From contig NZ_QGGI01000002.1 in assembly GCF_003148465.1 (NCBI RefSeq), positions 1-64,000 of the forward strand: 64,000 nucleotides of DNA, given 5' to 3'. Source of the DNA: Oceanotoga teriensis (lineage in GTDB: Bacteria > Thermotogota > Thermotogae > Petrotogales > Petrotogaceae). Position 1 is the stretch's first letter; each line of letters begins with the position of its first letter. Shown one piece after another: positions 1 through 64,000 of this stretch. The notes beneath the pieces were generated by a model, which had not been told where the DNA came from, searched no databases, and saw only the letters and a program-made list of their open reading frames with translations. Made by a program: the position numbers and the translations under genes.

Positions 1-1
1 A

Positions 2-82
2 AAAGAAAATCAAAGTCTTGAAGATATATTTCTTGAGCTCACTGGTGGAGACGAATTTGAAGAAATCATTGATGAACTGTGA
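2..82 (+). CDS. ABC transporter ATP-binding protein, C-terminal fragment
   Basis: Only the last 26 codons lie in the window and the gene runs off the left edge. The frame ends SLEDIFLELTGG followed by an acidic tail and a TGA stop. SLEDIFLELTG is the usual end of ATP-binding subunits of ABC-2 type exporters. The ribosome site of the next gene (GAGGTG, 81-86) overlaps this stop, so the two genes are translationally adjacent and probably form one exporter. The substrate cannot be inferred from what is visible. Confidence 0.75.
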   Translation, partial: KENQSLEDIFLELTGGDEFEEIIDEL

Positions 83-92
83 GGTGTGATTG

Positions 93-1682
93 ATGTCTGA
101 TATATTATATATACTAAAATATTCATTAAAAAGTAAAATAAGACCAAGAAAAAATAAAAAAGGAGAATACAAGAAACAAGGAGTTACTGGAACATTATTG
201 AGTTATCTTCTTCCACCGATAATATTTGGAATAATAATAGCACCTTTATTTTATATAACATTTAAAGATTTAAATATACCTTTGTCTACACTGGGAATAA
301 ATATAGATTATACATTTACGGATTTGATTTATTCTATGACTTTTATGAGTTTAAGCCTTTTATTTATAATTAATTTTGCTCCAGCTATAATTATTAATTT
401 ATTTGGAAGTGAATTTACTTCTGTATTATTAACCATGCCAATAAAAAGAACAAGTATATTTTATTCTTATGCAATAGATAGTTTATTAATGGCAGGAATG
501 CCAATAGGACTTTTTATTCCCATGGTAATTACTTATTCGATGATATCAAAAGTAAACATCTTTATGGCCATTATTTCTATGATATTTTATATATTATTAT
601 TGTTATCTATATCTTTTTTAATAGGTATATTTATGTCAAAAATAATGGGAAAAACAACTGCAAATAGAGTATATATGATGACATATTTTTTAGGAATATT
701 TTTATTTGTTTTTGCAAGTAATTTTTTTAGTCCTCAAAAATTTAATACAGAGAATATTCAACAAATAGCTCAAAATTTTGAAAATGCTGGCAACTTTTTT
801 TTAAATAATTTATGGCCTCATAAATTATTTATTGATTCAATGTACGGTAATATAATACCTTTTGGAATTATTGTTTTTCTTAGCATTATATTGATATATA
901 TAAATTATAAAATTATAAATAGTTCAGAATTAATATCAAAGTCTAAAAAATCAAAAAAACAACAAAATATAAAAATAAAGAATATAAAAAACCCATTTTT
1001 AAGAAAAGATACAAAATTTTTAATGAGAGATTCACAATCATTATTTTTAATATTATATCCTATAATACTTCCAATAATATTCTTTTTTACGGGGCAGCAA
1101 ATATTTGAAATAATAACAATGGTTTTTATCTTTATAGCTTCATATTATGCGGCTTTTTTAAATGTTTCTTTATTAGTTGAAGAAGGGAAAATATGGCCTT
1201 TGCCAAAATTATATCCTATTGATACTCAAAAATTAATAGAATTTAAAGCAAGAGTTCCAATAATAATATTTTCATTAGAATATATATTAGTAACGATAAT
1301 GTCTTTTTTTGTATTAAAAATATCTTTGATATATTTATTTTTAATAATTCCAGTTATAATTCTTATATATTATTCTACAATACTTGGAACGAGACTTTAT
1401 GTTGAGAATCCTAAAAGAGATATGAAAAATAAAAATGTTTTAACTGGAAGAGAAGTATTAAAAATAGAGACTATAACCATGACATTATCAGCAGGAATTT
1501 TCATACCTATATTCATGTATAAACTATATACTATGAATCCTTTTTGGATATTTAAAAATATGCCAGATATATTAAATAAATTTCTTTTAATAGGAATACC
1601 AATAATTATAATGATTATAAACGTATTTATGATAATTTCAGAAAAAAGGAAAATAAAAACAAATATGATAAATTGGGAGTAA
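93..1682 (+). CDS. ABC-2 type transporter permease, 529 aa
   Basis: This is a highly hydrophobic protein with roughly twelve membrane segments in two blocks, about residues 35-290 and 315-525. They are separated by a basic Lys/Ser-rich cytoplasmic stretch near 275-300. Immediately downstream of an ABC ATPase tail, it is best read as the membrane subunit of an ABC exporter of the ABC-2 class. I chose the ATG at 93 because GAGGTG at 81-86 sits six bases upstream; a TTG at 90 is in frame but too close. No substrate motif is visible. The unit ends at the hairpin at 1682-1716. Confidence 0.72.
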   Translation: MSDILYILKYSLKSKIRPRKNKKGEYKKQGVTGTLLSYLLPPIIFGIIIAPLFYITFKDLNIPLSTLGINIDYTFTDLIYSMTFMSLSLLFIINFAPAIIINLFGSEFTSVLLTMPIKRTSIFYSYAIDSLLMAGMPIGLFIPMVITYSMISKVNIFMAIISMIFYILLLLSISFLIGIFMSKIMGKTTANRVYMMTYFLGIFLFVFASNFFSPQKFNTENIQQIAQNFENAGNFFLNNLWPHKLFIDSMYGNIIPFGIIVFLSIILIYINYKIINSSELISKSKKSKKQQNIKIKNIKNPFLRKDTKFLMRDSQSLFLILYPIILPIIFFFTGQQIFEIITMVFIFIASYYAAFLNVSLLVEEGKIWPLPKLYPIDTQKLIEFKARVPIIIFSLEYILVTIMSFFVLKISLIYLFLIIPVIILIYYSTILGTRLYVENPKRDMKNKNVLTGREVLKIETITMTLSAGIFIPIFMYKLYTMNPFWIFKNMPDILNKFLLIGIPIIIMIINVFMIISEKRKIKTNMINWE

Positions 1683-1716
1683 AATAAATTGCAGAATTAG
1701 TCTGCAATTTATTTTT
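1682..1716 (+). terminator. Rho-independent terminator after the ABC exporter
   Basis: A perfect 14-bp stem (1682-1695 with 1701-1714) has the loop ATTAG, and T-rich sequence follows. It ends the ABC exporter unit. A TATAAT at 1743-1748 just downstream may be the -10 for the next gene. Confidence 0.85.
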
Positions 1717-1765
1717 ATATTCTAAAAAAATGATATAAATGTTATAATAAAAAAGAGGTGATAAA

Positions 1766-3064
1766 ATGAAAAAACTATTAAAAAATGCAAAAATTTTAAA
1801 AAGTGCCGATGGATCAATTGAAAATAAAGATATAGTTATAAACGAAGATAAAATTGAAAATATATATTTAAATGGTGAAATAGAAGATGAAAAAAATTTT
1901 GAAGTTTTTGATTTAGAAAATAAATTAATAGTTCCTGGTTTTATAAATTCACATTCTCATACTATTATGAGTTATTTTAAAGGAAATGCAGATGATATGA
2001 GTTTTAAAGAATGGTTATTTGAAAATATGTTACCAAGAGAAGAACTGTTGACACCAGAAATGGCATATTATGGATCATATATTTCTCAATTAGAAATGAT
2101 AAAAAATGGAATAACATCCTTTGCAGATATGTATATGTTTACAGATCAAATAGCTCAAGCTGCATTAAAGACTGGAATGAGGGCTTTTATAAGTAGAGGT
2201 CTTTCATATGATAATGAAAAAGGTTGGCAAAAGAGAATAGACGAAAATATAGAAACTTATAAAAAATATAATAATTATTTTGGAAGAATAAAAATAGGTT
2301 TTGGGCCACATGCTCCTTATACTGTTAACCATGAAAAACTCAAAGAAGTTTCTCAATTAGCAAAAAAATATAAAACTCATATACAAATACATTTACTCGA
2401 ATCAGAATGGGAAAGAAAAGAATATAACCTTAAAAAAATAGAAGAAACAGGATTATTTGATAATCCTACTATCGCTGCACATTGTGTTTATATTGATGAT
2501 GATGATATGCATGTTTTATCAAGAAATAATGTAACAGTTTCTCATAATCCATCATCTAATTTAAAACTTGGAAATGGTATATGTCCATTAACAAAATTAT
2601 TTGAAAAAAATATAAATATTACTCTTGGAACAGATGGATCGGCAAGTAATAATTCTCTTGATATTATGAAAGAAGGTTATATAGCTTCACTTTTACAAAA
2701 AAGCAAATATGGACCTGAAAAAATTAAAATTAATCAAATATTAAGAATGATGTGGGAGAATTCAGCATATGCTTTTGAAGAAAAAATTGGAAGAATAGAA
2801 AGTGGTTATAAAGCTGACATAGCCGTATTAGATTTAAAGAATATAGAATTTCAACCTTTAGAAGATAAAAAAATAAAATCTCATCTTATATATTCAGCCA
2901 ATAATTCTAATATATGGGGGACTATGATCAATGGTGAATGGAAATATTATAATAAAAAATTGATAAATATAAAATTAGAGGAGGAAAAAATATATGAAAA
3001 TTTTGCTAAATGGCATAAAAAACTCGAAAAAGACTTTATTAATAATAATATTAGTAATGACTAA
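1766..3064 (+). CDS. mtaD: 5-methylthioadenosine/S-adenosylhomocysteine deaminase-like amidohydrolase, 432 aa
   Basis: This is a metal-dependent amidohydrolase of the MtaD/TrzN group, which deaminates S-adenosylhomocysteine and 5-methylthioadenosine to inosyl derivatives. The visible metal and active-site motifs are NSHSHT near residue 62, GPHAPYT near 180, a His in QIHLLESEWE, AAHCVYID near 235, SHNPSSNLKLGNG, and the metal-binding Asp in LGTDGSASNNSLD near 290. The length fits the family. GAGGTG lies just before the ATG. The last 71 bases overlap the next gene, whose ribosome site lies inside this one. Substrate is by family only; related enzymes accept other aminated purines. Confidence 0.85.
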   Translation: MKKLLKNAKILKSADGSIENKDIVINEDKIENIYLNGEIEDEKNFEVFDLENKLIVPGFINSHSHTIMSYFKGNADDMSFKEWLFENMLPREELLTPEMAYYGSYISQLEMIKNGITSFADMYMFTDQIAQAALKTGMRAFISRGLSYDNEKGWQKRIDENIETYKKYNNYFGRIKIGFGPHAPYTVNHEKLKEVSQLAKKYKTHIQIHLLESEWERKEYNLKKIEETGLFDNPTIAAHCVYIDDDDMHVLSRNNVTVSHNPSSNLKLGNGICPLTKLFEKNINITLGTDGSASNNSLDIMKEGYIASLLQKSKYGPEKIKINQILRMMWENSAYAFEEKIGRIESGYKADIAVLDLKNIEFQPLEDKKIKSHLIYSANNSNIWGTMINGEWKYYNKKLINIKLEEEKIYENFAKWHKKLEKDFINNNISND

Positions 3065-3488
3065 TATCATCATGTTTTCAGAAAAATTTGAAGATTTAAT
3101 AAAATTTTCACCATCTAAATATCAAACTAAATCAAGAGAAATAACAAAAGGTGGAAAAGTTCTTGAAACAAATATAGATGATGAACAGGATCATTTGAAA
3201 ATTGAACTTTATTATAATAAAGAAATATATACAATACATATTGTTAAATTTAATACACTAACTAATTTAACGAAATTCTGGTATGATTTTGTAGAAGACT
3301 ATGATGACGACGGTATAAACACTGTTATTTCAGCCGTACCATTATTATATGGAAAATATAATTCTTTATATAAAGAAGATATTTTAATGTCCTGGTTTGT
3401 TGGTGTTGATAAAATATTTTATACAGTTTATGGACCTACAAAATCAGTAGTAGATGATTTAAAATATAGAATTAATAATTTTAAATGA
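2994..3488 (+). CDS. Small exported or membrane-anchored protein of unknown function, 164 aa
   Basis: I do not recognise this protein. It starts with a basic stretch and a hydrophobic segment (about residues 13-29) that looks like a signal peptide or anchor; a soluble domain of about 130 residues with many Asp, Tyr and Lys follows. The start at 2994 is chosen because GAGGAGG lies about eight bases upstream. The later in-frame ATG at 3057 has no ribosome site and would remove the signal. Its first 71 bases overlap the end of the deaminase gene in another frame, so translation is probably coupled. Confidence 0.6.
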   Translation: MKILLNGIKNSKKTLLIIILVMTNIIMFSEKFEDLIKFSPSKYQTKSREITKGGKVLETNIDDEQDHLKIELYYNKEIYTIHIVKFNTLTNLTKFWYDFVEDYDDDGINTVISAVPLLYGKYNSLYKEDILMSWFVGVDKIFYTVYGPTKSVVDDLKYRINNFK

Positions 3489-3504
3489 AATTAGGTGTAA
3501 AAAT

Positions 3505-4407
3505 ATGAAGTTATACAACAGATTAAGCCGATATTTAAAGGAAAAATATGGTGAGAGAGTTCAAAGATTACCTATTAATGGAGGTTTTACATGTCCAAAT
3601 AAAACAGGTGAAAAAGGTAGAGGCGGTTGTATATATTGTGATTCTTCTGGATCAGGTTTTGCATCTTTAGTTCCAGAAAAAAGTATAGAAGAACAAATAA
3701 AAGCTATGATCAAAAGATATGATGGTAGAGCAAACAAATATATGGCTTATTTTCAATCTAATACTAATACTTATGCTTCTATTAAAGTATTGAAAAAAAA
3801 GTATGATCAAGCTTTTATAGATGACAGAATAATAATACTTGATATATCAACAAGACCAGATTGTGTGGATGAAGAAAAATTAGACTTGATAGCTTCATAC
3901 AAGCAAAAAGTAGATGTAATGATAGAATACGGAGTAGAAAGTTCTAATGAAAAAACTCTTAAATTAATGAATAGAGGACATAATTTAAATGATGTTTATA
4001 AAGCAACAAATATGGCAAAAGAAAGAAAAATAGAAGTCATACATCATTATATAATGGATTTTCCCAAAGATAGTGTTGAAGATATAAAAAACATGGCAAA
4101 AATATGTAATGAATTAAAAATAGATGGTGTTAAATTACATTCTTTATATATAACAGAAAATACAAAATTAGCAGAAATGTATAAAAATGGAGATATAACT
4201 CCTTTAACTATTGAAGAATATGTTAATAGAGTTATAATATTTTTGGAAGAATTAAATCCAGAAATTGTAATTCATAGATTAGTATCAGAACCACCTATTG
4301 TTGGAACAATACATGGAAATTGGGGATTATCAAAATCAAAAGTTTTGAGTATCATAGAGAATGAAATGAAAAAAAGAGATTCATATCAAGGTAAAAATTT
4401 TAAATAA
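3505..4407 (+). CDS. YhcC/TIGR01212-type radical SAM protein, 300 aa
   Basis: This is a radical SAM protein of the YhcC family, related to the Elp3/HemN groups, whose substrate is not established. Three cysteines expected to bind the 4Fe-4S cluster lie in CPNKTGEKGRGGCIYCD (about residues 31-47), with the longer first spacing typical of this family rather than plain CxxxCxxC. Further family motifs are YFQSNTNTYA, STRPDC and IEYGVES. The length is normal. The ATG follows a weak ribosome site, and RNase P RNA starts 14 bases after the stop on the same strand. Confidence 0.85.
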   Translation: MKLYNRLSRYLKEKYGERVQRLPINGGFTCPNKTGEKGRGGCIYCDSSGSGFASLVPEKSIEEQIKAMIKRYDGRANKYMAYFQSNTNTYASIKVLKKKYDQAFIDDRIIILDISTRPDCVDEEKLDLIASYKQKVDVMIEYGVESSNEKTLKLMNRGHNLNDVYKATNMAKERKIEVIHHYIMDFPKDSVEDIKNMAKICNELKIDGVKLHSLYITENTKLAEMYKNGDITPLTIEEYVNRVIIFLEELNPEIVIHRLVSEPPIVGTIHGNWGLSKSKVLSIIENEMKKRDSYQGKNFK

Positions 4408-4420
4408 AATATTATAAATT

Positions 4421-4748
4421 AAGTAAAACGGATGATCGCAGATGAATAAATCATTTGAGGAAAGTCCAGACTCTAAGGGCAGGGTGCCAGTTTAAATACT
4501 GGAAGGAGAAATCCTTGGAATAGGGCCATAGAAAAGAAACCACCTTTTTTTATAAAAGGTAAGGATGGAAAGGCGAGGTAAGAGCTCACCAGTGTCAGGG
4601 TAACCTGATAGCTCGGTAACCCCCACCTTGAGCAAGATCAAACAGAAAAGTTAAAGTTGCCCGCTAAGTATTTAATTATACTGCTTTTCAGGTAGATCGC
4701 TTAGATAGATGATCATCTATTACAGAATCTGGCTTATAGTTTTACTTG
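4421..4748 (+). ncRNA. rnpB: RNase P RNA (bacterial type A-like)
   Basis: This is the catalytic RNA of ribonuclease P, which removes 5' leaders from tRNA precursors. Conserved core sequences are visible: GAGGAAAGTCC near the 5' side (about 4456) and ACAGAATCTGGCTTATAG near the 3' end. The two ends pair perfectly over nine bases (P1: 4421-4429 with 4739-4747), which sets the boundaries. The GGTAACCCCACC segment in the middle also fits. A terminator follows directly. The protein subunit rnpA is not in the window. Confidence 0.94.
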
Positions 4749-4774
4749 AAAAAACTCCCTACGGGGAGTTTTTT
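4749..4774 (+). terminator. Terminator of rnpB with a TACG tetraloop
   Basis: The stem 4749-4759 pairs with 4764-4774 around the loop TACG. Closed by a C-G pair, this gives the very stable c(UACG)g tetraloop. The A/T flanks supply a T-run for rnpB and also an A-run that could serve mntP, whose stop codon lies at 4773-4775 on the other strand. Confidence 0.88.
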
Positions 4775-5330
4775 AATTAAAAAACAAATGTTCGATTAAA
4801 ATTTTTGAACCTATAAATATTAAAATAAATCCACCAAAAACTTCCATAATTTTTCCAAATTTTTTACCAAAAAAACAACCACATTTAATTCCAAATAAGG
4901 ATAATAATGAAGTTATTATTCCTGTTGAAATTGATGTGATTATTATAGATTTTTTTAATACTGCAAAAGCAACACCAATTGCCATAGCATCTATACTTGT
5001 TGCTATTGAAAGAAGAAATATATTTTTGCCTTTAGTTGGATCTTTGAGGTTTTTATTAAAAGAATCTTTATTAAAAGATTCAACTATCATATTTACTCCC
5101 AAGTATATGAGCAAAGAAAAAGCAATCCAATGATCAAAAGCTTGAATATATTTGCTAAATAGACTCGCTAAAAGATATCCTGCAATAGGCATAATAAATT
5201 GAAAAAAACCAAACATAAAACTAACTTTTAAAGCTTGTTTTTTTGTGACATTCAAAATTGAAATGCCTAAACTAATAGAAACAGCAAAAGCATCCATTGC
5301 AAGTGCGGTTGGAATGAAAAAAAAGTCCAT
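4773..5330 (-). CDS. mntP: Manganese efflux pump MntP, 185 aa
   Basis: This small six-helix membrane protein of the MntP (DUF204) family exports Mn2+ from the cytoplasm. Two internally repeated motifs with membrane-embedded acidic residues are visible: ALAMDAFAVSISLGI near residue 10 and TSIDAMAIGVAFAV near 112. The length matches the family. An AGGAGGAG ribosome site precedes the ATG. A yybP-ykoY manganese riboswitch lies directly upstream, which supports the metal assignment independently of the protein. The gene is monocistronic and ends at the rnpB hairpin region. Confidence 0.9.
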   Translation of the reverse strand: MDFFFIPTALAMDAFAVSISLGISILNVTKKQALKVSFMFGFFQFIMPIAGYLLASLFSKYIQAFDHWIAFSLLIYLGVNMIVESFNKDSFNKNLKDPTKGKNIFLLSIATSIDAMAIGVAFAVLKKSIIITSISTGIITSLLSLFGIKCGCFFGKKFGKIMEVFGGFILIFIGSKILIEHLFFN

Positions 5331-5353
5331 TAAAAAATCTCCTCCTATCTAAT

Positions 5354-5392
5354 AAAAAAAGACTTTTGACAGGTAAAAACCTGTCAAAAGTC
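5354..5392 (-). terminator. Conditional terminator of the mntP riboswitch
   Basis: A perfect 14-bp stem (5361-5374 with 5379-5392) has an AAAA loop. On the minus strand a run of seven T follows (5360-5354). One arm shares the GAGAC bases of the aptamer, so ligand binding and termination should exclude each other. Confidence 0.88.
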
Positions 5393-5484
5393 TCGCAATA
5401 TATTAAAAAATATATGATAAAACCAGGCAATTAAGCCATTATGTTGATTTTATCTCCTTAAAAGGCAGCTACTCCCTTTCAACA
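5361..5484 (-). promoter_or_regulatory. yybP-ykoY manganese riboswitch with expression platform
   Basis: Read on the minus strand, this leader shows the yybP-ykoY signature: AAGGGAGTAGC near the 5' side (about 5480-5469), ATCAACATAATGGC in the middle, and GCGAGAC at the 3' side of the aptamer (5396-5390). In known members Mn2+ binding stabilises the aptamer and lets transcription continue. Here the 3' GAGAC strand is also part of the following terminator stem, the overlap expected for a switch. A TATAAT -10 lies upstream at 5490-5495 (minus strand). The downstream gene is mntP. Confidence 0.88.
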
Positions 5485-5540
5485 AATGTATTATAACATT
5501 AAAAATCATAAAAATTAACAGATAATTTTTATCTGAATAA

Positions 5541-5565
5541 AAAAGACTCCTTTAAGGAGTCTTTT
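5541..5565 (-). terminator. Terminator after thrS
   Basis: A ten-bp stem, AAAGACTCC-type, lies at 5541-5550 and 5556-5565 with a short loop. A/T tails flank it on both sides. On the minus strand it overlaps the thrS stop codon and ends the prfA-thrS unit. Confidence 0.82.
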
Positions 5566-7477
5566 AATAACTTAACTTTAATTTTCTACTTTTAATTTCA
5601 TCTTTTAGTGTATTTATAAAATCTTCAACTTTTATATTATCTACATTATTATTTTCTCTTGTTCTTATATTTATAAAATCACTTGAAAGTTCTTTTTCTC
5701 CAAAAACAATCATATATGGTATTTTTTTCATTTGTTCTTCTCTTATTTTATATCCAACAGTTGAATCAGATATATTAAGGCTAACCCTTATACCATGTTT
5801 TTTTAATTCTTTGGCAAATTTTGTAGCACCATCATTATATTTTTCTGATACAGAAATTATTGAAACTTGTTCAGGAGACATCCATGTAGGAAATGCACCG
5901 GCAAAACTTTCGATTAAAATACCAAAAAATCTTTCAATAGAACCAAATATAGCTCTATGCAACATAACAGGTCTAATCTCTTCATTGTCTGGATTTACAT
6001 AAGTCATATTAAATCTTTCAGGCATTTGAAAATCTAATTGTAAAGTAGCACATTGCCATTTTCTTCCTAAAGAATCTGTGACATAAAAATCTATTTTAGG
6101 ACCATAAAAAGCACCATCGCCTTCATTTATTTGAAATTTAGTATTAGATTTTTCAAGTGCTGTTCTAAGTGCGCTAATAGCTAAATCCCAAGTTTCAACA
6201 TCACCCATATGATCTTCTGGCATGGTAGACAATTTAGCTTCATATTCAAATCCAAAAACAGAATATAATTCATCGATTAAATCCATAACACCTATTAATT
6301 CATCTTGAATTTGATCTTTAGTACAAAAGATATGAGCATCATCTTGAGTAAAAACTCTAACTCTAAAAAGTCCGTGTAAAACTCCACTTCTTTCATATCT
6401 ATGAACTTTACCAAATTCAAACATTCTAATAGGAAGATCTCTATAGCTTTTTATATCTTTATTATAAATAACTATATGTCCTGGACAATTCATTGGTTTA
6501 ACGGCCATTTCAGTATCTTCTTTTTCTGTAAAAAACATATTATCTTGATAATGATCCCAATGACCTGATTGATGCCAAAGATTTACATTCATTATTTGAG
6601 GAGTTTCAACTTCAAAATATCCATATTTTTCATGTATTTCTCTTGAAACTTGTTTCATTTCATTTAAAGCTATAGTTCCTCTTTCTAAGAAAAAAGGCAT
6701 ACCTGGTGCAACATCTGTATCTATTGTAAATAGACCTAATTGAGGTCCAAGTTTTCTATGATCTCTTTTTTTTGCTTCTTCAAGTAAATGTAAATGCTCA
6801 TCCAATTCATTTTTTTTAGTAAATGCTGTTGCATAAATTCTCTGTAACATTTTATTATTTTCATCACCTTTCCAGTAAGCACCAGAAACCGATAAAAGTT
6901 TAAAATGTTTTATAAATTTTGTAGAAGGCATATGAGGGCCTCTACATAGATCTATAAAATCTCCTTGTTTATATATAGAAACATTTTCATCATTTATAGA
7001 ATCTATTAATTCAAGTTTATAAGGCTGATCTTTAAAAAGTTCCTTTGCGGAGTCTTTTGAAACGATACTTCTTTTTATGGGAATATCTTCTTTAACTATT
7101 TTTTTCATTTCACTTTCAATTTTTTCAAAATCGTCTTCACTTATCTTTTCTTCAAGATCAAAGTCATAATAAAAACCATTTTCAATAGTAGGTCCAATGG
7201 CAACTTTTACATTATCATATATTCTCATAACAGCTTGTGCCATTATGTGAGCAACAGTATGTCTGTATATTTTTGGGGCATCATCATCTTTGAGCGTTAT
7301 TATACTGACTTCAGAATCTTCTTCAATAGCAGTATCCAAATCTTTTAATTCACCATTTATTTTTGCACCAATAGAATTTCTAAAAAGACCTTCAGAAATC
7401 GATTTAGCTATTTCAGAAGCTTTTATTCCGATTTCAAACTCTTTAATGCTTCCATCTGGCAGTTTTATTTTAACCAT
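5564..7477 (-). CDS. thrS: Threonyl-tRNA synthetase, 637 aa
   Basis: This class II enzyme attaches threonine to tRNA-Thr. The domains are in the usual order: TGS (about 1-60), the second N-terminal editing domain with HTVAHIMAQAV and a Cys-His pair in DLCRGPHMPSTK, the catalytic core with KPMNCPGHI (zinc Cys), RVRVFTQDDAHIF and QLDFQMPERF, and the C-terminal anticodon-binding domain. The length is typical. ATG at 7477 is chosen over an in-frame GTG nine bases earlier because that GTG is part of the GAGGTG ribosome site. It overlaps the small membrane gene upstream and shares its transcript. No T-box is visible before it; control may come from the leader at 9.1-9.3 kb. Confidence 0.96.
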   Translation of the reverse strand: MVKIKLPDGSIKEFEIGIKASEIAKSISEGLFRNSIGAKINGELKDLDTAIEEDSEVSIITLKDDDAPKIYRHTVAHIMAQAVMRIYDNVKVAIGPTIENGFYYDFDLEEKISEDDFEKIESEMKKIVKEDIPIKRSIVSKDSAKELFKDQPYKLELIDSINDENVSIYKQGDFIDLCRGPHMPSTKFIKHFKLLSVSGAYWKGDENNKMLQRIYATAFTKKNELDEHLHLLEEAKKRDHRKLGPQLGLFTIDTDVAPGMPFFLERGTIALNEMKQVSREIHEKYGYFEVETPQIMNVNLWHQSGHWDHYQDNMFFTEKEDTEMAVKPMNCPGHIVIYNKDIKSYRDLPIRMFEFGKVHRYERSGVLHGLFRVRVFTQDDAHIFCTKDQIQDELIGVMDLIDELYSVFGFEYEAKLSTMPEDHMGDVETWDLAISALRTALEKSNTKFQINEGDGAFYGPKIDFYVTDSLGRKWQCATLQLDFQMPERFNMTYVNPDNEEIRPVMLHRAIFGSIERFFGILIESFAGAFPTWMSPEQVSIISVSEKYNDGATKFAKELKKHGIRVSLNISDSTVGYKIREEQMKKIPYMIVFGEKELSSDFINIRTRENNNVDNIKVEDFINTLKDEIKSRKLKLSY

Positions 7478-7478
7478 A

Positions 7479-7922
7479 TTAATCACCTCTATACTGATCT
7501 TCAGAAATTTTTTTGTTTAAAAAAATAAAAATATCCATTATAAAAAAATGATAAAAAATATTTTTATAGGGTATATATAATTCGTTTTCCAATAAAAAAT
7601 TTTTCAATAAAATAGAGTTTATATAAATAAAAATTATAACAAATAATAAAAAATAAAAAATATTTATATAAATAAAACTTGCAACAAAAAGTAAAGCAAT
7701 ACTTATTACTGAATAAATTATTAAAAATATATTAGATTTAATATCATCATCTTTTTTTAAATTTTTTTCAAAAGAATAAATACCAAACAGAAAAATAAAT
7801 TGAGTTAAGGTAAAAAGTATAATGCTTAAAATAGAAAAATTGCCACTTAAAGTACTATCAACGAACCCAGACAATAAAGCTAAAATAAAAAATGAGCTAA
7901 ATAATAAATTTATTCCTTTCAT
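7479..7922 (-). CDS. Small membrane protein of unknown function, 147 aa
   Basis: I do not recognise this protein. It has four or five hydrophobic segments (about residues 5-22, 28-47, 64-82, 84-106 and a weaker one near 125-138) and a charged loop near 50-60. It sits between prfA and thrS with 16 bases to prfA, and its stop lies directly before the thrS start, so the three genes are surely cotranscribed. GGGGGTG precedes the ATG. Nothing in the sequence links it chemically to tRNA or translation; its job is unknown. Confidence 0.6.
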   Translation of the reverse strand: MKGINLLFSSFFILALLSGFVDSTLSGNFSILSIILFTLTQFIFLFGIYSFEKNLKKDDDIKSNIFLIIYSVISIALLFVASFIYINIFYFLLFVIIFIYINSILLKNFLLENELYIPYKNIFYHFFIMDIFIFLNKKISEDQYRGD

Positions 7923-7938
7923 ACAACACCCCCATAAA

Positions 7939-9009
7939 TTAAATAGAAAGATTTTCTAATTTAATCATTAAATCATGTTCTATAAGTTTGTCAAGTATTT
8001 CATCTATTTCTCCATCCATTATACTTTCAATTCTATAAGTAGTATAATTAATTCTATGATCAGTTACTCTATTTTGAGGAAAATTATAAGTTCTTATTTT
8101 TTCAGATCTATCGCCTGTACCTATTTGATGACGTCTTTCAGAAGAAATTTCTTTCTGTTGTTCTTCTAACTGTTTTTCAAATAATTTTGCTCTTAAAATA
8201 TTCATAGCGGCTTCTTTATTTTGATGTTGAGATCTTTCACTTTGATATTGAACAACTATACCTGTTGGTTCATGTGTAATTCTAACTGCAGAATCAGTTT
8301 TATTAACATGTTGACCACCAGCACCTCCAGCTCTATAAGTATCTATTCTCAAATCATTATCATTTATATTCACATCTATACTCGTAACTTCTGGTAATAC
8401 AGCTACTGTTGCCGTAGAAGTGTGAACTCTTCCAGAAGATTCTGTTTGTGGAACTCTTTGTACTCTATGAACGCCACTCTCATATTTTAGTTTCCCATAT
8501 ACACTTTTTCCTTTGATTTTTATTATGGCATATTTGAGTCCACCAATTCCATTATCATTTACATCCATAGTCTCATATTTCCAATTATTTCTTTCGGCAT
8601 ATCTTATATACAATCTCATCAACTCAGAAGCAAATAAACCTGCTTCATCTCCACCAGCACCAGCTCTAAGTTCCATTAAAATATTTCTTTCATCATATTT
8701 ATCAGAAGGTACTAATAATTTAATGAGTTCTTTTTCTAAAGAATCTTTATTATATTGTAAATCTTGACTCATAGAATTATACTCTTCTTCATCGAGCTCA
8801 TGAGAATTGTACATTTCAGATAAAGCAGATATATCTTCATTAACAGTTTCAAGATCATTATAAAGTTCTTTTAGCTGATTTAGTCTTGTATGTTCCATAC
8901 CATATTTTTGTAAACTCTCTGGATCAGTTATTATATCTGGATCAGCGAGTTTAATTTCAAGTTCTTTAAGTTTTTCTAAAATACTATTTTTGAAGCTTAA
9001 TAAGTCCAA
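7939..9009 (-). CDS. prfA: Peptide chain release factor 1, 356 aa
   Basis: This protein recognises UAA and UAG stop codons and triggers release of the finished chain. The GGQ motif is in RAGGAGGQHVNKTDSAVRI (about 225-243), and the preceding VHRVQRVPQTESSGRVHTS block belongs to RF1. The SPF anticodon motif of RF2 is absent. The length is typical. Translation starts at a TTG (9009) behind GGAGGG. It is the first full-length gene of the unit with the small membrane protein and thrS. The usual neighbour prmC is not adjacent. A leader with attenuator features and a second possible promoter lie upstream. Confidence 0.95.
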   Translation of the reverse strand: MDLLSFKNSILEKLKELEIKLADPDIITDPESLQKYGMEHTRLNQLKELYNDLETVNEDISALSEMYNSHELDEEEYNSMSQDLQYNKDSLEKELIKLLVPSDKYDERNILMELRAGAGGDEAGLFASELMRLYIRYAERNNWKYETMDVNDNGIGGLKYAIIKIKGKSVYGKLKYESGVHRVQRVPQTESSGRVHTSTATVAVLPEVTSIDVNINDNDLRIDTYRAGGAGGQHVNKTDSAVRITHEPTGIVVQYQSERSQHQNKEAAMNILRAKLFEKQLEEQQKEISSERRHQIGTGDRSEKIRTYNFPQNRVTDHRINYTTYRIESIMDGEIDEILDKLIEHDLMIKLENLSI

Positions 9010-9036
9010 AACACTCCCTCCAGTCTGTTTTTTATA

Positions 9037-9045
9037 ATTATATCA
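9037..9045 (-). promoter_or_regulatory. Possible internal extended -10 promoter for prfA
   Basis: On the minus strand the bases read TGATATAAT, an extended -10 box (TG-n-TATAAT) about 30 bases before the prfA start and downstream of the attenuator terminator. No good -35 is visible. If active it would give basal prfA-thrS transcription that bypasses the attenuator. Confidence 0.4.
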
Positions 9046-9093
9046 TATTAATTTTTAATAAAATATATTCTTTTGAAAGAATATTGTAAATAT

Positions 9094-9188
9094 AAAAAAT
9101 AAAAGGCGCTGAAGTCTATTCAGCGCCTTGATAATTATCAAATAATTTTACAATGACAGACATACAGCGTCATTGTAAGGGCGCTGAA
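9094..9188 (-). promoter_or_regulatory. Candidate transcription attenuator of the prfA-thrS unit
   Basis: Three copies of one 9-base element alternate in sense on the minus strand. Segment 1 is TTCAGCGCC (9188-9180), inside the leader reading frame. Segment 2 is GGCGCTGAA (9127-9119). Segment 3 is TTCAGCGCC again (9113-9105). Pairing 2:3 extends to 11 bp and runs into a T-tract (from 9104), making a terminator. Pairing 1:2 (9 bp) would prevent it. Between them a 10-bp hairpin (9148-9157 with 9169-9178) encloses the leader stop codon. Segment 1 can also form a 5-bp stem CAGCG:CGCTG with 9167-9163. The alternatives are seen in the sequence; the control mechanism is inferred. Confidence 0.62.
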
Positions 9189-9231
9189 ATCTGGTAGTGG
9201 TATTAAATTTTTTTATAAACATTTTATACAT
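9148..9231 (-). CDS. Candidate leader peptide with three consecutive Thr codons, 27 aa
   Basis: This is a short reading frame with a good ribosome site (GAGGTGG, 9243-9237, five bases before the ATG). It encodes a 27-residue peptide with NTTTRF at residues 10-15, ending VCLSL before TAA. The Thr codons are ACC ACT ACC. Codon use (CAG, CGC, CCT, GAC) is much richer in G and C than in neighbouring genes, as expected where RNA structure constrains the sequence. A strong promoter lies 30 bases upstream and a terminator downstream, and the unit it precedes contains thrS. It resembles amino-acid biosynthesis leader peptides in layout; I know of no described family with this sequence. It could instead be a free small peptide. 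Confidence 0.58.
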   Translation of the reverse strand: MYKMFIKKFNTTTRFQRPYNDAVCLSL

Positions 9232-9260
9232 AAAAACCACCTCATCATCATAATATATAG

Positions 9261-9289
9261 ATTATAACATTCATTAATTAACATGTCAA
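9261..9289 (-). promoter_or_regulatory. Consensus sigma-A promoter for the prfA-thrS leader
   Basis: On the minus strand TTGACA (9289-9284) and TATAAT (9266-9261) are separated by exactly 17 bases; both hexamers are perfect consensus. The -35 overlaps the stop codon of the upstream flavoprotein gene. Predicted start is near 9254, giving about 24 bases before the leader ATG. Confidence 0.85.
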
Positions 9290-10617
9290 ATAGAATTCAA
9301 TCCAGCACTATTCAAAAAATTCCAAGGTTTATTGAAATTGGGTTGAAAGAAAAAATCAATAAAAGCTAAGTCATCAACTTTCATTTTATTTTGTATAAAA
9401 ACTGATATTGTATTAATCGATTGAGTTAAATCTTCTTTAGAAATTATTTGAGCTCCAAGAATAATTTTAGATTTTTTATCATATATCAACTTTAACAGAA
9501 GTTTAGAATAAGTTGGCATAAATTCAGGTCTGTTATTTTCTTTTATTATGGTAGTTTCAATATCAATACCTTTTATTTTTGCCATACTTTCATTTAATCC
9601 AGTTGAAGCAATTTTATTATCATAAATTTTAATACCAGAAGTACCTTGTGTTCCTTTGTAAATTATTTTATCTTCAAAAAGATTAAAAGCAACTAAAGTA
9701 CCCATTCTTACAGCATTTGTTGCTAATGGAATATATTCATAAGTATTTGTAGGATTATATTTAACAGCACAAGCATCTCCTGCTGCATAAACATCTTTAA
9801 CATTTGTATGCATATATTCATCTACTATTATAGCTCCATTTTCCATCATTTTTAATTTATTTTTAAAAAGGTTTGTATTAGGTTTAAACCCTATACATAA
9901 AATGACCATATCTGAGTCATAAGAATTTTTGTCTGTTATCACTTTTTTTACAGAGCCTTTATCATCCTCTTCAAATTTCATAACAGTTTCATCGAGCCTA
10001 AGATTTATACCCTTATTTATCATAGATTCTTCAGCTATACCTGTAATTTCTTCATCTAGGTATTTATTTAATATTCTTTTTTGAGTATCTATTAAAGTCA
10101 CTTTTTTACCAAGTTTTTCAAAAGCTTCTGCAAGTTCAACTCCTATATATCCAGCTCCAATAACTGTAATATTTTCTGAATTTTTTGATTTATTTATGAT
10201 TTCATTAGAATGATTAAAATTTTTTGATAGAAGAATATTTTTTGAATCAATACCCTCTATATCGGGTATTATTGGCCATGAGCCTGTTGAAATCAAAAGT
10301 TTATCATATGAATCTTCGAAAATTTCATTTGTTTTGAGATTTTTAACTTTTAAAACTTTTTTATCAAAATCTACATTTAATATTTCATGAAGCATTTTTG
10401 TATTAACTCCCATACTCTTTAATTCATCTGGAGAAGAATAAAAAAGACCTTGTGGATCTTCAACTGTTTTCTCAATATATAGAGCTATACCACAAGATAA
10501 AAAAGATATATTATCATTTTTTTCATATACAGTTATATCAATATCAGAATAAAGTTCCTTAGACTTTTTTATAGCCGCCGTTCCTGAATGAGTACATCCA
10601 ATTACCACTAATTTCAT
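9286..10617 (-). CDS. nox: NADH oxidase / CoA-disulfide reductase family flavoprotein, 443 aa
   Basis: This FAD-dependent pyridine nucleotide-disulfide oxidoreductase is of the single-cysteine type. The N-terminal FAD-binding motif starts MKLVVIGCTHSGTAA. The redox-active cysteine sits in NISFLSCGIALYI near residue 42, as in water-forming NADH oxidases and CoA-disulfide reductases. The NAD-binding motif is VIGAGYIGVELAEAFEKLG near 155, and the second FAD motif is VYAAGDACAV near 275, with a dimerisation domain at the end. In an anaerobe the likely roles are O2 removal or thiol-disulfide balance; sequence alone does not separate them. The gene is monocistronic, with AAGGAGG before the ATG. No own terminator is evident. 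Confidence 0.85.
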   Translation of the reverse strand: MKLVVIGCTHSGTAAIKKSKELYSDIDITVYEKNDNISFLSCGIALYIEKTVEDPQGLFYSSPDELKSMGVNTKMLHEILNVDFDKKVLKVKNLKTNEIFEDSYDKLLISTGSWPIIPDIEGIDSKNILLSKNFNHSNEIINKSKNSENITVIGAGYIGVELAEAFEKLGKKVTLIDTQKRILNKYLDEEITGIAEESMINKGINLRLDETVMKFEEDDKGSVKKVITDKNSYDSDMVILCIGFKPNTNLFKNKLKMMENGAIIVDEYMHTNVKDVYAAGDACAVKYNPTNTYEYIPLATNAVRMGTLVAFNLFEDKIIYKGTQGTSGIKIYDNKIASTGLNESMAKIKGIDIETTIIKENNRPEFMPTYSKLLLKLIYDKKSKIILGAQIISKEDLTQSINTISVFIQNKMKVDDLAFIDFFFQPNFNKPWNFLNSAGLNSI

Positions 10618-10950
10618 AAAAACGCCTCCTTAAAATATAAGTGAAAAATATAACTTTTTAAATCATATAAAAGCCGATTAAAATTATCTCAATTAAATTT
10701 TACATTTTTAAATAAAAAAAGTCAATGTAATATTTTGTAAAGTTATAAAAAATTACATAAATTAAAAATACATTTAATAAAATAACTAAAATATAATATA
10801 AAAAGTATTCTAAAAAAATTGTATATATAGTATAATTAAAAGACTATATTATAAGCATTATGAGACTTTAAATGTTCTCATAAATTTTACATTATATTAC
10901 TATCTTTTAAAAAAAAAACCAGTAAAATATATTGGCCGAGGTGATATAAA
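10618..10950 (+). other. Intergenic region between nox and yceD: promoter-like boxes and one hairpin
   Basis: This very AT-rich divergent intergenic stretch has no convincing gene. A TATAAT at 10831-10836 on the plus strand is a candidate -10 for the yceD unit, without a clear -35. Downstream is an 8-bp inverted repeat TTATGAGA/TCTCATAA (10858-10865 with 10876-10883) that would fold in the 5' untranslated RNA. GAGGTG precedes the yceD TTG start. I saw no riboswitch signature. Confidence 0.4.
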
Positions 10951-11517
10951 TTGCTTAATGAAAATTTAAGTGATAAAAATTTGATAATTAATACTGAGAG
11001 ATTTGAAAAAAAAATAGAAAAAAGTGTTATAATTAATGATTGGAAAACAATTCAATTATTAAATGAAGAATCAGAGATATTGTCTCCAATAAAAGTTGAT
11101 TTTAAAGTAGAAAAGGTTAGCAATGGTTTCATAGCTAATGGGAGAATTAATACTGAGTTAAAATTGAGTTGTTCAAGATGTTTGAATGAATTTAAGTATA
11201 ATATTGAATCTGATTTTGAAGCCTATTATATAAGCAAAGATTTTGAAAAGAGTTTGTCTAAGATAGAACATTTAAATTCATTAGATAATACTATATATTA
11301 TGATGGAATTAATATAGATTTGACAGAAAGAATTATAGAGGCTATAATATTAAAGGTTCCGGAATTACCTTTGTGTAAAGAAGATTGTAAGGGATTATGC
11401 CCAAATTGTGGAATAGATTTAAATGAAAATCCAGACCATAATTGTGAAGAAGAATATGTAGATCCAAGATTTGCAAGTTTATTAAATTTATTAAAAGAAG
11501 ATAAAGATTCAAAATAA
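10951..11517 (+). CDS. yceD: YceD family (DUF177) protein, 188 aa
   Basis: DUF177/YceD proteins are linked to 23S rRNA accumulation and nearly always precede rpmF. The conserved cysteine motif LSCSRCLNEF is near residue 70. The C-terminal block CKGLCPNCGIDLNENPDHNC is near 148-167, and the DPRFASLLNLL ending is typical. The start is a TTG at 10951 behind GAGGTG; the nearby ATG is out of frame. With rpmF 36 bases downstream and plsX after that, this is the standard yceD-rpmF-plsX cluster. Confidence 0.88.
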   Translation: MLNENLSDKNLIINTERFEKKIEKSVIINDWKTIQLLNEESEILSPIKVDFKVEKVSNGFIANGRINTELKLSCSRCLNEFKYNIESDFEAYYISKDFEKSLSKIEHLNSLDNTIYYDGINIDLTERIIEAIILKVPELPLCKEDCKGLCPNCGIDLNENPDHNCEEEYVDPRFASLLNLLKEDKDSK

Positions 11518-11553
11518 TAAATAATTTGATATATTTAGAGGAGGTATAAACCT

Positions 11554-11736
11554 ATGGCTACACCTAAACAAAAACCATCAAGAACAAGAACTCACAGAAG
11601 AAAAGCAAAATTTTATTCAGCAATAAAAGTAAATGTAGTTACTTGTCCTAAATGTGGAGAACCTAAACTCCCTCATAGAGTATGTTTGAACTGTGGTACT
11701 TACGGTGACAAACAGATACTTGAAATAGGAGAATAA
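11554..11736 (+). CDS. rpmF: 50S ribosomal protein L32, 60 aa
   Basis: This small zinc-ribbon type ribosomal protein of the large subunit starts MATPKQKPSRTRTHRRKAK, typical of L32. It keeps all four zinc ligands in CPKCGEPKLPHRVCLNC. The length is normal. GAGGAGG precedes the ATG. It sits between yceD and plsX with very short spacing, so expression is probably shared with phospholipid synthesis. Confidence 0.96.
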   Translation: MATPKQKPSRTRTHRRKAKFYSAIKVNVVTCPKCGEPKLPHRVCLNCGTYGDKQILEIGE

Positions 11737-11740
11737 TTCA

Positions 11741-12721
11741 ATGTCAAAAATCCGTATTGGATTAGACTTATATGGCGGCGATAATGCGCCCGAATCTACG
11801 ATTCAGGGCGCAATTTTTGCATTTGAAAATAAATTTTTGGAAGATGCAGAACTTGTTATAGTTGGAGAAACAACTGAAGAGGATAAGAAAAAACTACAAA
11901 AATATAATGTGAGTTATCTTGAAGGTAAGAATTTAGTAGATAATACTACTAAACCAACACAAATTTTAAAATTAAAAGAATCATCTATATATATTGGATG
12001 TCAGAATATGAAAAATTCCAATTTAAATGCCTTTGTTAGTGCTGGTAATACTGGAGCACTTTTAACTGCTGGAACTTTTGTAGCTGGAAGATTAAAAGGA
12101 ATAAAGAGACCTGCCCTTGCATTGGCTTTACCAGGTAAAAATGGAAAACCAAGAATATTAGTAGATGCTGGTGCTAATGCGGAAGTAAAAGCAGAGCATT
12201 ACTTTGATTTTGCAAGAGAAGGGATTGCATATGCAAAATTTTTGGGTATTGAAAATCCAAGAGTTGGAATAATAAATATTGGTACTGAAGAAGAAAAAGG
12301 GCCACAATTGGTGAAGGAAGCAGCTGAAGTTTTAAAAGAAAATAATATAAATTATATAGGTTTTGTTGAAGCCAGAGAAATTTTTGATGACAGATTCGAT
12401 GTGCTTTTAACAGATGGTTTTACTGGAAATAACATATTAAAAACTATTGAAGGTACTGCATATTATATATTGAATGAATTAAAATCATCTATAAAGTCTG
12501 GAGGATTATTTACAAAACTTGGGGCTTTAATGATGAAAGGTTCTTTATATTCTTTGAAAGGTAAAATTGATTATAGACAGTATGGAGGAACATTTTTTCT
12601 TGGAGTGAATGGACATTTAGTTAAAGCTCATGGTTCGTCGGATTCAGAAGCTATAGCAAATGCATTATATGTTGCTTACAAAGCTTCAAAAGAAGATTTA
12701 TTGTCTAATATACTTATTTGA
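11741..12721 (+). CDS. plsX: Phosphate acyltransferase PlsX, 326 aa
   Basis: This enzyme makes acyl-phosphate from acyl-ACP, the first step of PlsX/PlsY phospholipid synthesis. Family motifs are visible: LDLYGGDNAPESTIQGA at the N terminus, SAGNTGALLTAG near 100, LVDAGANAE near 140 and DGFTGNNILKT near 226. The length is normal. It starts four bases after rpmF with its ribosome site inside rpmF. No fabH or plsY follows; glmS is next, 18 bases downstream. Confidence 0.94.
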   Translation: MSKIRIGLDLYGGDNAPESTIQGAIFAFENKFLEDAELVIVGETTEEDKKKLQKYNVSYLEGKNLVDNTTKPTQILKLKESSIYIGCQNMKNSNLNAFVSAGNTGALLTAGTFVAGRLKGIKRPALALALPGKNGKPRILVDAGANAEVKAEHYFDFAREGIAYAKFLGIENPRVGIINIGTEEEKGPQLVKEAAEVLKENNINYIGFVEAREIFDDRFDVLLTDGFTGNNILKTIEGTAYYILNELKSSIKSGGLFTKLGALMMKGSLYSLKGKIDYRQYGGTFFLGVNGHLVKAHGSSDSEAIANALYVAYKASKEDLLSNILI

Positions 12722-12739
12722 TTTCCAGGGGGTTTATAA

Positions 12740-14566
12740 ATGTGTGGAATAGTTGGATTTATTGGAAAAAATGTTAAAATAAAACATTTAATAAACGGAC
12801 TTGAAAAACTTGAATATAGGGGATATGATTCAGCTGGGTTATCTTTTATAGAAGATAATAATATAAGTATTTATAAAAAAGAAGGTAAGATAAAAAATTT
12901 AAAAGAGTATGTAGAATCTATTTTGGAAAAAGATATTCAAAATGGTATAGCTCATACCAGATGGGCTACTCATGGAGGAGTTTCTGATGAAAATTCTCAT
13001 CCTCATACAGATCAAAAAAAAGATATAGCTATCGTACATAATGGTATAATAGAAAATTTTCAAATATTAAAAAAAGAATTAATAGAAAAAGGACATGAAT
13101 TTTTTTCACAAACTGATACTGAAGTTATAGCACATTTGATATCTGAAAATTATTCCGGAAATTTATTTGAAGCTGTTTATGAAACTAAAAGAAGACTTGA
13201 AGGAACTTATGCTTTAGCTGTCATACATCGACTTGAACCTAATAAAATAATAGTTGCCAGAAAAGGATCTCCATTAGTTCTTGCTAATTCAAAAGACTTT
13301 ACAATGCTTGCTTCTGATATAACTCCTTTAATTAAATACACTAAATATGTAAATTTTCTTGAGGATGATGAAATTGCTGAATTAAATTCAGAAGGTTATA
13401 CCATATATGATGATAATAAAAAGATAATAAAAAGAAATGAAATCCATATAACGTGGGATGAAACTTTAGCAGAAAAATCAGGATATGATCATTTTATGGA
13501 AAAAGAAATAAATGAACAACCTCAATCCATAAAATCTGCTTTAAGTGGAAGAATAAAAAATAATGTACCAAATCTCGTAGAACTTGAAAATATAAAAAAC
13601 TTTATAAAAAATGATCTAAAAAAAATATATATAGTTGCTTGTGGGACGAGTTATCATGCTGGACTTTCTATGGTTTATCTATTAAATGCATATTCAGATT
13701 TAGATATAAATATAGAAGTTGCTTCTGAGTTTAGATATATGAATCCTCATGTAGATAAAAATACACTTGTTATTGCTGTTAGTCAATCTGGCGAAACAAT
13801 AGATACACTCGAAGGTATAAGAATAGCTAAAGAAAAAGGTGCGCATATACTTTCTATGAGTAATGTTGTTGGATCAACAATTCCAAGAGAATCTAATTCG
13901 GTTGTTTATATGAATACTGGTCCAGAAATTGGTGTTGCTGCAACTAAAACTTATACAGCACAAATAGCTATACTTTATTTGATTTCAGCACAGATACTTT
14001 TTTATAGAGAACAATATAGTACTGAGATAAAGAATATTGTGAGTAAACTTGAAAAAATAGATGAAATTTTTGAAGAGGTTCTCACTACTAAGGAACATAT
14101 AAAAGAAATATCAAGACAATATGTTAATTATAAGAATATGATGTATGTTGGAAGAGGATTTGGATATACAGCGGCACTCGAAGGAGCTTTAAAATTAAAA
14201 GAAATTAGTTATATAAATGCAACAGCTTATCAAGCTGGAGAATTAAAGCATGGACCTATAGCACTTTTAGATGAAGCTTTTCCTGTGTTTGCTATTATAC
14301 CATTTAATGGATTAAAAGAAAAGATGATAAGTAATATAATGGAAATAAAAGCAAGAAAAGCAAGAGTTATAGCTTTAACATCCAGTGAAGATGAAAGGAT
14401 AAAAGAGATAGTAGATGATTATATATTAGTTCCTAATATAGAAGAAGCTTTACTTCCTTTGGCAGTTGCGCCTATAACTCAATTATTTTCTTATAATATC
14501 TCTATATTGAGACATCTTGATCCTGATAAGCCAAGAAATTTAGCAAAAAGCGTAACCGTTGAATAA
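12740..14566 (+). CDS. glmS: Glutamine-fructose-6-phosphate aminotransferase, 608 aa
   Basis: This enzyme forms glucosamine-6-phosphate for cell wall precursors. The N-terminal glutamine amidotransferase domain begins MCGIVGFIG with the catalytic Cys exposed after Met removal. TRWATHGG and the glutamine-binding residues follow. Two SIS sugar-isomerase domains occupy about 285-600, with VACGTSYHAGLS, VSQSGETIDTL and the C-terminal LAKSVTVE. The length is standard. There are only 18 bases between plsX and this gene, so no room for a glmS ribozyme; control is likely with the operon. Confidence 0.96.
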   Translation: MCGIVGFIGKNVKIKHLINGLEKLEYRGYDSAGLSFIEDNNISIYKKEGKIKNLKEYVESILEKDIQNGIAHTRWATHGGVSDENSHPHTDQKKDIAIVHNGIIENFQILKKELIEKGHEFFSQTDTEVIAHLISENYSGNLFEAVYETKRRLEGTYALAVIHRLEPNKIIVARKGSPLVLANSKDFTMLASDITPLIKYTKYVNFLEDDEIAELNSEGYTIYDDNKKIIKRNEIHITWDETLAEKSGYDHFMEKEINEQPQSIKSALSGRIKNNVPNLVELENIKNFIKNDLKKIYIVACGTSYHAGLSMVYLLNAYSDLDINIEVASEFRYMNPHVDKNTLVIAVSQSGETIDTLEGIRIAKEKGAHILSMSNVVGSTIPRESNSVVYMNTGPEIGVAATKTYTAQIAILYLISAQILFYREQYSTEIKNIVSKLEKIDEIFEEVLTTKEHIKEISRQYVNYKNMMYVGRGFGYTAALEGALKLKEISYINATAYQAGELKHGPIALLDEAFPVFAIIPFNGLKEKMISNIMEIKARKARVIALTSSEDERIKEIVDDYILVPNIEEALLPLAVAPITQLFSYNISILRHLDPDKPRNLAKSVTVE

Positions 14567-14583
14567 TACAGGAGGTGTATTAT

Positions 14584-14925
14584 TTGTTAAAAGAAGAAGT
14601 TAAGAAAAATGTTGATGAAATCAAAGAAATTATGGAAAAATATGACGCCGAGGATATAAAAATATTTGATATGGAAAAATCATCATTATTGGTGGATTAT
14701 TTTGTTATTGTTACAGGAAATTCAGATACACATATGAATGCGTTAAGAGACTATGTGGTAAAATACTTAAAGGAAAATGAAATAAAATTAACTTATCATG
14801 ATAAAACAAGAGGATCAGATTGGTTAGTTGTTGATACAGGTAATATAATAGTTCATATATTTTCCAGAGATGGAAGAGAATTTTATGACTTAGATTCTTT
14901 ATGGTCAAAATATTTATTAAAATAA
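14584..14925 (+). CDS. rsfS: Ribosome silencing factor RsfS, 113 aa
   Basis: This DUF143 protein binds ribosomal protein L14 and blocks subunit joining when nutrients are low. The family hallmarks are visible: DYFVIVTGNSDTH near residue 40, the HDKTRGSDWLVVDTG block and IVHIFSRDGREFYDLDSLW near the end. I chose TTG at 14584, which lies six bases after AGGAGGTG; the in-frame GTG nine bases earlier is part of that site. It follows glmS by 17 bases and precedes rpsB after a structured leader. Confidence 0.9.
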   Translation: MLKEEVKKNVDEIKEIMEKYDAEDIKIFDMEKSSLLVDYFVIVTGNSDTHMNALRDYVVKYLKENEIKLTYHDKTRGSDWLVVDTGNIIVHIFSRDGREFYDLDSLWSKYLLK

Positions 14926-14946
14926 ATCACTCACAGAAATATTATT

Positions 14947-15022
14947 CTTACCTCGGTGCCATCTTAAACTATATGTTGGCCGGTAAGTTTTGATTTCTGG
15001 CGGGAAAACCAAATCGGAGGTG
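14947..15022 (+). promoter_or_regulatory. Structured leader before rpsB, possible S2 autoregulatory site
   Basis: The 105 bases before rpsB can fold into two hairpins. One pairs CTTACC (14947-14952) with GGTAAG (14982-14987), with further G/C contacts inside (TGCCA with TTGG). The other pairs GATTT with AAATC just before the GGAGGTG ribosome site. Ribosomal protein operons are often controlled by such leaders. I cannot match it to a named motif from memory, so the role is inferred. Confidence 0.35.
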
Positions 15023-15030
15023 TTTTTTTA

Positions 15031-15846
15031 ATGTCAGTAGTAAGCATGAAACAATTATTAGAAGCTGGTGCTCATTTTGGGCATAGAACAAGAAGATGGA
15101 ATCCAAAAATGGATCCATATATATTCACAGAAAGAAAAGGAATACACATCATAGACCTTCAAAAAACATTGCAGTCTATTGAAGAAGCTTATAATTTTTT
15201 AAGAGACAAATCAACAGAAGGTGCAGAAGTTTTATTTGTTGGTACAAAGAAACAAGCACAACAAATAGTTGCTGATGAAGCAAAAAGATGTGGCGGATAT
15301 TATGTAAACAACAGATGGTTGGGAGGATTATTAACAAACTTCAAAACTATTAAAAAAAGAATTACAAGACTTGAAGAATTAACAGAATATGTTGAAACAG
15401 AAGAATTTGCAAAATTACCTAAAAAAGAACAATCAAGAACGAAAAGAGTTCTTGATAAATTAGAAAAGAACCTTGGTGGATTAAGAGGTTTAAATAAAGC
15501 TCCAGATGTTATTTTCTTTGTAGATCCAAGAAAAGAAGAAATAGGTATTCAAGAAGCAAATAAATTAGGAATTCCAACAATTTCAATGGTTGATACAAAT
15601 TGTGATCCTGACTTAATAGATTTTGTTATACCTGCCAATGATGATGCTATAAGAGCTATAATGTTGATCGCTTCAAAAATGGCTGATGCTGTTATAGAAG
15701 GAAGAGAAGGTAGAGTTGATACTTTACCAGAAGGAAATAAAGGATCAACAAGCGAAGAAGAAAATGAAATAATAGAAAAATTAGATGCAGAAGATAAATA
15801 TTCAGATATAGCAAATGAATTGGAAGATGAAGAAGAAGAAAACTAA
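15031..15846 (+). CDS. rpsB: 30S ribosomal protein S2, 271 aa
   Basis: This is an essential small-subunit protein. Typical motifs are [19 protein letters not shown] near the start, [28 protein letters not shown] near 105 and [26 protein letters not shown] near 190. The C-terminal 40 residues are acidic and extend beyond the conserved core. A strong ribosome site (GGAGGTG) lies nine bases before the ATG. The usual neighbour tsf is absent, and a terminator follows at once, so the gene stands alone downstream of its leader. Confidence 0.96.
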
Positions 15847-15864
15847 TAATTAAAACTCCAAATT

Positions 15865-15898
15865 AACTCCGACCTGTAAATTCGGTCGGAGTTTTTTT
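15865..15898 (+). terminator. Terminator after rpsB
   Basis: The ten-bp stem AACTCCGACC (15865-15874) pairs with GGTCGGAGTT (15884-15893), followed by a T-run. This is a clean intrinsic terminator. Confidence 0.92.
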
Positions 15899-15929
15899 GA
15901 AAAAATAAATTATATTGGGAGGAATATTT

Positions 15930-17291
15930 GTGAAGTTTTATATTAAAACATTTGGATGTCAGATGAATGTTAATGAATCTGAGATTATGAGTGGTCTCCT
16001 AACTCGAGAAGGTTATGAATGGACTGAAAATCCAGAAAATGCCAATCTTATAATCTTAAATACTTGTGCTGTTCGTGAAAAAGCAGAGAATAAAATGCAT
16101 GGAGCCATAGGTGAATATGGTAGGTTTAAGAATAAAAATAAAGATTTAATACTTGCTGTTGGTGGATGTTCATCAGAAAAAGAAAGAGATGAAATATTAA
16201 AAAGACATAAAAAAGTCAATTTTATATTTGGAACAAGAAATGTAGTAGATATAGTTAATATGGTAAATAGAGCAAAAAGAGGAGAAAAATTTTCTGATTT
16301 TTCTGATAAATTATCAGATATGAGTCATGACTTACCAAAGATGCCAAACAGTTTACATCATGCTTGGGTTACAATCCAATATGGATGTAATAAATATTGT
16401 TCATATTGTATAGTTCCTTATACAAGAGGATTTGAGAAAAGTAGAGATTTTGAAGATATAATAAATGAAGTTAAAGATTATGCTAAAAAAGGATATAGAG
16501 AAATAACTTTCCTTGGTCAAAATGTTGATTCATATGGAAAAGACTTTGGAGATGGAAAACCAAAACTTGATAAATTAATAAAAGAAGCTGCAAAAGTTGA
16601 AGGAATAGAGAGAATATGGTTTATGACTTCTTATCCTTCTGATATTACAGATGAGCTTATTGATACAATAGCAAAAGAACCGAAAGCAGCTAATTATTTT
16701 CATTTACCCGTTCAAGCTGGTAGTAATAATATGCTTGAAGCGATGAATAGAAAATATACTAAAGAACAATTTTATAAACTTGTTCATAGAGTCAGAAGTA
16801 AGGTTAAAGGAGTTACTTTAAGTACAGATATTATAGTAGGATTTCCTGGAGAGACTCATGAAGATTATCTTGAAACTTTACAGTTGATTAAGGATATAAG
16901 GTTTGAAAAGGTAAATATTGCTGAATATTCTCCAAGAGAAGGAACAATAGCAGCAAAATTTAAAGAAGATAATGTTAGTAAAGAAGAAAAAAATAAAAGA
17001 TTGATGGAAATTGTTGAGATTGAAAAAAATATAGGTAGAGAAGAAAATGAAAAATATGCTGAAAAAATTATTAGAGTTATTCAAGAAGGTAAAACTAAAC
17101 ATGGCATGCATTTTGGAAGAACTATTAATAATAAAGTAGTTATGTTTGACTCTATCGATGAATATAATGGAAAATATGTTGATGTTAAAATTAGAAGAGT
17201 TTCAGCAGGACCACTTTATGGTCAAAAAATAGCAGATGAAACTCAAGTCGATTTTAAAAAAGAAGATCCGACATTAAAAATTTTTGATTGA
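15930..17291 (+). CDS. miaB: tRNA-2-methylthio-N6-isopentenyladenosine synthase MiaB, 453 aa
   Basis: This radical SAM methylthiotransferase acts on A37 of tRNAs reading UNN codons. The N-terminal UPF0004 domain carries three cluster cysteines (FGCQMN, NTCAVREKAE, GGCSSEKE). The radical SAM CxxxCxxC is in CNKYCSYCIVPYTRG near 149-163, and a TRAM domain closes the protein. GTG at 15930 is chosen over the in-frame TTG at 15915 because GGGAGG lies between them. The start of the next gene overlaps or abuts its stop, so they are coupled. Confidence 0.94.
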   Translation: MKFYIKTFGCQMNVNESEIMSGLLTREGYEWTENPENANLIILNTCAVREKAENKMHGAIGEYGRFKNKNKDLILAVGGCSSEKERDEILKRHKKVNFIFGTRNVVDIVNMVNRAKRGEKFSDFSDKLSDMSHDLPKMPNSLHHAWVTIQYGCNKYCSYCIVPYTRGFEKSRDFEDIINEVKDYAKKGYREITFLGQNVDSYGKDFGDGKPKLDKLIKEAAKVEGIERIWFMTSYPSDITDELIDTIAKEPKAANYFHLPVQAGSNNMLEAMNRKYTKEQFYKLVHRVRSKVKGVTLSTDIIVGFPGETHEDYLETLQLIKDIRFEKVNIAEYSPREGTIAAKFKEDNVSKEEKNKRLMEIVEIEKNIGREENEKYAEKIIRVIQEGKTKHGMHFGRTINNKVVMFDSIDEYNGKYVDVKIRRVSAGPLYGQKIADETQVDFKKEDPTLKIFD

Positions 17292-17292
17292 T

Positions 17293-18015
17293 ATGAAAGA
17301 ACATAAATTTAATTTTTATTTGGACAATAGAATCTTAGAAGTTCAATTGTTCTCAACTAAAAGAAAAACTATTCAAATAAAAATTGAAAATCAGAAAAAA
17401 ATAAAAGTAAATGCTCCTTATACATTAAAAATAGAAGAAATAATATATATATTAAATAAAAAATCTAATTGGATAAAAAATAAAATAATTTTTTTTGAAA
17501 AGAAAGGTTATGTAGAATTAAATAAAAAGTTTGAAGAAGGAGAAAGATTTTTATTTTTGGGTGATGAGTATATTTTAAAATTTTTAAATGGAAAAGGAGT
17601 AATAAATAAAAGTATATATTTAGAAAAGAATTTTTTAATATATACTTATAGGAAAAATGATCCAGATTCTATAAAGAATAATTTGAAAATTTGGTATAAA
17701 AAAGAAAGTTTAAATATCATAAATAAAAGAATTAATCATTATAAGAAATATTTTGATTATAATCCAAGAGATATAAAAGTAAAGGAACAAAACAAAAGAT
17801 GGGGTAGTTGTACTTATAAAGATGATTTATTGTTTAATTGGAAAATTATTATGATGAAAATTGATGTAATAGATTATATAGTCATACATGAAATGTGTCA
17901 TATGAAGTATAAGAATCACTCAAAAGATTTTTGGATTTTAGTTTCTAATATAATACCAGATTATAAGGAAAAAGAAAAATGGCTTAAAGAGAATTCATAT
18001 AAAATTGTATTTTAA
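17293..18015 (+). CDS. YgjP-like (DUF45) zinc metallopeptidase, 240 aa
   Basis: This is a YgjP/M48-like predicted metallopeptidase. The zinc-binding HExxH motif is in VIHEMCHMKYKNHSKDFW near residue 200, and the family signature RWGSC (NKRWGSCTYKD) precedes it. The N-terminal part is the usual DUF45 basic region. The physiological substrate is unknown for the family. The start is uncertain: ATG at 17293 follows the miaB stop, and a TTG at 17284 overlaps it; neither has a good ribosome site, which suggests translational coupling to miaB. Confidence 0.82.
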   Translation: MKEHKFNFYLDNRILEVQLFSTKRKTIQIKIENQKKIKVNAPYTLKIEEIIYILNKKSNWIKNKIIFFEKKGYVELNKKFEEGERFLFLGDEYILKFLNGKGVINKSIYLEKNFLIYTYRKNDPDSIKNNLKIWYKKESLNIINKRINHYKKYFDYNPRDIKVKEQNKRWGSCTYKDDLLFNWKIIMMKIDVIDYIVIHEMCHMKYKNHSKDFWILVSNIIPDYKEKEKWLKENSYKIVF

Positions 18016-18050
18016 AAAAACACAGATATCATTTTGATATCTGTGTTTTA
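18014..18050. terminator. Bidirectional terminator between YgjP gene and flagellar unit
   Basis: An 11-bp stem, ACACAGATATC (18020-18030) with GATATCTGTGT (18036-18046), is flanked by an A-run on the left and a T-run on the right. It can stop transcription from both converging units. Confidence 0.9.
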
Positions 18051-18320
18051 TCTTTCTATACTATTAAAAGATTTAAGTATCTGGTCAACTAAAGGTTTTA
18101 ACTCTTTTTTTGTAGCTGTTTTGGCATATTCGGCGTTTAACATTTCTCTAAACCATTTTTCTGTAGTAGATTTTTTTATTAAAGTATTATCAGAAAAGAG
18201 TTCGGAATTATACATTGAATTCAAAACATTTGAAAATAAGCTACTAACTATTTCTTCTGAAGCTTCTTTCATAGTTGTATTAGAACTATTAATACTTGTA
18301 TTATAAACAGGACCAATCAT
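18048..18320 (-). CDS. flgJ: Rod-binding protein FlgJ, N-terminal domain only, 90 aa
   Basis: This matches the rod-binding domain of FlgJ, the scaffolding protein for flagellar rod assembly: an EIVSSLFSNVLNSMYN helix, a FREMLNAEYAK segment and a C-terminal amphipathic helix. The muramidase domain found in proteobacterial FlgJ is absent, as is common outside proteobacteria. It is the last gene of the flagellar unit, starts two bases after the flgI stop, and ends next to the bidirectional terminator. The family call rests on context as well as sequence. Confidence 0.75.
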   Translation of the reverse strand: MIGPVYNTSINSSNTTMKEASEEIVSSLFSNVLNSMYNSELFSDNTLIKKSTTEKWFREMLNAEYAKTATKKELKPLVDQILKSFNSIER

Positions 18321-18322
18321 AA

Positions 18323-19312
18323 TTACATCACCACTAAATCTGCATATATGAAGTTTCCAGCAGAGAGATTTTGAATTATAGCTATTAAATCTTGAGGAAC
18401 AGCACCAGCAGCTTTTAAAGCAGATATTACATTATCAATCGTTGCTGGACTTCCATTTACTTGACCATTTTTAATAGATAGCACAAAGTTTCCATAACTC
18501 GTTGTTGTATCGGCAACTTTTACATTTCCTCCAAATATTATAGAACCTGTTTTTTCATTGATAATAATTTTAGCTTTATTATCCGGCTGAACTTCTACAT
18601 CTTCTATCATTGCAAGAAAAGAAATAAGGTCATCTTCGAATACGGCTGGAACATTTATTTTTATCGATGAAGCATCTATTGCTTTTGAAATTTTATTTGA
18701 AAAAGTAACATTTATAGCTCTAGAAACTCTAGATGCTGTTGAAAGATCAGGGTTTTTAAGATTTATTGTCACTGTATCTTCATTCACTAATTGTGTTGGA
18801 ATTTCATTTTCCACTATAGCTCCTTGCGGGATAGAACCAGAAATTTTATATTTTTTTTGTTGATTTGAGCTTGTTTTTACATCTGTTCCTCCTGTAATAA
18901 CACTACCCTGAGCTACAGCATATACCCTTTTATCAGCACCTTGAAGAGGAGTTTGTATTAAATATCCATTTTCTATAGATTTTGCATCTCCAACTGCCGT
19001 TACTGTAACATCTAATTTCATTCCAGGTTTATAAAAGGCCGGTATATTGGCAAATACCATTACAACAGCTGTATTTTTTGAATTTAATTTTGAATCTGTT
19101 TCAAGACCAAGATTAGCCATCATATTGGATAGCATTTCAGAAGAAATATTTCCTGAATCTCCAGATCCATTTAAACCAGTAACAAGACCTATACCAAATA
19201 GTTGATTATCTCTTGCACCCCTAAATTCTGATATATCTTTTATTCTAACCGCAGAAAATGAAATGGCGAATGAAAAAATTATTATTGAAACTATGAGGAG
19301 TTTTTTACTCAT
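18323..19312 (-). CDS. flgI: Flagellar P-ring protein FlgI, 329 aa
   Basis: FlgI forms the P ring around the flagellar rod in the peptidoglycan layer. A signal peptide covers about residues 1-20. The family start RIKDISEFRGARDNQLFGIG is followed by LVTGLNGSGDSG. Further motifs are LDVTVTAVGDAKS and, near the C terminus, SALKAAGAVPQDLIAIIQ. The protein is slightly shorter than the roughly 365 residues common in proteobacteria. It lies 14 bases after flgH. Its presence with FlgH and FlgA argues for an envelope with an outer layer. Confidence 0.93.
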   Translation of the reverse strand: MSKKLLIVSIIIFSFAISFSAVRIKDISEFRGARDNQLFGIGLVTGLNGSGDSGNISSEMLSNMMANLGLETDSKLNSKNTAVVMVFANIPAFYKPGMKLDVTVTAVGDAKSIENGYLIQTPLQGADKRVYAVAQGSVITGGTDVKTSSNQQKKYKISGSIPQGAIVENEIPTQLVNEDTVTINLKNPDLSTASRVSRAINVTFSNKISKAIDASSIKINVPAVFEDDLISFLAMIEDVEVQPDNKAKIIINEKTGSIIFGGNVKVADTTTSYGNFVLSIKNGQVNGSPATIDNVISALKAAGAVPQDLIAIIQNLSAGNFIYADLVVM

Positions 19313-19326
19313 CTTTTACACCTCCA

Positions 19327-19932
19327 TTAAAAGAATATATTTGCAATTCCAGATAAAAGTGAAGAAGTCCAAGAAGGTTCATTTGGATCTTGTTGGAATA
19401 TTACATCACCATCATACCATATTTTAGAATTAGCAATTTTAGATGATTCTATAAGACCACTTTTACTTATAGAACTGTTATCTACATATCCTTCAACTAT
19501 TATTTTTTTTCTTTGTTTTCCAACTTTTATTTCTTTTTCTCCTCTAATTTTATAAAGATTTCCATTTTTTTCACTTATTATTCCTGAAATATATACCTTA
19601 ACAGAAGCTTGAGAAGATGATGAATTTTGTTTATTATTTACTTTTACATCAGCTGTATCTGTTGTATTTAAAGGTAAAAAATTTTTCAAATCAACTCCAC
19701 CTATACTTTTAAAAACAGAACCTAAAGAGTCAACAGTAGCACCTTTATAGTCTGCCATATCATCAGAAAGAGAAAAAGTTGGGTTTTCTGAAACAGATAT
19801 TGTTATTATATCACCAATATCATATTCCTTTTGATAGGAGTAGATAGGTGCATTATTTTCATTCCATAATGAAGTTGCAAATATAAAGGAACAAGTAAGT
19901 AATATAGAAATTATAATATAAAATTTCTTCAA
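19327..19932 (-). CDS. flgH: Flagellar L-ring protein FlgH, 201 aa
   Basis: FlgH forms the outer-membrane ring of the flagellar bushing. A signal peptide is followed by the conserved GDIITISVSENP block and a C-terminal LRGEKEI-like segment (YKIRGEKEIKVG). Start is a TTG whose last two bases overlap the TGA of flgA, with GGAGGTG seven bases upstream, so translation is coupled. The only N-terminal Cys (about residue 14, in LLTC) has Thr at -1 and is not a convincing lipobox, unlike the lipoprotein FlgH of proteobacteria. Confidence 0.88.
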   Translation of the reverse strand: MKKFYIIISILLTCSFIFATSLWNENNAPIYSYQKEYDIGDIITISVSENPTFSLSDDMADYKGATVDSLGSVFKSIGGVDLKNFLPLNTTDTADVKVNNKQNSSSSQASVKVYISGIISEKNGNLYKIRGEKEIKVGKQRKKIIVEGYVDNSSISKSGLIESSKIANSKIWYDGDVIFQQDPNEPSWTSSLLSGIANIFF

Positions 19933-20858
19933 GGAGTATCACCTCCATTCCCAATATATAAAATGGGACCTTCTTTTAATATTCCTGTTATTTTTTTATT
20001 TGTAACTGTATTCACAACAGTTAAAGACTCACCTATAAAACCATCATTTAAAGCTTTTCCCCAAGAATTCACAGATATACCAGAAAAATTTACTACTATT
20101 GTTACTATATCATTTCTTTTTATATCGGGAATTCTTTTTAAATAAATAGGATTCAATATTTCATCTTTTTTTACGTATTTATTTGTTATATATTTTTCAA
20201 ATTCAAAATTTTCAGATGTTAAGATTTTATGGTTTAAAGTTAATATATTTGTAGTAGCTTCATAAGTATTATTTTTCATTATTTTTTCGTTTCTGTTCAA
20301 ATCATCCTTATAGAATAATACTTTTTTGAAATCAGCGACTGTTAGGATATAATTTCTGAATAAATTAGCACCATCTTTAGTCTTTATATTTGCATAAATA
20401 TAAAGTTTATCTTTATTTAAGAAATTACGTGTTATTTCAATACTTTCAACATTTAATTTTTCTTTTATATCAGGAAGTTCTACTAAACTCAAATTTGGAA
20501 AGTTATCATAAAAATAATTTTTTAAATATTTTTCTAGATCAAAAAAGTCTTCAACTTTATTTTTTTTATCGATTCTTATGATTATCACAGTTTCAGACTC
20601 AAATTTCAATTCAAAATCATTGTAATAACTTTTTAATATTCCATACATAGTTTTTTCGAGATTATTTGAATTAAATATAGTTTTTTCTGAATTTAAATAT
20701 CCTATTACTCGATTTATATTTAATTCTGGTATTAAATCATTCAAAGATAAAATTTCATCATCTGAATAAACTTCTTTTGGAATATAAAAAGTTTTTAAAG
20801 AATAGACTTGAGATATTGAAAATAACATCAGTAATAACATTAAAACTAATTTTTTCAT
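19929..20858 (-). CDS. flgA: Flagellar P-ring assembly chaperone FlgA, 309 aa
   Basis: FlgA is the periplasmic chaperone for FlgI. The C-terminal SAF/chaperone domain (about 215-305) shows YVKKDEILNPIYLKRIP, RNDIVTIVVNFSGI and a typical ending with VVNTVTNKKITGIL. A signal peptide covers residues 1-20. The N-terminal 200 residues are longer and less conserved than in proteobacterial FlgA, where the whole protein is about 220 residues. It lies between flgG and flgH, the order expected of a distal-rod and ring module. Confidence 0.82.
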   Translation of the reverse strand: MKKLVLMLLLMLFSISQVYSLKTFYIPKEVYSDDEILSLNDLIPELNINRVIGYLNSEKTIFNSNNLEKTMYGILKSYYNDFELKFESETVIIIRIDKKNKVEDFFDLEKYLKNYFYDNFPNLSLVELPDIKEKLNVESIEITRNFLNKDKLYIYANIKTKDGANLFRNYILTVADFKKVLFYKDDLNRNEKIMKNNTYEATTNILTLNHKILTSENFEFEKYITNKYVKKDEILNPIYLKRIPDIKRNDIVTIVVNFSGISVNSWGKALNDGFIGESLTVVNTVTNKKITGILKEGPILYIGNGGDTP

Positions 20859-20870
20859 AAAAAAATCCTA

Positions 20871-21656
20871 TTATCTTTTAAGATTTGATACAGTTCTTAA
20901 CATCTCATCTGAGGTTGTTATTGTTTTTGAATTTATGTCATAAGCTCTTTGAGCTACTATCATGTTAACCATTTCTTTTACAACATCTACATTTGATTTT
21001 TCAAGATAACCTTGTTGTAATGGTCCAAATCCGTCTTGATTAGGAATTCCTTCAACTGGATCACCAGATGCTGGAGTTTGTGTATATAGATTATTTCCAA
21101 TAGGTTTTAATCCAGCTGGATTAACAAATCTTACAAGTGTCATATTACCAAGATTTTGTATTGTATCATCTGCAAATTTAACACTTACTATACCATCAGG
21201 AGAAATAGAAATTTCTTGAGAATTTGCAGGTATAACTATATTTGGAACTACTAAAAGGCCATTAGATGTTGTTAATCTTCCTTCACCATCTCTTTTTAAA
21301 GAACCATCTCTTGTATAAGCTATTCTTCCATCTTGAAGTTGAACTTGTAAAAATCCATCCCCCATTATAGCTATATCTGTAGATCCACCTGTTTCTTCAG
21401 GATTTCCAATAGAAAATATTCTATTTGTTGCAGATAAAGTTGTTCCATGACCAACATATAGACCGGTTGGTAATGAAGAATCTTGAGCTGTAGGAGTTCC
21501 TGCTTCTCTTACAGCTTGATACAATAAGTCTTGAAATTCAGCTCTTTGTCTTTTAAAGCCAGTTGTTTCAACATTTGATAAGTTATTTGAAATTATGTCT
21601 AATTTTCTTTGTTCTGCATTCATTCCGGTTGCAGCACTGTATAAAGATACTAGCAT
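20871..21656 (-). CDS. flgG: Flagellar distal rod protein FlgG, 261 aa
   Basis: FlgG forms the distal rod. The N-terminal rod motif is ISNNLSNVETTGFKRQRAEF near 25-45, and the C-terminal motif is EMVNMIVAQRAYDINSKTIT near 235. GSTDIAIMGDGFLQVQLQDG in the middle is typical. The standard length of about 260 residues and better conservation than its neighbour make this FlgG rather than FlgF. It follows flgF by 15 bases in the unit. Confidence 0.95.
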   Translation of the reverse strand: MLVSLYSAATGMNAEQRKLDIISNNLSNVETTGFKRQRAEFQDLLYQAVREAGTPTAQDSSLPTGLYVGHGTTLSATNRIFSIGNPEETGGSTDIAIMGDGFLQVQLQDGRIAYTRDGSLKRDGEGRLTTSNGLLVVPNIVIPANSQEISISPDGIVSVKFADDTIQNLGNMTLVRFVNPAGLKPIGNNLYTQTPASGDPVEGIPNQDGFGPLQQGYLEKSNVDVVKEMVNMIVAQRAYDINSKTITTSDEMLRTVSNLKR

Positions 21657-21671
21657 CTCATGACCCCCTCA

Positions 21672-22385
21672 TTATCTTGATGAGATTTCTATTAATTTTG
21701 TATTCAATGAATCATTGGTAGTTACTGCTCTTTGAAGTATATCAAATTGTCTATTTGCATTTATTAAATTTACCATTTCTTCAAGAGTATTAACATTAGA
21801 TTTTTCTATAAACCCTTGTTTTATTTTGGAACTTTGTAAGTTAATTTCATCGCCTGAAAAATAATTATTTCCAACTTTGTAAATATTTTCTAATTCAGTA
21901 TTATAAAAAGCAACATTGTTTTCTTGTATATTTCCATTTTCATCTACTTGAAATGAATCTTGAATAATTATAGGTTGATTGAATTCATCTAAAATATAAT
22001 CTCCAGAATTATTTACAAGAAAGCCATCATTGTTTACTTTAAATTCTCCATTTCTGGTATAAAAATAATTATCACCAGAAAGTACTTTGAAAAAACCATT
22101 ACCTTCAATTGCAAAATCAAGATTATTTGATGTTTCTTCTAAAACACCTTGAGTTATTATTGGATAAACTTTGTCTAAAACAACTCCTGAATAGACGTTT
22201 CCAATTAATTCGCCTTTTTTATTTTCTTTTGAATAAGCATGTATTTCTTTTTCAAGAATACTTTTGAAAGTATTTATATCTTTTTTATAACCAGTTGTAT
22301 TAGCATTGGCAAGATTATTGGATATTTTATTTACTTCGGCAAAAGAGTTTAACATACCCATTGCTGAATTATAAATTCCCCTCAT
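21672..22385 (-). CDS. flgF: Flagellar proximal rod protein FlgF-like, 237 aa
   Basis: This is a second rod protein of the FlgF/FlgG family. The N-terminal motif KISNNLANANTTGYKKDI and the C-terminal EMVNLINANRQFDILQRAVT are conserved. It is shorter than FlgG and lacks the long central domain of that protein, fitting FlgF in a flgF-flgG pair. The exact paralogue name is by position and length. It is transcribed directly after mreB with 16 bases between. Confidence 0.82.
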   Translation of the reverse strand: MRGIYNSAMGMLNSFAEVNKISNNLANANTTGYKKDINTFKSILEKEIHAYSKENKKGELIGNVYSGVVLDKVYPIITQGVLEETSNNLDFAIEGNGFFKVLSGDNYFYTRNGEFKVNNDGFLVNNSGDYILDEFNQPIIIQDSFQVDENGNIQENNVAFYNTELENIYKVGNNYFSGDEINLQSSKIKQGFIEKSNVNTLEEMVNLINANRQFDILQRAVTTNDSLNTKLIEISSR

Positions 22386-22401
22386 AAAAATCCTCCTCAG
22401 T

Positions 22402-23403
22402 TTATTCTACATGGACACTACTTAATAGTTCTATATCTTCTAATAAAATTCCTGTACCTTTTGCACAAGTTAAGTGAGGATCTTCTGTAACTATTGTGTT
22501 AACACCGGTCTTTTCTTTGAGTAATTTATCAAGTCCACGTATTCTTGAAACTCCACCAACTAATATTATGCCATTGTTCATTACATCAGCTGCAAGTTCA
22601 GGGGGGGTTTTTTCTAAAACATTTTTTGCTTTTATTATTATTTCATTTAAAACAGGTTTTATAGCTTCAAAAATATCATCTGAATTTATTTTTATAGATG
22701 AAGGAAGACCAGTTTTTATATCCTGCCCTTTAACTTCTATTTCTATTGTTTCTTCATCTTTATAAGCTTTTGCTATTTCTTTTTTTATTCTTTCGGCAGT
22801 AGAAGTTCCTATAGAAAATCTATAACTTTTTTTGATATATTTAACTATTTCATCATCCATCGCTTCTCCGGCTACTTTTATCGATTCACTTTCCACTGTT
22901 CCGCCTAAACTAATTACTGCAATATCCGTTGTGCCTCCGCCTATGTCTATTACCATATGTCCATTAGGTTTTGTTATATCTATTTCACTTCCTATTGCAG
23001 CTGCTAAAGGTTCAGAAACTAAAAATACTTGAGAAGCTCCAACTCTTTCAGCAGCTTCTTTTACGGCTCTTCTTTCAACATCAGTAGTTAATGCTGGTAT
23101 ACCAATTATCAATTTTGGTTTTGAAAATGATAACCCTTTTTTCGCATTTTTTAAAAAATATCTCAAAACTTCTTCTATAACTTCAGGATTTGTTATTACT
23201 CCATCTTGAACAGGTCTTATAATCTTTATTTGTTCTGGGGTTTTTCCTATCATTTCCTTAGCTTGAGTACCTATAGCTATTATTTTTTTCTTTTTTGCAT
23301 CTATAGCAACAACAGATGGTTCTTCTATTATTATTCCTACTCCTCTTTGATAAACAACAAAAGTAGCAGTTCCAAGGTCTATTCCAAGATCATGTTTAGC
23401 CAT
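22402..23403 (-). CDS. mreB: Rod shape-determining protein MreB, 333 aa
   Basis: This bacterial actin organises cell-wall elongation along the inner membrane. The phosphate-binding motif DLGTATFVVY near the start, the VIDIGGGTTDIAVISLGG motif near 155-172 and the adenosine motif GIILVGGVSRIRGLDKLL near 285 are all present. The length is typical. It lies inside a flagellar rod/ring unit rather than with mreC-mreD. GGAGG precedes the ATG. Confidence 0.94.
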   Translation of the reverse strand: MAKHDLGIDLGTATFVVYQRGVGIIIEEPSVVAIDAKKKKIIAIGTQAKEMIGKTPEQIKIIRPVQDGVITNPEVIEEVLRYFLKNAKKGLSFSKPKLIIGIPALTTDVERRAVKEAAERVGASQVFLVSEPLAAAIGSEIDITKPNGHMVIDIGGGTTDIAVISLGGTVESESIKVAGEAMDDEIVKYIKKSYRFSIGTSTAERIKKEIAKAYKDEETIEIEVKGQDIKTGLPSSIKINSDDIFEAIKPVLNEIIIKAKNVLEKTPPELAADVMNNGIILVGGVSRIRGLDKLLKEKTGVNTIVTEDPHLTCAKGTGILLEDIELLSSVHVE

Positions 23404-23416
23404 TTTGTTACCTCCA

Positions 23417-24076
23417 TTATAAATTAATTATAGACTTAGCTTTTAATTCATTAAGCAATTCTATATTTGAGTTTTTTACTATTGTATTGTATTCAACCTT
23501 TATATCTTCTAATTTATTTGTGCTTTTAAACCCTTTATTGAAATAATACCAAAATATCCAAGGATCATTTATGAAAAGATCGCATTCAGTTGATAAATTT
23601 TCGATTGCAATATCATATATCAATATGTTTTGATCTTTGAGTTCTATTTTATATACTTCTTTATTTATTAATTCTATTCCTGAATTTGGATTAGATAAAT
23701 AAGTTGAAAGAATTAAAGAACTTGAATTTTGATCTTTTTTATTTTTTACTTTTTTACTATTCACTTTTCCTTTTACTTGATTAAATAATATCTTTGATGT
23801 AAGTCTTTCATCTACTAAGAAGACTTTACATTTTAAGATATCTTTGATTTTTAAAGCTTCATTTATAACATTGTACGTTTGGGTAGAGTATCTACCAGAC
23901 ATAGATAAAGGCATACCAAAAACTAAAGTATCTGAAGAGTTTATTTTTTCATTTTGTAAATAATTTAATAAATTTTCTTTTTCTACAGTATCTTTAGGAA
24001 CTGATATTCTTAAAATTTCATTTGCACTTGATATACCACATCTTTTGTCTCCATGATCTATTCCATAAATTTTCAT
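23417..24076 (-). CDS. yqgF: YqgF/RuvX-family RNase H-fold protein with C-terminal extension, 219 aa
   Basis: This matches YqgF (RuvX), a putative Holliday junction resolvase or pre-16S rRNA nuclease. The acidic active-site motifs are intact: GIDHGDKRCG near residue 4, VDERLTS near 98, and an Asp before the SSSLILSTYL helix near 125. The family is usually about 140 residues; some 80 extra residues follow the core and I do not recognise them. ATG at 24076 overlaps the TGA of the preceding gene (ATGA), favouring it over an in-frame ATG 18 bases upstream. Confidence 0.78.
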   Translation of the reverse strand: MKIYGIDHGDKRCGISSANEILRISVPKDTVEKENLLNYLQNEKINSSDTLVFGMPLSMSGRYSTQTYNVINEALKIKDILKCKVFLVDERLTSKILFNQVKGKVNSKKVKNKKDQNSSSLILSTYLSNPNSGIELINKEVYKIELKDQNILIYDIAIENLSTECDLFINDPWIFWYYFNKGFKSTNKLEDIKVEYNTIVKNSNIELLNELKAKSIINL

Positions 24077-24342
24077 CTTTTTAATAGCTCCCATATAATA
24101 TCTTTATTTAGTTTTTTAATTTCAAATATAATACCATTTTCTTCCAAAATATTTTTTATTATTTTTTCATCTTTACTGCTTGCGGTTAAAACTGGTGCAC
24201 AAACTTCAAGAACTGTTTTTGGAGCAGGAAATATTTTAGAAAATATATTATTATTTTTTAAAAGATCCTTGACATAAATTATTTCATAATTTTTTATTAA
24301 AATCACCATATTTATATCGAGAGTAGTTCTTAATTCTGTCAT
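24073..24342 (-). CDS. DUF3343-like small protein, 89 aa
   Basis: This is a small soluble protein with the pattern of DUF3343 (putative Se/S carrier-like): a hydrophobic strand and helix, then FPAPKTVLEVCAPVLTAS with one conserved Cys near residue 48, then a helix and NGIIFEI. DUF3343 members have a Cys-Gly at this point, here Cys-Ala, so the match is suggestive only. AAAGGAG lies seven bases before the ATG. It starts one base after recJ ends and overlaps yqgF, so it is clearly cotranscribed. Confidence 0.5.
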   Translation of the reverse strand: MTELRTTLDINMVILIKNYEIIYVKDLLKNNNIFSKIFPAPKTVLEVCAPVLTASSKDEKIIKNILEENGIIFEIKKLNKDIIWELLKR

Positions 24343-24343
24343 T

Positions 24344-27300
24344 TTAAACTCCTTTAAACTTAAAATCTGTTATATTTGTTTTGAAAAGTTCCATAAATTT
24401 TTTACTATCAATATCTTCAAAAAAATGTATACTATCTTTTATAAGCCAACCATCTAATATACTTTCTTTATTTTTCACTGAGTTATGAAGTAATTTTAAG
24501 TTAAAATCTTCAAAAATTTCATATTTGTTTGATAAGTTAATAATTAATCCTGTATCAGTTAATTCATCTAAGACAACTTTACCAAATTCAATATCACCTT
24601 TAAACATTTTATTTATTATTTCATTTTCTTTTTGTGAAGGATTATTTTTTATAAAATCATATGTTTGTTTTAATACATTACTCGATGGATACATACGTGC
24701 AAAATCATATGATAATCTTGCTCTAAACTTTTCATCATAAGCAAGAACAAACTTTATAACTCCTTTTTTTGATGACCAAGAAGCTACGATATCTATTAAT
24801 TCAAGTCTTGTTTTTGGAACATCTAATATTATAAATATAGGATTCTTGCCTTTTAATTCCATCGATAATCCATTATTTGAATATGAAGATATTAGTATGT
24901 TTGAATTATTTTTTTTGAAATTTTCTTTTACTAATAATTTATATGTAAATTCCATCGAATTGTTAAAAACTTTTATAGAGTCTTCTAAAATATTGAATTG
25001 ATCTGATATTATTTTAGAAAGTTTTGTTTGTTTTGTTTCATCATTTAGCATTATTACTTTATTTATATTTTCATTTATATAATCATTTAATATTTCAGAT
25101 AATTTTTTCTTTTCTCTTATAATTTCATAGTTTGATGGGCTTACATTTGATACCAAAACTTTAAATCCAGCTCTTTTAAAATATTCTTTTAAGCTTGTAT
25201 GAAATAATGTTCCAAAAGAAGATATATTATTTTTTTTGAAAATTATATATTTTCTGAATTCTGTATATTCTTTTATGTTTTTTATAGCTGGATGTGCCAT
25301 AGAATAAAATGGTTCATCAATTATAATTTCAAATATATCAGAACTAAACATTTTTAAATTATGAAAAAATGCTGGTACTGTTATAAATATAATTTTTTGA
25401 TTTAATATAGTTTTATTATTTATTCTTGATTTTTTATTAAAATACATATTAGATGAAGATATATAAGATGAAATTATATTATAAGTATGTTTTAAAACTA
25501 TATTAGAAGCACCTATTATAACAACTTTTTTATTATTGTTAATAGAATCAAATATTTTTTTTAACATTGCGGCATATTTAATTCTACTTGGCAAAAACAT
25601 GGCAATTTTGTTTTCTGAAATATTATCTTTTATAACATCTATTTTTGATACTTTATAAGTTTCTTCTTTTAAGATGCTATTTATGTCTAAAGAACTTATA
25701 TCTTTATTTAACTGCTCATTGCTTTTTAAATTTAAATCTTTCAAATAAAATTTTAAAAATTTATGTTTTAAATTATATGAATTTTCTTGTCTAAAATTAC
25801 CAACTATATCTAAATATATGCTTGTTGGATTATTATATCTCGCTTCTTTTAAATTTGGAGCTAATCCATATCCAATTATGTCCATTATTAAATCTTTTTT
25901 ATTTCTTATTTTACCTGCAAAACTTTCTACTGCATTACCAAAGAATTTCATGTTTTCCGCTTTAACATTTTTCATTAAGAATACAGGCTCTGGATTTTTA
26001 TAACCATATGGTTCTAATTTTTCTATTTCATCGAAGAATGTAGGCCAAATTTTTTCTATTTCCATATCTATTGAAACTTCTGAAATAGGCTTTTTTTCTC
26101 CATATAAATCAAAATATGATTCATTTACCTTAGTTCTTAATAAATCTAAATTATCATTTGGGACGGAAAATCCAGCTGCTAATTCATGGCCTCCAAATTC
26201 TTGAAATAAATCTTCTTTAGAAGAATTTTTAAACAAATCCATTAAGTTAATTCCTTGAGGACTTCTTGCCGAACCTTTTCCAAAAGTTTCTTCTTTTGAA
26301 ATCATCAGTACGGGTTTATTGAATTGAGAAGAAAGTTTTGAAGCAACTATGCCAAGAACACCAAGATGCCAGTTATCTCCACTCAATACTATTACTTTAT
26401 CTTTTTTATATTCTGGGTTTACATCCATTTGACTTAAAGCAAAGAGATAAATCTCTTTTTCTTTTGCTTGTCTTTTACTGTTGAGTTTTATTAAAGCACT
26501 TACATTTTTTTGTATTTCTGAATCATTTTTTGATGTCAAAAGTTTAAACGCTGTAAAAGCATCGGCCATTCTTCCGGCAGCATTAATTTTAGGTGCAACT
26601 TTATAAGCTATTATATGTGATTTTATTTCTGAAGGAACTATTTTCAATTCTTTTAGAAGAGCTTCTACGCCTTTTAAAGGATTTTTTCTTATTTTATCTA
26701 AACCTCTTTTTACAAAATATCTGTTTTCTGATAAAAGAGGTACTATGTCAGCAATAGTTCCTATAGCTACTAAGTCTATATAATTATATGGATCAAAAGA
26801 AGGATTTATTTCTTTAGATAAAGCCAATAAAACTTTAAAAGCAACTCCAACTCCAGCAAGTCCCTTAAAAGGATAATTATTATCTTTTCTCTTTGGGTTT
26901 ACAACGGCATCAGCTGGTGGAAGGTTTTCTTGCTGTTCATGATGATCTGTTACTATTACTTTCATCCCAAGTTTTTTTGCAAAGCTTATTTCTTCAATTG
27001 AAGTTATTCCACAATCTACGGTTATTATGTTTTTGAATCCATTTTTATTAAAATCAGATATTGCATCCATATTCAGACTATAACCTTCATCCATTCTCGA
27101 AGGAATATAAGCATCAACATTAAAACCAAGATCTTTCAAACCCATATATAATGTTGCAGCTGCAGTTACTCCATCAACATCATAATCTCCAAATACGACG
27201 ATTTTTTCTTCTTTTTGTTTTATTTCTTTGAGTAAAGATACAGCTTTATCCATATCTTTTAAGTAAAAAGGATCTATTACTTGATTTTTAGAGGGATTTA

Positions 27301-27463
27301 AAAATTCAACAGCTTCATTTTTATCTTTTAGACCCCTACTTACTAGAAGTTTTCCAAGGAATTCAGAAATTCCTATATCATTAGAAAGACCACGGGCAAT
27401 TTTTATATTTGCCTCATAGTCAGGGTCATTGGGGTCCCAAAAGACTCTCCAATTATTATTCAT
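24344..27463 (-). CDS. recJ: Single-stranded-DNA exonuclease RecJ with long C-terminal extension, 1039 aa
   Basis: This is a DHH-family 5'-3' exonuclease of recombination and repair. All core motifs are present: FGDYDVDGVTAAATLYMGL near 65, VIVTDHHEQQ near 145, APKINAAGRMADAF near 290, and DHHA1 GGHELAAGFSVPN near 410; an OB-like domain follows to about 560. The remaining 470 residues are extra. They contain KKVVIIGASNIVLKH and IFEIIIDEPFYSM, which recall degenerate nucleotide-binding motifs of a superfamily 2 helicase. ATG at 27463 with AAAGGGG upstream is chosen over a TTG-type start 54 bases earlier. It leads the recJ-flg unit. Confidence 0.92.
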   Translation of the reverse strand: MNNNWRVFWDPNDPDYEANIKIARGLSNDIGISEFLGKLLVSRGLKDKNEAVEFLNPSKNQVIDPFYLKDMDKAVSLLKEIKQKEEKIVVFGDYDVDGVTAAATLYMGLKDLGFNVDAYIPSRMDEGYSLNMDAISDFNKNGFKNIITVDCGITSIEEISFAKKLGMKVIVTDHHEQQENLPPADAVVNPKRKDNNYPFKGLAGVGVAFKVLLALSKEINPSFDPYNYIDLVAIGTIADIVPLLSENRYFVKRGLDKIRKNPLKGVEALLKELKIVPSEIKSHIIAYKVAPKINAAGRMADAFTAFKLLTSKNDSEIQKNVSALIKLNSKRQAKEKEIYLFALSQMDVNPEYKKDKVIVLSGDNWHLGVLGIVASKLSSQFNKPVLMISKEETFGKGSARSPQGINLMDLFKNSSKEDLFQEFGGHELAAGFSVPNDNLDLLRTKVNESYFDLYGEKKPISEVSIDMEIEKIWPTFFDEIEKLEPYGYKNPEPVFLMKNVKAENMKFFGNAVESFAGKIRNKKDLIMDIIGYGLAPNLKEARYNNPTSIYLDIVGNFRQENSYNLKHKFLKFYLKDLNLKSNEQLNKDISSLDINSILKEETYKVSKIDVIKDNISENKIAMFLPSRIKYAAMLKKIFDSINNNKKVVIIGASNIVLKHTYNIISSYISSSNMYFNKKSRINNKTILNQKIIFITVPAFFHNLKMFSSDIFEIIIDEPFYSMAHPAIKNIKEYTEFRKYIIFKKNNISSFGTLFHTSLKEYFKRAGFKVLVSNVSPSNYEIIREKKKLSEILNDYINENINKVIMLNDETKQTKLSKIISDQFNILEDSIKVFNNSMEFTYKLLVKENFKKNNSNILISSYSNNGLSMELKGKNPIFIILDVPKTRLELIDIVASWSSKKGVIKFVLAYDEKFRARLSYDFARMYPSSNVLKQTYDFIKNNPSQKENEIINKMFKGDIEFGKVVLDELTDTGLIINLSNKYEIFEDFNLKLLHNSVKNKESILDGWLIKDSIHFFEDIDSKKFMELFKTNITDFKFKGV

Positions 27464-27508
27464 TTTTTGTTCCCCTTTCTTATTTATTTTTATTTCTTCT
27501 TTTCTTAT

Positions 27509-27537
27509 ATTATACAAAAATTATCTGTAAATAACAA
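27509..27537 (-). promoter_or_regulatory. Promoter for the recJ-mreB-flg unit
   Basis: On the minus strand TTGTTA (27537-27532) and TATAAT (27514-27509) are 17 bases apart. They lie about 45 bases before the recJ start. No other strong promoter was seen before the following nine genes. Confidence 0.68.
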
Positions 27538-27628
27538 TAAGAAATGATGTAGGACAAATTTAAAATACTGTTAATTCATTATTTTTTGTTTTTTTATTAT
27601 AGTTATGATTTAAAGTGTTAAATATACA

Positions 27629-27637
27629 TGGTATAAT
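27629..27637 (+). promoter_or_regulatory. Extended -10 promoter for the asparaginase gene
   Basis: TGGTATAAT is an extended -10 box (TG-n-TATAAT). It lies 40 bases before the ATG at 27677. No clear -35 is visible at the right distance. Confidence 0.6.
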
Positions 27638-27676
27638 TTAAATGAAAAAATTAATAAGCTTGGGGGTTCTTAAATA

Positions 27677-28657
27677 ATGAAAAAAATAGCTATAATAACT
27701 ACTGGTGGAACTATTGCAATGAGACATGATCCAATTCTCGGAGTTATTCCATCTGATGAACTAAACAAATCTTTGAATGATATTCCTTATTTGAGAGATA
27801 TGGCAGAAACAGAACTTTTTGAATTTTCAAATATACCAAGTCCACACATGACTCCTGATAAAATGTTTGATCTTTCTAAATTTGTGAGAAAAATATTGAA
27901 TAGGAAAGATATAGATGGTATAGTTATAACCCATGGAACGGATACACTTGAAGAAACGGCATATTTTTTAGATTTATTGCTTGATACTGTAAAACCTGTA
28001 GTTATGACAGCGGCGATGAGAGATTGGAATGAACCAGCTACAGATGGACCAAGAAATTTAATAGCTTCAGTAAGAGTAGCTTGTGCATTACATTCAATAG
28101 AAGAAGGAGTTTTAGTTTGTTTAAATGATGAGATACATGCTGCGAGAGAAGTTACAAAAACTTATACAAGTAATGTAGCGACTTTTGATTCACTTGGATA
28201 TGGTCCACTTGGTATGGTTGATGAAGATACTGTTATTTTTTTTAGAAGATCTTTATTAAGAATGCATATAAATACCGATAAAATAGAAGATAAAGTGGCT
28301 TTAATAAAAACTTATACTGGAGATGATGGAAGAATAATAAAAGAACTTCCAGATCTTGGATATAAAGGTGTTGTTATCGAGGGATTTGGAAGAGGAAATG
28401 TTCCAGAACCCGTAGCTGATGCTATTGAAGAATTAATAAATAAAAAAATACCAGTGGTATTAGTATCGAGATGCTTTAAAGGGAGAGTTCTTGGAGTGTA
28501 TGGATATAAGGGAGGAGGAGCAGACCTCAAAAATAGAGGAATTATAATGGGTCAAGAAGTTTCTGGTCCTAAAGCAAGAATAAAATTGATGGTAGTTCTT
28601 GGAAAAACTAATGATATGGAGATTATAAGATCTTATTTTGAATATCAAAATAAATGA
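27677..28657 (+). CDS. ansA: Type I L-asparaginase, 326 aa
   Basis: This enzyme hydrolyses L-asparagine to aspartate and ammonia in the cytoplasm. The first catalytic Thr lies in IITTGGTIAMRHDP near residue 10, and the second motif is THGTDTLEETAYFLDLL near 88-104. There is no signal peptide and the length is typical of cytoplasmic type I enzymes. GGGGG precedes the ATG. The stop overlaps the ribosome site region of the next gene, so the two are cotranscribed. Confidence 0.9.
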   Translation: MKKIAIITTGGTIAMRHDPILGVIPSDELNKSLNDIPYLRDMAETELFEFSNIPSPHMTPDKMFDLSKFVRKILNRKDIDGIVITHGTDTLEETAYFLDLLLDTVKPVVMTAAMRDWNEPATDGPRNLIASVRVACALHSIEEGVLVCLNDEIHAAREVTKTYTSNVATFDSLGYGPLGMVDEDTVIFFRRSLLRMHINTDKIEDKVALIKTYTGDDGRIIKELPDLGYKGVVIEGFGRGNVPEPVADAIEELINKKIPVVLVSRCFKGRVLGVYGYKGGGADLKNRGIIMGQEVSGPKARIKLMVVLGKTNDMEIIRSYFEYQNK

Positions 28658-28668
28658 GGTGGAATTTT

Positions 28669-29679
28669 GTGACTAAAAACCAAAAAGCGGCTATATTTAA
28701 TTCAATATATTTAATAATATTTTTTTCTATAGCAGCGCTTTCTATGCAGGTTTTTTCTATTCTGGTTTTTTCTCTTGGGGTTATATTTGTTGTAGAATTA
28801 TTTTCTAAATTTTTTATGAAATTTTTAAAAATGCCTAAAAAATTTGCAATTTTAATATCTATATTAATAATATTTATAAGTCTTATATTTTTATTGGTTT
28901 TTTTAATACCTACCGTGATTGGTGAGGTTTCTAATTTTATAAATTTTTTAAATGGAATCTTTGAAAAGCAAGAATGGAGAGAATTATTCCCAGAAAAATT
29001 TGATGATATAGAAAAAAATGTAACTGAATTTTTGATAACTTTGAGACCTAAAATAATATCCTTCATAAACGATGCTTTAATACAAATGCCTAATTTAGGT
29101 GGGAAAATAGGTTCTTTTATCTTTTACTTAGTTTTAATAACTATATATGGAAGTTTTTACTTTGATTCTTTTAAATTAAAAGCAGGAAATTTATTTCCTA
29201 AATCTATAAGAAACACATCTATATCATTTCTAAAAGATTTATATGTTAACTTAAAAAGTTTTGTTATCTCTACTTTATTTGCGGCTCTTTTTGTTGGGAT
29301 TGGAGCTTTTATAATAATGAATATATTAGGAGTTAAATATTCTTTATTGATGAGTTTTTGGGCGGCATTAACAAATTTTATTCCCATCGTTGGAGTTATT
29401 TTTGAGTTTATTCCTTTAATATTAGTTGGTATATCAAGTGGATTGACTAAAATGCTAATATTGCTTTTAATAATGATCATATTACATACATCTGCTTTTA
29501 TATTCTTCTTGTATGTCATGAAAGGTAGTGCCAGAATAAATCCAGTGGCAGTAATAATTTCAATTTTGATATTTGGATATATATTTGGATTTGTAGGTCC
29601 TATAATAGCTGTTCCAATAGGAATATCGATTAAAGTTTTTTGGAAACATTTTGTATCTCCTACTTTTGAAAGGAGCTGA
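28669..29679 (+). CDS. AI-2E family (PerM/UPF0118) membrane protein, 336 aa
   Basis: This is a polytopic membrane protein with about eight helices. It has the family arrangement of two N-terminal pairs, an extracytoplasmic helical stretch (about 85-145) and a C-terminal bundle. The family motifs ITIYGSFYF, NFIPIVGVIFEFIP and FGYIFGFVGPIIAVPIG are present. Members export diverse small molecules or ions, and the substrate is not predictable. GTG at 28669 is chosen because GAGGTGG sits six bases upstream; the ATG at 28654 precedes that site and overlaps asparaginase. Confidence 0.85.
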   Translation: MTKNQKAAIFNSIYLIIFFSIAALSMQVFSILVFSLGVIFVVELFSKFFMKFLKMPKKFAILISILIIFISLIFLLVFLIPTVIGEVSNFINFLNGIFEKQEWRELFPEKFDDIEKNVTEFLITLRPKIISFINDALIQMPNLGGKIGSFIFYLVLITIYGSFYFDSFKLKAGNLFPKSIRNTSISFLKDLYVNLKSFVISTLFAALFVGIGAFIIMNILGVKYSLLMSFWAALTNFIPIVGVIFEFIPLILVGISSGLTKMLILLLIMIILHTSAFIFFLYVMKGSARINPVAVIISILIFGYIFGFVGPIIAVPIGISIKVFWKHFVSPTFERS

Positions 29680-29686
29680 AATATTT

Positions 29687-31078
29687 TTGAAAAGATATAT
29701 AATAATATTAATGATTTTGCTATCATTTTTAACTTCTTTTGCTATTAGTGTAGAAGATATACTAAATTTATCTAAGAATGAAAATACTTTAGAACTTTCA
29801 TGGGATGAATTTTTAAAATATTTAAGTGAGTTTGGATATAGTGAAGAAATAGAAAATGCAGGAAGAATAATATCTGCAAAACGTTTTTTATATGAAAAAT
29901 ATTCAAAATATAATTTTGTTAAAAGTATAATTACAGAAGATTTTAGAGCATTTGCAACTAATTTGAGTTTAATACCTCCAAATTTCAATTTTTCTGAAGA
30001 TGATATTGAAAAATTAATAATAGTTTTTCCAAACATGGTTGAAAGGGTTGAAGATTATTTGATAAATCCAGATGAATCTAAAAATTATGTCAAATATCTA
30101 TATAGAATTGAAAAATTTGAAAAAAGAATAAATATAACCCAGTATGATATATATATTAATTATTTAATAAAAAAATCTATAAATAATTCTACATTTTTAG
30201 ATGAAAGTCAAAAAGCATTCATAGTAAAGTATGTTCCTGTTGTGTATTTGAAAAAAATTGATGATATAATTTCAAATGAATCTTTTTCTATTGAAGAAAA
30301 GGATTATATAGGGGCATATAAATTATTGGGATTTATGAAAGATATTAATTCTATAAATGAAAAAAATCTTGAAACTTATATACTCTTAAATTCTTATTTT
30401 GATATAAAACAAAAACTTACATCTTTAAATAATAGTGTTTATTTTGTAGAAAAAACAGATTTAAATGATTTTATAGAAGATTCTTTGAGTTATATATATA
30501 AATCTCAAGGTTTAAATATAAAACACGATTTGATAGATGATTTAATTTTAAATTTATTAAAAACTTTAAATATAAAAGTTGGAAATTTAAAAGAAAAAAT
30601 GGTATTAGATTTTTCAAGAGATAAATTGAATATAAATGCTGAAATAAATAAAGAAATAGATATTTTATATGATCAAATTGAAAGTATAAATAAAATGAAA
30701 ATTTTAGATATTGATAAAAAAACAAATTCTAGCACTGAGACGATAAAAAATTTAGAACAAAATAAAAATGAATCATCAGACAAAGATAAAAAATATAATT
30801 ATTTATTCATAATAATTCCAATATTAATTATTTTTATACTTTTTGTAATGATAATAGAGGTATTTCCAAATATACGTATAGCAGAATTCTTTGTTAAAAT
30901 GGGATTACCCATTTTCTCTTTTAGGATAATTAATAAACTTCTTTTAAAAGAGCCAAACAATTTTAAATATTATATATTTCTTGCTAAAGTTTATGAAAAA
31001 ATGGATAAATATAATGAATCTATAAGTACTTATAAACATGCTATGAAAATTAAAGAAAGAGGAGATTTTAATGAATAA
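29687..31078 (+). CDS. Exported membrane protein with C-terminal TPR, unknown function, 463 aa
   Basis: I do not recognise this protein as a whole. It has an N-terminal signal peptide or anchor (about residues 3-20) and a long helical, charge-rich extracytoplasmic region to about 360. A strong membrane segment follows near 372-395, and the short cytoplasmic tail contains one TPR-like motif (YYIFLAKVYEKMDKYNESIS). The start is a TTG at 29687, with AAAGGAG about 11 bases upstream inside the preceding gene. The last eight bases overlap tsaB. The layout suggests a membrane-bound scaffold. Confidence 0.6.
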   Translation: MKRYIIILMILLSFLTSFAISVEDILNLSKNENTLELSWDEFLKYLSEFGYSEEIENAGRIISAKRFLYEKYSKYNFVKSIITEDFRAFATNLSLIPPNFNFSEDDIEKLIIVFPNMVERVEDYLINPDESKNYVKYLYRIEKFEKRINITQYDIYINYLIKKSINNSTFLDESQKAFIVKYVPVVYLKKIDDIISNESFSIEEKDYIGAYKLLGFMKDINSINEKNLETYILLNSYFDIKQKLTSLNNSVYFVEKTDLNDFIEDSLSYIYKSQGLNIKHDLIDDLILNLLKTLNIKVGNLKEKMVLDFSRDKLNINAEINKEIDILYDQIESINKMKILDIDKKTNSSTETIKNLEQNKNESSDKDKKYNYLFIIIPILIIFILFVMIIEVFPNIRIAEFFVKMGLPIFSFRIINKLLLKEPNNFKYYIFLAKVYEKMDKYNESISTYKHAMKIKERGDFNE

Positions 31079-31745
31079 TTCTTTGATAATATCATCATCT
31101 TCGAAAGAAGTTTATATTGGTCTCAAAAATGAAAATGATATTTTGATAAAAACAGCAACTGGTAGAAATTCTGGATCTCAAATAATAATAAAAATAGATC
31201 AACTTTTAAAAGAAAATAAACTCAAATTAAAAGATATAAAAAATTATTTTATAGATATAGGCCCTGGTTCTTTTACAGGGATTAGAATATCAATTGTTAC
31301 CTTGCAAGGTTTATTAATGCCTTTTGAAGATTTTTCAATTAGAAAATTTTATTTTACTGATATTGTTAATCTCTGTTTAAAAGATAAAAAAGTTGTTAAA
31401 AGAGCTGTATTGAAAAGGGCGAGAGAAGATGCTGCTTATATAGCTTTATATGAAAATGAAATGCGCATAAATGAACCTGAAATGGTTAATTTTTCAGATT
31501 TTAAAAGTTATTTGAATGGATATACTCTTTTAGGTGAAGAGGCTTTGTATTTTAAGAATAAATATGATTTAAAAAATGATCATAGAGAAATATTTTTTGA
31601 TAAGGATGTTTTTATTGATATAGAAAAAATCTCTAAAAGTGTTGATATTAACAATCTAAAACCTTTATATCTTCAAAAACCTTTAGCTGTGGAAAATTTT
31701 GAAAAGATTACAGGTAAAACATTAGATAAAAAAAATTGGGATTAA
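31071..31745 (+). CDS. tsaB: tRNA threonylcarbamoyladenosine biosynthesis protein TsaB, 224 aa
   Basis: TsaB is the inactive ASKHA-fold partner that binds TsaD in making t6A37 on ANN-reading tRNAs. The signature IDIGPGSFTGIRISIVTLQG is near residue 62. The length fits. GAAAGAGG lies just before the ATG, inside the preceding gene. No tsaD, tsaE or rimI is adjacent. An ECF S-component gene follows after 24 bases. Confidence 0.9.
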   Translation: MNNSLIISSSSKEVYIGLKNENDILIKTATGRNSGSQIIIKIDQLLKENKLKLKDIKNYFIDIGPGSFTGIRISIVTLQGLLMPFEDFSIRKFYFTDIVNLCLKDKKVVKRAVLKRAREDAAYIALYENEMRINEPEMVNFSDFKSYLNGYTLLGEEALYFKNKYDLKNDHREIFFDKDVFIDIEKISKSVDINNLKPLYLQKPLAVENFEKITGKTLDKKNWD

Positions 31746-31769
31746 ATAAATTTTCAAAGGAGTTTAAAC

Positions 31770-32234
31770 ATGTCAAAAAAAATTTCATTAATAGGTATTT
31801 TTACTGCTTTAGCTTTTATATTATCATTTTTAAAATTTCCATCACCAGTTGGAAGTATAGCACTTGATTCTATGCCAGGATTTTTGTTGAGTATTATAAA
31901 TCCTTTATACGGAGGAATTGCATCTTTACTGGGACATTTTTTTACATCATGGAATTCTGGTTTTTATTTTCAACTTTATCATATACCTCTTGCTTTAGCA
32001 ATGTTTGCGATAACTTATATTTTTGGTAAATTATATCAAAAAAATAAGATTATATCTATTTTAATAGGTGTAATTTTAAATGGTATTGTATCTCCTTTTA
32101 TAGTTGTAAAAATTATTACTTTTAAAGGAGTTTTGGGAATAATGCCTATGTTGATAGTAGCAAGTATTGTGAATATTTTATTAGCAGTTATTATATACTC
32201 AATGCTAAAAAAATATAATATAATAAAAAAATAA
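31770..32234 (+). CDS. ECF transporter S-component-like membrane protein, 154 aa
   Basis: This small protein with five or six hydrophobic helices looks like a substrate-binding S subunit of an energy-coupling factor transporter. The motif KFPSPVGSIALDSMPGFLL near residue 22 and LLGHFFTSWNSGFYF near 52 resemble S components of the CblT/vitamin-type group. The ATPase and T subunits are not in the window and are presumably encoded elsewhere and shared. AAAGGAG precedes the ATG. The vitamin cannot be assigned from sequence alone. Confidence 0.62.
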   Translation: MSKKISLIGIFTALAFILSFLKFPSPVGSIALDSMPGFLLSIINPLYGGIASLLGHFFTSWNSGFYFQLYHIPLALAMFAITYIFGKLYQKNKIISILIGVILNGIVSPFIVVKIITFKGVLGIMPMLIVASIVNILLAVIIYSMLKKYNIIKK

Positions 32235-32255
32235 AAAACTTCATCGAAGTTTTTT
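32233..32255. terminator. Bidirectional terminator between convergent genes
   Basis: The ten-bp stem AAAAAACTTC (32233-32242) pairs with GAAGTTTTTT (32246-32255) around an ATC loop. It has A and T flanks and lies between the plus-strand ECF gene and the minus-strand ydjM-like gene. Confidence 0.85.
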
Positions 32256-32820
32256 ATTTTTTATTTTTTATTTTGATTCTTTTCTTTTTTTTAAGATTTG
32301 TGTTTATTGTATCTAAAGATAAATGAGTTATATAACCTATGAATAAACTAAAACTATAAAAAAATTTTATTAATATGTAATATTTAGTATTTAGTAAAAA
32401 TAGTATTACAGATAATAGAACAGCTGTTAAAATAGAATGCCATGCACCTCTATGTTTAGTAGTATTATTGAAAATTATGCCAAACAAAGTTCCAACAGAT
32501 ATTCCTACAAAAATTATCAAAAGATAATAAAAAGGTCCTTTAAATGGGATATAATGCTTAAAAATATAGTCATATTCAAAAAAATAATATACAGAAACAA
32601 GTATTAATAATATTCTGAAAAATCTATTTATTAAAGATTTTTGATGATCTACATCTGGAAAATCACTCCCAAGTATAAAAAGAGCATAAGATATTGTTAT
32701 TTCAGAAGCTGAAAAAGAATAAAAATTTTTAGTAAATAAATAACTTATTATATTGAATACAAAGAAAAAAATAGGAAATCCTATTATTCCTGAGATTATA
32801 TGAGTTCTAAAATTTGGCAT
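32254..32820 (-). CDS. YdjM-like inner-membrane metal-dependent hydrolase, 188 aa
   Basis: This is a DUF457/YdjM family membrane protein with five to six helices. The predicted metal ligands are seen in NFRTHI at the start, LGSDFPDVDHQKS near residue 50, KHRGAWHSIL near 122 and GYITHLSLDTI near 162. Family members are predicted membrane-bound hydrolases of unknown substrate. The C terminus is a very basic tail. It follows rex on the minus strand after a weak hairpin. Confidence 0.8.
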   Translation of the reverse strand: MPNFRTHIISGIIGFPIFFFVFNIISYLFTKNFYSFSASEITISYALFILGSDFPDVDHQKSLINRFFRILLILVSVYYFFEYDYIFKHYIPFKGPFYYLLIIFVGISVGTLFGIIFNNTTKHRGAWHSILTAVLLSVILFLLNTKYYILIKFFYSFSLFIGYITHLSLDTINTNLKKKKRIKIKNKK

Positions 32821-32854
32821 TTAATCACCTTATTATATATTTTTTGTAAAAGAA

Positions 32855-32873
32855 AGTGGGGATTTTCCCCACT
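32855..32873 (-). terminator. Hairpin after rex
   Basis: The eight-bp stem AGTGGGGA (32855-32862) pairs with TCCCCACT (32866-32873) five bases after the rex stop. The minus-strand tail is TTCTTTTAC, only moderately T-rich, so it may be a weak or partial terminator. Confidence 0.6.
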
Positions 32874-32877
32874 AATG

Positions 32878-33519
32878 TTATAATTCATTTTCGGCCGAAG
32901 CTATTTCAAAGGTTAATGATTTTAAAGATATTACAAAGTCTACATCTTCTACAGATATATTTTCTGGAACAGATAAAGATGTAGGAGTGAAATTTAGAAT
33001 ACCTTTAATTCCTGCTTCAAGAAGTATATCTACAACTTCTTGAGCTGCATTTACAGGAACGGAAAGAACTGCTATTTCCACATTATATGTTTTTATTATT
33101 TTTTCGATATCCTGTATTCTTTCTATTTTTACACCAGGGACTATCATATTACCAATCTTTTTTTCATCATTATCAAAAGCGGTAACAACTTTGAACCCAT
33201 TTTTTTCTAAACCTGAATAATTAGCTATAGCATAACCAAGATTACCTGCACCAACTATTGCAACATTCCAGTTTTTCTTCAATCCAAGGATTTCTTTTAA
33301 TTTAAAAGAAAGTTTGTCAACATTATAACCTACTCCTCTTTTTCCAAATTCACCGAAATAAGATAGATCTTTCCTAACTTGAGAAGCCTTTATTCCCAAT
33401 AAATCGGCCATTTCTTTGGAAGAGGTTTTTTCGATACCATTTTCTTTCAATTTATTAAGACATCTATAATAGATTGCCAGTCTCCTTACCGTTGGTTTTG
33501 GTATTTTAGGAGCTCTCAT
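32878..33519 (-). CDS. rex: Redox-sensing transcriptional repressor Rex, 213 aa
   Basis: Rex senses the NADH/NAD+ ratio and represses fermentative and hydrogenase genes when NAD+ is high. The N-terminal winged helix contains SSKEMADLLGIKASQVRKDL near 38-57 and SYFGEFGKRGVGY, the Rex signature. The Rossmann motif VAIVGAGNLGYAIANY is near 85. The length is typical. It starts four bases after leuS ends and shares its transcript. Targets in this organism are not visible in the window. Confidence 0.94.
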   Translation of the reverse strand: MRAPKIPKPTVRRLAIYYRCLNKLKENGIEKTSSKEMADLLGIKASQVRKDLSYFGEFGKRGVGYNVDKLSFKLKEILGLKKNWNVAIVGAGNLGYAIANYSGLEKNGFKVVTAFDNDEKKIGNMIVPGVKIERIQDIEKIIKTYNVEIAVLSVPVNAAQEVVDILLEAGIKGILNFTPTSLSVPENISVEDVDFVISLKSLTFEIASAENEL

Positions 33520-33523
33520 TTTC

Positions 33524-36001
33524 TCACCCCTTCACAACAATATTAACTAATTTTTTCGGTACATATATGACTTTTACAATACTTTTACCTTCTATATGTT
33601 TTAATATTTTTTCATCTTCTAAAGCTAATTTTTTAATTATTTCAGAATCTTCTTCTACTGATACATTTAATTGAGATCTTAATTTACCATTTACTTGAAT
33701 AACTATTGTTAATTCATCTACTTTCAATGCTTCTTCGTCTACAGTTGGCCAATTAGAATCAATTACTAATGATTCATGATTTAAAAGATGCCATAACTCT
33801 TCAGATATATGAGGTGCAATTGGTGATAACATCAAAGCAAAATTATCAGCAATTTCTCTTAAAAGCATGTAATTTAAATTATTTTCATTATTTTTTAAAT
33901 AATTATTTAATTCATTAGAAAGTTCCATCATAGCACTTATAGCGGTATTAAATTGAAAATTACCTTCTATATCGTTAGTGGCTTTTTTAATTATTTGATG
34001 TAATTTTCTTCTCAATGCTTTTTCTTCTTTGTTTTTTAAATTTAATTTAGATTTATCAAATTTTATATCTTTTACTTCATCAATAAATTTCATATATGAG
34101 TTCCAAACTTTATTTAAAAATCTATAAACACCTTCCACACCAGAATCATTCCATTCCGTATCTTTTTCTGGTGGTCCCATAAATAATATATAAGTTCTCA
34201 ACGAATCAGTTCCAAACTTATTTATAATATCTTCTGGAGATACTACATTTCCTTTTGATTTAGACATTTTAGCTCCATCTTTATAGATCATTCCTTGAGT
34301 ATAAAGATTTTTAAAAGGTTCTTCAAAATTTATTAAATTCATATCATGAAGTACTTTGGTTATAAATCTTGAATATAAAAGATGAAGTATAGCATGTTCT
34401 ACTCCGCCTATATATTGATCTACAGGTAACCAATTGTTTACATCTTCTGAGTCAAATATCATATCATTTTTATGTGGGTTTACATATCTCAAATAATACC
34501 ATGATGAATCAACAAAGGTATCCATAGTATCAACTTCTCTATGAGCTGTTCCACCACATATTGGACATTTAGTTTCTTTGAAATCGTTATTATCAACAAG
34601 AGGGCTCTTTCCAGTTGTTTCGAATTTTACATCTCTTGGTAATTTTACTGGTAGATCTTTTTCTGGTACAGGAACTGTACCACATTTATCACAATAAATT
34701 ATAGGAATAGGTGCGCCCCAATATCTTTGCCTTGATATTAACCAATCTCTTAATTTATATTGTGTTTTTTGTTTTCCAATTTTTTCTTCTTCAAGCCAAT
34801 TTAAAATTTCTTTTAAAGCTATTCTATTTTTCTTACCATTAAAATTTTCTGAATTTATCATAACTCCGTCTTCTGTAAAAGCCTTTTCAGATATATCAGC
34901 ATTTTCACCATCTATTACTTGTCTGATATTTAAATCGAAAACCTTTGCAAATTCATAATCTCTTTGATCATGAGCTGGAACAGCCATGATAGCACCAGTT
35001 CCATATTCATAAAGAATATAATTTGCAACATATATTGGGATCTTTTCATTGTTTACAGGATTAATAGCATAACTTCCAGTGAAAGCCCCATCTTTCTTTG
35101 CTCCTTCTGCTGTTCTTTTAAATCTATCTTCTAATCCAACCTTTTTTAGAAAATCAGATACATCTTTTTTATTTTCATCAGTAGTCAAAATGTCAACTAA
35201 TGGAGATTCTGGAGCTAAAGCCATAAAAGTTACTCCCCATAATGTATCAGGTCTTGTAGTAAAAACATTTATAGTTTCATCTTTACCTTCAATTTTAAAT
35301 TCAACTTCAGCACCAACACTTTTACCTATCCAATTTTTTTGCATTATTTTAACATTTTCAGGCCATTCATCAAGTTTGTCTATATCATTTAAAAGTCTTT
35401 CTGCATAATCAGTTATTTTGAAATACCATTGTTCTAAATGTTTTATTTCAACTTCATGACCACATCTTTCACAAGAGCCATTTACAACTTGTTCATTTGC
35501 AAGAACTGTTTTACAATCATCACACCAATTAACTGCTGCTTTTTTCTTATAAACAAGTCCTTTTTCATACATTTTTATAAATATCCATTGAGTCCATTTA
35601 TAGTATTCTTCTGAAGAAGTCATTATTTCTCTACTCCAATCATAAGAAATACCCATTTTTTTTATTTGATTTCTTATTATATCTATATTTTTTAAAGTCC
35701 ATTTTTCCGGATGTATGTTACCTTGTTTTATTGCCGCATTTTCAGCAGGTAAACCAAAAGAATCATATCCAAATGGATGTAAAACATTATAACCTGTCAT
35801 TTTTCTATATCTTGCTACAACATCTCCAATAGTATAATTTTTAACATGTCCTACATGGAGAGTTCCTGAGGGATATGGAAACATTATTAGATTATAGAAT
35901 TTTGGTTTTTCTGAATTCTGAGGAGTTTGAAAAGCTTTTTTTTCTTCCCAAACTTTTTGCCATTTTTTTTCAAATTCAACAGGATTATACTCTCTTTCCA
36001 T
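33524..36001 (-). CDS. leuS: Leucyl-tRNA synthetase, 825 aa
   Basis: This class I synthetase charges tRNA-Leu. The HIGH motif is in PYPSGTLHVGHVKNYTIGD near residue 42, and the KMSKS motif is in DGAKMSKSKGNVVSPEDI near 575. The CP1 editing domain shows TTRPDTLWGVTFMALAPE near 248, and zinc-binding Cys pairs are near 160 and 440. The length and bacterial layout are normal. GGAGG precedes the ATG. A promoter lies about 35 bases upstream. It is cotranscribed with rex. Confidence 0.96.
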   Translation of the reverse strand: MEREYNPVEFEKKWQKVWEEKKAFQTPQNSEKPKFYNLIMFPYPSGTLHVGHVKNYTIGDVVARYRKMTGYNVLHPFGYDSFGLPAENAAIKQGNIHPEKWTLKNIDIIRNQIKKMGISYDWSREIMTSSEEYYKWTQWIFIKMYEKGLVYKKKAAVNWCDDCKTVLANEQVVNGSCERCGHEVEIKHLEQWYFKITDYAERLLNDIDKLDEWPENVKIMQKNWIGKSVGAEVEFKIEGKDETINVFTTRPDTLWGVTFMALAPESPLVDILTTDENKKDVSDFLKKVGLEDRFKRTAEGAKKDGAFTGSYAINPVNNEKIPIYVANYILYEYGTGAIMAVPAHDQRDYEFAKVFDLNIRQVIDGENADISEKAFTEDGVMINSENFNGKKNRIALKEILNWLEEEKIGKQKTQYKLRDWLISRQRYWGAPIPIIYCDKCGTVPVPEKDLPVKLPRDVKFETTGKSPLVDNNDFKETKCPICGGTAHREVDTMDTFVDSSWYYLRYVNPHKNDMIFDSEDVNNWLPVDQYIGGVEHAILHLLYSRFITKVLHDMNLINFEEPFKNLYTQGMIYKDGAKMSKSKGNVVSPEDIINKFGTDSLRTYILFMGPPEKDTEWNDSGVEGVYRFLNKVWNSYMKFIDEVKDIKFDKSKLNLKNKEEKALRRKLHQIIKKATNDIEGNFQFNTAISAMMELSNELNNYLKNNENNLNYMLLREIADNFALMLSPIAPHISEELWHLLNHESLVIDSNWPTVDEEALKVDELTIVIQVNGKLRSQLNVSVEEDSEIIKKLALEDEKILKHIEGKSIVKVIYVPKKLVNIVVKG

Positions 36002-36033
36002 TTATATAACCTCCATTTATTTTTATATTGTTA

Positions 36034-36063
36034 ATTATACCACATATAAGCACTTTTTCACAA
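36034..36063 (-). promoter_or_regulatory. Promoter for leuS-rex
   Basis: On the minus strand TTGTGA (36063-36058) and TATAAT (36039-36034) have an 18-base spacer. The TTGTGA also resembles one half of a Rex operator, but the matching half TCACAA is not at the expected distance, so I do not claim autoregulation. Confidence 0.6.
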
Positions 36064-36066
36064 TTA

Positions 36067-36678
36067 CTAATTACCTGTTATTGTGGGTATATATAAGTTA
36101 AGATCTTTAGATATGTTTTGAATATTTATATCTGGATGTTTTAAAAGTCTTGATTGTCCAGGTTCTTGTATTAAAAAAAATACTTTTGATGGGTCTCCGC
36201 TTTTAAATGAGCTATTATAAGGGATTATATAGGTATAATCTGTTTTTATATTTGGAGATTTAAAAAAATAAAATTTATAAGGGTTTAAACCTGGTGTTAA
36301 ATTACCTTGAAACAAATATTTTCCATTATTATCTTTGAAAGAACTCCAAACATCTTTTGAACCTATTATATATATTTGAATATATCCAGTTCTATCTTCT
36401 GATTGCAATTGAGTCAATATTTTATCTAAATCATCCATTTGTTTTTTTAAAAGACTATTAGAAACTATATATTTTTCTACTAAACCATTGGGTTTAAAAT
36501 AAGAGTTCATTTGATTTATATCTTTTTCTAATTGAGAATTTTTTTGATTTAATTCATTTGATAATCTGTTTATTTGTTTTTGAGAGTAATTTTTAAAATT
36601 AACCATTCTTATTTCCGTAATTATAGACAAGATTAATGCTAAAACACTTATAAAAATAAGAATTATTTTTGATTTCAT
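36067..36678 (-). CDS. Membrane-anchored coiled-coil protein of unknown function, 203 aa
   Basis: I do not recognise this protein. It has an N-terminal membrane anchor (about residues 4-22), a coiled-coil-like stretch rich in Gln, Asn and Lys (about 30-95), and a globular domain with many Tyr and Phe (about 100-200). The ATG overlaps the stop of the sigma factor gene (ATGA at 36675-36678), so the two are translationally coupled. Such pairing can mark a regulator of the sigma factor, but nothing in the sequence proves it. Confidence 0.6.
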   Translation of the reverse strand: MKSKIILIFISVLALILSIITEIRMVNFKNYSQKQINRLSNELNQKNSQLEKDINQMNSYFKPNGLVEKYIVSNSLLKKQMDDLDKILTQLQSEDRTGYIQIYIIGSKDVWSSFKDNNGKYLFQGNLTPGLNPYKFYFFKSPNIKTDYTYIIPYNSSFKSGDPSKVFFLIQEPGQSRLLKHPDINIQNISKDLNLYIPTITGN

Positions 36679-37307
36679 TCTTCACCTCCAATAAAAAACA
36701 TCAAATTTTGATACAAATCTTTTTTTGTTTGCAAAATTTTTTTTAATTTTTGTATAGTATTATCAACTTTTTTTTGTTTTACAATTAATTTTTTTGAAAT
36801 TTCTTTATAAGAAAAACCATCAAACCATAAATTTACTATATCTGTTTCATCTTCATTTAATTCTATTAAAGCACTGTCTATTACATAATTTAATAAGAGA
36901 TTTTTAGTTTGATTCTCTGGATCTTTTAAATAATATTCAAATCCTTCATTAAAATCATCATAAGTATTTTCTATGCTTATAGCTTCTGTAAGCACTTTGT
37001 TTTTTTGTCTATTTAAATAAGTAACAAAAGATTTAACTTCAGAGGATATATTTAAATAAGCAAAAGTTGAAAATTTAGAATTTGAATTTTCATCATAATT
37101 AAATACAGCTTGCATTAATCCTACAAAACCAATTTGTACAAAATCTTCAAAATCAGCCCATGCGCCATAATACTTAGAAACAACAGATTTAATCATTGGT
37201 TCGAATTTTTCCAAAATTATCCCCATCGCTTCTTTATCTCCTACTTGAGATAATTTCACAAGACGATTAGTATTCAATCTTCTGAGAATATAAATATTTC
37301 TATTCAT
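36675..37307 (-). CDS. SigH-like RNA polymerase sigma factor, 210 aa
   Basis: This is a sigma-70 family factor lacking regions 1 and most of 3. Region 2 is visible around FEDFVQIGFVGLMQAVFNYD (about 52-71), with KFSTFAYLNI as the melting and -10 segment. Region 4 with a helix-turn-helix lies near 160-190 (GFSYKEISKKL). The size and the QIGFVGLMQA motif resemble Bacillus SigH. ATG at 37307 is chosen over a TTG nine bases upstream. The following coupled gene encodes a membrane-anchored protein. The regulon is unknown. Confidence 0.8.
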   Translation of the reverse strand: MNRNIYILRRLNTNRLVKLSQVGDKEAMGIILEKFEPMIKSVVSKYYGAWADFEDFVQIGFVGLMQAVFNYDENSNSKFSTFAYLNISSEVKSFVTYLNRQKNKVLTEAISIENTYDDFNEGFEYYLKDPENQTKNLLLNYVIDSALIELNEDETDIVNLWFDGFSYKEISKKLIVKQKKVDNTIQKLKKILQTKKDLYQNLMFFIGGEE

Positions 37308-37398
37308 GATTTTCAAGCCCCTAATAATAATTTAATTTAAATTAATAATATTTTATCATTTTTTTATTATAAAATTAAATATTAAAACATAAATATAA

Positions 37399-37424
37399 GA
37401 AAAAATCCCCTATAAAAGGGGATT
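37399..37424 (-). terminator. Terminator of the tRNA operon
   Basis: The seven-bp stem AATCCCC (37404-37410) pairs with GGGGATT (37418-37424). On the minus strand a T-rich tail (TTTTTTCTT) follows. It lies directly after tRNA-Gly. Confidence 0.85.
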
Positions 37425-37425
37425 A

Positions 37426-37500
37426 TGGAGCGGAAAACGGGATTTGAACCCGCGACCCCTTGCTTGGCAAGCAAGTGCTCTACCGCTGAGCTATTTCCGC
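37426..37500 (-). tRNA. tRNA-Gly (anticodon GCC)
   Basis: A complete 75-base tRNA. The acceptor arm GCGGAAA pairs with TTTCCGC, with discriminator T and encoded CCA. The anticodon loop is TTGCCAA between CTTGC and GCAAG arms, and the T arm contains GGTTCAAATCC. It is the second gene of a two-tRNA operon, three bases after tRNA-Thr. Confidence 0.95.
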
Positions 37501-37503
37501 ATA

Positions 37504-37580
37504 TGGAGCAGGAGATGAGACTTGAACTCACGACCTCCGCCTTACCAAGGCGGCGCTCTACCGACTGTAGCTACTCCTGC
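37504..37580 (-). tRNA. tRNA-Thr (anticodon GGT)
   Basis: A 77-base tRNA. The acceptor arm GCAGGAG pairs with CTCCTGC and CCA is encoded. The anticodon loop TTGGTAA between CCGCC and GGCGG gives GGT, reading ACC and ACT. The T arm contains GTTCAAGTC. The D arm reads TAGCTACAGTCGGTAGAGC, one base longer than the usual TAGCTCAGTCGGTAGAGC, so an extra A sits in the 5' side of the D stem. Confidence 0.93.
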
Positions 37581-37593
37581 TTAAACCAAAGAT

Positions 37594-37622
37594 ATTATAC
37601 TATAAGTTTTATCTTTAGTCAA
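37594..37622 (-). promoter_or_regulatory. Promoter of the tRNA-Thr/tRNA-Gly operon
   Basis: On the minus strand TTGACT (37622-37617), a 17-base spacer and TATAAT (37599-37594) lie 13 bases before the tRNA-Thr 5' end. This is a near-consensus housekeeping promoter. Confidence 0.82.
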
Positions 37623-37652
37623 GATTTTAAATAAAGTATCATAAAATTTTAA

Positions 37653-37676
37653 AATGTGAGTCTATCGACTCACATT
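37653..37676 (-). terminator. Terminator after pduL
   Basis: The ten-bp stem AATGTGAGTC (37653-37662) pairs with GACTCACATT (37667-37676) around the loop TATC. It overlaps the pduL stop by two bases. T-rich sequence follows on the minus strand. Confidence 0.8.
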
Positions 37677-38265
37677 AAAATTCTTCAATAATATATATTA
37701 AATCATTATTTCTTAACAATGCGGCATTTGCTTCATCGGTGTCGACATGAAATTCTAAAGCATATTTATCACTTACTCTGATTAAAACATCTTGAAATAT
37801 TAAATTTCTTCCATCTGTTTTTGATAAAACAGATACAATATCTTTATCTTTTAAGTTATAGAAAGCTGCATCATCAGTATGCATATGTATATGTCTTTTT
37901 GCTAATATTACACCTTCTTTAATTTCTACTTCGCCTTTAGGTCCTACTATTTTTATACCTTCAGATCCAGAAATATCTCCTGAATCTCTTACTGGAGGAT
38001 TAACACCCAATTTAAACGCATCTGTTTTTGATACTTCTAATTGAGTATCTTTTCTAACAGGTCCTAAAACTCTCACTCTTGGAATAGTTCCTTTTGGACC
38101 TACTATATCTACTACTTCATCTGCGGCATATTGTCCAGGTTGACCTAAGTCTTTAATTGGGGTTAATTCATAACCATCACCAAATAAAATATCTAAGTCT
38201 TTTCTTGACAAATGAATATGTTTATTTGATACTCCAACTTTTATACCTTTTTCTTTTAATTTCAA
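37675..38265 (-). CDS. pduL: PduL-type phosphate acyltransferase, 196 aa
   Basis: PduL-type phosphotransacylases convert acyl-CoA and phosphate to acyl-phosphate; here probably acetyl-CoA to acetyl-phosphate in fermentation. Zinc-binding and catalytic motifs are visible: VSNKHIHLSRKDL near residue 12, GQYAADE near 44, the ILAKRHIHMHTDDA His cluster near 121 and FHVDTDEANAA near 172. The length is typical. No microcompartment targeting peptide is present at the N terminus, and no shell genes are near, so it is a cytosolic housekeeping form. The start is a TTG behind GGAGGTG. Confidence 0.9.
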   Translation of the reverse strand: MKLKEKGIKVGVSNKHIHLSRKDLDILFGDGYELTPIKDLGQPGQYAADEVVDIVGPKGTIPRVRVLGPVRKDTQLEVSKTDAFKLGVNPPVRDSGDISGSEGIKIVGPKGEVEIKEGVILAKRHIHMHTDDAAFYNLKDKDIVSVLSKTDGRNLIFQDVLIRVSDKYALEFHVDTDEANAALLRNNDLIYIIEEF

Positions 38266-38287
38266 TTTTTACACCTCCGTAAAAAAA

Positions 38288-39394
38288 TTATATTTTTGGT
38301 TTTATCATAGATTTTCTTATAATATAGCTCATTTTTTCTGGTATAAATAGTTTAATATTTAATGGCCCTCTTTTTACAGAAACCCATCCCAATCCGGGTA
38401 ATGAAAGATCATAACCTTCTTTTATATTTAATTCATATTCATTAAATTTGAGTTTTTTATAATCAAATTCTTCATTATATGGTGGGAAGGCGACTTTCCT
38501 ATTTTTTAAAATATCTTCAACTTTTTCTTCTTTTGTTATATGAATACCTATATTTTGAGACATAAATATAGAAAATATAGGTCTTAAATCATAATCTCCA
38601 TGTTCAAGTATTTTAAAATAAGCCAATCCACTTAAAAAAACATATTTATCAGGATCTGCTTTTAATGTTTGTATAGTTATTTCTTTATTTGGAATCATTT
38701 TAACTTGTGAATGTATATCTAAAATATCACAAAATCTATCATTTGGTTCAATTCCAGGAGTATCATATATTTCAATGTTACTTTGATCTAATTTAGTTTT
38801 AATTACATTTAATGTTGTTCCAGGATAAGAACTTACAGTTATATCTTTATTTATAAGTTTATTCAATAAAGAAGATTTTCCAACATTAGTGACACCCATA
38901 ATTAAAACTTTTTCTTTTTCTGTCATAGTTATTAATTTTCTAACACGTTGTAAACCAAAACCTTTTTTAGAAGAAACCATTCTGATATTATCTTTTTTAA
39001 TATTTAGATATTTTCTAACTTTTTTAAATAACCATTCTTTAATTTCTGAAAGTGCAGAACTTTTTGGAAGTAAATCTATTTTATTTACAATTAAAATAAC
39101 ATTTTTATTTTTTAACTTTTCAGCTAAATCTTTTCTAAAAGTACCATCAAAATCTATTATATCAATTACCCATATAACAGTTTTGAAGTCTTTTAAAACT
39201 TTGTCGAGTTGTGGATAGAAATCAGAATTTATATCTAAAGGCATTAATTGATTATAATTTTTTAATTTGAAACATCTTTGACATAGTATTTTTTCATTAT
39301 TTATTATTTTTTCGTCTAGTACATTTTGTGGCAAATAACCACTTTTATTTTCATCTATAGATTGAATTTTTATGCCACAACCTTCACATTTCAT
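38288..39394 (-). CDS. yqeH: Ribosome biogenesis GTPase YqeH, 368 aa
   Basis: This circularly permuted GTPase functions in 30S assembly. The N-terminal zinc finger has CEGCG and CQRC near residues 3-6 and 38-41. G-motifs are in permuted order: NKIDLLP (G4) near 105, then the P-loop GVTNVGKSSLLNKL near 166 and DTPGIEP (G3) near 212. The C-terminal domain is as in the family. The ATG overlaps the TGA of the yqeG-like gene. The order yqeG-yqeH is the conserved one known from Firmicutes. Confidence 0.9.
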   Translation of the reverse strand: MKCEGCGIKIQSIDENKSGYLPQNVLDEKIINNEKILCQRCFKLKNYNQLMPLDINSDFYPQLDKVLKDFKTVIWVIDIIDFDGTFRKDLAEKLKNKNVILIVNKIDLLPKSSALSEIKEWLFKKVRKYLNIKKDNIRMVSSKKGFGLQRVRKLITMTEKEKVLIMGVTNVGKSSLLNKLINKDITVSSYPGTTLNVIKTKLDQSNIEIYDTPGIEPNDRFCDILDIHSQVKMIPNKEITIQTLKADPDKYVFLSGLAYFKILEHGDYDLRPIFSIFMSQNIGIHITKEEKVEDILKNRKVAFPPYNEEFDYKKLKFNEYELNIKEGYDLSLPGLGWVSVKRGPLNIKLFIPEKMSYIIRKSMIKPKI

Positions 39395-40464
39395 ATTTCA
39401 TCCTCTCCTTTAAAAAGAGTTGGTTTTTTTCGCATCATTTTTATGCTCAATTTTTCAAAATTTCTTATAAATTTTGTCCATTTACCTTCTTTTTTACTTA
39501 TTGGATTTACTTTTATGGTATAAAATCCTGATGAATTACCTGCTGTAATATCAGTAAAAAGTTGGTCTCCAATCAAAACACATTCTCTTGGTTTATATCC
39601 AAGTAATTTGACCTTTTTTTTGAGTTTAAAATTAAAAGGCTTTAAAGAAAGAGTTTGAATTTTTATATCAAATTCAGATATTTCAGATTTAACAGAATCA
39701 AATCTACTATCCCTTCCATTTGTAGCTATAAGGATTTCAAACCCCATTCCTTTTAGTTTAGCAAATAAATCTTTTGATTTTGAATTTAAGTTTTTTGAAT
39801 GCCAAGCAACTAAAGTGTTATCAAAATCAAAAATTATAAGTTTATGATTTGTCTTTTTTAAATGATCATAATCGATTCCAAAAATATTATCTTTAAATTC
39901 ATTAGGTACAGCTAAATCCATCAATCTAAAAAACCACCCTATCGTATAAAAGAATATGAAATATACAAATTTTGAAAAATTTGCCATGAATTTTTTAAAT
40001 TTACTGTCTATCTGGTAAGTATATGGATTTATAAGAATAGTATATAAACCAAGTTTATTACCAGCGAAGACATCAGTTATAAATAGATCTCCGATCATCA
40101 TTGTTTTGGAGTTTTGTGAATTTAAAATATTTAGAACATCTTTGAGTTTTTTTATGCCGGGTTTTTTCATATTTGAAAAAACTCTAACTTTGCCTTTTGT
40201 TCTTTCTTCAATATGTATAGCCCGTTCTTTTTTTGCATTTGTAACAATTGCTACTTTAAAACCATCATCTAAAAGACGCTCGAAAAGTTCGAGCGTCTTA
40301 TTCGTGATTTTTTTTTCTTTCCATACAGTTACTGTAAAATCATAATCGAATAAAATAGTAGTTATACCCCATTTTTTCATTTTTTTATAATCTATTGAAT
40401 ATATATCTGGTTTATGCTCTCGAGGTATTGGTATATATTTAAACAACCCCGTTGTGTGGCTCAA
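39391..40464 (-). CDS. Tandem-duplicated YqeG-type HAD phosphatase, 357 aa
   Basis: Two consecutive copies of the YqeG HAD-IIIA domain are fused. Copy 1 (about residues 1-165) has the nucleophile motif LFDYDFTVTVW and MIGDLFITDVFAGNKLGLYT. Copy 2 (about 185-345) has IFDFDNTLVAW and LIGDQLFTDITAGNSSGFYT. Both keep the DxDxT motif and the C-terminal GDxxxTD, so both may be active. YqeG is normally a single domain of about 170 residues. The start is uncertain: a TTG at 40464 lies nine bases after GGAGG, and TTGs at 40473 and 40446 are also in frame. It overlaps the gene before it. Confidence 0.8.
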   Translation of the reverse strand: MSHTTGLFKYIPIPREHKPDIYSIDYKKMKKWGITTILFDYDFTVTVWKEKKITNKTLELFERLLDDGFKVAIVTNAKKERAIHIEERTKGKVRVFSNMKKPGIKKLKDVLNILNSQNSKTMMIGDLFITDVFAGNKLGLYTILINPYTYQIDSKFKKFMANFSKFVYFIFFYTIGWFFRLMDLAVPNEFKDNIFGIDYDHLKKTNHKLIIFDFDNTLVAWHSKNLNSKSKDLFAKLKGMGFEILIATNGRDSRFDSVKSEISEFDIKIQTLSLKPFNFKLKKKVKLLGYKPRECVLIGDQLFTDITAGNSSGFYTIKVNPISKKEGKWTKFIRNFEKLSIKMMRKKPTLFKGEDEI

Positions 40465-40705
40465 CTTTAACAACCTCCATGTGAAAGGCTTGAGTTTTAA
40501 GAGAGTCTATAAGGGTTAAAGAATCGTTCAAAAAATATGAAGGAACTATTATTTTTAAATATCCATTTTCTTGCCTATTCCTTATATTCATCATATGTGG
40601 TTCCGCTTCAAGAAGATAAGTTATTAAATGGATATCATTTTTATCCACATCTATAAATATATCATATTCTTGAAAATTATCATCTTCATTAATATTTTTA
40701 TGCAT
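40439..40705 (-). CDS. DUF4911-like small protein, 88 aa
   Basis: This is a small soluble protein with an alternating strand-helix pattern. The core DIHLITYLLEAEPHMMNIR, followed by NGYLKIIVPSYF, resembles DUF4911, whose function is unknown. The match is from memory and weak. A GGAGG-like site precedes the ATG. The last 26 bases overlap the yqeG-like gene in another frame, so the genes are coupled and probably belong to the ribosome-assembly unit with yqeH. Confidence 0.5.
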   Translation of the reverse strand: MHKNINEDDNFQEYDIFIDVDKNDIHLITYLLEAEPHMMNIRNRQENGYLKIIVPSYFLNDSLTLIDSLKTQAFHMEVVKVEPHNGVV

Positions 40706-40794
40706 TATTTCCTCCCAATTACATTACTTTATTTAATTATAAATGAAAAACTTTAAAATACTTAAAATAAAGATTTACAATATCAAGTTAATAA

Positions 40795-42081
40795 TTATAA
40801 AATTTTTGCAGAATAAGAAGCTAATTTAGATCTTTCTCCTTTTTTCATTATTATATTACTTGAAATATCTATATATTTAAATTTAGAAGCTGCATAAACT
40901 AATCCATTAGAAGATTCATCAAGATAAGGATTATCTATTTGATAAGGGTCTCCTGTAAGAACTATTTTTGTATTTTCGCCGACTCTCGTTAAAATGGTTT
41001 TTACTTCTGCTGGAGTTAAATTTTGAGCTTCGTCTATTATGATATATTGATTTGGTATAGAACGACCTCTTATATATGACAAAACTTCTATTTCTATTAG
41101 CTGTTTTTTTGTTAAATATTCTTCTGGAGATTTTCCTTTTCCAGAAAAAAGATAATCCATATTATCATAAATTGGTTGTAACCAAGGTTTCATTTTTTCT
41201 TCTATGCTTCCAGGTAAATAACCTATATCTTTCCCCATGGGTATTACAGGTTTTGAGATCAATAATTTGCTATATTTTTTTAATTCTAAAGTCATAAAGA
41301 TTCCTGCAGCAAGTGCCAGAAGTGTTTTTCCAGTACCAGCCATGCCTATTAATGTTACAAAAGGAATAGAATCATCTAATAAAGCATCTAAAGCAAATAA
41401 CTGTTCTATATTTCTTGGTTTAATGTTTAAAATTTCGGTATTAAAAGTTATATTTATTTTTTCAAAATTACTTTTTTCAGCATTTAATTTGTAATTATTA
41501 TTTTGAGTTTCTAAATAAATATTGGGATATATTTCATCTTTGTTCAAAGATGCTTGAGATAAATTAAATGTATCAGAATTTAAATCCAAATCTTTCTTAG
41601 AAATATATCCATCATACATAAATTTCATATCAATTTTATCATTTAAATAATCTTCGCTTTTTATTCCAATGGATTCTGATTTAATTCTTAAATTTAAATC
41701 TTTACTCACAAAAATAGTTTCAATATCTTTAATAGAATTTTTTAAATTTAAAGCATAATATATTATAAAATCATCTTTTGAATTTCCTAAAAAATCAGGT
41801 ATACTTGCTTTTAAATCTTTAGAAGTGAGAGCCAGAATCTTTAAAATTCCACCATTTTTTAGTTTAATACCTTTTTGTAAATTGCCTTCTTTTCTAATAT
41901 TATCTAAGATTCTATTAACCTCTCTTGCAGATTTTGCTACTTTATCATTTCGATTTTTTAATCCATCGATTTCTTCGAGTACAGGAAAAGGAATTATAAC
42001 ATTATTATCTTCAAACTTGTAAATAGATTCTGGATCATGAATTAAAACATTAGTATCTAATACATAGTTCTTTTTCATATT
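40795..42081 (-). CDS. PIN domain-PhoH ATPase, 428 aa
   Basis: This fusion of an N-terminal PIN ribonuclease domain and a C-terminal PhoH ATPase is as in YlaK-type proteins, proposed to act on RNA as a helicase-nuclease. The PIN acidic residues are in YVLDTNVLIHDP near residue 4 and PFPVLEEIDGLK near 32. The PhoH Walker A is IGMAGTGKTLLALAAG near 244, and Walker B is YIIIDEAQNLTPAE near 345. ATG at 42081 behind GGAGGG is chosen over an ATG 15 bases earlier. The gene stands alone, 90 bases before the DUF4911 gene. Confidence 0.88.
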   Translation of the reverse strand, partial: NMKKNYVLDTNVLIHDPESIYKFEDNNVIIPFPVLEEIDGLKNRNDKVAKSAREVNRILDNIRKEGNLQKGIKLKNGGILKILALTSKDLKASIPDFLGNSKDDFIIYYALNLKNSIKDIETIFVSKDLNLRIKSESIGIKSEDYLNDKIDMKFMYDGYISKKDLDLNSDTFNLSQASLNKDEIYPNIYLETQNNNYKLNAEKSNFEKINITFNTEILNIKPRNIEQLFALDALLDDSIPFVTLIGMAGTGKTLLALAAGIFMTLELKKYSKLLISKPVIPMGKDIGYLPGSIEEKMKPWLQPIYDNMDYLFSGKGKSPEEYLTKKQLIEIEVLSYIRGRSIPNQYIIIDEAQNLTPAEVKTILTRVGENTKIVLTGDPYQIDNPYLDESSNGLVYAASKFKYIDISSNIIMKKGERSKLASYSAKIL

Positions 42082-42572
42082 ATTCCCTCCATCCATAATG
42101 TGATTTTATAGTATTTGATTAGAAATACAATATTTAATAATTGTAAAATTATTATAATATAAAAAAATATAAATTATAAAAAAATATAATTAATTTGGAT
42201 AATGTTGTTTTAATGTTTCAAACAATAATTTGAATTTAAGTTTTTAAAAATTATTTATTAATAAAGTGATATTTGATTTTATTTGTTGTTTAATTTATGA
42301 TAAGGGTTTATAAAATTATATCATATATATAATCAAATGAAGATTAAAAGTATTTTTGTCAATATTAATACAAATAGTAATTAGTAATTATGAATGTGCA
42401 AATATTAACAATATTATTTATTATTAATTATGTAAAAGAAGATAATTTTTCAACTTAATCAAAAATTATCTTCAATTTTTGATAATATTAGTTTAATTCA
42501 CACAATTGAAATTAAAGTTTTTTTGTTGTAATATTTATATGAAAAAAATTTCACAGTTTGAGGAGTGGTTTT
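42082..42572 (+). other. Long intergenic region with an isolated hairpin and a palindrome
   Basis: About 490 bases of extremely AT-rich sequence separate divergent phoH and aminotransferase genes. I found no convincing gene. A perfect 13-bp hairpin, GAAGATAATTTTT (42438-42450) with AAAAATTATCTTC (42461-42473), is followed by ATTTTT and looks like an intrinsic terminator although no gene precedes it on the plus strand. TTCAAA-CAATAA-TTTGAA (42217-42234) is a short operator-like inverted repeat. GAGGAG precedes the aminotransferase ATG at 42573. The region may hold a small untranslated RNA. Confidence 0.4.
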
Positions 42573-43778
42573 ATGAATTTTTCAAAGAGAGTATTAAATA
42601 TGCAGGAATCTCCAATTAGAAAATTAATACCGTATTCAGATGAAGCAAAACAAAAAGGAAAAAAAGTTTATCATCTCAATATAGGTCAACCTGATTTAAA
42701 AACACCTGAGGCTTTTTTTGATGCAATAAAAGATAAAACTGAAAAAAATGATATTGTTTCATATTCTCATTCAGCAGGTTTAATGGAGCTAAGAGAAGCT
42801 TTTTCTGATTATTACAAGAAATGGAATATACCTTTAGAAAAAGAAGAAATAATAATAACTACGGGTGGAAGTGAAGCAATAATTTTTGCACTTGGAAGTG
42901 TTGCAGACCCTGGAGATGAAATAATAGTAATAGAACCTTTTTATGCAAATTATAGAGGTTTTTCAGAAATGTTAAATCTTAAACTTGTGCCAGTAAGGGC
43001 AACTCCAGAAACGGGATATGCTGTTCCTAATAAAGAAATGTTTGAAAATGTAATAACTAAAAATACTAAAGCTATAATATTTTCAAATCCATCAAATCCA
43101 ACTGGAGCTGTTTATACTAAAGAAGAGATTTCTATTATTAATGAAATTGCAAAGGAACATGATTTATATATAATATCTGATGAAGTTTATAAAGAATTTA
43201 CATTTGATGGAAAAAAACATATTTCTATAATGAATTTTGATGATTATGACAAATATATAATTGTAGATAGCATATCAAAAAGATATTCTGCTTGTGGAGC
43301 AAGAATAGGTGTTTTTGCAACTAAAAATAAAAAACTTTATTCACAAGCTATGAAATTTGCACAATCTAGGTTATGTTCACCTTTAATTGCTCAGTATGGT
43401 ACAATAGGATTATTAAAAAATGTAAATGATAAATATATGGAAGATATGATAAATGAATATACGCAAAGAAGAGATATAGTTTATGAAGAACTCTCAAAAA
43501 TAGAAGGTGCAGTTTTTAAGAAACCTCATGGTTCTTTTTATGTATCAGTTGAATTACCTATAGACGATTCTGAAAAATTTATAAAATGGATGTTAAAAGA
43601 TTTTGATATAGATGGAGAAACTGTTATGGTTGCTCCTTTAGATGGATTTTATAATACTGAAGGAGCAGGAAAAAAAGAAATAAGAATAGCATATGTTCTT
43701 GAAAAAGAAAAGTTAAAAAAAGCATGTTATATATTAAAAGAAGGAGTAAATGAATATAATAAAATATATGTAAAATAA
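42573..43778 (+). CDS. Class I/II pyridoxal-phosphate aminotransferase, aspartate type, 401 aa
   Basis: This fold-type I aminotransferase is of the AspB group. Typical motifs are LNIGQPDLKTPEAFFDAI near residue 33, the PLP phosphate-binding TTGGSEAIIFALGS near 96, FSNPSNPTGAVYTKEE near 168, DEVYKEF near 203 and the PLP lysine in VDSISKRYSACGARIG near 228. The length is normal. ATG at 42573 is chosen because GAGGAGTGG lies just before it. The amino-acid substrate is not fixed by sequence; aspartate is the family default. Monocistronic. Confidence 0.88.
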   Translation: MNFSKRVLNMQESPIRKLIPYSDEAKQKGKKVYHLNIGQPDLKTPEAFFDAIKDKTEKNDIVSYSHSAGLMELREAFSDYYKKWNIPLEKEEIIITTGGSEAIIFALGSVADPGDEIIVIEPFYANYRGFSEMLNLKLVPVRATPETGYAVPNKEMFENVITKNTKAIIFSNPSNPTGAVYTKEEISIINEIAKEHDLYIISDEVYKEFTFDGKKHISIMNFDDYDKYIIVDSISKRYSACGARIGVFATKNKKLYSQAMKFAQSRLCSPLIAQYGTIGLLKNVNDKYMEDMINEYTQRRDIVYEELSKIEGAVFKKPHGSFYVSVELPIDDSEKFIKWMLKDFDIDGETVMVAPLDGFYNTEGAGKKEIRIAYVLEKEKLKKACYILKEGVNEYNKIYVK

Positions 43779-43804
43779 AAAATTGGAGTTTAACTCCAAT
43801 TTTT
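43777..43804. terminator. Bidirectional terminator after the aminotransferase gene
   Basis: The near-perfect palindrome AAAAATTGGAGTT/AACTCCAATTTTT has A and T tails on either side. It lies between the aminotransferase stop and the convergent RsbW-like gene. Confidence 0.85.
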
Positions 43805-44202
43805 TATTTATATGATTCTTCTTTTATTAATACTCTTATATAATTTTTACCATCTTTATGTTCATATTCAAAATTATCCACTAAATTTTTTATTATAAAT
43901 AACCCTAAACCATTACCATTTTTTAAACAATTGTTTATTTGAAAATCGCCATCTTCAAATTTTAAAAAATTATCTGGAATTTTTTCTCCAACATTTTCAA
44001 ACTCAAGCAAATATCTATTTCCCTCACATACTAATCGTGCTTTACCATCAAAACCATGTTTGAAGGTATTACTTCCGAGTTCATTAAGAGTTAAATCTAA
44101 TATAAAATAAACATTATGAGAAATATTTGATATGTTTTTTTTTAATTTTTTCAAATTAATATTGATATCTTGCTTTGATTTAAAATCTAATGATAAATCC
44201 AT
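43804..44202 (-). CDS. RsbW-like GHKL ATPase (anti-sigma factor/serine kinase type), 132 aa
   Basis: This stand-alone histidine-kinase-like ATPase domain is of the RsbW/SpoIIAB kind. The N box is LTLNELGSNTFKHGF near residues 37-51. The G-box region is NGNGLGLFIIKNLVDNF near 96-112. The G1 box is weak. Such proteins usually inhibit a sigma factor or phosphorylate an anti-sigma antagonist, but no STAS partner gene is adjacent. A DUF5693 membrane protein gene precedes it by 14 bases on the minus strand. Partner and role are unknown. Confidence 0.75.
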   Translation of the reverse strand: MDLSLDFKSKQDININLKKLKKNISNISHNVYFILDLTLNELGSNTFKHGFDGKARLVCEGNRYLLEFENVGEKIPDNFLKFEDGDFQINNCLKNGNGLGLFIIKNLVDNFEYEHKDGKNYIRVLIKEESYK

Positions 44203-44216
44203 AATATTATCCCCCG

Positions 44217-45473
44217 CTAAATTTTCTTTTTAGCCTGGTTTAATGCATTGAATATGGTTAAGATTAATACAGAAATAAAAAAACCATTAAAAGTTCTTAT
44301 TATTCCTAGATATACTGGAGTATGAATATGCAAAAAAGTGTCTATGACAGAAACAATCAATAAAGATCTTGATAGTTCCCAGACTATTTCTCTTCCTTTT
44401 ATTGAAGGAGCAAAAAAGAAAAAATAAGATATGAACTCTTTAGTTCTTGGCCTTGCAATCAACGTTTTTTCTAAAAAATCTCTTATCTTTCTTTCAGTAT
44501 TCATCACAAAACCAAAATTAGAACTTCTTAATAAATATATTATTCCAGAAAAAAATATTAATAACAATAAAATTATATCACTTTTTTTTAATTTATCAAA
44601 TGAAATATTTTTTATATTTTTTATAAAAATTAGAAAAGGTAGTGTTAACAATAATAATTTAATGCCTCTTATATTATTCAATTTAAAAATAAAGTAAGGA
44701 TCATAGCCACTCATATAGATCAATATTCCCCAAACAACAGAATAAGGTAGGATTTTTATTAAATTTTTATTAGATATTTTGTAATATATGATTATAGAAA
44801 ATATAATTCCAGCAAATGCAAAAGACCAATTATGAAAAAAAATGTACAATATAATATATATAGGTGTTGATAATGGTAAATAAAGGCTCATTATGATTAT
44901 GATAGTTCCAAAAGATAAAAATTTAAAATATTTATTAGGTGTATAAGTTTTAATAGAGGTGATATTCGATGGCTCGCCTAATTTGCTTATTAATTCTTTT
45001 TTTATAGTTTCTGTTCGAGGATGATTTGGAAAAATAAAATAATTAATTTTTCTTTCTTTTAAAGCTCTTATAAATCTTTGAATAATTATTCCATCATCAT
45101 ATTTTTCTATTTCATCATATTTTATAAAATGAGAATAATTAATTTTATCTAAATTTGTTTTTTTTATATCATCTTTTATATTTGTAAATTGTTTATCAAA
45201 ATCAGAAAATTCTATTATAAGAATTTTTTGAAATGAATTTGAAATTTTTTCTAGTGTTTTTATAGGATTTTTAGACGCATTTTTGAGAATAGCGGTATTT
45301 TTGAACTCATAAAAATTATAATCTTCTATTGTAATTTGTTTAAGTTCGTTTAGATTGGGCAAAAAAGTATATTTTGATATATTTTTCATATCAAAATAAG
45401 TAGAATAAATTACAAACCATGAAACAATAAAAGATGTAAATATAAAAACATAGCGTTTAAATTTTTTATTCAT
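44217..45473 (-). CDS. DUF5693-like polytopic membrane protein, 418 aa
   Basis: The protein has an N-terminal membrane anchor (about 8-26), an extracytoplasmic domain of about 150 residues and some eight C-terminal membrane helices (about 185-410). The motif TLIARPRTKEFISYF near residue 340 recalls DUF5693, a family often found near csaB/polysaccharide pyruvyl transferase genes and suspected to act on the cell surface. No csaB is in the window. GGTGATT precedes the ATG. Function is unknown; the family call is from memory. Confidence 0.6.
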   Translation of the reverse strand: MNKKFKRYVFIFTSFIVSWFVIYSTYFDMKNISKYTFLPNLNELKQITIEDYNFYEFKNTAILKNASKNPIKTLEKISNSFQKILIIEFSDFDKQFTNIKDDIKKTNLDKINYSHFIKYDEIEKYDDGIIIQRFIRALKERKINYFIFPNHPRTETIKKELISKLGEPSNITSIKTYTPNKYFKFLSFGTIIIIMSLYLPLSTPIYIILYIFFHNWSFAFAGIIFSIIIYYKISNKNLIKILPYSVVWGILIYMSGYDPYFIFKLNNIRGIKLLLLTLPFLIFIKNIKNISFDKLKKSDIILLLLIFFSGIIYLLRSSNFGFVMNTERKIRDFLEKTLIARPRTKEFISYFFFFAPSIKGREIVWELSRSLLIVSVIDTFLHIHTPVYLGIIRTFNGFFISVLILTIFNALNQAKKKI

Positions 45474-45499
45474 AAAATCACCTTTATAAATCTACAAAA

Positions 45500-46402
45500 T
45501 TATTTTATAGAATTTTCTTCGATTCTGGATAAAACCTTTTTTAAATCTTTATCGAGTTCTGCTGTTAAATCATAATCTTTATTTTTAAAATTGAATTTTA
45601 AATTATAGGCATGTAAAAAAAACCTTCTTAATCCATAATTGTTTTTAACTTCTCTATTTAAAGCTCTATCTCCATAATGATCATCTCCAAGTACTGGATT
45701 ACCTATTTCAGAAAATTGAACTCTTATTTGATGCTTTCGACCCGTATGTATTAAAACTTTTACAAGAGAAAAAAATCCTAAATTTGTTTCATATTCTTTT
45801 AAAACAGAGTATTCTGAATGAGCTTCTTTGGAATCAACTAAACTTTTTAATTCTCCTGATTTATTTTTTAAAGTGCCTTTTAAAAGAGTTAAATAATATT
45901 TTTTAGCTTTCCTTGATTGAATTATTTCAGATAATAATCTTGAAGTATTTTTATTTTTAGCTATTATTAAGACTCCAGAAGTTAATTTATCTAATCTATG
46001 AACTAAATGAGGATCATAAGAATCGTTTGCATGATATTTGACTCCTTCTATTATTGTAACCATTTGTTCTCCTTGTCCAGGATGCATTGAAACTTTAGAA
46101 GGTTTATTTATAACTAAAAAATCGTCATTTTCATATATTATTTCAAAATCTAAAGGTCTTGCTTTCATTGAAGGTTTTAAAGGCCTGATCATATTTTTAT
46201 CATCAATAATTTCTATTTCAACAGAATCTCCTATGGAAATGTTAAAATCATTTTTTTTAATTTTCTTACCATTTACATAAACATGACCTTTTCTTATAGA
46301 CTTGAAAATTGAACCTAATTTTATTTTTGGAAAATTAAACCTTAACAGCTTATCTAATCTCTTATAGTAATTATTTTCATCGACAATAATTTGTTTTTTC
46401 AT
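45500..46402 (-). CDS. RluA/RluD-family 23S rRNA pseudouridine synthase, 300 aa
   Basis: This enzyme converts uridine to pseudouridine in RNA. An N-terminal S4 domain (about 15-75, with GHVYVNGKKIKKND) precedes the catalytic domain, which has the active Asp in HRLDKLTSGVLIIAKN near 143. HTGRKHQIRVQF near 222 is also conserved. The rRNA or tRNA site cannot be told from sequence. ATG at 46402 is chosen because GGAGGA lies seven bases upstream; a 42-residue N-terminal extension in the same frame has no ribosome site and would cross the promoter. It is divergent from the next gene. Confidence 0.88.
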   Translation of the reverse strand: MKKQIIVDENNYYKRLDKLLRFNFPKIKLGSIFKSIRKGHVYVNGKKIKKNDFNISIGDSVEIEIIDDKNMIRPLKPSMKARPLDFEIIYENDDFLVINKPSKVSMHPGQGEQMVTIIEGVKYHANDSYDPHLVHRLDKLTSGVLIIAKNKNTSRLLSEIIQSRKAKKYYLTLLKGTLKNKSGELKSLVDSKEAHSEYSVLKEYETNLGFFSLVKVLIHTGRKHQIRVQFSEIGNPVLGDDHYGDRALNREVKNNYGLRRFFLHAYNLKFNFKNKDYDLTAELDKDLKKVLSRIEENSIK

Positions 46403-46423
46403 TCGAATTCCTCCATATGATGT

Positions 46424-46453
46424 TATAATTGTATATATTCTTGTACAATTATA
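46424..46453. promoter_or_regulatory. Symmetrical divergent promoter region
   Basis: A perfect 10-bp inverted repeat places TATAATTGTA (46424-46433) opposite TACAATTATA (46444-46453), with a 10-base spacer. Each arm contains a TATAAT, one facing each gene. Initiation from these boxes would begin near 46436 on the plus strand and near 46441 on the minus strand, so the transcripts would overlap slightly. The repeat could also bind a dimeric regulator. No -35 boxes of quality are visible. Confidence 0.55.
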
Positions 46454-46483
46454 CCAGAACAAATTATACAGGAGGAAAATTTT

Positions 46484-47182
46484 ATGATAAAAAAAACGCT
46501 TGAAACTCTTTTGAGTTTTATAGGACAAGATATATTAACTCAAGAAAATAAAGATAAACTTAATGAGTTAGTTATAAAAGGCATAAAAACTAAAGATGAA
46601 TTCAGAGAACTTAATAATTATGTAATAACTTTAAAAGAAATAGAAATAAAAGAATATATTTTTGAAAAAATGCTTCAAAGATACTTTTTTTTGTTCAGTC
46701 TTTCTTATAAAGATGGAATTTTAAAGTATGCAGAAGAAAAAACAAAACTAAATATAGGTTATGAAGATTTCGATGAAATGATAGATTTTATAGAAAATTC
46801 TAATATAAATTCTAAAATATTATTTTATATTTTGAATGAAAATATAAAAAAGAGAATAAAAGTAATTAAAGATCTTATGAAAGATAATTCAAGAGAAATA
46901 TGGAAAGAACATGAAATAAGGGCATATTTAAAAAGATTAAAACCTTTGACTATAGAATTTATGAAACTTTTATCAAAAAAAGGGAGTATGGAAAGCAAAG
47001 AAATTATAAAAGAATTGAAATTAAAAGGTCCTAAATCTGTTTCAGCGTTGGTTAGTGCCTGCATAAGAAATTCGCCGTTAAGCAAAGAAAAGATAATATT
47101 TAAAGATGAAAAATATATCAAAATAAATGAAAAATATAGAGATATTATATTTAATATTTTAAAAAATAATACACAAAAATGA
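46484..47182 (+). CDS. Helical protein of unknown function, 232 aa
   Basis: I do not recognise this protein. It is predicted to be almost wholly helical, soluble and rich in Lys and Glu. The C-terminal 80 residues (from about 150) have the rhythm of a winged helix: MKLLSKKGSMESKEIIKEL, then KSVSALVSACIRN as a possible recognition helix, then a strand-like KIIFKDEKYIKI. A nucleic-acid-binding role is therefore possible but not shown. AGGAGG precedes the ATG, and a strong terminator follows. Confidence 0.6.
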   Translation: MIKKTLETLLSFIGQDILTQENKDKLNELVIKGIKTKDEFRELNNYVITLKEIEIKEYIFEKMLQRYFFLFSLSYKDGILKYAEEKTKLNIGYEDFDEMIDFIENSNINSKILFYILNENIKKRIKVIKDLMKDNSREIWKEHEIRAYLKRLKPLTIEFMKLLSKKGSMESKEIIKELKLKGPKSVSALVSACIRNSPLSKEKIIFKDEKYIKINEKYRDIIFNILKNNTQK

Positions 47183-47210
47183 TTATATTTTTAATATAAT
47201 CATTTTTTTT
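47176..47210 (+). terminator. Terminator after the 232-aa protein gene
   Basis: A 14-bp stem, AAAATGATTATATT-type (47176-47189 with 47193-47206), has a TTT loop and is followed by an eight-base T-run. Confidence 0.88.
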
Positions 47211-47381
47211 ATTCTTTTATTCATAAGTGTATCAACATACTATTTAATTTATTATTAAAAAACATAATTAAAAATGAATTATTTTTCATTAACGTTTATA
47301 TCATTGAATTTTTTTGCAATGTTCATATTTTCATATTTTTGTACATCGAAAAGAAATAATGTTCTATTATTTTTAACATAT

Positions 47382-47410
47382 TTGCATTTTAAGAAATAGT
47401 ATGGTAAAAT
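47382..47410 (+). promoter_or_regulatory. Promoter of the oligopeptide transporter operon
   Basis: TTGCAT (47382-47387), a 17-base spacer and TAAAAT (47405-47410) lie 100 bases before the solute-binding protein gene. The rest of the 300-base gap (47211-47509) is AT-rich with no other recognisable feature. Confidence 0.5.
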
Positions 47411-47509
47411 AAATATGAGCAAAGTTTAAATATATTTAATAATTAAATGTATAAAATTAATAAAGAAGAATATAATATTAACTTATAGCCAATTCAAGGG
47501 GGGAAAAGA

Positions 47510-49375
47510 ATGAGAAAAACATTTTTGGTTTTTTTAATGCTAACAGCTCTTGTGTTATCTTTTGCAGCTGTTAAAAATCCTAATGTTATAGTAAAGAGTG
47601 TTATTGGAGAACCTGAAACATTAGATCCAGCATATGCATATGATAATGCAAGTGGAGAAGTTATAAATAATATAAGTGAAAATCTAATAGCTTATGATGG
47701 TGAACATTTAACTAAATTTATTCCTATGTTGTCAACTGTTGTTCCTTCAGTTGAAAATGGATTAATGAGTGAAGATGGATTAACTTATTCTTTCAAAATT
47801 AGAAAAGGAGTAAAGTTCCACAATGGTGAAACTTTAACTCCAGAAGATGTTGAATATTCTTTTGAAAGAAATCTTTTAGCTTCTCAATTTGGAGGACCAA
47901 TGTGGATGTTACTTGAACCATTAACAGGAGTTCAATACTTAGAAGATTTAGTTCCTTCATATGTTGGTGCAGCTGATTGGGCAGATATTTTTGATGAAAA
48001 TAATGAACCAAAAGCTATGTACAAAGATAAGCTCATAAAATTTTATGAAGAAGTCATAGATCCAGTAGTAGAAGTTAATGGAGATATGATTACATTTAAA
48101 TTAGCTATGCCTTATGGTCCTTTTTTAAATGTTTTAGCTCAGAATTCAAATTGGAGTACTATAACCAATGCAAAATGGGCTAAAGAACAAGGTGCATGGG
48201 ATGGTAAAGCTGATGGATGGTGGAAATGGCATAATTTAAGAACAGAAGATGCTACTTTCTATGCAAATTATATGGGAACAGGACCATTCAAACTCGTTGA
48301 ATGGGATAGAACACAAAGAAAAGTTGTTTTAGAAAGATTTAATGATTATTGGAGAGAACCTGCAAAGGTTGAAAAAGTTATCATTCAAGTTATGGAAGAA
48401 TGGTCAACTTCAAAAGCAGCACTTGAAGCAGGAGATGTTGATATATTAACTCCAGATCAACAGTATATGTCTCAATTAAGAGGAAGAGAAAAAGAGGGTA
48501 TAACTACAGTAGAAGGTTTAACTACAATTTCGAGTGATGTAATAGGTGTTTTATGGACCATAAATCCAGATTCTAAATATATAGGATCAGGAAAACTCGA
48601 TGGACAAGGAATACCTATAAATTTCTTTGCTGAACCTAATGTAAGAAAGGGATTTCAAGCATCATTTGATTATTTGAACTTTATAAAAATGACTCTTGAA
48701 GGACAGGGTTTACAAATACCATCTGCATTACCTAAAGGGTTATTAGGATATTCAGAAAATTCCGATAAACCTGAATTTAACCTTGATAAAGCAACATCTT
48801 ATTTTAAGAGAGCTTATAGAGGTCAGTTATGGAACAGAGGATTTAAAATGACTCTTACATATAATTCAGGTAATGATACAAGAAAAACAGCAATGGAAAT
48901 TTTAAGAGATAACTTAGCTAAAATAAATCCAAAATTCCAAGTAGAAGTTAGAGCTGTACAATGGGCGGATTATGTTGCTCAAAGAAGATCAAAAACAGCG
49001 CCAATAAACTTCTTCTCATGGCAAGCAGATTATCCAGATCCACATAATTTTATTGCAACATATTATAATTCTGATGCTGGATATTATGGAGCATTTATGG
49101 GCGAAGATTATGCCAAATTTGCAAAAACACCACAGGCAGCATTTGGAGGAATATCTCTTAATGACTATATAGATATGGCTTTAAAAGAAGCAAATACAGA
49201 AAAGAGACAGGCTATGTATGAAAAAATAACAGACTTTGTTGTAGACAATGCTATAAATATTCCAACTTATCAAGTATATTCCAGAAAAGCTATGAGAACA
49301 TGGCTTAAGGGATGGTCAAGAAATCCAATGCAAGGAAATAATGAATACTTCTACCCAATGTACAAAGCTGAATAA
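47510..49375 (+). CDS. Oligopeptide ABC transporter solute-binding protein, 621 aa
   Basis: This family 5 extracellular solute-binding protein captures peptides, or possibly oligosaccharides, outside the membrane. A signal peptide covers residues 1-20 (MRKTFLVFLMLTALVLSFAA) and lacks a lipobox Cys, as is usual in Thermotogota. The family 5 motif GEPETLDPAYAYDNASGEV follows directly, and TYSFKIRKGVKFHNGETLTP is near 88. The protein is longer than the usual 520-550 residues. It leads a five-gene ABC operon. In Thermotogota many family 5 proteins bind sugars, so the substrate stays open. Confidence 0.9.
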   Translation: MRKTFLVFLMLTALVLSFAAVKNPNVIVKSVIGEPETLDPAYAYDNASGEVINNISENLIAYDGEHLTKFIPMLSTVVPSVENGLMSEDGLTYSFKIRKGVKFHNGETLTPEDVEYSFERNLLASQFGGPMWMLLEPLTGVQYLEDLVPSYVGAADWADIFDENNEPKAMYKDKLIKFYEEVIDPVVEVNGDMITFKLAMPYGPFLNVLAQNSNWSTITNAKWAKEQGAWDGKADGWWKWHNLRTEDATFYANYMGTGPFKLVEWDRTQRKVVLERFNDYWREPAKVEKVIIQVMEEWSTSKAALEAGDVDILTPDQQYMSQLRGREKEGITTVEGLTTISSDVIGVLWTINPDSKYIGSGKLDGQGIPINFFAEPNVRKGFQASFDYLNFIKMTLEGQGLQIPSALPKGLLGYSENSDKPEFNLDKATSYFKRAYRGQLWNRGFKMTLTYNSGNDTRKTAMEILRDNLAKINPKFQVEVRAVQWADYVAQRRSKTAPINFFSWQADYPDPHNFIATYYNSDAGYYGAFMGEDYAKFAKTPQAAFGGISLNDYIDMALKEANTEKRQAMYEKITDFVVDNAINIPTYQVYSRKAMRTWLKGWSRNPMQGNNEYFYPMYKAE

Positions 49376-49393
49376 TTAAAAATTAAATAAAAA

Positions 49394-49424
49394 GAGGGGA
49401 GGGCGCATTGGCGTTTCTCCCCTC
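49394..49424 (+). other. Intercistronic GC-rich hairpin between binding protein and permease genes
   Basis: GAGGGGAG (49394-49401) pairs with CTCCCCTC (49417-49424), with inner CGC/GCG contacts. ATCTATTTTT follows. Such hairpins after a binding-protein gene typically stabilise its mRNA or partly terminate transcription, so that more binding protein than permease is made. The role is inferred. Confidence 0.7.
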
Positions 49425-49448
49425 AATCTATTTTTGGAGGTGAATTTT

Positions 49449-50486
49449 TTGACATCCTATATCATAAGAAGAATTTTGATGCTTCCTATAATAATGTTGG
49501 GGGTAACTTTGATTGTTTTTTCTATGATGCAATTATTGGGAGAGGATAAATTAGTTGCAGCATATATACCTCAATCCCAACTTGATAGATTAAATGATGA
49601 ACAAATTGATAATATAAAAGAAAAATATGGTCTAAATGATCCTTTAGCAATAAGATATGTAAAATGGCTTGGAAATACTTTAAAAGGAGATCTTGGATGG
49701 TCTATTGTTGGTAAACAACCAACTAGAAGTGCTATATTATCAAGAATTCCTTATACAATTGAATTAGCTTTATATGCAATTATACCTATAATTTTTGTAG
49801 GAATATGGCTTGGAGTTAAAGCTGCTGTAAAACATAATTCTTTTACAGATAATTTTATAAGAATATTTGCATTAGTTGGATGGTCATTACCAGATTTTGT
49901 ATTTGGACTCATAATATTGATGGTATTTTATGGGGTATTGGGTTGGTTTCCACCAGGAAATCTAAGTCAATGGGCTGATGAAGTTATAAAATCAGACTCA
50001 TTTAAAAATGTAACAAATTTAATATCTATAGATGCATTAATAAATGGAAGATTTGATATATTTGTTGATGCTTTAAGACATATAATTGCTCCTGTTATAA
50101 CTCTTGCATATCTTTGGTGGGCATTTTTACTTAGAATAACTAGATCTGCTATGCTTGAAGTTCTAAAAAAAGATTATATAAGAACTGCAAGGGCAAAAGG
50201 GTTATCTGAGAAGGTTGTTATAAACAAACATGCTAAAAGAAATGCATTAATTCCAGTTACAACAGTAGCTGGGTCGATGGTAATAGGATTATTTATAGGT
50301 ACAGTGTTTGTTGAAACCATTTTTAACAGAACAGGTCTTGGAAAGTTTGTTGCCGATGCGGCTACCCAATTAGATTATTCATCTATAATGGGAAGTCTAT
50401 TATTTTATTCTTTAATTCTTGTAGTTGGAAATCTTATAATAGATATATTATATGCCGTTATAGATCCAAGAATTAGACTCGAGTGA
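49449..50486 (+). CDS. Oligopeptide ABC transporter permease, DppB/OppB type, 345 aa
   Basis: First membrane subunit of the importer. There are about six helices; the protein starts TSYIIRRILMLPIIMLGV as in DppB. The conserved cytoplasmic EAA-loop is in YIRTARAKGLSEKVVINKHA near 246-265, followed by GLFIGTVFVETIFNRTGLGK. The length is typical. TTG at 49449 lies six bases after GGAGGTG and is preferred to an in-frame TTG at 49434 that precedes that site. It ends eight bases before the dppC-like start. Confidence 0.9.
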   Translation: MTSYIIRRILMLPIIMLGVTLIVFSMMQLLGEDKLVAAYIPQSQLDRLNDEQIDNIKEKYGLNDPLAIRYVKWLGNTLKGDLGWSIVGKQPTRSAILSRIPYTIELALYAIIPIIFVGIWLGVKAAVKHNSFTDNFIRIFALVGWSLPDFVFGLIILMVFYGVLGWFPPGNLSQWADEVIKSDSFKNVTNLISIDALINGRFDIFVDALRHIIAPVITLAYLWWAFLLRITRSAMLEVLKKDYIRTARAKGLSEKVVINKHAKRNALIPVTTVAGSMVIGLFIGTVFVETIFNRTGLGKFVADAATQLDYSSIMGSLLFYSLILVVGNLIIDILYAVIDPRIRLE

Positions 50487-50493
50487 GGTGAAG

Positions 50494-51828
50494 ATGGTGA
50501 ATAAAGAAGAAGTTAAGAGAACATTAAAAAAACTATTTAGCAATACAGGTGCAATAGTTGGATTTATATTAGTATCATTTTTTATTGTTATTGCTATATT
50601 AGCTCCAATAATACAGCCACCTGATATCCCTCAGGATTCAGATCTAAGCAATATAAAACAATTAATAGATGAAGGGGATTTAAATAATAGAGAAACTATA
50701 ATAGGAAATTTTAAGGGATTTCAAGATCTTTATTTTGGATTTTATATGATGGATTTCGATACTATAAAATCATTAAAAAATGATATGGATTCATATAAAA
50801 AAGGTGATCTTTCTTTTGAAGAATTGAAAGGTACAATAAATGATTTAACAGATTTGTATATAATAGATATTTCTTATTCAACTTTAATAGAAGAAAATAC
50901 TGAACAAGCTATTAAAAATCTTGAAGAAGAGTATAAAAGGTATGAAAGAAACTATAATATGGGAGTTGAATATCAAGAAAAAATAGAAAAACTTGAAAAA
51001 TTAGAAGATAATAAATTTCTATCTCAAAGCAAAAAATTATATGATGAATTTCAAAGTTTTTATATAAATAATATACAATTTGACCCTTATATAATGCCAT
51101 TAAAAACTTTACAGAATGAACCACAGCCACCTTCTAAAGAACATCCTTTTGGAATATCTAATGGAAGAGATATATTTTATGGTGTTGTATGGGGAACGAG
51201 AACGGCTTTCAAAATAGGTTTATCAGTGGTTACAGTGGCTACTTTAGTTGGTTTATTTATTGGATCAGTTTCAGCTTATTTTGGTGGATGGGTAGATGAA
51301 GTTCTTATGAGAATTACAGATATATTTTTAAGTATACCTTTCATCTTATCGGCGATGGTTTTAACTTCCATACTTGGAACTGGAATTGACAAAGTAATGA
51401 TAGCCATGATGGTTTTTACTTGGATGGCTACAGCAAGGCTTATAAGAGGTAATATATTACAAGAAAAAAATGAACAGTATGTTTCAGCGGCAAGAGCTTT
51501 GGGAGTACCAAATTGGAAAATAATAATAAAGCATATATTACCCAATACAATATTTCCTGTAGTTATACAGGCCACTATGAGAATAGGAAGTATGGTAATA
51601 ACAGCTTCAGGATTAAGCTTCCTTGGATTAGGAGCACCTCAAGGATATGCTGATTGGGGTTCTATACTCTCTTATGCAAGAAACTGGATGCTTGGAGGAG
51701 GTTCTAATGCTTTACAGTATTGGTATACCGTAGTTTTTCCAGGTGTTGCAATGATACTATTTGTTTTAGGGTGGAATCTTGTTGGAGATGCCTTAAGAGA
51801 TATATTTGACCCTAAGAATAGAATGTAA
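50494..51828 (+). CDS. Oligopeptide ABC transporter permease, DppC/OppC type, with large extracytoplasmic insertion, 444 aa
   Basis: Second membrane subunit. Helix 1 (about 15-38) is followed by about 150 residues of charged, coiled-coil-like sequence before the usual PPSKEHPFGISNGRDIFYG motif near 208. Normal family members have only about 30-40 residues here and are near 300 in length. The remaining five helices and the EAA-loop (YVSAARALGVPNWKIIIKHI near 325) are standard. The start is ATG 50494 or GTG 50497; GAGGTG spacing slightly favours the latter. Confidence 0.88.
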   Translation: MVNKEEVKRTLKKLFSNTGAIVGFILVSFFIVIAILAPIIQPPDIPQDSDLSNIKQLIDEGDLNNRETIIGNFKGFQDLYFGFYMMDFDTIKSLKNDMDSYKKGDLSFEELKGTINDLTDLYIIDISYSTLIEENTEQAIKNLEEEYKRYERNYNMGVEYQEKIEKLEKLEDNKFLSQSKKLYDEFQSFYINNIQFDPYIMPLKTLQNEPQPPSKEHPFGISNGRDIFYGVVWGTRTAFKIGLSVVTVATLVGLFIGSVSAYFGGWVDEVLMRITDIFLSIPFILSAMVLTSILGTGIDKVMIAMMVFTWMATARLIRGNILQEKNEQYVSAARALGVPNWKIIIKHILPNTIFPVVIQATMRIGSMVITASGLSFLGLGAPQGYADWGSILSYARNWMLGGGSNALQYWYTVVFPGVAMILFVLGWNLVGDALRDIFDPKNRM

Positions 51829-51842
51829 AGAGAGGTGTATAT

Positions 51843-52865
51843 ATGATAGATAATAAAGAACCTTTATTGAGTATAAAAGGTTTAAAAACATATTTCAAGA
51901 CAGAAGATGGTGTAGTTAAAGCAGTTAATGGAATGGATTTTGATTTATTTCCAGGTGAAACATTGGCAATTGTTGGTGAATCTGGATCTGGTAAATCTGT
52001 TACTTCATTATCTTTAATGGATCTTCTCGATGAAAATGGATTTATACCAGAAGGAGAAATGATTTTTAAAGGTAAAAATTTAAAAGATCTTTCTAAAAGT
52101 GAATACAGGAAAATAAAAGGAAATGAAATAGCGATGATATTTCAAGAACCTATGACAGCTTTAAATCCAGTTTTTACAATTGGAGAACAAATAGGTGAAA
52201 TGATAAGATTACACATGAATTTATCTGAAAAAGACGCAAAAAAAAGATCTATAGAATTATTACAAAAAGTAGGAATACCTGAACCTTCTAAAAGAATAGA
52301 TCAATATCCTCATGAATTATCTGGAGGAATGAGGCAAAGAGCTATGATAGCAATGGCTTTATCTTGTGACCCTGATATATTGATAGCTGATGAACCAACT
52401 ACTGCTTTAGATGTTACTATACAAGCACAGATATTAGAGTTGATGAAGCAGTTACAAAAAGATTATGGAATGGCTATTATATTTATCACTCATGATTTAG
52501 GGGTAGTAGCTGAAATGGCCGATAGAGCAATAGTCATGTATGGTGGAGAAGTATTTGAAAAAGGTGATATTGTAAGTATATTTAAACATCCTAAAAATCC
52601 ATATACTTGGGGTCTTATGAATTCAATACCAAGAATTGATTTAGATAAAGAAAGACTTTGGGCAATACCTGGAGCTGTTCCAAATCCATTGAATTTTCCT
52701 AAAGGATGTAAATTTTCCAATAGATGTTTTTTAGCTAATGAAAAATGTGTTAATGAACATCCAGAACTTGCAAAAATAGAAGGTGAACATCTTTCAAGAT
52801 GTTGGAGAATAGAAGAATTAGAAAAAGAAATATCTAAAGTAAAGGGTGGTGAAAACAATGGATAA
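51843..52865 (+). CDS. Oligopeptide ABC transporter ATPase, DppD/OppD type, 340 aa
   Basis: First ATP-hydrolysing subunit of the importer. Walker A is [16 protein letters not shown] near 42, the Q-loop is [15 protein letters not shown] near 98, the signature is [15 protein letters not shown] near 158 and Walker B is [15 protein letters not shown] near 178. The C-terminal oligopeptide-transporter domain has the Cys cluster [19 protein letters not shown], which often binds an Fe-S cluster or metal. The length is typical. GAGAGGTG precedes the ATG, and the end overlaps the next gene. Confidence 0.95.
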
Positions 52866-54033
52866 AAAACAGCCCTTATTAGAAGTTAATGATTTAAAAA
52901 AATACTTTCCTGTTAGAGCAGGTGTATTTAAAAGAGTTGTAAACAATGTTAAAGCTGTTGATGATGTTAGCTTTAATGTATATCCCGGAGAAACTTTGGG
53001 TTTAGTTGGTGAATCTGGTTGTGGTAAGAGTACCACTGGAATGTCTATTTTAAGACTATATGATCCCACAGAAGGAAGAATAAGTCTTGAAGGACAAGAT
53101 ACAACAACATGGTTCATGAAAAATAATCAAGCAAATAAGTATATTAACGAATATTATGTAAAAAGATTTGAAAAATTAAAAATGGAATTAAAAACAGAGG
53201 ATGAAGTTATAAAAAAATTAGAATCGAAAGTTGATATTAATAATGCAGAGATATATTTCAAAGAAGGGTTTCATGGATTAAAAAAATTACATAGAGATAA
53301 TTTAAAAGAAAAAAGAAAAATATTCAGAAAAGATACACAAATCATATTTCAAGATCCTTATTCTTCATTAAATCCAAGGATGAGAATAAAAAATATAATA
53401 AGTGAAGGTGTTACAACACATAATCTTGCGAAAGGTAAAGATGTATCAAATATAGTAACAGATCTTCTTGAGAAAGTAGGTTTATCCAAAGATTATATAT
53501 ATAGATATCCACATCAATTTTCTGGTGGACAAAGGCAAAGAATAGGAATAGCAAGAGCTTTAGCATTGAATCCTAAGATAATAGTAGCCGATGAATCGGT
53601 TTCCGCTTTAGATGTTTCTGTTCAATCTCAAGTAATAAATCTTATGGATGATTTAAGAAAAGAATTTGATTTAACTTATATATTTATAGCTCATGATTTA
53701 GCGGTAGTAAAACATATATCAGATAGAATTGCTGTAATGTACCTTGGAAAAATAGCAGAGTTGACAACTAAAAAAGAACTATTTTCTAAGCCATTACATC
53801 CATATACGGTATCTTTAATGTCAGCTATTCCAGTACCTGATCCAGAACATAAAAAGAAAAGAATAATTTTACAAGGTGATGTACCGAGTCCTCTAAATCC
53901 ACCTTCTGGATGTAGATTTCATACCAGATGTCCTATAGCAAAAGACATATGTAAAAAAGAAGAACCAAAATTAATAGAAAAAGAACCAGGACATTTTGTT
54001 TCATGTCATTTTTCTGGAGAATTCAATGGCTAA
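52858..54033 (+). CDS. Oligopeptide ABC transporter ATPase, DppF/OppF type, with insertion, 391 aa
   Basis: Second ATPase subunit. Walker A is [16 protein letters not shown] near 50, the Q-loop [15 protein letters not shown] is at 161-175, the signature is [15 protein letters not shown], and Walker B is [15 protein letters not shown]. About 60 extra residues (roughly 86-145, charged and helical) lie between Walker A and the Q-loop, where most homologues have a short linker; the normal length is about 320. The Cys cluster near the end ([14 protein letters not shown]) is kept. ATG at 52858 lies inside the end of the dppD-like gene. Confidence 0.92.
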
Positions 54034-54036
54034 AAT

Positions 54037-54078
54037 AAAACTCTTCTAATGTATACTATTTACATTAGAAGAGTTTTT
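54037..54078 (+). terminator. Terminator of the oligopeptide transporter operon
   Basis: A 17-bp perfect stem (54037-54053 with 54061-54077) has a seven-base loop and a T-run. It lies directly after the last transporter gene. Confidence 0.93.
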
Positions 54079-54155
54079 ATAATTAATTTATAAAATGATA
54101 TAATGAAGTATGAAAATATTATTAATTGAACAAAAATCGTTCAGGAGTGGTCTAA

Positions 54156-54707
54156 ATGAATGAAAATAAATTTATACAACTTTTAAAAAAAGGCGATGAA
54201 AAAGCATTTGAGACATTGTATAATGAATATGCATCTAAAATATATGGTCTTTTAAGAAGTTATTTAAAAGAAGATGAAATTGAAGATGCACTTCAAGATG
54301 TTTATGTTAGAATATATAGAGGTATAAAAGGATTTAAACAAAGATCTAAACTTTCAACTTGGATATACAAAATAACAGTTAATACGGCTAAAAATTATTT
54401 AAAAAAACAAAAAAAGAATTATTTGTCACTTGATTTTAATTTAGAAAAAAATAAATTTACTTCTAAAGAAAATGTTGAAAAAGATGTTTTTGATGAAATT
54501 GATTATGAATTTATATTAAATTCTATAGAAAAATTACCACCTTTGGATAAAACTATAATAAAACTTAGAGATATAGAGGGATTATCATATTATGAAATAT
54601 CAAAAATAATTGATAAACCTGTTGGTACTGTTAAAAGTAGACTTCATTATTCAAGAAAAAAACTCCAAAAAATAATAGAGGAGGATCAAAATGAAGGAAA
54701 TGGATAA
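54156..54707 (+). CDS. ECF (extracytoplasmic function) sigma factor, 183 aa
   Basis: This is a group 4 sigma factor. Region 2 includes LYNEYASKIYGLLRSYLK and EIEDALQDVYVRIYRGIKGF near 25-62. Region 4 includes LRDIEGLSYYEISKIIDKP near 145 and GTVKSRLHYSRKKLQ. The length is typical. AGGAGTGG precedes the ATG. It overlaps a small gene and shares a unit with an RseC-like gene, as rpoE does in proteobacteria, which suggests an envelope or redox stress regulon; this is inferred. Confidence 0.9.
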   Translation: MNENKFIQLLKKGDEKAFETLYNEYASKIYGLLRSYLKEDEIEDALQDVYVRIYRGIKGFKQRSKLSTWIYKITVNTAKNYLKKQKKNYLSLDFNLEKNKFTSKENVEKDVFDEIDYEFILNSIEKLPPLDKTIIKLRDIEGLSYYEISKIIDKPVGTVKSRLHYSRKKLQKIIEEDQNEGNG

Positions 54708-54879
54708 TTATCTTAATGATTATTTGGATGGTAAAATAAATATAAAAGATTTAAATAATAGATGTCAAAAAACTATAATAGTTTATAAAAAAGCTCTTGA
54801 AAAATATTTTGAATGTCAAAATATTGATACAATAAGTAGAGTTAGACAAAAAATGCATTTAAAAAAATATGAGGAGTGA
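54691..54879 (+). CDS. Small protein between ECF sigma and RseC genes, possible sigma regulator, 62 aa
   Basis: I do not recognise this protein. It is short, soluble and charged, with a predicted helix-rich body starting MDNYLNDYLDGKINIKDL, a form resembling the N terminus of some anti-sigma factors. It has two Cys (about residues 28 and 45) but no HxxxCxxC zinc motif and no membrane segment. GAGGAGG lies inside the end of the sigma gene, seven bases before the ATG, and the two genes overlap by 17 bases. Position makes it the best candidate for a cognate regulator. Confidence 0.6.
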   Translation: MKEMDNYLNDYLDGKINIKDLNNRCQKTIIVYKKALEKYFECQNIDTISRVRQKMHLKKYEE

Positions 54880-54884
54880 AAAAA

Positions 54885-55316
54885 ATGACTGAAATGATGA
54901 CTGTTATAGATATGGATTCAAATTATGTTTATTTAAATACCAATAGAGCAGGCGAATGTTCTGAATGTTCTTTGCACGGAGCTTGTAATATAACTGGAAC
55001 TCCAGATTTGAAATTAAGAGCATTAAAAAACAAATCTGTGAATTTAAAAGAAGGAGATATTGTTTTAGTTGAACTACCAAAAGTTTCTGTTTCAAAATTA
55101 TCTTTTTTGGTATATGGAATACCTTTGATAATATTTATGGCAATATCTATAATATTAAATATTATAGGTTTTTCAGATATATTGTCTTTCTTGATAGGGT
55201 TTTCTACAATGCTCTTGACTTATGTGATAATAGGAATATATGATAAGAAAAAATTAAAGGATAAATATTTACCTAAAATAATTGAAAAAAAAGACATAAT
55301 ATTACCTGAAAAATAA
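54885..55316 (+). CDS. RseC/MucC-family membrane protein, 143 aa
   Basis: RseC/MucC-type proteins act in sigma-E control or in reducing SoxR, and a related domain is found in RnfC-associated systems. The N-terminal cytoplasmic domain has the Cys cluster CSECSLHGACNI near residue 22, which may hold an Fe-S cluster. Two membrane helices span about 68-90 and 95-115, and a short basic tail follows. ATG at 54885 follows GAGGAG; an in-frame GTG nine bases earlier overlaps that site. It belongs to the ECF sigma unit, and a long hairpin follows. Confidence 0.82.
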   Translation: MTEMMTVIDMDSNYVYLNTNRAGECSECSLHGACNITGTPDLKLRALKNKSVNLKEGDIVLVELPKVSVSKLSFLVYGIPLIIFMAISIILNIIGFSDILSFLIGFSTMLLTYVIIGIYDKKKLKDKYLPKIIEKKDIILPEK

Positions 55317-55326
55317 TTCATAATCT

Positions 55327-55385
55327 AAAAATACCTGTAAAACACTTATTTTTTAACAAAAAATATTTACAGGTATTTTTTTTAA
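55327..55385 (+). terminator. Terminator of the ECF sigma unit
   Basis: A 15-bp stem, AAAAATACCTGTAAA (55327-55341) with TTTACAGGTATTTTT (55366-55380), has a 24-base loop and is followed by more T. Confidence 0.8.
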
Positions 55386-55594
55386 ACTAATTTTTAAAAA
55401 ATGAAATATTTTTCTTGAAAAAAATTTCATGCGGTTGAATATTATTCATATATTAAACAATAATTACCTCTAATTCTTCTTATTTTCTTCACATAATAGT
55501 AAACAAGACTTTTATTTTTAAGTTAAAAGTTCTAAAATAGTTGTGTAAAGAATTTATCCCAACAACGATAATAATTCTCAGGGAGGTTATTAGT

Positions 55595-56872
55595 ATGAGC
55601 CTTTATGAAAATGCTGTAAGACAATTTAATAAAGCAGCGGACATCATGGATTTAAATCAGGATATGAGAGATGTTTTAATTCATCCAAAGAGAGAATTAA
55701 CAGTTAATTTCCCAGTTAGAATGGATGATGGATCTGTAAAAGTATTTACAGGTCATAGAGTACAGCACAATGTTGCAAGAGGACCAGCAAAAGGTGGTAT
55801 AAGATTCCATCCAAATGTTGATCTTGATGAAGTAAAAGCACTTGCTTTTTGGATGACTTGGAAAGCAGCCGTAGTTGATATACCATATGGTGGAGGAAAA
55901 GGTGGAATTACAGTAGATCCAAGAAATTTATCAGATGGTGAACTTGAAAGATTATCAAGAAGATTCTTTTCCGAAATTCAGATAATAATAGGGGAAGATA
56001 AGGATATTCCAGCACCAGATGTTAATACAAATGGTCAGGTAATGGCATGGTTTATGGATACATATTCTATGAATGTAGGACATACTGCTTTAGGAATAGT
56101 TACAGGTAAACCTTTAGAAATTGGAGGTTCACTCGGAAGAACTGAAGCAACTGGAAGAGGTGTTAGAATATGTATTGAAGAAGGAGCAAATTATTTAAGA
56201 AAAAATGGAAAATGTAATAAAGAAAACAAAGATATAAAAGTAGCAATTCATGGTTATGGAAATGTTGCATCATACGCAGCCATTTTAACTGTAGAAGAAG
56301 TTGGAATGAAAGTTGTTGCAATATGTGATATAACAGGTGGTTTATATAAAGAAGAAGGATTCTCAGCAGAAGAATTAAAAGATTTACAAGAAAAAGTTCT
56401 TTCAAGAAAAGCAGGAATATGTGATGTACATGATGGAAAATATAAAGTAATAACTAATGAAGAATTAATTTCTTTAGACGTAGATATATTGGCTCCAGCT
56501 GCTATGGAAAATACCATTACAGCTGCAAATGCAGATAATGTTAAAGCTAAATTAATAGTTGAAGGAGCTAATGGACCAATAACTCCAGAAGCTGATGAAA
56601 TATTGTTAGAAAAAGGTGTATTTATAGTACCAGATTTCCTTGCGAATGCAGGAGGAGTTACAGTATCTTACTTTGAATGGGTTCAGGGATTACAATGGAA
56701 TTTCTGGGAATTAGAAGATGTTAGAAAAGCTTTACATAGAAAAATGAAAAAGGCTTTTTATGATGTCATAGATACAATGGAAAAATATAAAATAGATATG
56801 AGATCTGCAGCTTATGTTATAGCAATTGAGAGAGTTGCTACAGCGACAAAATTGAGAGGAATATATCCTTGA
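55595..56872 (+). CDS. gdhA: Glutamate dehydrogenase, 425 aa
   Basis: This enzyme interconverts glutamate and 2-oxoglutarate with ammonia. The catalytic and substrate motifs VARGPAKGGIRFHP near 62 and DIPYGGGKGGITVDP near 95 are present. PAPDVNTNGQVMAW is near 143 and the dinucleotide-binding VAIHGYGNVASYAA is near 214. The length and motifs fit the hexameric GdhA group common in thermophiles and anaerobes. ATG at 55595 with GGGAGG upstream is chosen over a TTG 54 bases earlier. Monocistronic, with a strong terminator. Confidence 0.95.
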   Translation: MSLYENAVRQFNKAADIMDLNQDMRDVLIHPKRELTVNFPVRMDDGSVKVFTGHRVQHNVARGPAKGGIRFHPNVDLDEVKALAFWMTWKAAVVDIPYGGGKGGITVDPRNLSDGELERLSRRFFSEIQIIIGEDKDIPAPDVNTNGQVMAWFMDTYSMNVGHTALGIVTGKPLEIGGSLGRTEATGRGVRICIEEGANYLRKNGKCNKENKDIKVAIHGYGNVASYAAILTVEEVGMKVVAICDITGGLYKEEGFSAEELKDLQEKVLSRKAGICDVHDGKYKVITNEELISLDVDILAPAAMENTITAANADNVKAKLIVEGANGPITPEADEILLEKGVFIVPDFLANAGGVTVSYFEWVQGLQWNFWELEDVRKALHRKMKKAFYDVIDTMEKYKIDMRSAAYVIAIERVATATKLRGIYP

Positions 56873-56880
56873 TGAAAATA

Positions 56881-56914
56881 AAAAAAGGTTCCGAGTAATC
56901 GGAACCTTTTTTTA
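56881..56914 (+). terminator. Terminator after gdhA
   Basis: The 13-bp stem AAAAAAGGTTCCG (56881-56893) pairs with CGGAACCTTTTTT (56900-56912), and further T follow. Confidence 0.92.
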
Positions 56915-57018
56915 TTGAAAAAATAATAATTTTATGATAAAATAACTTGTTGCATTTTTTTACAAAAAATTAATGAGTAAACTTAAAATTAAATTATAAT
57001 TATAAAGGAGAATCAAAA

Positions 57019-57444
57019 ATGGCTTATACTTTAATCTCTGTTTTGGCTAATCTCATTATAGGATTTTTTTTAACTAATATTTATTATTGGTTACCATCGG
57101 TTTTAATTGGTTCTTTAGTACTTTTGATGGCATATAAATTTGATATTAAAGATAAAATGATAAATATGCTTTTATTTGTGTCAGTTATGTTTAGTTTTTT
57201 TGGCTATATACAATCAGTAGATGTATCTATGTTTTTTTTATTGATGAATATATCAGCTTTAATATATTCTATAAGTATTAAAATAGAAAAAAGATTTATA
57301 CTAATAATTTCTTGGGGATTAAATGCTTATGGAATGGGAAGTCTTGTGGCTTCTTTAAGAAATAATAATATTGGTATTATAATAGGTGTAATTATATTTA
57401 TAATAGGAATAAGAGATTTATTTTCAACAAAAAAGGTGGGTTAA
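57019..57444 (+). CDS. Small polytopic membrane protein of unknown function, 141 aa
   Basis: I do not recognise this protein. It has about five or six hydrophobic helices (near 5-22, 24-40, 48-66, 68-86, 92-108 and 115-133) joined by very short loops, which leaves little soluble sequence. AAAGGAG precedes the ATG. It is directly upstream of purB, with two bases between the stop and the purB ATG, so it is cotranscribed with purB-purA, but nothing shows a purine-related role. Confidence 0.6.
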   Translation: MAYTLISVLANLIIGFFLTNIYYWLPSVLIGSLVLLMAYKFDIKDKMINMLLFVSVMFSFFGYIQSVDVSMFFLLMNISALIYSISIKIEKRFILIISWGLNAYGMGSLVASLRNNNIGIIIGVIIFIIGIRDLFSTKKVG

Positions 57445-57446
57445 AT

Positions 57447-58739
57447 ATGATTGAAAGATATGCGCTATCTCCAATAAAAGATATTTGGGGATTAAAGCAG
57501 CAATATGAAAGATGGTTAGAAGTTGAACTTGCAGTTATTGAAGCATTTGAAGATTTTAATCAAGCACCAAAAGGAACTTCAGAAAAAATAAGAAAAAAAG
57601 CTTCGATAGATGTAGAAAAAATTCTTGAGATTGAAAAAGTAGTAGATCATGATGTAATTGCTTTTATAAAAGGAGTTACTGATGAAATGGGAGATGAAGC
57701 AAGATATTTTCATAAAGGACTTACTTCATCTGATATTGTTGATACTTCTTGGGCATTAGCCATGAAAAGAGCAGGCGAAATGATAATTCGTGAATATGAA
57801 AAGTTTATAGATGTACTCAAAAAAAAAGCTTTGATGTACAAAAATACTATTACAGTTGGAAGAACTCATGGTATTCATGCTGAACCTACATCTTTTGGAT
57901 TAAAATTACTTTCATTTTTAGCAGAATCCGAAAGAAATATGGAAAGGTTAAAAAAATCAATATATCAAGTATCACAAGGTAAATTGAGTGGAGCGGTTGG
58001 AAATTACGCTAATATATCTCCTGAGGTAGAAAAAGTAGCTCTTGAAAAACTTGGATTAAGAGCAACCAAAGTTTCTACACAAATTGTTCCAAGGGATATA
58101 CATGCAGAATTTTTAAACGCTCTTTCTTTTTTAGGAAGTGGATTAGAGAGATTAGCAACTGAAATAAGACATTTACAGAAGACAGAAGTTTTAGAAGTTC
58201 AAGAACCATTTAAAAAAGGGCAAAGAGGTTCTTCAGCTATGCCACATAAAAAAAATCCTATAATATGTGAAAGAATAACAGGAATGGCAAGAATGTTAAG
58301 ATCATATACAATAACTGGTTATGAAAATATAGTTTTGTGGCATGAAAGAGATATTTCTCATTCATCGGCAGAAAGAGTATTTATTCCAGATGCATGTATG
58401 ACCGCATATTATATAACAAATAAGGCAATATACTTGATAAAAAATTTAGTTGTAAATGAAGATAGAATGTTAGAAACATTTGAACGTTCATATAATCTTG
58501 TATATTCTCAAAGAGTCCTTTTAGGGTTAATAGAAAAAGGAATGTCAAGAGAAAATGCTTATAAACTTGTTCAAAAAAATGCTTTATATGCTTGGGAAAA
58601 TAGAAAAGATTTTAAACAAGTGATAAAAGAGGAATCTGAAATAAATACAAAAATGAATTCAGATGAAATAAATGAATTATTTTCAAATAATTACTTCTTA
58701 AGAAATATAGAAGAAATATATAAAAGATTTGATTTTTAG
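57447..58739 (+). CDS. purB: Adenylosuccinate lyase, 430 aa
   Basis: This fumarase/aspartase-superfamily enzyme cleaves SAICAR and adenylosuccinate in purine synthesis. The signature GSSAMPHKKNPIICERITG is near residue 262, and the first conserved region with TSSDIVDTSWALAM is near 88. TVGRTHGIHAEPTSFG near 136 carries the general-acid His. The length is typical. The ribosome site AAAGGTGG lies inside the preceding gene. purA follows after 12 bases, giving the last two steps of AMP synthesis in one unit. Confidence 0.95.
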   Translation: MIERYALSPIKDIWGLKQQYERWLEVELAVIEAFEDFNQAPKGTSEKIRKKASIDVEKILEIEKVVDHDVIAFIKGVTDEMGDEARYFHKGLTSSDIVDTSWALAMKRAGEMIIREYEKFIDVLKKKALMYKNTITVGRTHGIHAEPTSFGLKLLSFLAESERNMERLKKSIYQVSQGKLSGAVGNYANISPEVEKVALEKLGLRATKVSTQIVPRDIHAEFLNALSFLGSGLERLATEIRHLQKTEVLEVQEPFKKGQRGSSAMPHKKNPIICERITGMARMLRSYTITGYENIVLWHERDISHSSAERVFIPDACMTAYYITNKAIYLIKNLVVNEDRMLETFERSYNLVYSQRVLLGLIEKGMSRENAYKLVQKNALYAWENRKDFKQVIKEESEINTKMNSDEINELFSNNYFLRNIEEIYKRFDF

Positions 58740-58751
58740 GAGGGTACTTCT

Positions 58752-60005
58752 ATGAAAAAAGTAGCTATAGTAGGATCGCAATGGGGCGATGAAGGAAAAG
58801 GAAAGGTAGTAAATTATTTTTCATCAGATTTTGAATGGATAGTGAGATTTTCAGGTGGTTCGAATGCAGGACATACTATATATCATAAAGGTAAGAAATA
58901 TGTAAATCATCTTTTACCTTCAATAGTTCCTGACTCTGATTCTAAAGGTTTTTTAGGTGCAGGAATGGTTATAGATCTTGAACAACTAATAAAAGAATTA
59001 AATGTTCTTGAAAATGATTTTCCAGGGATATCTTCAAAATTTTATATAGATCTTGAAGCTTTTATAGTTTTACCTTGGCATAAAGAAGAAGACGAATTAA
59101 TTGAAAGTATGAGAAGAGAACCTATAGGAACTACAAAGAGAGGAATAGGTCCTGCATATACAGATAAAGTATCAAGAGAGGGTATAAAATTATATCATAT
59201 ATTTGATGATGAGGTTTTAAAATCCAGACTTGAAGATATATACTATCTCAAAAATAATATTTATTCTGGAAGAATAAAAAATAATGCAAAAGATACATAT
59301 GAATATCTTTTAAAACAAAGAGAAGATTTAAAGAAATTAAAAGTAAATTATGCAAGTGCAGTTGAAATGGGAAATGTTTTTAGAAGTACATCAGTATTAT
59401 TCGAAGGCGCACAGGGAGTTCTTCTCGATCTTGATTTTGGTACATATCCTTTTGTAACTTCAGGAGCTTGTATGGCCCATGGAGTTTCATCTGTTGGTTT
59501 TTCAACATTTGAACTTGATGAAGTATACGGCGTTTTAAAAGCTTATACTACAAGAGTGGGAGAAGGTCCATTTCCAACAGAATTATTTGGTGAAGAAGCA
59601 GATAAGATGAGAAAGCTTGGAAATGAATTTGGAGCTACTACTGGTAGACCAAGAAGAGTAGGATGGTTGGACTTACCGGCTATGAGATATGCGAAAATAA
59701 GATCAGGATTAACTTCTATTGTAATTACAAAGGCTGATGTATTAAATGGATATGACAAAATAAAAGTTTGTACATCTTATGAAGTTGATGGAGAAGTGAA
59801 AGATATACCTTCATCTTCGGCTGATTTTTTTAAGGCAAAACCAATTTATGAAGAACTTGACGGTTGGCAAAATACAAATGAGGTTAATTTTTTGAAATAT
59901 ATGACTTATATTGAAGAAAACACAGGTATAAAAATTGATTATATATCTTATGGTCCAAAAACAGAGGAAATGTGTTCAAAAAATAGTTTAATTCTTGATA
60001 TGTAA
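58752..60005 (+). CDS. purA: Adenylosuccinate synthetase, 417 aa
   Basis: This enzyme makes adenylosuccinate from IMP, aspartate and GTP. The P-loop-like motif VGSQWGDEGKGKVVNYF lies at the N terminus with catalytic Asp and Lys. NAGHTI near 37 and GTTKRGIGPAYTDKVSREG near 122 are conserved, as is TTGRPRRVGWLDLPAMRYA near 300. It is slightly shorter than the typical 430 residues. AGGAGGG precedes the ATG. It ends the purB-purA unit at a strong terminator. Confidence 0.95.
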   Translation: MKKVAIVGSQWGDEGKGKVVNYFSSDFEWIVRFSGGSNAGHTIYHKGKKYVNHLLPSIVPDSDSKGFLGAGMVIDLEQLIKELNVLENDFPGISSKFYIDLEAFIVLPWHKEEDELIESMRREPIGTTKRGIGPAYTDKVSREGIKLYHIFDDEVLKSRLEDIYYLKNNIYSGRIKNNAKDTYEYLLKQREDLKKLKVNYASAVEMGNVFRSTSVLFEGAQGVLLDLDFGTYPFVTSGACMAHGVSSVGFSTFELDEVYGVLKAYTTRVGEGPFPTELFGEEADKMRKLGNEFGATTGRPRRVGWLDLPAMRYAKIRSGLTSIVITKADVLNGYDKIKVCTSYEVDGEVKDIPSSSADFFKAKPIYEELDGWQNTNEVNFLKYMTYIEENTGIKIDYISYGPKTEEMCSKNSLILDM

Positions 60006-60008
60006 TTT

Positions 60009-60037
60009 AATCGGGTCTTATGAGACCCGATTTTTTT
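60009..60037 (+). terminator. Terminator after purA
   Basis: The ten-bp stem AATCGGGTCT (60009-60018) pairs with AGACCCGATT (60023-60032) around a TATG loop, followed by a T-run. Confidence 0.92.
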
Positions 60038-60093
60038 ATATTTATTGTATAATTAAATAGAGTATTTTTATATTAAAATATAAAAATTAAATT

Positions 60094-60153
60094 AAGGAGG
60101 GAAGACGTTATATAAGACTATAATAGTTATTAAGTTTATATAACGGCGTATTT
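60094..60153 (+). promoter_or_regulatory. Distant Shine-Dalgarno with intervening hairpin before nnr
   Basis: A strong ribosome site AAGGAGGG (60094-60101) lies 52 bases before the nnr ATG, and none is closer. Between them a perfect 10-bp inverted repeat, CGTTATATAA (60106-60115) with TTATATAACG (60136-60145), can fold out about 40 bases. That would leave only about 12 unpaired bases between site and start. No start codon follows the site at normal distance. The looped geometry is inferred from the sequence; T4 gene 38 is a known precedent for this kind of arrangement. Confidence 0.6.
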
Positions 60154-61593
60154 ATGTATATTTTAGATTCTGAAGAAATTAAAAGAACAGATTTAAAAAC
60201 TATACAAACTGGAATAAAAGAAGAAACATTGATGGAACAAGCAGCTTTTTCAATTTATCAAATAATAAAAGATTTAAATCCTAAAAAAGTTATAGCAATA
60301 TGTGGTACTGGTAATAATGGTGGAGATGCTCTTGCGACTATAAGACTTTTAAAAAATTTTGGTATAAAAGCTGATGCTTATTTGAATGGTACTTATGAAA
60401 AATGTAGTCTTGGAATGAAAAAACAAATAGAAATAGCCAAGAATTATAATGTTAACTTTGTGGGAATTGAAAGCATAGGCGATTATGATATAATAATAGA
60501 CGGTTTAATTGGAAATGGCTTAAAAGGTGAATTGAGAGAAGATACCAAAATATTGATAGATAAATTAAATAATATAAATTGTAAAAAAATATCAGTTGAT
60601 ATACCTTCAGGAATATGTTCCGATACTGGAGAAATTATGGGAGATGCTTTTAAAGCTGATATAACAATAACTTTTGGGTATCTTAAAATAGGTCATATAA
60701 TGTACCCAGCAATTGATTATATAGGGAATTTAAAATTGGTAGAATTATCTTTTTTTAAAGAAAGATATACTAGAAAGCTCGTAAATGAAGAACAAGTAAA
60801 AAATTTTTTTCCTTTAAGAAAAGAGAATTCAAACAAATTCACTTATGGAAAAGTATGCATATTGGCTGGTAGTGTCCAATATCCGGGAGCTTCTGTTTTA
60901 ACAGCTTTAGGGGCAATAAAAAGTGGTGCAGGTATGGTTCAATTGATAACTCCAAATAGAACTGAAAGTATAATAAATATAGAACCATCTGTTATTTATC
61001 GAAGTTTAGATAAAGATTATTTTGAAAAAGAAGACTTAGAAATTATAAATAAAGACCTTAAAGCTGCAAATACTATAATAATTGGACCAGGTATAACAAA
61101 AAATTCAATAGAATTTGTTAATGAAATAATAGATAATTATACGGAGAAAAAAATAATATTAGATGCCGATGCTTTATATGCAATAAAAAATAAAAAACTT
61201 AGAAAAAATATTCTAATAACTCCTCATCCTGGAGAAATAAAAAAATTTACAGATCAAAAAATAAAGACTGTGTATGAAATAGAAGAATTAAGTAAAAATT
61301 TAAATTGCAATATTTTGTATAAAAATTCAACGAATATAATAACAGATTCCCAAAATACTTATTTTAATGTTTTGGGAGGAAGTTTTTTATCTAAAGGTGG
61401 AACTGGAGATCTTTTATCTGGCTTGATAGGAGGATTTTCAGCTCAAGGTTGTAATTTGATGGAATCTTCAATAATATCTACTTATATACTATATAAAACA
61501 GGAAGAAAGTTACAAGAAGAATATACATCAAATTATATGACTCCAATTTTGATATTAAATAACATATATAAAACAATTAAAGAGTTAATTTAA
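60154..61593 (+). CDS. nnr: Bifunctional NAD(P)H-hydrate epimerase/dehydratase, 479 aa
   Basis: This enzyme repairs damaged hydrated NAD(P)H. The N-terminal YjeF epimerase domain (about 1-205) has MEQAAF near 26, CGTGNNGGDALATIRLL near 50 and the Asp of DGLIGNG. The C-terminal ADP-dependent dehydratase domain (about 210-479) has YGKVCILAGSVQYPGASVL, LITPHPGEIKKF and the catalytic SKGGTGDLLSGLIGGFSAQG block near 425. The length is normal. The start at 60154 is fixed by homology, although its ribosome site is far away. thiN follows after eight bases. Confidence 0.93.
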   Translation: MYILDSEEIKRTDLKTIQTGIKEETLMEQAAFSIYQIIKDLNPKKVIAICGTGNNGGDALATIRLLKNFGIKADAYLNGTYEKCSLGMKKQIEIAKNYNVNFVGIESIGDYDIIIDGLIGNGLKGELREDTKILIDKLNNINCKKISVDIPSGICSDTGEIMGDAFKADITITFGYLKIGHIMYPAIDYIGNLKLVELSFFKERYTRKLVNEEQVKNFFPLRKENSNKFTYGKVCILAGSVQYPGASVLTALGAIKSGAGMVQLITPNRTESIINIEPSVIYRSLDKDYFEKEDLEIINKDLKAANTIIIGPGITKNSIEFVNEIIDNYTEKKIILDADALYAIKNKKLRKNILITPHPGEIKKFTDQKIKTVYEIEELSKNLNCNILYKNSTNIITDSQNTYFNVLGGSFLSKGGTGDLLSGLIGGFSAQGCNLMESSIISTYILYKTGRKLQEEYTSNYMTPILILNNIYKTIKELI

Positions 61594-61601
61594 GAAAGTA
61601 G

Positions 61602-62249
61602 GTGAAACAAATAATATATATAATATCTGGTGGTAATAATTATAGTTCTGATGATTTTTATTTAAAAAACATAAAAAAAGCAAATATAAATATAGCATGT
61701 GATTCTGGAATTAAAATATATAAAAAAATGAATTTTATTCCTGATTATTTAATAGGAGATATGGATTCAGCAAAGACTGAAGATATTGAATGGGCAAAAA
61801 AAAATAAAGTGAAAATATTAAAATATCCTTCTGAGAAAGATGAAATAGATACAGAATTAGCATTAATTTTAGCTAATGATTTACGAATTAAAGATGTAGT
61901 ACTTTCTAATGTCACAGGTACAAGAATAGATCAAACAATAGCTTCCATATATTTAATAGCAAAATATGATAATTTAAATGCTATCATAAGAGAAGAAAAC
62001 ATAGAAATAGGAATAATAAAAAGTAAAAAAACTTTAAAAGCAATAAAAGGTGAGACATGGTCTATAATACAAATCGGTGGTAAAGTAGAAGGTATAAGTT
62101 TAGTAGGTTTTAAGTATAAATTAAAAGATTATAATTTAGATGAATATACGCCTCTTGGAATAAGTAATGAAGCTATCTCTGATGAGGTTGAAATAGAGTT
62201 AAAAACTGGAAATATAGCTTATATTAGAACTATAGGTAAAAAAGCATAA
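61602..62249 (+). CDS. thiN: Thiamine pyrophosphokinase, 215 aa
   Basis: This enzyme transfers pyrophosphate from ATP to thiamine to make TPP. Family motifs are visible: IIYIISGGNN at the start, NIACDSGIKIYKKMNFIPDY near 30, IGDMDSAK near 51, EKDEIDTELAL near 77, and SNVTGTRIDQTIASI near 103 for substrate binding. The length fits. The start is uncertain: GTG at 61602 has only a weak site (GAAAG) before it, while AGGTG there would be well spaced for an ATA at 61611. No TPP riboswitch precedes it. Confidence 0.88.
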   Translation: MKQIIYIISGGNNYSSDDFYLKNIKKANINIACDSGIKIYKKMNFIPDYLIGDMDSAKTEDIEWAKKNKVKILKYPSEKDEIDTELALILANDLRIKDVVLSNVTGTRIDQTIASIYLIAKYDNLNAIIREENIEIGIIKSKKTLKAIKGETWSIIQIGGKVEGISLVGFKYKLKDYNLDEYTPLGISNEAISDEVEIELKTGNIAYIRTIGKKA

Positions 62250-62262
62250 TGGAGGTGGAATA

Positions 62263-64000
62263 ATGTCTGAAAAAAAAGAAATTATAGATAAGTATATAGA
62301 TGAAACTAATAAAAAAAACATACCTGATAAATTACCAGCAATAGCCACAAGGGCAAAAATGCTTATATATCCGAATACAGTGATACCCATGTTTGTTGGA
62401 AGAGAGAAATCAATAAAAGCCTTAGAAGAATCATTAGAGAAATATGAAAATTATATATTTTTAGTATCTCAGAAAAAAATAGAAGAAGAAGAACCAAAGG
62501 TAAAAGATTTATATAGAGTTGGAACTGTTGCGAGAATAGTTCAACTTAGTAAATTACCAAATGGAGATTATAAAGTTTTAGTTGAAGGTATAAAAAGGGC
62601 AAAAATAAAAAAAACTGTAGAAAGTAAAAAAATTTTTATGTTTGAAATAGAAATGTATAATAGTGATTTGAAAACAGATAAAAAAATTGAAGCACTTGTT
62701 AGAAAGATAAAAGAATTATTAAAAAAATATATGGAATTAACTAAAAAATTTCCTCAAGAGGCTATTTTAGCTATTGAAGAAACTTCAGAGCCAGAAATAA
62801 TAAGTGATTTAGTAGCTTCAATAATGCCTGTAGATCTTGATGAGAAACAAAAAATGCTTGAAATACAAGAAACTAAGAAAAGACTTGAATATGAACTTGA
62901 AATTCTTGCAAGAGAAATAGAACTTTTAGAAATAGAAGAATCATTAGAAAGTACTGTAAGAGAAAAGATAGAAAAAAATCAAAAAGAATTTTATTTAAGA
63001 GAAAAATTAAATGCAATAAAAGAAGAATTAGATGGAAAAGAAGATGATGAAATAAAAGAATTACAGCAAAAATTAAAAGAAGGGGATTATCCTGATTTTG
63101 TGATAAAAAAAGCTGAAAAAGAGATAGATAGATTGAATAGAATGTCTCCATATTCTGCAGAAGCGACGGTTATAAGAACATATCTTGATTGGATATTAGA
63201 AATACCTTGGAATAAAAAAAGCCAAGATAATTTAAATATAAAAGAAGCTAAAAAGATACTTGAAAATAATCATTATGGTCTTGAAGAACCTAAAGAAAGA
63301 ATATTAGAATTTTTATCGGTAAGACAATTATCTAAAAATTCAAAAGCCCCTATATTATGTTTTGTTGGAGCTCCAGGGGTTGGAAAAACTACTCTTGGTA
63401 AATCTATTGCGGATGCTACCGGAAGAAAATTTGGAAGAATATCTCTTGGAGGAGTTAGAGATGAAGCAGAAATAAGGGGGCATAGAAGGACATATGTAGG
63501 AGCTATTCCAGGAAGAATAGTTGAAACTATTAGAAAAACGGGTACCATGAATCCTGTGATAGTTCTTGATGAAGTTGATAAACTTGGAACATCTTTTCAA
63601 GGAGATCCATCTGCAGCATTATTAGAAGTTCTTGATCCACAACAAAATAAAGATTTTACAGACCATTACCTTGAACTTCCTTTAGATTTATCAGAAGTAA
63701 TATTTGTTACTACTGCTAATGTTATACATACGATACCACCAGCTTTAAGAGATAGAATGGAAGTAATATATATATCTGGATATACTGACATAGAAAAATT
63801 CAAAATAGCAAAAAAACATATAATACCAAAAACATTAAAAGAACACGGATTAACTCAAAAAGAGTTTAATATATCAGATACGGCTGTAAAAGAAATAATA
63901 ACCAATTATACGAGAGAAGCTGGAGTTAGAAGCCTTGAAAAGACTATGGCAAAAGTAATGAGAAAATCAGCATTGAAATATGTTCAAAAGAACAAAAAAA
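62263..64000 (+). CDS. lon: ATP-dependent protease Lon, N-terminal 579 codons (runs off the window)
   Basis: This AAA+ serine protease degrades damaged and regulatory proteins. The N-terminal LON substrate domain (LPAIATRAKMLIYPNTVIPM near 21-40) is followed by a coiled-coil linker. The ATPase has Walker A CFVGAPGVGKTTLGKSIAD near 367, the LGGVRDEAEIRGHRRTYVG block, and Walker B PVIVLDEVDK near 432. The frame is open to the right edge, so the protease domain with the Ser-Lys dyad is not seen. GGAGGTGG precedes the ATG. It follows thiN by 13 bases. No heat-shock operator was noticed. Confidence 0.95.
   Translation, partial: MSEKKEIIDKYIDETNKKNIPDKLPAIATRAKMLIYPNTVIPMFVGREKSIKALEESLEKYENYIFLVSQKKIEEEEPKVKDLYRVGTVARIVQLSKLPNGDYKVLVEGIKRAKIKKTVESKKIFMFEIEMYNSDLKTDKKIEALVRKIKELLKKYMELTKKFPQEAILAIEETSEPEIISDLVASIMPVDLDEKQKMLEIQETKKRLEYELEILAREIELLEIEESLESTVREKIEKNQKEFYLREKLNAIKEELDGKEDDEIKELQQKLKEGDYPDFVIKKAEKEIDRLNRMSPYSAEATVIRTYLDWILEIPWNKKSQDNLNIKEAKKILENNHYGLEEPKERILEFLSVRQLSKNSKAPILCFVGAPGVGKTTLGKSIADATGRKFGRISLGGVRDEAEIRGHRRTYVGAIPGRIVETIRKTGTMNPVIVLDEVDKLGTSFQGDPSAALLEVLDPQQNKDFTDHYLELPLDLSEVIFVTTANVIHTIPPALRDRMEVIYISGYTDIEKFKIAKKHIIPKTLKEHGLTQKEFNISDTAVKEIITNYTREAGVRSLEKTMAKVMRKSALKYVQKNKK

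Follow-up and report, generated by a model that had tools for sequence, protein, structure and literature searches.

The leader studied here lies on the minus strand of contig NZ_QGGI01000002.1 of Oceanotoga teriensis, within a stretch of 64,000 nucleotides that was analysed as a whole and is referred to below as the window. It comprises a promoter, a Shine-Dalgarno sequence, a short frame with three consecutive Thr codons and a series of segments capable of alternative pairing, followed by prfA, a small membrane protein gene and thrS (Table 1). A preliminary description of the locus had named the promoter, the Shine-Dalgarno sequence, the 27-codon frame, the Thr codons, three pairing segments (1, 2 and 3, here A, C and D) and a U-tract, and all of these are present on the minus strand at the positions claimed. 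It had also held that no other terminator precedes thrS, which is correct, the next one on this strand being located past thrS. Hairpin A:B, hairpin Q, the small hairpin TTGATAATTATCAA, the complementarity between the Shine-Dalgarno stretch and the Thr codons, and a second promoter, P2, are elements beyond those first reported. Transcription from P1 would be expected to start near 9254. On the far side of the leader, a gene resembling NADH oxidase/CoA-disulfide reductase occupies 9286-10617, between the yceD-rpmF side and prfA, and is missing at the prfA locus of the nearest relative (L028). A class A RNase P RNA is encoded on the plus strand of the window at 4420-4752.

Table 1. Features of the leader, of the downstream operon and of related leaders. 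Positions are those of the window unless a locus (L), genome (G) or contig (C) handle is given.
Feature	Position	Strand	Remarks
Promoter P1, TTGACA-17-TATAAT with extended -10 (TG)	9261-9289	minus	consensus match 12/12
Shine-Dalgarno GAGGTGG	9237-9243	minus	5 nt 5' of leader ATG (ATG at 9231)
Leader frame MYKMFIKKFNTTTRFQRPYNDAVCLSL	9148-9231	minus	27 aa; stop UAA (TAA 9150-9148)
Control codons ACC ACT ACC	9193-9201	minus	Thr-Thr-Thr
Segment A (1) TTCAGCGCC	9180-9188	minus	antiterminator 5' arm
Hairpin Q, TTACAATGAC / GTCATTGTAA	9148-9178	minus	nested in A:C antiterminator
Segment B GACGCTG	9165-9171	minus	alternative partner of A
Small hairpin TTGATAATTATCAA	9128-9141	minus	in antiterminator (three-way junction)
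Segment C (2) AAGGCGCTGAA	9119-9129	minus	partner of A (antiterminator) or D (terminator)
Segment D (3) TTCAGCGCCTT	9103-9113	minus	intrinsic terminator 3' arm; TTCAGCGCC copy at 9113-9105
Terminator U-tract TTATTTTTTA	9093-9102	minus	
Promoter P2, extended -10 TGATATAAT	9037-9045	minus	-33 from prfA start; downstream of attenuator terminator
prfA	7939-9009	minus	peptide chain release factor 1; TTG start; TIGR00019
Small membrane protein gene	7479-7922	minus	weakly YwiC-like
thrS	5564-7486	minus	threonine--tRNA ligase; overlaps stop of small gene; TIGR00418
Intrinsic terminator after thrS	5359-5394	minus	
serS2 leader, putative Ser-Ser attenuator	L119, G000:C3:~139905-139755	minus	serS2 in this genome only within the family
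trpS leader TGG TGG TGG (Trp3)	L224, L225; G000:C4:~71840-72040, G004:C3		tandem hairpins; two genera
asnA leader, Asn runs and putative attenuator	L244 1372-1478 = G000:C3:148675-148781; also L245-L263	plus	
thrS2 leader, putative Thr4 attenuator before second ThrRS gene	L223 ~678-800 (G011:C342); L221 ~700-860 (G007:C184)		

The leader can adopt two mutually exclusive structures, the antiterminator A:C and the intrinsic terminator C:D with its U-tract. The core of segment C, GGCGCTGAA at 9127-9119, is the complement of TTCAGCGCC, and the loop between A and C is filled by hairpin Q and TTGATAATTATCAA. Folding calculations gave -17.1 kcal for the C:D terminator, -27.7 kcal/mol for A:C with its nested hairpins and approximately -27.5 kcal/mol for hairpin Q together with the terminator. 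Segment A can also pair with segment B (CAGCG at 9187-9183 with CGCTG at 9170-9166), forming a hairpin that may cause pausing in the leader. The minimum-energy fold pairs the Shine-Dalgarno stretch GGTGGT with the Thr codons (ACCACT).

It can be observed that several of these elements are rare. The sequence TTCAGCGCC occurs three times in the 64-kb window against an expectation of 0.03, in a genome with a G+C content of 26.6%. When 100 terminators from 464 kb of the genome were compared, the thrS leader alone carried 9 nt or more of its terminator 3' arm a second time upstream; the next-best case, a tandem terminator, reached 7 nt. The fold of the leader has a z value of -4.1. In the long frames of the window, Thr-Thr-Thr was found twice in 17,922 aa, and ACC represents 6% of the Thr codons.

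The influence of ribosome position was analyzed by masking the ribosome footprint at each leader codon and then folding the RNA at equilibrium, so that the values do not describe kinetics. The probability of the terminator was 1.00 for the free RNA and for nearly all ribosome positions. With the A site at codon 10 it decreased to 0.51, and with the A site at the first Thr codon to 0.37, the antiterminator being favoured at codons 10-12 only. A ribosome beyond the first or second Thr codon covers segment A, masking it between codon 12 or 13 and codon 22 or 23, and the probability returned to 1.00 once A was masked and also at the stop codon. The dip was obtained with downstream footprint edges of +12 to +15, was weak at +16 and was gone at +17; it became shallower at 45-60 C, where values of 0.41 to 0.53 were obtained at the first Thr codon. 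Both segment A and hairpin Q are required for it, and mutating A in silico abolished it. The earlier proposal that a ribosome at the first Thr codon leaves segment 1 free and promotes antitermination, while a ribosome that has moved onward masks it, is thus reproduced by the fold model for footprints up to +15.

Known RNA families do not account for the leader. The scan of the window against the Rfam leader families, including the enterobacterial Thr_leader, returned no match at the gathering score, and within the leader there was none down to E = 10; a riboswitch or another known RNA family was ruled out on this basis. The T-box (RF00230) was found in 0 of 103 Thermotogota genomes, while the positive controls were detected. 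The leader had no match in the viral collection, its peptide matched no protein family, and a mobile or repeated element was rejected, no further copies of the leader having been found.

Conservation at the locus itself, which had been put forward as a check, was not observed: none of the 20 other family genomes has the leader before prfA, and the region there contains other genes or a short promoter. At 46 loci from other Thermotogota families, no convincing Thr leader with a terminator was detected upstream of thrS. By itself, the absence at prfA-thrS would weaken the claim of attenuation. None of the 20 comparison genomes belongs to the genus of the window genome, and for this reason selection on the thrS leader is not directly demonstrable. 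What is conserved before prfA is promoter P2, since TGNTATAAT is found at -31 to -34 in 7 other family genomes and at -25 in 1 more; the P2 motif is also enriched in the window (24 versus 11.3). Because P2 is conserved and lies downstream of the terminator, the attenuator cannot be the sole control of prfA-thrS. Judged from its sequence, the operon has its own conserved promoter, and the attenuator would be a regulated addition to a constitutive supply. In several relatives (L030, L031, L034, L037) an inverted repeat, GGTGTTT(n)AAACACC, is located between the Shine-Dalgarno sequence and the TTG start of prfA, possibly serving translational control of this gene.

The wider check for matching leaders was positive, with candidates before asnA throughout the family, before trpS and serS2 and, in two relatives, upstream of a second ThrRS gene. 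The scan of the window genome covered 1.258 Mb (45% of its length), with 551 terminators and 49 intergenic leader-like frames, the frames being ranked by the pairing between leader and terminator arm. The three highest run-bearing frames were Thr3 before thrS (-17.2 kcal), Asn7 before asnA (-15.8) and Trp3 before trpS (-13.0), each run matching the amino acid of the gene that follows. Runs in frames that lie within genes (QQQ at C4-83467, LLL and VVV) were discarded as spurious, and the Leu-rich frame at C2:89071 belongs to tsf, read out of frame. The terminator scan also picked the region before asd-lysA-dapA (L078 6278-6453), which is a lysine riboswitch rather than a leader attenuator and serves as a positive control for the scan. 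As trpE was not found, no trp operon leader was available for comparison.

The gene serS2 (TIGR00414) is a second, divergent serS, 42% identical to the ordinary one. Upstream of it are located a promoter, a Shine-Dalgarno sequence, the frame MINNIKNFNIVLSSNLQHRFDSCEFVNLF with TCC TCC (Ser-Ser) and a terminator, the 5' arm of which can pair with ACAGCATCG, directly 3' of the Ser codons. The terminator probability here reached a minimum of 0.08 at the first Ser codon, before A was masked, and a second dip was present near the stop. Three further leaders were seen in the genome. The frame MKMRYRRRSFEMNNYFIILLTSCSL (MKMRYRRRSF...), before a polar amino acid ABC transporter (G000:C1 ~19808, minus; L177), is a weaker leader and a candidate Arg-responsive attenuator. 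A leader frame with tandem hairpins before an ABC-F protein gene (G000:C4 ~31265, plus; L167) may represent an antibiotic-responsive attenuator. Finally, MKCIKLLKAKIYILNTYMCMTWRNRSLSHVYFVM is accompanied by a strong terminator at a contig end (G000:C4 ~233, minus; L166).

The asnA leader (asparagine synthetase A, NF005054) was found in 18 of the 19 readable family genomes, and in the nineteenth, G006, the covariance model located it further upstream; it has no Rfam match. The peptides are typically of the form ...NNNNN-x-QRR or QRW. An A:C pairing of 7-11 bp and a C:D terminator are present in 18/18 of these leaders. For C:D, 97% of the cells were paired with 4 double-change pairs, and 0/500 shuffles scored as high. 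For A:C, 91% were paired and 1 pair was changed on both sides, with 3/500 shuffles for pairing and covariation; this pairing is well conserved and its covariation is modest. The border between ribosome positions leaving A free and those masking it falls inside the Asn run in 18/18 leaders, and likewise inside the Thr run of the thrS leader. The A:B arrangement, CAGCG:CGCTG in the thrS leader, is also present in many asnA leaders. Matches to the asnA-leader covariance model were obtained in 24/103 Thermotogota genomes, including the asnA leaders of two further families, and in G011 the model also matched the region directly before the second ThrRS gene. Against the thrS leader, which has the same A-B-C-D plan, it gave 20.3 bits and E = 1.4 in 1.258 Mb, a match short of significance that does not establish common ancestry of the two leaders.

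In G011 and G007 the second gene was identified as ThrRS by TIGR00418, and its leader reads MLKYKLSITTTTN[S/N]AGKRRCKF, in which ACA ACT ACC ACC stands ahead of a segment complementary to the terminator arm. It represents a further Thr leader, independent of the one before prfA-thrS, at a ThrRS gene in the same bacterial family. These thrS2 leaders showed no equilibrium dip in terminator probability, although A:C can form, and the calculation for trpS took the last hairpin only; the values for trpS and thrS2 are not counted as support. Elsewhere in the relatives, a leader with an Asp run, MSVLSFKKVDDDIIAP, was seen before an AspRS/AsnRS-like gene (L286; G007:C222:34302-34405, minus). At L289-L293 (G014, G002, G016, G018, G012), a gene judged gltD-like by eye has an Asn run and CAGCGTCGG at its C-terminal end and is separated from amtB, downstream, by a terminator; this gene end may act as a leader peptide. 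A tentative reading of all these cases, about which we are rather more doubtful than confident, is that Thermotogota possess a lineage-wide, re-targetable class of attenuators, found at asnA in at least three families, re-used with changed control codons at thrS, thrS2, serS2 and the aspS-like gene, and in one genus employing the C-terminal codons of an upstream gene as the amtB 'leader'. The common plan proposed for this class, as part of the same reading, would be control codons, approximately 3-9 nt, a CAGCG-type segment A, and then B, C and D.

Based on the sequence elements and their statistical peculiarity, on a design that recurs and is conserved at cognate genes, and on the predicted dependence on ribosome position, the stretch 9289-9094 can with good confidence be regarded as a leader-peptide (ribosome-mediated) transcription attenuator sensing the charging of Thr-tRNA. 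In the proposed process, RNA polymerase would start at P1 and synthesize the leader, with a ribosome following and translating the frame. When Thr-tRNA is ample, the ribosome would pass ACC ACT ACC and cover segment A as C and D emerge, whereupon C:D would form and transcription would end near 9094. When Thr-tRNA is scarce, the A site of the waiting ribosome would hold the first (or second) Thr codon; the ribosome would cover the competing 5' part and leave A free. The antiterminator A:C, a three-way junction with hairpin Q, would then form, and read-through into prfA-orf-thrS would yield extra transcription. Promoter P2, downstream of the terminator, would provide a basal, unattenuated supply. 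The number of control codons, three only, counts against this interpretation, and the ACC codons could also be kept through their pairing with the Shine-Dalgarno stretch. Threonine-responsive attenuation, as first suggested, is upheld as the best explanation of the leader and not as the only control of the operon, which P2 contradicts.

Among the alternatives, the one that survives best, albeit unlikely, regards the hairpin as the terminator of the upstream NADH-oxidase/CoA-disulfide-reductase-like gene and segment A as the relic of a duplicated terminator arm, with prfA-thrS served by P2 only. That gene, which ends at 9286, lacks any other terminator, a tandem pair of near-identical terminators exists elsewhere in this genome, and both the conservation of P2 and the joint absence of the gene and the leader before prfA in relatives fit such an origin; yet a perfect P1, a Shine-Dalgarno sequence and a frame would be left unexplained, as would the placement of three Thr codons at the very point at which stalling of the ribosome frees A, the hairpins filling the A-C loop, and the same design at asnA, trpS, serS2 and thrS2. 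Appreciably less probable is a free-standing small RNA or small mRNA transcribed from P1, in which the ACC-rich stretch sequesters the Shine-Dalgarno sequence and the function is unrelated to prfA-thrS. With P1 and the terminator alone an RNA of approximately 160 nt would be produced, the GGTGGT:ACCACT pairing belongs to the minimum-energy fold and prfA is served independently by P2, but the logic of cognate codons would then be a coincidence, and this RNA has no Rfam match, no copy in relatives and no peptide family match. Control linked to RF1, raised in the preliminary description, whereby a ribosome waiting at the leader stop would free A and raise prfA expression when RF1 is short, is highly improbable: prfA is indeed the first gene and segment 1 is not covered by a ribosome at the stop, but the terminator stays formed at a probability of 1.00 in that position, both RF1 and RF2 recognize the UAA stop, and the sister leaders all correspond to the amino acid of the gene they precede, not to release factors.

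Shortage of threonine is very probably what the thrS leader responds to, and switches of this kind are common in its family. If this is true, anaerobic and often thermophilic bacteria would use the translating ribosome to sense the supply of aminoacyl-tRNA at genes for aminoacyl-tRNA synthetases and asparagine synthetase, and tight coupling of transcription and translation would be needed at elevated temperature. The asnA leaders provide a comparative set of 19 genomes, and thrS and thrS2 would illustrate how one type of control arises at more than one ThrRS gene.

Leader-peptide attenuation is textbook knowledge for Proteobacteria and Actinobacteria, with later cases from Firmicutes. In E. 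coli, ThrRS binds a tRNA-like mRNA operator of thrS, a translational autoregulation; thrS is regulated there as well, whereas the anatomy described here is transcriptional and includes a leader peptide. The Firmicutes thrS T-box is similar in target gene, in signal (uncharged tRNA-Thr) and in antitermination, but it operates by tRNA binding to RNA, while the sensor in the present thrS leader would be the translating ribosome. In the Fusobacteria/Thermotogae genomes of PMC2494555, zero T-boxes were counted. Naville and Gautheret (2010) knew of no leader-peptide attenuators outside Proteobacteria and Actinobacteria before their own Firmicutes case, and Thermotogota are unmentioned there (PMC2965389). 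The His leader peptides of hisS*/hisZ in bacilli (PMC2965389) are likewise leader attenuators, taking the place of T-boxes before synthetase genes in bacteria other than Proteobacteria and Actinobacteria. The earlier remark that no description of ribosome-mediated thrS attenuation was known from Thermotogota agrees with the literature searched, in which no account of leader-peptide attenuation in this deep-branching phylum was found, most subscription journals lying outside the search. The leader attenuators of trpS/trpRS1 and leuS in Streptomyces (PMC1262725; Vecchione and Sello 2010, cited in PMC4787780) resemble the present cases in that aminoacyl-tRNA synthetase genes, among them auxiliary copies comparable to serS2 and thrS2, are attenuated by way of the ribosome; they differ in belonging to Actinobacteria and in responding to Trp and Leu rather than Thr, Asn and Ser, the comparison being one of design and not of sequence. 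Attenuation at a synthetase operon is also known from the pheST leader (PMC1262725). The pheST (pheM), thr, trp and his leaders of gammaproteobacteria share with the thrS leader a promoter, a short frame of cognate codons, mutually exclusive antiterminator and terminator, and stalling that leads to read-through. Unlike them, the thrS leader has the order A-B-C-D, with A:C spanning B and A directly after the control codons, and it belongs to a different phylum, precedes the gene order prfA-orf-thrS and is accompanied by an internal promoter past the terminator.
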